This document shows positions 1 through 13,051 of a DNA stretch of 13,051 nucleotides, piece by piece. Source of the stretch: Flavobacterium psychrophilum (GTDB taxonomy: Bacteria > Bacteroidota > Bacteroidia > Flavobacteriales > Flavobacteriaceae); the NCBI GenBank assembly GCA_945861915.1, contig CAMAWK010000045.1, forward strand, positions 1-13,051. Direction: 5' to 3'. Made by a program: the position numbers and the translations under genes. The notes under the pieces are model-generated. The model was not told the origin of the DNA and made no database searches. It saw only the letters and a list, made by a program, of their open reading frames with translations. Positions within the stretch are counted from its first letter, which is position 1. Each line of letters opens with the position of its first letter.

Positions 1-616
1 TGTTTACGATGTCGCCAGTAAACAATAACAAATCGGAGTTTTGCTCATTAATTAAATCAATGGCGTAATTTATTTTATCGGGATTGTCGAAACTACCACT
101 GTGAATATCTGATATTTGAGTGATTTGAAAACCATCAAAAGCATCGGGCAAATCAGCAAAAAATAACGTTTGTTTGATGACTTTAAAATTATACTTCCCA
201 ATGGTCATTCCATAAATTAATGACAGAAATGGAAGTGCCGCAATACTTAGAGCCAATTGACTCACAAATTGTCTTCGTTCGGGCAAAAAAGAGGCTTCTT
301 TATCATAATTGGCAAAATAATTCCGAGAGCCTATGATAAATCGCAACACATCTTCCAGTGCCATTAAGAGAGTAATAATTAATTTAGGAATTAACATTAA
401 TAATAATAGCCCAAGTGTGAGCATTGTCATGGGAGTTTGTCCCACACTTCTATCAAATTTTGAAAATTGATAAAAAATAAATACAATCGTTGCGAACGAA
501 ATCAAACAATAGAACAACAAAACCCAACGTGCTTTTACAACCGTTTTTACAGCCTGAAAAGCATACAATTCAATAATAGCGATAAGTGTAAAAAGAATAA
601 TCCAGCGAAAAGCCAT
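1..616 (-). CDS. Membrane-anchored metallophosphoesterase, N-terminal part (runs off the window)
   Basis: I translated this from the reverse strand. An ATG at 616-614 opens 205 codons without a stop, running off the left edge. The first 140 residues are hydrophobic, with about four likely membrane segments (roughly 1-20, 32-52, 66-88 and 118-138). They are followed by the start of a calcineurin-like phosphoesterase domain: QISDIHSG (D170, H172) is the first metal-binding motif and FTGDIVN (D202) the second. The remaining GNH and histidine motifs would lie outside the window. Proteins of this layout (membrane N-terminus plus YkuE-like phosphoesterase domain) are common in Bacteroidetes, and their substrates are mostly unknown. 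An in-frame stop four codons upstream of the ATG fixes the start. It is divergent from polA. The family call is firm; the substrate is not known. Confidence 0.85.
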   Translation of the reverse strand, partial: MAFRWIILFTLIAIIELYAFQAVKTVVKARWVLLFYCLISFATIVFIFYQFSKFDRSVGQTPMTMLTLGLLLLMLIPKLIITLLMALEDVLRFIIGSRNYFANYDKEASFLPERRQFVSQLALSIAALPFLSLIYGMTIGKYNFKVIKQTLFFADLPDAFDGFQITQISDIHSGSFDNPDKINYAIDLINEQNSDLLLFTGDIVN

Positions 617-618
617 CT

Positions 619-634
619 GCTTAATTTTTTAAGC
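619..634. repeat. Small A/T-rich inverted repeat in the polA / phosphoesterase intergenic region
   Basis: GCTTAA-TTTT-TTAAGC is a perfect 6-bp stem with a 4-base loop, ending two bases before the start codon of the minus-strand phosphoesterase. In its mRNA the stem would overlap the ribosome-binding region, but it is A/U-rich and weak, so a regulatory role is only a guess. The rest of the 145-base gap (617-761) must hold promoters for both divergent genes. TACTTTTA at 736-743 resembles a TAnnTTTG -7 element for polA, without a well-spaced -33 TTG. Confidence 0.35.
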
Positions 635-761
635 AAATTAACGAAGAAAGTTTCTGTCAATTTTAATTATTAAATATATTTTAACAATGCTTTAATTTCT
701 AGGAAAAACAACCCTCAGATTTTTGAAAGTTTACCTACTTTTACAGTCAAAATTTATTTTT

Positions 762-3608
762 ATGTCACAAAAACGCCTTTACCTTCTCGATGCATACGCA
801 CTAATATTTCGTGGTTATTTTGCCTTTATAAAAAATCCGCGTATCAACTCTAAAGGAATGGATACATCAGCCATTATGGGATTTATGAATGCTCTGATGG
901 ATGTCATTAAACGTGAAAAACCCGATCATCTGGCAGTAGCTTTTGACAAAGGTGGAAGTACCTATCGTTATGAAATGTATCAAGAATATAAAGCGCATCG
1001 CGACGAAACTCCAGAAGCTATAAAAATTGCTGTTCCGTATATTCAAGAATTGTTAAAAGCCATGCACATTCCCATTATTGAAGTTGCCGGTTTTGAAGCC
1101 GACGATTTAATTGGAACGTTAGCCAAACAAGCCGAAAAAGAGGATTTTAAAGTATTTATGGTAACGCCCGATAAAGATTTTGCACAGCTCGTGTCCGAAA
1201 ATATTTTTATGTACAAACCAGCTCGAATGGGAAATGACATCGAAATTTGGGGCATTCCAGAAGTATTGGCCAAATTCGAAATCGAACGACCAGAACAAGT
1301 GATTGATTACCTTGGAATGATGGGTGATGCAGCTGATAATATTCCGGGTTTACCTGGTGTTGGCGAAGTTACAGCCAAAAAATTTTTGAAAGAATTTGGT
1401 TCAATGGAAAATCTTTTAGCTAATACCGACAAGCTAAAAGGTGCGATGAAAGAAAAAATAGAGGCCAATGCCGATAAAGGAATTCTATCTAAAAAATTGG
1501 CTCGAATTCTTTTAGATTGTCCAGTAACTTTTAATGCTACTGATTACGAACTTTCTAAACCTGATGTTGAAAAAACCGATGCACTTTTCAATGAATTGGA
1601 ATTCCGTCAAATGAAAGCACAATTCGATAAATATTTCCTCTCCCCAACCCTCTCCGAGGGAGAGGGAGTTGAAACTGGAAATAGCCAGACTAAAAAGACT
1701 CATGCTAAAAAATCGAATGAAGATCAATTCGACTTATTTGGATTTTACGACGAATCAGACTCTGCTCCTTCCCCTTTGGGGAAGGCTGGGATGGGGACTT
1801 TAGAAAATACAGAGCATTTTTATCAAACAATTCAAGGGGATTTGCCTGTGAAATTATTATTACAAAATTTATTAAATCAAACTTCGGTTTGTTTTGATAC
1901 GGAAACTACTGGAATTGATGGCTTGAATGCCGAATTAGTTGGAGTGTCTTTTTCATGGGAAAAAGGAAAAGGATTTTACGTTCCGTTTCCTGAAAATCAA
2001 GACGAAGCACAAATTTTAGTCGATAAATTCAAACCGTTTTTCGAAAATGAAGCCATCGAAAAAATTGGGCAAAACATTAAATACGATTTGAAAATTCTTT
2101 CTCGTTATGGAGTTCAAATCAAAGGAAAATTATTTGACACCATGATTGCGCATTACCTCATCAACCCTGATATGCGTCACAATATGGATGTTTTATCCGA
2201 AACGTATTTAAAATATTCGCCAAAATCTATCGAAACTTTAATCGGAAAAAAAGGTAAAAACCAACTTTCCATGCGAGATGTAGCTTTAGAAGAGATCAAA
2301 GAATATGCTGCTGAAGATGCTGATATTACGTTTCAATTGAAACAAAATTTTAGCCCGATTCTCGATAAAGCTGAAACTAAAAAATTATTTGTTGAAATCG
2401 AAATTCCACTTATTCCTGTTCTTGCAGCGATGGAAATGGAAGGGATTAATTTAGACGTTCCCTATTTAAAATCGATGTCGGTTGAAATGGCAAAAGAAAG
2501 TGCAGCATTAGAACAAAAAATATACGAAACGGCTGGCGAGAAATTCAATTTGGCTTCACCTAAACAACTCGGCGATATTTTATTCGATAAAATGAAAATT
2601 GGCGGAACCAAACAAAAGAAAACCAAAACGGGTCAATATGCCACTGGCGAAGAAATTTTAAGCTATTTAGAAAAAGACAATCCTATTGTAAAAGACATTC
2701 TCGAATGGCGACAAATGGTTAAATTACAAAGCACTTATATCGATGCTTTACCAAATCAATTAGATAAAAAAACAGGACGTGTTCACACTGATTATATGCA
2801 AACTGTTGCTGCAACGGGTCGTTTGAGTTCAAATAATCCAAACTTGCAAAACATCCCGATTCGCACCGAACGCGGACGATTGATTCGTAAAGCATTTATC
2901 GCTCGTGACGAAAATTACACCTTGCTTTCTGCCGATTACTCGCAGATAGAACTTCGAATTATTGCGGCGCTATCTGGTGAAGAAAACATGATTAAAGCGT
3001 TTCAAAACAATGAAGACATCCACAAAAGCACTGCTGCAAAAGTATTCAATGTTCCATTGGAAGAAGTTACCAAAGAACAACGTAGTAATGCCAAAACCGT
3101 GAATTTCGGAATTATTTATGGGGTTTCTGCCTTTGGACTTTCAAATCAAACTTCGTTGTCACGAAAAGAAGCAGCAGAATTGATTGATGCGTATTATGCT
3201 ACTTATCCAAAACTAAAATCGTACATGTCTAACCAAGTCGATTTTGCTAGAGAACATGGTTATGTACAAACCGTTTTAGGAAGACGTCGTTATTTAAAAG
3301 ATATTAATTCGGCCAATATGATGGTAAAAAGTGGCGCCGAGCGAAATGCGGTAAACGCACCCATTCAAGGTTCGGCTGCTGATATTATCAAAATTGCGAT
3401 GATTAATATTCACAAAAAACTAACTTCGGAGAATTGGAAATCAAAAATGTTATTACAAGTACACGATGAGCTAGTGTTTGACGTTCATAATTCTGAATTA
3501 GAAAAAATAAAACCAATCATTAAATACGAAATGGAAAATGCTTTTAAATTAGATGTTCCATTAGAAGTAGAAATGGGAGTTGGTAAAAATTGGTTGGAGG
3601 CGCATTAA
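762..3608 (+). CDS. polA: DNA polymerase I with 5'-nuclease, 3'-5' proofreading and polymerase domains
   Basis: Family A DNA polymerase of 948 residues, acting in Okazaki fragment maturation and repair synthesis. The ATG at 762 (MSQKRLYLLDAYA) is preferred to the in-frame TTG at 723, because family homology begins there. The 5'-nuclease domain (about 1-285) shows D10, EADD (E112, D114, D115), TPDKD (D137, D139) and the helix-hairpin-helix GLPGVGEVTAKKF. The 3'-5' exonuclease domain (about 355-540) keeps all catalytic acids: D379/E381 in CFDTETTG, D442 in GQNIKYD, and Y515/D519 in YAAEDAD. The polymerase domain has motif A DYSQIELR (D725), motif B R774-K778-F782-Y786 and motif C VHDE (D902). 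F782 is the residue type that discriminates against dideoxynucleotides. E. coli PolI has 928 residues. The linker (about 286-350) carries two repeat-like palindromes read in frame. No frameshift is present. Confidence 0.98.
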   Translation: MSQKRLYLLDAYALIFRGYFAFIKNPRINSKGMDTSAIMGFMNALMDVIKREKPDHLAVAFDKGGSTYRYEMYQEYKAHRDETPEAIKIAVPYIQELLKAMHIPIIEVAGFEADDLIGTLAKQAEKEDFKVFMVTPDKDFAQLVSENIFMYKPARMGNDIEIWGIPEVLAKFEIERPEQVIDYLGMMGDAADNIPGLPGVGEVTAKKFLKEFGSMENLLANTDKLKGAMKEKIEANADKGILSKKLARILLDCPVTFNATDYELSKPDVEKTDALFNELEFRQMKAQFDKYFLSPTLSEGEGVETGNSQTKKTHAKKSNEDQFDLFGFYDESDSAPSPLGKAGMGTLENTEHFYQTIQGDLPVKLLLQNLLNQTSVCFDTETTGIDGLNAELVGVSFSWEKGKGFYVPFPENQDEAQILVDKFKPFFENEAIEKIGQNIKYDLKILSRYGVQIKGKLFDTMIAHYLINPDMRHNMDVLSETYLKYSPKSIETLIGKKGKNQLSMRDVALEEIKEYAAEDADITFQLKQNFSPILDKAETKKLFVEIEIPLIPVLAAMEMEGINLDVPYLKSMSVEMAKESAALEQKIYETAGEKFNLASPKQLGDILFDKMKIGGTKQKKTKTGQYATGEEILSYLEKDNPIVKDILEWRQMVKLQSTYIDALPNQLDKKTGRVHTDYMQTVAATGRLSSNNPNLQNIPIRTERGRLIRKAFIARDENYTLLSADYSQIELRIIAALSGEENMIKAFQNNEDIHKSTAAKVFNVPLEEVTKEQRSNAKTVNFGIIYGVSAFGLSNQTSLSRKEAAELIDAYYATYPKLKSYMSNQVDFAREHGYVQTVLGRRRYLKDINSANMMVKSGAERNAVNAPIQGSAADIIKIAMINIHKKLTSENWKSKMLLQVHDELVFDVHNSELEKIKPIIKYEMENAFKLDVPLEVEMGVGKNWLEAH
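1648..1666. repeat. Palindromic element 1 read in frame inside polA
   Basis: CCCTCTCC (1648-1655), loop GAG, GGAGAGGG (1659-1666): a perfect 8-bp GC-rich stem in an otherwise A/T-rich gene. It can extend through CAA (1645-1647) with TTG (1669-1671) across a 2-base bulge. It encodes part of SPTLSEGEGVE, at about residues 291-304 of PolA, in the linker between the 5'-nuclease and proofreading domains. From general knowledge, sequences of this type recur between genes in Flavobacterium genomes. Membership in a dispersed family is inferred here, not shown. Confidence 0.7.
1767..1785. repeat. Palindromic element 2 read in frame inside polA
   Basis: CCTTCCCC (1767-1774), loop TTT, GGGGAAGG (1778-1785), followed by the G-rich flank CTGGGATGGGG. 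It has the same architecture as element 1, an 8-bp perfect stem with a 3-base loop, but a different sequence. It encodes SAPSPLGKAGMG, about residues 334-345 of PolA. Between the two elements lies a more normal linker that includes the EDQFDLFGF segment. The base composition and the palindrome suggest an inserted repeat rather than selected protein sequence. Confidence 0.7.
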
Positions 3609-3698
3609 ATTTTAGATTGTAGATTTTTGACTTTATATTTCATTTATGATTCAAAGCAACTATGTCATTCTTAGGAATCTAATAAACTTATACAAATA

Positions 3699-4124
3699 AT
3701 GGATAATATAAGCGAAGAAGAAATAATTCAATTCTTAAAAGAAGAAACTTACGAAGAAGTAATCACATCTGAAACTGATGTTTTTAACAAATGTGGAATC
3801 AGCGGCGATGATTCCCACGAATTGATTGAAAAATATCAGATGAAATATAACGTATATATGACAAACTATTTGTGGTATTTTCATTGTGATGAAGAAGGAA
3901 GTTCTTTCTTTACAAGTATGTTTTTTAAACCACCTTATAAAAGAGTAGCACGAATTTCAATCACTCCAAAAATATTAACTGAATTTGCTAACTCAAAGAA
4001 ATGGAACATTGATTATCCTGGACATAAATTGCCAAAATACCGTTATGACATTATATTTAATCAAATTGTTTTATTATTTATTCTAATATGGCTGATTTAT
4101 TCTTTAGTAACAAAATATTTTTAA
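3699..4124 (+). CDS. Small DUF1493-like protein with C-terminal membrane segment
   Basis: A 141-residue protein of unknown function. An acidic helical N-terminus (about 1-25) leads to DVFNKCGISGDDSHELIEKY, residues 28-46, followed by NYLWYFHCDEEG. This pattern, a GDD followed by a helix and an aromatic stretch before an acidic turn, resembles the DUF1493 family, whose members look like acyl-carrier-protein-fold proteins. The segment ITPKILTEFANSKKWNIDYPG (about 88-108) fits that family's C-terminal part. Residues about 118-137 form one hydrophobic segment with a short KYF end, so the protein is probably tail-anchored with its bulk in the cytoplasm. I see no phosphopantetheine DSL motif, so a carrier role is not supported. 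It lies 90 bp after polA on the same strand. The family call comes from recalled motifs and is moderately sure. Confidence 0.65.
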   Translation: MDNISEEEIIQFLKEETYEEVITSETDVFNKCGISGDDSHELIEKYQMKYNVYMTNYLWYFHCDEEGSSFFTSMFFKPPYKRVARISITPKILTEFANSKKWNIDYPGHKLPKYRYDIIFNQIVLLFILIWLIYSLVTKYF

Positions 4125-4180
4125 AATTAAACCTTTAGATAATTAATATGTTTCCGAAAATCATAACTGCTATACCAAAA

Positions 4181-4221
4181 CGGGATTATAAACCCGACCG
4201 CTCGGGACGGAAAAAATTTTC
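4181..4221. repeat. GC-rich overlapping hairpins between convergent genes
   Basis: The gap between the DUF1493 gene and galM contains a GC-rich patch in A/T-rich DNA. CCCGA (4193-4197), loop CCGC and TCGGG (4202-4206) form one hairpin. CGGG (4181-4184) can instead pair with CCCG (4193-4196). GAAAA (4210-4214) and TTTTC (4217-4221) form a third, weak one. It may be a decayed dispersed repeat or a shared terminator for the two converging genes. There is no clean U-tract, so a terminator label is not justified. Confidence 0.4.
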
Positions 4222-4273
4222 GAGCTATCCATCACGACTTTATTTTGTTATATCCTAGCCATCGGATTATTTT

Positions 4274-5344
4274 TTATTTCAACCCAAACTGATAAATAGT
4301 GGTTTGTGTGTATAATTCATCTGGATTTAGCATGGTTGAAGGAAAACTAGGCTGGTTAGGCGAATCTGGGAAATGCTGCATTTCTAAACAAAATCCTGAG
4401 CGAAAATCGTATCGATTTGAGTTTTTTCCTTTGTTTATACCATCTAAAAAATTACCCGTGTAAAATTGAACACCTGGCTCGGTAGTAAATGCCTTTAATT
4501 CAATACCTGTCGAAGATTCTGAAACGGTTGCTACCCAACTCAATTCGTTGTTTTCTTTATTCAAAACCCAATTCTGATCGTAGCCGTTTGCCTGAATTAA
4601 AGGAAGGTAATTATCATTTATTCTTTCTCCTATTTTATGAGCCAGTCTAAAATCCAAGGGCGTATTGGCGACGCTTCGGATTTCTCCAGTAGGAATCATG
4701 GTGTCATCGGATGGAGTAAAACTATCTGCATTGAGAACCAATTCGTGTGAGTCTATGGTGCCAACTCCCGCTCCTTTCAGATTAAAATACACATGATTGG
4801 TTAAATTAACTAACGTTGTAGCATCGGTTTTTGCCCAATACTCTATTTTAATTTCGTTGGCATTGGTCAATGTATAAGTAACTTTTACTAACAAATTTCC
4901 TGGAAAACCTTCTTCGCCATCATTAGATAGGTAGCTTAGTTCTATTGCTTCTTCTCCGTTTTTGGTTAGAAAAGGATTGGCATCCCAAACTTTTTTGTCA
5001 AAGCCTTTTTGTCCTCCGTGAAGGGTGTTGGGCCCGTTATTGGTATAAAGCGAATAGGTTTTATTATCTAGTTCAAAATTACTTTTGGCAATTCTATTAG
5101 CAAAACGACCTACAATTGCCCCAAAATATTTTTCCTCTATTTGATATTCATCAATAGATTCCAATCCCAAAACTACATCAACCCATTCGTTTTGATTATT
5201 TGGAACTATCAAACTAACTATTCTAGCTCCAAAATTAGTTATTTGACAAACCAATCCGTTTTTGTTTTTCAGGTTGTAGAGCCTTACTTCTTTTCCGTCA
5301 ATTTGGGTTGTGAAATTAGTTTGTGTTAAAATTTCAGAAATCAT
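4274..5344 (-). CDS. galM: Aldose 1-epimerase (galactose mutarotase)
   Basis: A 356-residue enzyme interconverting beta- and alpha-D-galactose, which supplies the alpha anomer to galactokinase. Family landmarks are present: GRFANRI (N83, R84), NTLHGG (H109), the catalytic-acid histidine in TNHVYFNL (H184), the substrate-binding aspartate in GYDQNW (D256), and the catalytic base in TEPGVQFYTGN (E289). The length fits the family, and no signal peptide is seen, so it should be cytoplasmic, unlike some secreted Bacteroidetes mutarotases. It lies 57 bp downstream of galE on the same strand with no hairpin between them, so the two are probably cotranscribed. It is the last gene of the galactose cluster on this side and converges on the DUF1493 gene. 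Confidence 0.96.
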   Translation of the reverse strand: MISEILTQTNFTTQIDGKEVRLYNLKNKNGLVCQITNFGARIVSLIVPNNQNEWVDVVLGLESIDEYQIEEKYFGAIVGRFANRIAKSNFELDNKTYSLYTNNGPNTLHGGQKGFDKKVWDANPFLTKNGEEAIELSYLSNDGEEGFPGNLLVKVTYTLTNANEIKIEYWAKTDATTLVNLTNHVYFNLKGAGVGTIDSHELVLNADSFTPSDDTMIPTGEIRSVANTPLDFRLAHKIGERINDNYLPLIQANGYDQNWVLNKENNELSWVATVSESSTGIELKAFTTEPGVQFYTGNFLDGINKGKNSNRYDFRSGFCLEMQHFPDSPNQPSFPSTMLNPDELYTQTTIYQFGLK

Positions 5345-5401
5345 TTTAATGTCTGGATTGTTGTTAGAATAAATAGCTGTTTTTGAAATAGAAAATAAAC
5401 T

Positions 5402-6421
5402 TTATTTTACCTTTCTAACTTTTTGCTCCCATTCCCAAGCACTGGCTACAGCTTCGTCAAGAGTAGATTGGGTTTTCCAACCTAAAACCGATTTTGCTTT
5501 ATCAGTGTTTGCGTATGCAATGGTCACATCACCTTCTCTTCGGTCAACAATGCTGTAAGGCAATTTAGTACCACTCATTTTTTCGAAGCTATTGATAACA
5601 TCTAAAACCGAACTTCCTGTTCCAGTTCCTAAATTAAAGGTTTCTACTGCCGCTTCATTTTGTTTCTTAATCAAACGCTCTAAAGCAATTACATGCGCTT
5701 TGGCAAGATCGACCACATGAATATAATCACGAATACAGGTTCCGTCTGGCGTAGGATAATCATTGCCATACACCATTAATTCTTTGCGAATTCCTAATCC
5801 GGTTTGGGTAATAAATGGAACTAAATTTTGCGGAACTCCAATAGGCAATTCCCCAATATTGATGGATGGATGCGCTCCAATTGGATTAAAATAACGCAAC
5901 AAAATGGCTTTTATATTACTTACTTTGGTTACATCGGTAATGATTTCTTCGCCAATTTGTTTGGTATTCCCATAAGGAGACAAGGCGGGTTGTACTGGTG
6001 AACTTTCGGTGATAGGCATCGTTTCTGCTTGGCCGTAGACCGTGCAAGAAGAACTGAAAATAAAGTTAGCTACTGGTTTTTTCTCTAATTCTTGTAAAAT
6101 ATACACTAAACTAGCAATGTTATTTTCATAGTACAACAATGGATTTGTAACACTCTCTCCTACTGCTTTTGAGGCTGCAAAATGAATGATATTATCAACA
6201 TCAGAATGTCTTTTGAAAAAATCAATCACCGATTCCTTGTTTCTTAAATCAATGTTTTCAAAAACAGGTAATTTTCCAGAGGTTGCAAAAATACCTTCTA
6301 CCACCTCTTCGGATGAATTAGAAAGATTATCAATAATTACTACTTCGTATCCTGCATTCTGTAATTCAACAACGGTATGTGATCCAATGAATCCTAAACC
6401 TCCTGTAACTAATATTTTCAT
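5402..6421 (-). CDS. galE: UDP-glucose 4-epimerase
   Basis: A 339-residue short-chain dehydrogenase-type epimerase, almost the same length as the E. coli enzyme (338). It interconverts UDP-galactose and UDP-glucose using tightly bound NAD, closing the Leloir cycle. The N-terminal Rossmann motif is GGLGFIG (residues 7-13), followed by the acidic IIDNLSNS. The active site is visible as FSSSCTVYG (S125 in the position of E. coli S124) and SPYGNTK (Y150, K154). The C-terminal part has the YGNDYPTPDGTCIRDYIHV and FNLGTG sequences typical of GalE. It is cytoplasmic. It starts 160 bp after the symporter gene on the same strand, with a terminator-like hairpin in between, so it may depend on its own promoter or on read-through. 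galM follows. Confidence 0.97.
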   Translation of the reverse strand: MKILVTGGLGFIGSHTVVELQNAGYEVVIIDNLSNSSEEVVEGIFATSGKLPVFENIDLRNKESVIDFFKRHSDVDNIIHFAASKAVGESVTNPLLYYENNIASLVYILQELEKKPVANFIFSSSCTVYGQAETMPITESSPVQPALSPYGNTKQIGEEIITDVTKVSNIKAILLRYFNPIGAHPSINIGELPIGVPQNLVPFITQTGLGIRKELMVYGNDYPTPDGTCIRDYIHVVDLAKAHVIALERLIKKQNEAAVETFNLGTGTGSSVLDVINSFEKMSGTKLPYSIVDRREGDVTIAYANTDKAKSVLGWKTQSTLDEAVASAWEWEQKVRKVK

Positions 6422-6495
6422 TTTCTTGTAATTAAATGTTTTTTATTATTCTATTTCGAATTTAAATTAATGAGCTTTGTTTTAGTTGTAAGTAT

Positions 6496-6530
6496 AAAAA
6501 AACTTTAGAGACTTGAACCTCTAAAGTTTT
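6496..6530 (-). terminator. Intrinsic terminator after the symporter gene
   Basis: AAAACTTTAGAG (6499-6510) and CTCTAAAGTTTT (6519-6530) make a perfect 12-bp stem around an 8-base loop. Read on the minus strand, the stem ends in a run of seven T, beginning within the stem and extending to 6496, about 50 bases after the symporter stop. It separates the symporter from galE. On the plus strand it has a shorter T run and could act weakly there too. Confidence 0.8.
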
Positions 6531-6581
6531 TAAATAATTATCATGGATTTATTAAATTATAAATCATTTAATCTTAATATT

Positions 6582-8270
6582 TTACCAGAAAATAGTATAC
6601 AATGCTACTAGAATTCCAGTTATAATTAAAGTTCCTATAGCAAAACCATTAGTAACTTTAAACATTTTTGAATCAATTTCTAATCCTTTTGATTTGTATC
6701 CTCTCTTCTCGTCATACAAACTGATTAATATCATTAGGAAAACACAAATTACAAATACAAATCCCATACGGTCTATAAACGGAATTTCATACAACATTGT
6801 TTTGTCTTTTTGTTCTACCAATGTAGCAAAACCAGAACTGTATAAAAATTCTAGATTCACAAAACCAGGTAAGAATTTAAAAATTACTGACAATACAAAT
6901 CCTCCGATTGTTGCAAACATCGCTGCATTTGAACTTGTTTTTTTCCAGAAGAACCCCAGAATAAACATAGCAAAAATTCCTGGACTCACGAATCCTGTGT
7001 ACTCTTGAATAAATTCAAAACCTCCTTTTTTATCAATTCCTAACATTGGAGCAATAACAACAGCAATTATCATCGCTACCAAAACAGTAATTTTCCCTAC
7101 TCGTACCATTTTCAATTCACTAGCATCTGTATCAATTTTTTTCTTAAAAATATCTAAGGTAAAAATGGTTGAAATACTATTAACTTTCCCAGCCAATGAA
7201 GCAACTACTGCTGCAGTTAAAGCGGCAAAAGACAATCCTTTTAATCCAACAGGAAGTAAATTCAATAATACTGGATATGATTTATCTGGGTTTATAACTC
7301 CATCAGCTCCTAAAAGTTCTGTTTGCAAACCGCCTTTCATATAAATTACATAAGCTGCAATTCCAGGTAAAACAACGATTATCGGCATTAATAATTTTAA
7401 GAAAGCAGCAAACAAAATACCTGTTCTAGCTGTTTTTAAATCAGCTCCCAAAGCTCTTTGAGTGATGTATTGGTTACAACCCCAATAATTTAAATTCACA
7501 ATCCACATTCCTCCAAATAAAACCGCTAAACCTGGCAAACTTGGAAAATTAGGGTTGTCTTTCTTAAATATCATGTGGAAATGATCATCGGATTGATTTA
7601 GCATATAATTAAATCCATCCACTAATCCGTGTTGTCCGTTTAATTCAGCTACTTTATCCAAAGCTAAATAAGTTGTAACTAAACCTCCAAAAATCAAGAA
7701 AACTACCTGAATTACATCGGTATAACCAATTACTTTCATTCCTCCTAATGCAATGACAATGGCAAAAAATGCTAAAGCGTACATACATAAATTAATCTCA
7801 ATTCCCGAAATTCCATTAATTGCTAAAGCTCCCAAATAAAGGATAGACGTTAAATTAACGATTACATAAAGTAACAACCAAAACACAGCCATAATCATAG
7901 CCACGTTTCCGTCGTAACGCTGACTCAAAAATTGAGGCATGGTGTAAATCTTATTTTTTAAATAGACCGGTATAAAAAATACGGCTACAATCACCAAAGT
8001 TAAGGCCGCCATCCATTCATACGTTGCAATAGCAAGTCCCATTTTGAAACCATTTCCAGACATAGCAATAAACTGCTCAGATGAAATGTTAGACGCAATA
8101 AGTGATGTTCCGATTGCCCACCAAGTAAGCGAACCTTCTGCTAAAAAATAATCGTGTGATGCCGATGTTGATTGTGTTTGCTTTTTTCTGTAAACATAAT
8201 AGCCATAGCCTGCTACTACAAAAAAGTAAAAAAGAAATACTAAATAATCAGCCAATTGTAATGTCTTCAT
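6582..8270 (-). CDS. Sodium/galactose (glucose) symporter, SSS family, vSGLT type
   Basis: A 562-residue inner-membrane protein with about 14 membrane segments. It closely resembles Vibrio vSGLT, which couples galactose uptake to Na+. Sugar-site residues recalled from vSGLT line up: N61 and Q66 in SNISSEQFI, E85 in ATYEWM, N259 and the gate tyrosine Y262 in NLNYWGCNQY, K292 in FLKL, and Q422 in IQEYTG. One difference is A88 where vSGLT has S91. TM8 shows the VVASLAGKVNS stretch that lines the sodium site. The start MKTLQLADYLVF matches the usual short N-terminus before TM1. It is divergent from the GntR regulator, with a shared regulatory region of 189 bp, and is followed by a terminator, galE and galM. 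The setting makes galactose the probable substrate; glucose could also be carried. Confidence 0.95.
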   Translation of the reverse strand: MKTLQLADYLVFLFYFFVVAGYGYYVYRKKQTQSTSASHDYFLAEGSLTWWAIGTSLIASNISSEQFIAMSGNGFKMGLAIATYEWMAALTLVIVAVFFIPVYLKNKIYTMPQFLSQRYDGNVAMIMAVFWLLLYVIVNLTSILYLGALAINGISGIEINLCMYALAFFAIVIALGGMKVIGYTDVIQVVFLIFGGLVTTYLALDKVAELNGQHGLVDGFNYMLNQSDDHFHMIFKKDNPNFPSLPGLAVLFGGMWIVNLNYWGCNQYITQRALGADLKTARTGILFAAFLKLLMPIIVVLPGIAAYVIYMKGGLQTELLGADGVINPDKSYPVLLNLLPVGLKGLSFAALTAAVVASLAGKVNSISTIFTLDIFKKKIDTDASELKMVRVGKITVLVAMIIAVVIAPMLGIDKKGGFEFIQEYTGFVSPGIFAMFILGFFWKKTSSNAAMFATIGGFVLSVIFKFLPGFVNLEFLYSSGFATLVEQKDKTMLYEIPFIDRMGFVFVICVFLMILISLYDEKRGYKSKGLEIDSKMFKVTNGFAIGTLIITGILVALYTIFW

Positions 8271-8382
8271 AATGTGGTTTAGTTTTAGTTGGTTTTAGTA
8301 AATGTCATTAAAAAATTAATTGCAATTCTTGAAAAAATTAACACTTAAATTTTGATTTAACTATTTATTTTAAAGTTGGCTG

Positions 8383-8390
8383 TAAAAATA
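8383..8390 (-). promoter_or_regulatory. Probable -7 element of the symporter promoter
   Basis: On the minus strand this reads TATTTTTA, one base from the Bacteroidetes -7 consensus TAnnTTTG. It lies 24 bp downstream of the ACTG edge of the candidate operator at 8412-8430, the same spacing as upstream of galK. No TTG -33 element is found at the usual distance. It would give a leader of about 105 nt. Confidence 0.55.
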
Positions 8391-8411
8391 GCATAATACT
8401 TGACTTTTACA

Positions 8412-8430
8412 TTACAGTACCTACCAGTTT
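8412..8430. promoter_or_regulatory. Candidate GntR operator, copy 1 (symporter / gntR intergenic)
   Basis: CAGTACCTACCAGTTT at 8415-8430 is identical over 16 bp to 11934-11949 upstream of galK. The full box is a direct repeat of TACCAGT with 10-bp period; here the left copy is degenerate (TTACAGT). It lies 29 bp upstream of the gntR start codon and about 140 bp upstream of the symporter start, so one site may serve both genes. Assignment to the adjacent GntR protein is inferred from position and recurrence. Confidence 0.75.
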
Positions 8431-8459
8431 ATTTGTATCTTGCCTAAAAACTATTTCGA

Positions 8460-9458
8460 ATGAAAATAATCTCTATCTATAAAAATAATAGGTCGCCCAT
8501 TTACAAACAAATTATTTTCTCTATTGAAAAGGCAATTGAAGAGAAAAGAATAAAAATAAATGACAGACTTCCATCGATAAATAAGGTTTGTATAGAGTTT
8601 TCATTGTCGCGAGACACTGTTTTACAGGCGTATGATGAATTGAAAAAAAGAGGAATTATTTATGCCATTCCCGGAAAAGGATATTATGTTAAGAGTTTGG
8701 GTGTAAGTATCAAAAACAAAGTGTTTTTGCTTTTTGACGAATGGACTGCTTTTAAGGAAGATTTATACAATTCATTTATCAATAAATTAGGAGCAAATGT
8801 ACAGGTAGATATTTATTTTCATCATTTTAATGAAATAGTTTTCCAAAAATTAATAAATGAAAGTAACGGAAACTATACCAAATATGTGGTAATGCCATCA
8901 AATTTTAGAGAAATAAATTCTCTCTTACACACCCTACCAGTTCAAGATGTTTACATTTTAGACCAAACCAATCCTGAGTTGACTAAATTTTCTTATGTTG
9001 CTCAAAATTTTATAAAAGACATTTACAACGCCCTTTTAGAAGGTAAATCGAGATTGGATTTATATCAAAAATTAATTTTGATTTTCCCCGGTTCTAGAGA
9101 ACCTTTAGAAATGAAAATTGGGTTCGAAAAATTTTGTGTTAATCACAATTTTGAATATGAAATCATACCTGAATTTAACAATTATGAAATCAAAAAAGGT
9201 CAGGCTTTTGTCATCCCAAACGACAGAGATTTGGTACAAGTAATTGAGCAATCAAAACTAAATGGACTAAAAATCGGGCAGGATATTGGCATTATTTCAT
9301 ACAATGAAACTCCGTTGAAAAAAGTAGTTGAAAACGGAATTACAACCATTTCTACCGATTTTGAAAAAATGGGCGAACTGCTTGCTACTATGATTTTAGA
9401 GGGTGAAAATAAACAAATAGAAAATAAATGTTATTTAAAACTCAGAAACTCACTCTGA
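8460..9458 (+). CDS. GntR-family transcriptional regulator with LacI-like sugar-sensing domain
   Basis: A 332-residue regulator. Residues about 8-79 form a GntR winged helix: PIYKQIIFSIEKAIEEKRI, then the helix-turn-helix SINKVCIEFSLSRDTVLQAYDEL (about 39-61), ending in the wing GIIYAIPGKGYYVKS. The remaining 250 residues resemble the periplasmic-binding-protein/LacI fold of AraR-type GntR proteins. They include a late segment ISYNETPLKKVVENGITTISTDFEKMGELLATMILEG and the closing LKLRNSL, which matches the usual RxS end of such domains. No FadR-type helical or UTRA domain is seen. It is probably a cytoplasmic sensor of galactose or a Leloir intermediate, judged from its place between the symporter and galT-galK. 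The candidate operator lies just upstream, so autoregulation is plausible. Whether it activates or represses cannot be read directly. Confidence 0.9.
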   Translation: MKIISIYKNNRSPIYKQIIFSIEKAIEEKRIKINDRLPSINKVCIEFSLSRDTVLQAYDELKKRGIIYAIPGKGYYVKSLGVSIKNKVFLLFDEWTAFKEDLYNSFINKLGANVQVDIYFHHFNEIVFQKLINESNGNYTKYVVMPSNFREINSLLHTLPVQDVYILDQTNPELTKFSYVAQNFIKDIYNALLEGKSRLDLYQKLILIFPGSREPLEMKIGFEKFCVNHNFEYEIIPEFNNYEIKKGQAFVIPNDRDLVQVIEQSKLNGLKIGQDIGIISYNETPLKKVVENGITTISTDFEKMGELLATMILEGENKQIENKCYLKLRNSL

Positions 9459-9510
9459 TTTTAATTCGTGTTTCGAATATTAAACGACTGAATTTATCAA
9501 GAAAAATATT

Positions 9511-9537
9511 CCTGCAAGGTTTTAAAAACCTTGTAGG
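9511..9537. repeat. Palindromic repeat A downstream of gntR and galT
   Basis: CCTGCAAGGTTT (9511-9522) pairs with AAACCTTGTAGG (9526-9537) through 12 positions, one of them a G-U pair, with a 3-base loop. It lies between the convergent gntR and galT genes. The sequence after it is only moderately T-rich, so intrinsic termination would be weak. From general knowledge, CCTGCAAGGTTTT palindromes recur in Bacteroidetes genomes. Confidence 0.7.
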
Positions 9538-9558
9538 TGTGTCTTCTTGACATAAATA

Positions 9559-9587
9559 CCTGCAAGGTCAAAAAAAGACCTTGCAGG
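9559..9587. repeat. Palindromic repeat B, near-copy of repeat A
   Basis: CCTGCAAGGTC (9559-9569), a loop of seven A, GACCTTGCAGG (9577-9587): a perfect 11-bp stem. It shares the CCTGCAAGGT arm with repeat A, 48 bp away, so the arms of the two hairpins can also pair with each other. It lies 13 bp past the galT stop and could end transcription from either side, although U-tracts are poor on both strands. Confidence 0.7.
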
Positions 9588-9600
9588 AAAATTAAAAAAA

Positions 9601-10650
9601 TTATTTGCTTTTATAATGTATGTCTGAACAACTTCTCAAAGCATCAGCACTTTTTTCTGGAGTAATATCTCTTTGAGATTCGCCCATCATTTCGTAACCT
9701 ACCATAAACTTTTTTACTGTTGCCGAACGAAGTAATGGCGGATAAAAATGCATGTGAAATTGCCACTCTGGATGTGGTTTATTATCAGTTGGTGCTTGAT
9801 GTATTCCTGAAGAATACGGGAAAGAAGTATTGAAAAGGTTGTCGTATTTTATGGTTAATTGTTTCAAAATTACCGCAAAAGCCGATTTTTCGATTTCATT
9901 AAATTCAGTGACAATAGAAACATGTCTTTTGGCAATAATCATGGTTTCAAAAGGCCAAATTGCCCAAAAAGGAACCAAAGCTACGAAATGTTCATTCTCG
10001 ATAACAATTCGTTCTTTTAGCTTTAACTCTTGTTCTAAATAATCTAATAGTAAGTTCGAGTTGTTTTTAGCAAAATAATCGCTCAAACTGTTATGTGTTT
10101 TTTCAACTTGTGTTGGCAAAGAAGATTGAGCCCAAATTTGACCGTGCGGATGCGGATTACTACATCCCATAACACTTCCTTTGTTTTCAAAAATTTGAAC
10201 GTAGTTAATGTAATCTACAGCACCTAATTCTGAATATTGTTTTTGCCAAGCGGTGATTACACTTTCTATTTCAGTATTCGTTAATTCCGGCAAAGTGAGG
10301 TTATGATTGGGAGAAAAACAAACAACTTTTGCAATCCCACGCTCAGATTTAGCAATAAAAAACGAATCCGTATTTACTTCTTGTTGCTCGATAACATCTT
10401 CTTTTAATGCAGCAAAATCATTATCAAAAACAAAACAATTTTCATATTGGTCATTAATTTCGCCATTGGCACGAACATTCCCCGGACATAAATAACACTC
10501 AGGATCATACGAAGGTAAAGTATTAGTTGCAATAACTTCATTTTGCCCTTGCCATGGTCTTTTCGCTCGATGAGGAGAAACCAATACCCATTCATTGATT
10601 AATGGATTATATCTTCTGTGCGGATCTTCGTTTATATCAAATTTTTTCAT
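9601..10650 (-). CDS. galT: Galactose-1-phosphate uridylyltransferase
   Basis: A 349-residue HIT-superfamily enzyme transferring UMP from UDP-glucose to galactose-1-phosphate. It belongs to the E. coli GalT type (class I): RRYNPLINEWVLVSPHRAKRPWQG at the N-terminus, the zinc ligands C52 and C55 in CYLCPGN, H116 in SPNH and H167, and the active-site motif NPHPHGQIW with the nucleophilic histidine H169. The C-terminal HPEWQFHMHFYPPLLRS motif carries further metal-binding histidines. The length matches the E. coli enzyme. It starts 4 bp after the galK stop, so translation is probably coupled. It ends next to two palindromic repeats shared with the convergent gntR. It is cytoplasmic, and no key residue is missing. 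Confidence 0.97.
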   Translation of the reverse strand: MKKFDINEDPHRRYNPLINEWVLVSPHRAKRPWQGQNEVIATNTLPSYDPECYLCPGNVRANGEINDQYENCFVFDNDFAALKEDVIEQQEVNTDSFFIAKSERGIAKVVCFSPNHNLTLPELTNTEIESVITAWQKQYSELGAVDYINYVQIFENKGSVMGCSNPHPHGQIWAQSSLPTQVEKTHNSLSDYFAKNNSNLLLDYLEQELKLKERIVIENEHFVALVPFWAIWPFETMIIAKRHVSIVTEFNEIEKSAFAVILKQLTIKYDNLFNTSFPYSSGIHQAPTDNKPHPEWQFHMHFYPPLLRSATVKKFMVGYEMMGESQRDITPEKSADALRSCSDIHYKSK

Positions 10651-10654
10651 AATC

Positions 10655-11821
10655 TTATAAAGTATAAAGTGTTGTGCCGTTTGTTATTTTAACATCGTAG
10701 TTTTTCAATTCTATTTGGAATTTATCAAAATACAATGGTTTGATTTTGTTTTTAATTTCTTCTTCATGCCCTTTTTTAACTAAATTAATTGTACAACCAC
10801 CAAAGCCGCCTCCCATTAATCGGGAACCAATAATAGCTGTTTCTGATTTAGCAAAATCGACCAAAAAATCTAGTTCTTCACAACTTACTTCATATTCTCT
10901 TGACAATCCATCATGTGTTTCAAAAAGTAGCTGACCTAATTCTTCGATGTTCCCGTTATCCAATGCTACACAAGCTTTTGAAACTCTCGCAATTTCTTTT
11001 ACAACATAGTGACATCGTACAAAAACATCGCCTTCCAACTGATCTTTTACAGCAAAAAGATGTTCTTCGGTACAATCTCTAAAACTTTTTATTTCAGGGA
11101 ATTTTTTATTTACTACCGAAATACCATAATCACAATCTTCTCTGCGTTTGTTGTAAGCAGAGGAAACCAGAGAATGTTTCACGTTACTGTCTAATAAAAC
11201 AAGTGAATAATCTCCAAAATCGGCATTGTGGTATTCATATTCCAATGTTTTACAATCAATTTTGATTACTTTATTTTCAAGCCCTAAGACACTGGCAAAC
11301 TGATCCATAACCCCACAGTTAATCCCAACCCAATGTTCTGCTTTTTGCCCCATTAATGCAATATTAACTAGCTCAATAGTAAGGTTGTTTAACTCTTTTA
11401 CACCTTTCAAAAACCCACATTCTAATGCAGCAGAAGATGATAATCCAGAACCTGACGGAATGTTGCTGCTAAAAACACAATTTAAACCTTCGAATTGAAA
11501 ACCATTTAAATGCAGTTGATTCACAACTCCACGAATATAATTTGTCCAAACTTTATCATCTAAACTTTGTTCTTTAGAAAAATCGGCTGAAAATTCATCA
11601 TTTATGTCTAAAGCAATAATTCTAGAAGTATTGGTTTTGCTTTTTTCAAATGCAAAACAAATGATTTTATCTATGGCTGCGGGTAACACAAATCCATCAT
11701 TATAGTCAATGTGTTCTCCTATAATATTAATTCTTCCCGGAGATAAAATCACTTTTTCAGGCGCATTCCCAAAATGTTTCTGAAAAGCTTGTTTGGTTTT
11801 TTCTATTAATTGGTTATCCAT
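10655..11821 (-). CDS. galK: Galactokinase
   Basis: A 388-residue GHMP kinase phosphorylating alpha-D-galactose at C1 with ATP. The galactokinase signature SPGRINIIGEHIDYNDGFVLP is at residues 27-47 (R30, E36, H37, D39). The ATP-binding GHMP loop IPSGSGLSSSAALE spans 121-134. The catalytic base is D173 in GINCGVMDQFAS, and the C-terminal GHMP motif is LMGGGFGGCTI. The length is normal for the family. It is the first gene of a galK-galT operon, preceded by a candidate -7 element and the operator copy 2. The start MDNQLIEK at 11821 fits the usual short N-terminal extension before the signature. It is cytoplasmic and complete. Confidence 0.97.
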   Translation of the reverse strand: MDNQLIEKTKQAFQKHFGNAPEKVILSPGRINIIGEHIDYNDGFVLPAAIDKIICFAFEKSKTNTSRIIALDINDEFSADFSKEQSLDDKVWTNYIRGVVNQLHLNGFQFEGLNCVFSSNIPSGSGLSSSAALECGFLKGVKELNNLTIELVNIALMGQKAEHWVGINCGVMDQFASVLGLENKVIKIDCKTLEYEYHNADFGDYSLVLLDSNVKHSLVSSAYNKRREDCDYGISVVNKKFPEIKSFRDCTEEHLFAVKDQLEGDVFVRCHYVVKEIARVSKACVALDNGNIEELGQLLFETHDGLSREYEVSCEELDFLVDFAKSETAIIGSRLMGGGFGGCTINLVKKGHEEEIKNKIKPLYFDKFQIELKNYDVKITNGTTLYTL

Positions 11822-11901
11822 AATTTTAAATTATATGTTTTGGTTTAGCTTTTAGCGGGTTTTTACAAATTGAATTAAAAAAAAATGCAAAATTTGGATT
11901 T

Positions 11902-11909
11902 CAAAAATA
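11902..11909 (-). promoter_or_regulatory. Probable -7 element of the galK-galT promoter
   Basis: On the minus strand this reads TATTTTTG, an exact match to the Bacteroidetes -7 consensus TAnnTTTG. It lies 24 bp downstream of the candidate operator edge (CAGT at 11934-11937). No TTG is seen in the -33 region, where the operator abuts instead. The implied leader is about 75 nt. Confidence 0.6.
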
Positions 11910-11930
11910 ACTCATTTTAACATTAATACT

Positions 11931-11950
11931 TACCAGTACCTACCAGTTTG
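11931..11950. promoter_or_regulatory. Candidate GntR operator, copy 2 (upstream of galK)
   Basis: TACCAGTACCTACCAGTTTG: two perfect TACCAGT boxes (11931-11937 and 11941-11947) in direct orientation with a 10-bp period, so they fall on the same face of the helix. Sixteen bases are identical to 8415-8430 in the symporter/gntR gap. It is 110 bp upstream of the galK start. Confidence 0.78.
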
Positions 11951-11983
11951 TTGCATTTTACAACCACTTCGTATTTACATCTG

Positions 11984-12003
11984 TGTAGGTTAACAAACCT
12001 ACA
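11984..12003. repeat. Inverted repeat upstream of the galK promoter
   Basis: TGTAGGTT (11984-11991), loop AACA, AACCTACA (11996-12003): a perfect 8-bp stem. It lies between the terminator of the secreted-protein gene and operator copy 2. Its GTAGGT arm partly resembles the GGTAGGT core of the operator. It may be an additional protein-binding site or a second terminator hairpin; I cannot choose between these. Confidence 0.45.
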
Positions 12004-12047
12004 AAAAAAATGCTCATAGAAAAATCGAAAGGACTTTTCTATGAGCA
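12003..12047 (-). terminator. Strong intrinsic terminator after the DOMON/T9SS gene
   Basis: TGCTCATAGAAAA (12011-12023) and TTTTCTATGAGCA (12035-12047) form a perfect 13-bp stem with an 11-base loop. On the minus strand it is followed by eight T (12010-12003). It lies about 40 bases after the stop of the secreted-protein gene and should insulate galK from it. Confidence 0.9.
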
Positions 12048-12087
12048 ATAAATTTTCAGTGAAAATTAAAAGTGCTTTTTCAGTAAA

Positions 12088-12831
12088 TTATTCAATAATT
12101 ATCTTCTTCCAAGCCTTGTCTGAATCACTTTGAAGTTCTAACAAGTATACGCCTGATTGTAAGTTTTTCAAGTTAATTTCGTTGTTTTTAGAATTGCCTT
12201 CTAATTCGACAGTCTCAACCAAAGAACCTATTTGCGAATAAACCGTCAGTTTTTTTAAGAATGACTTAGATTCAATTTTGAAAGTACCATTTGACGGATT
12301 TGGATAAACGGATGCAGAGTTTAGAGAAAAGTCTTCTACGCCCAAGCTAGTTCTAGTTAACGTTCTAGAGGAGCGAGTGCCATTACTATGATAACCTAAT
12401 GTAGCATCATCTCCCAATCCATATATAATAGAGATAGAAGCAGAAGAATTAACAAAAGTAAAATCACCCGAAGAGGTTAATGGTCTTGTAGCAACTATGG
12501 TTCTAGTTGATGAAGGTGCTGAATCGGATACAATAGTCCAACTTTGAGAAGCATCCGCAGAAGGTGTAGTTCTCCCACCTGAAGTATAATCTCTATTAGA
12601 AGCATCACTCCAAATAAACATGTCGGTTGCAGAACTCATCGAAGTTCCTCCAAAACCGATTCCAAGCCATAAATCTTTTGGACCTGTCAACGTTAAAGTA
12701 ACATTAGTTGCGTCTGTGTCAATTTTTACTGACATTGTACCGGTTAAAGTGACTGTTCCAGTAGTAAAAGATTGTGCAAAAGTGGCGAAAAAAACCAGTA
12801 AGGCTACAATCGAAAATAATTGTTTTTTCAT
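12088..12831 (-). CDS. Secreted DOMON-domain protein with T9SS C-terminal sorting domain
   Basis: A 247-residue exported protein. Residues 1-20 are a Sec signal peptide (MKKQLFSIVALLVFFATFAQ). Residues about 24-150 look like a DOMON beta-sandwich, with LWLGIGFGGTSMSSATDMFIW near the start and IIYGLGDDATLGYHSNGTRS at the end. In heme-binding DOMON proteins (cellobiose dehydrogenase cytochrome, AIR12) the iron ligands are a Met before the GAD-like motif and a late His; M65 and H148 are in suitable positions. Residues about 173-247 are a type IX secretion sorting domain: VYPNPSNGTFKIES, then LQSGVYLLELQSDSDKAWKKIIIE. It should therefore be on the cell surface or released. It starts 7 bp after an ankyrin-repeat gene and ends at a strong terminator. 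The function may be extracellular electron transfer or sugar binding; no catalytic partner domain is present. Confidence 0.88.
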   Translation of the reverse strand: MKKQLFSIVALLVFFATFAQSFTTGTVTLTGTMSVKIDTDATNVTLTLTGPKDLWLGIGFGGTSMSSATDMFIWSDASNRDYTSGGRTTPSADASQSWTIVSDSAPSSTRTIVATRPLTSSGDFTFVNSSASISIIYGLGDDATLGYHSNGTRSSRTLTRTSLGVEDFSLNSASVYPNPSNGTFKIESKSFLKKLTVYSQIGSLVETVELEGNSKNNEINLKNLQSGVYLLELQSDSDKAWKKIIIE

Positions 12832-12838
12832 GATAATT

Positions 12839-13051
12839 TTATTTTAAAAGATTAATAATAGTTTCATCTCCGGAAAAGACAGCATATTCAAAAGCTGTTT
12901 TCCCTTCATTGTCTAGTTGTGATTTAGACGCATTGTATTTCAATAATAACTGTATAAGTTCTACATTTTTAAACTGAACTGCATAAATTAAAGCTGTAGT
13001 TCCTTGTTTGTTTGTCAAGTTTGGATTTGCTTTTTTCTCTAAAAGTAAACT
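12839..13051 (-). CDS. Ankyrin-repeat protein, C-terminal part (runs off the window)
   Basis: Translating the minus strand from the right edge gives 70 residues and a stop at 12841-12839. The sequence contains LLLEKKANPNLTNKQGTTAL, then IYAVQFKNVELIQLLLKYNAS, then a repeat with NEGKTAFEYAVFSGDETIINLLK. This is the ankyrin pattern (G-x-T-A-L-x-x-A, then a second helix ending LLL), covering the last two to three repeats. The start and any signal peptide lie outside the window, so the cell location is unknown. The stop is 7 bp before the start of the DOMON/T9SS gene, so they are probably one transcript. Confidence 0.85.
   Translation of the reverse strand, partial: SLLLEKKANPNLTNKQGTTALIYAVQFKNVELIQLLLKYNASKSQLDNEGKTAFEYAVFSGDETIINLLK

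Follow-up and report, generated by a model that had tools for sequence, protein, structure and literature searches.

Two minus-strand gene units, symporter-galE-galM (8270 to 4274) and galK-galT (11821 to 9601), flank a plus-strand regulator gene (8460-9458) in the 13,051-nucleotide stretch of DNA analysed here (the window), and a shared sequence is located upstream of both units. The question raised by this locus is whether the regulator would act on the two units as an activator, as the initial annotation had proposed, or as a repressor. The GntR family, to which the regulator belongs, is known mostly for repressors. The features that bear on this question are collected in Table 1.

Table 1. 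Coordinates of the genes, promoter elements and operators of the galactose locus, given as positions in the window.
Feature	Position	Strand	Remarks
galM, aldose 1-epimerase	4274..5344	-	
galE	5402..6421	-	160 bp after the symporter gene
Sodium:solute symporter (SSF)	6582..8270	-	leads the first target unit
Symporter -7 box, TATTTTTA	8383..8390	-	24 bp from operator edge; predicted +1 at 8378
Operator dyad, symporter side, ACTGGTAGGTACTGTA	8413..8428	-	predicted -50 to -35, centre -42.5, relative to the symporter start
Regulator -7 box, TATCTTGC	8436..8443	+	probable, TAnnTTGY type; 7 bp from operator; predicted +1 at 8448
Regulator	8460..9458	+	GntR winged helix (residues 15-77) and LacI-type sensor (Peripla_BP_3)
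galT	9601..10650	-	4 bp after galK
galK	10655..11821	-	
galK -7 box, TATTTTTG	11902..11909	-	24 bp from operator edge; predicted +1 at 11897
galK site read as a tandem, head-to-tail 10-mers ACTGGTAGGT and ACTGGTAAGT	11928..11947	-	read from the sequence
Operator dyad, galK side, ACTGGTAGGTACTGGT	11932..11947	-	predicted centre -42.5
Hairpin (16 bp) followed by a T run	12011..12047	-	upstream of the galK promoter

The shared sequence had been described as a 16-mer, CAGTACCTACCAGTTT, and it is indeed found on the plus strand at 8415-8430 and 11934-11949, in the same orientation. A search of the whole window allowing up to 3 mismatches returned just these two copies, where 0.07 would be expected. 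The positions stand, but the 16-mer is not the best unit: the operator is better defined as a 16-bp imperfect dyad, ACnnGTAnnTACnnGT, of which the symporter copy (8413-8428) lacks the final GT. The core of this dyad fits the operator plan of AraR, keeping A1, G5T6A7, T10A11C12 and T16; bases A1, G5, T6 and T16 are described as important for AraR binding (PMC4218819). The site can also be read as head-to-tail 10-mers, and at the symporter these are ACTGGTAGGT and ACTGTAATGT. If the operator is taken as a direct repeat of a single unit containing GGTA, it resembles that of NanR of E. coli, a GntR-family protein that binds (GGTATA)3 repeats as three dimers (PMC8012715). It differs in its period, which is 10 bp here and 6 bp in NanR, and NanR is a repressor.

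Both the GntR and the Peripla_BP_3 families of Pfam exceed the cut-off in the regulator. A fold search with its AlphaFold model (mean pLDDT 89) was topped by LacI-family structures, and the N-terminal part of the predicted structure matched several GntR-type DNA-binding domains, including that of AraR. The closest orthologous regulator locus found is that of F. alvei, with 78% identity when the whole regulator is compared. The SRDTV stretch of the recognition helix showed no variation in the 30 aligned orthologues (30/30).

At both the symporter and galK, exactly 24 bp separate the operator edge from the -7 box, as initially annotated, and the two spacers do differ in sequence, being identical at just 9 of 24 positions. 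The galK box is an exact TAnnTTTG, the -7 box of Flavobacterium sigma-A promoters, and the symporter box carries 5 of its 6 fixed letters. In both F. johnsoniae and F. psychrophilum this box occupies -12 to -5 (PMC6847099, PMC9723704), which together with the 24-bp spacer places the dyad at a predicted -50 to -35, with its centre at -42.5. For a 25-bp spacing, the predicted centre is -43.5.

The spacing was explored in 299 Flavobacterium genomes, which as members of one genus are non-independent, using the composite ACTGGTAGGTACTG-N(8 to 38)-TAnnTTTG. There were 122 matches in 104 of the 299 genomes, 106 of them with N=24 and 16 with N=25, and no other spacing occurred; the operator has the same orientation throughout. 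These 122 composites represent 111 distinct sequences, which fall into 66 clusters (58 at 24 bp and 8 at 25 bp) whose spacers share less than 80% identity. The plain 14-mer ACTGGTAGGTACTG has 130 sites in 106 of the 299 genomes, compared with 2 for the reversed 14-mer used as a control. The distance from motif to TAnnTTTG in related genomes, which the initial annotation had offered as a check on its reading, bears out the fixed spacing: of the 130 exact sites, 122 have the box 24 or 25 bp away.

The genes downstream of the operator encode galM-like epimerases, galK, SusC-type TonB receptors and members of GH2, GH20 and GH36, and in the window the symporter; for six of the target ORFs the coordinates were determined by hand. 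Since the same spacing is found before unrelated genes, descent alone is a poor explanation. The earlier suggestion that fixed spacing reflects contact with RNA polymerase is strengthened by this observation, all 122 composites being at 24 or 25 bp before such genes.

Eight of the 130 sites have no exact composite, and their boxes were assigned by eye from the sequence. In four of these, a box close to the consensus stands at 24 or 25 bp, with one mismatch in L171, L173 and L174 and two in L177. Two are regulator-only operators, accompanied by a second operator before galM (L176) or galK (F. alvei), which suggests that the operator is retained also for the regulator's own control. The remaining two lie within an ORF (L172) and near no called ORF (L175). 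The single genome of L176 has two exact operators, at positions 1129 and 1566 of the reverse strand and 437 bp from each other; the regulator-side copy has no -7 box at 24 or 25 bp, and the copy before the galM-like gene has a perfect one, 24 bp away. The site's two roles are here divided between two operators.

A scan of genome contigs also returned 189 relatives of the regulator, of which the best 80 loci (48-78% identity) were analysed. Upstream sequence was sufficient at 77 loci, and at 60 of these the 14-mer, with up to 2 mismatches, is present on the upstream side of the called start of the regulator, no more than 300 bp away; at 4 of the other 17 (L006, L007, L013 and L021) it is present under a longer ORF call. 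For the 58 sites with a called downstream gene, -7 matches with 5 or 6 of the 6 letters number 23 at offset 24 and 15 at offset 25, with at most 5 at every other offset from 0 to 59. Removal of identical contexts gave a set of 52 sites from 90 loci, and the groups compared among non-redundant sites (Flavobacterium, other Flavobacteriales and Bacteroidales) were assigned from record titles. On the target side, 12 of 17 Flavobacterium sites and 11 of 18 sites from other Flavobacteriales have their best box 24 or 25 bp away. A separate sample with 26 of 27 sites at 24 or 25 bp (ties counted) was given no weight, being partly composite-selected and including the in-ORF site L172.

The relatives' loci also show the association with galactose genes. 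At least one of galK, galT and galE is found at 53 of the 80 loci; with galM homologues and SSF genes counted as well, the number rises to 61 of the 80. Many contigs are short, but even among the 55 full-length loci, 11 lack all five of these genes.

The link between motif and regulator gene is established by their co-occurrence. An orthologue of the regulator is present in 162 of the 299 genomes overall and in 105 of the 106 motif genomes (Fisher p 3e-37). In the one exception, G064, the motif begins at base 331 of the contig, and the regulator gene may therefore be lost at the contig edge. Together with the AraR-like operator core, this co-occurrence supports the proposal that the GntR regulator is the protein that would bind the operator. 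The pattern A...GTA..TAC...T was absent from all 15 loci of paralogous regulators (34-41% identity).

The initial annotation had also pointed to the lack of a -33 TTG. This is true of both promoters in the window but is ordinary in the genus, and is not evidence for activation. Promoters of F. johnsoniae show little -33 motif genome-wide (PMC6847099), and the operator itself occupies most of the positions where a TTG could stand; the absent TTG was for these reasons rejected as a sign of activation. At a gap of 17-23, a TTG is present in 2 of 111 distinct module promoters versus 26 of 100 in a taxonomically mixed background; a stricter comparison of non-redundant Flavobacterium promoters gave 1 of 39 versus 6 of 31 (p 0.04). 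Directly after the operator a GTATG is conserved, with T2 in 95, T4 in 93 and G5 in 79 of the 95 distinct 24-bp rows. This puts TATG 19 bp from the box, which makes a degenerate -33 fused to the operator possible.

The symporter-side operator (8413-8428) also overlaps the predicted -35 to -20 region of the regulator's own probable promoter, a point that the initial annotation did not raise. The box of this promoter appears to differ in type from those of the targets; the TAnnTTGY type, named SM5, is described in F. psychrophilum (PMC9723704). Transcription of the regulator and that of its regulon may therefore depend on different forms of the polymerase. A box of TAnnTTGY type is located 6 or 7 bp from the operator at 14 of 21 Flavobacterium regulator promoters. 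For non-redundant sites, the best-scoring own-promoter box is at 6-8 in 11 of 15 Flavobacterium sites; in other Flavobacteriales it ranges from 7 to 23 in 14 of 15 sites. Compared across families, it is the target-side distance that is conserved and not the regulator-side one, with the caveat that Flavobacterium by itself also shows a nearly fixed own-promoter distance, at one orthologous place.

Outside the genus, a looser composite was applied to 249 genomes belonging to the same family as an Aquimarina genome, with spacings determined by hand from the sequences. Six genomes gave matches, at 22, 15, 21, 24, 25 and 25 bp, and the reversed control pattern gave 2 matches in the same 249 genomes. 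The 24-bp case (G076) already belongs to the Flavobacterium set. These mixed spacings indicate that the lock is a property of Flavobacterium and is less strict in other Flavobacteriales.

The Bacteroidales have a different arrangement. Upstream of galT/galK, a -7 box of at least 5 of 6 letters starts 13 nt before CAGT at all 16 scored sites, and the operator spans a predicted +1 to +14, in the orientation opposite to that of Flavobacterium. Scored sites had at most 2 mismatches and were no more than 30 nt from a called galT/galK start (n=16); this leaves aside L042, L046, L078 and L080, which are further off or have no called start, and sites above the mismatch limit, one example being near 7060 in L064. 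As judged from the predicted start, an operator over +1 to +14 is a repressor layout. This layout is also fixed in spacing, and fixed spacing alone is therefore no proof of activation. At the intergenic site between galM and the regulator, the Bacteroidales distances vary, with boxes at 25-27 toward the regulator in 6 of 9 and at 12-16 toward galM in 11 of 12 non-redundant cases. In L033, L050, L054, L059, L065, L067, L070 and their relatives, directly upstream of galT/galK, the box abuts an extended operator, TAnnTTTRCCnACCAGTACC, in which the -7 box and the operator extension may have letters in common.

The reading that best accommodates these data, and which we hold with modest confidence on sequence evidence, is that an AraR-like regulator activates its targets from -42.5 and represses itself. 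The operator would be bound by the neighbouring AraR-like GntR/LacI-chimeric regulator (called GalR-like here), which, with the dyad centre at about -42.5, would contact the RNA polymerase holoenzyme like a class II activator. Once galactose or a derivative is sensed, the regulator would recruit the holoenzyme to promoters that depend on the -7 box. The bound regulator would also limit its own synthesis, because the same operator covers approximately -35 to -20 of its TAnnTTGY-type promoter. In Bacteroidales, the orthologue probably represses galT/galK through the operator over the start site, and the predicted layouts argue for activation in Flavobacterium and repression in Bacteroidales. The data show the motif, its spacing and orientation, the target genes and the link to the regulator gene; binding, the sign of the effect, the inducer and the transcription starts are inferences. 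Of the activator role proposed at the outset, the case for polymerase contact was strengthened, the identity of the regulator was supported and the missing-TTG argument did not hold; activation is a candidate reading, to be set against the Bacteroidales repressor layout, the repressor AraR and the looser spacing beyond the genus. A broader proposal, which we make tentatively and with less than even confidence, is that one AraR-like family switched between repressor and class-II-like activator by moving and turning its operator. In Flavobacterium it would control a galactose/galactoside regulon through ACTGGTAGGTACTGGTATG-N19-TAnnTTTG, with autorepression at the same site.

The main rival is a conventional repressor, which we consider rather unlikely. 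Here the apo-regulator would block polymerase at the -33 region until released by galactose, and the operator edge would double as the degenerate -33 (TATG, 19 bp from the box), so that shifting it would weaken the promoter. The conservation of T2, T4 and G5 after the operator agrees with this, as do the repressor layout of the Bacteroidales at 16 of 16 scored sites and the fact that AraR of B. subtilis represses (PMC4218819), and the same allosteric logic would serve in all lineages with no change required. However, the little -33 motif of F. johnsoniae (PMC6847099) leaves a fused -33 with little to explain, and the one-base tolerance looks tighter than the variable -33/-7 spacing reported in B. 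thetaiotaomicron. The asymmetric letters of the operator persist in Bacteroidales with the promoter reversed, and are therefore not there for sigma only. It is because the genus hardly uses a -33, and because these letters are kept in Bacteroidales, that the conventional repressor is ranked below activation.

We regard as improbable a dual switch of the MerR or FadR kind, in which the regulator is always bound at one position and represses without the sugar and activates with it. The operator of MerR sits between the two promoter elements, unlike the operator described here. The fixed-spacing position adjoining the -33 and the orthologues with a repressor layout would nevertheless be compatible with such a switch, and FadR provides a dual regulator within the GntR family (PMC4537474). 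Hardly credible is the explanation that the 14-mer is part of an alternative sigma factor promoter, with the regulator a bystander. The constant distance to the -7 box would be accounted for, but the box is an ordinary TAnnTTTG, and the motif contains the AraR core and accompanies the regulator gene in 105 of the 106 motif genomes. Moreover, a box at 24 or 25 bp is lacking from two copies that stand before the regulator alone, and the Bacteroidales copies sit over +1.

Activation from -42.5 would have parallels in known systems. Class II activators such as CRP act at -41.5. The predicted centre of -42.5 or -43.5, with starts deduced from the -7 box, agrees with that position and overlaps the upstream promoter element, and the tolerance in Flavobacterium is about one base (122 of 130 sites; looser beyond the genus). 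The difference from CRP is in the protein family, in a start that is derived from the box and in activation being a candidate. FadR activates from about -40, and has a sensor domain and ligand that differ from those of this regulator; the RNA polymerase and promoter type are also different. In E. coli this GntR-family protein represses fad and activates fabA/fabB (PMC4537474), a dual role such as the one proposed here.

The regulator has the same domain plan as AraR of B. subtilis, a GntR winged helix with a LacI/GalR-type sensor (PMC4494728), and the AraR operator core, GTAnnTAC with A1 and T16 (PMC4218819), is found in ACTGGTAGGTACTGGT at galK. The genes controlled here would be those of galactose and galactosides (Leloir pathway), in contrast with the arabinose genes of AraR. 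In Firmicutes, AraR is reported to control xylose and galactose genes too (PMC4494728), which indicates that arabinose control is not strictly defining for the AraR subfamily. AraR differs also in being a repressor, and the Flavobacterium operator in being strongly asymmetric and locked 24 or 25 bp from a -7 box. FucR and ManR of Bacteroides thetaiotaomicron are likewise Bacteroidota GntR-family regulators of monosaccharide genes, with other targets, and a galactose regulator is absent from the table of that study (PMC3878776). A galactose regulator of this kind was not found in searches of the open-access literature, a scope that leaves subscription papers mostly outside. A flavobacterial GntR repressor of alginate genes, AusR, has reportedly been described.

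The activation by transcription factors of the unusual RNA polymerase of Bacteroidota is, to our knowledge, poorly understood; in Flavobacterium, the promoters of this enzyme have little -33 signal. The module offers a compact system for this purpose, with more than 100 natural promoters and a one-base spacing rule beside orthologues with a repressor layout. It makes testable both activation by a GntR/LacI chimera and a change from repressor to activator. It also predicts a galactose/galactoside regulon, including SusC-type receptors, GH2, GH20 and GH36, in part of the genus, the exact motif being present in 106 of the 299 genomes.

Some further elements of the window lie between and around the genes. 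Rfam at the gathering threshold gave zero matches in the whole window. The hairpin upstream of the galK promoter is a probable terminator of the DOMON/Por-secretion-tail gene (12088-12831), insulating the galK promoter from that upstream gene. Paired inverted repeats on CCTGCAAGG(T) occupy 9505-9593, where the regulator gene and galT converge, and are probably a two-way terminator or a dispersed repeat. An inverted repeat of 22 nt (6489-6540) lies in the gap between the symporter and galE (6422-6581), which is 160 bp long and AT-rich; this gap may hold an additional promoter or processing site for galE and galM.
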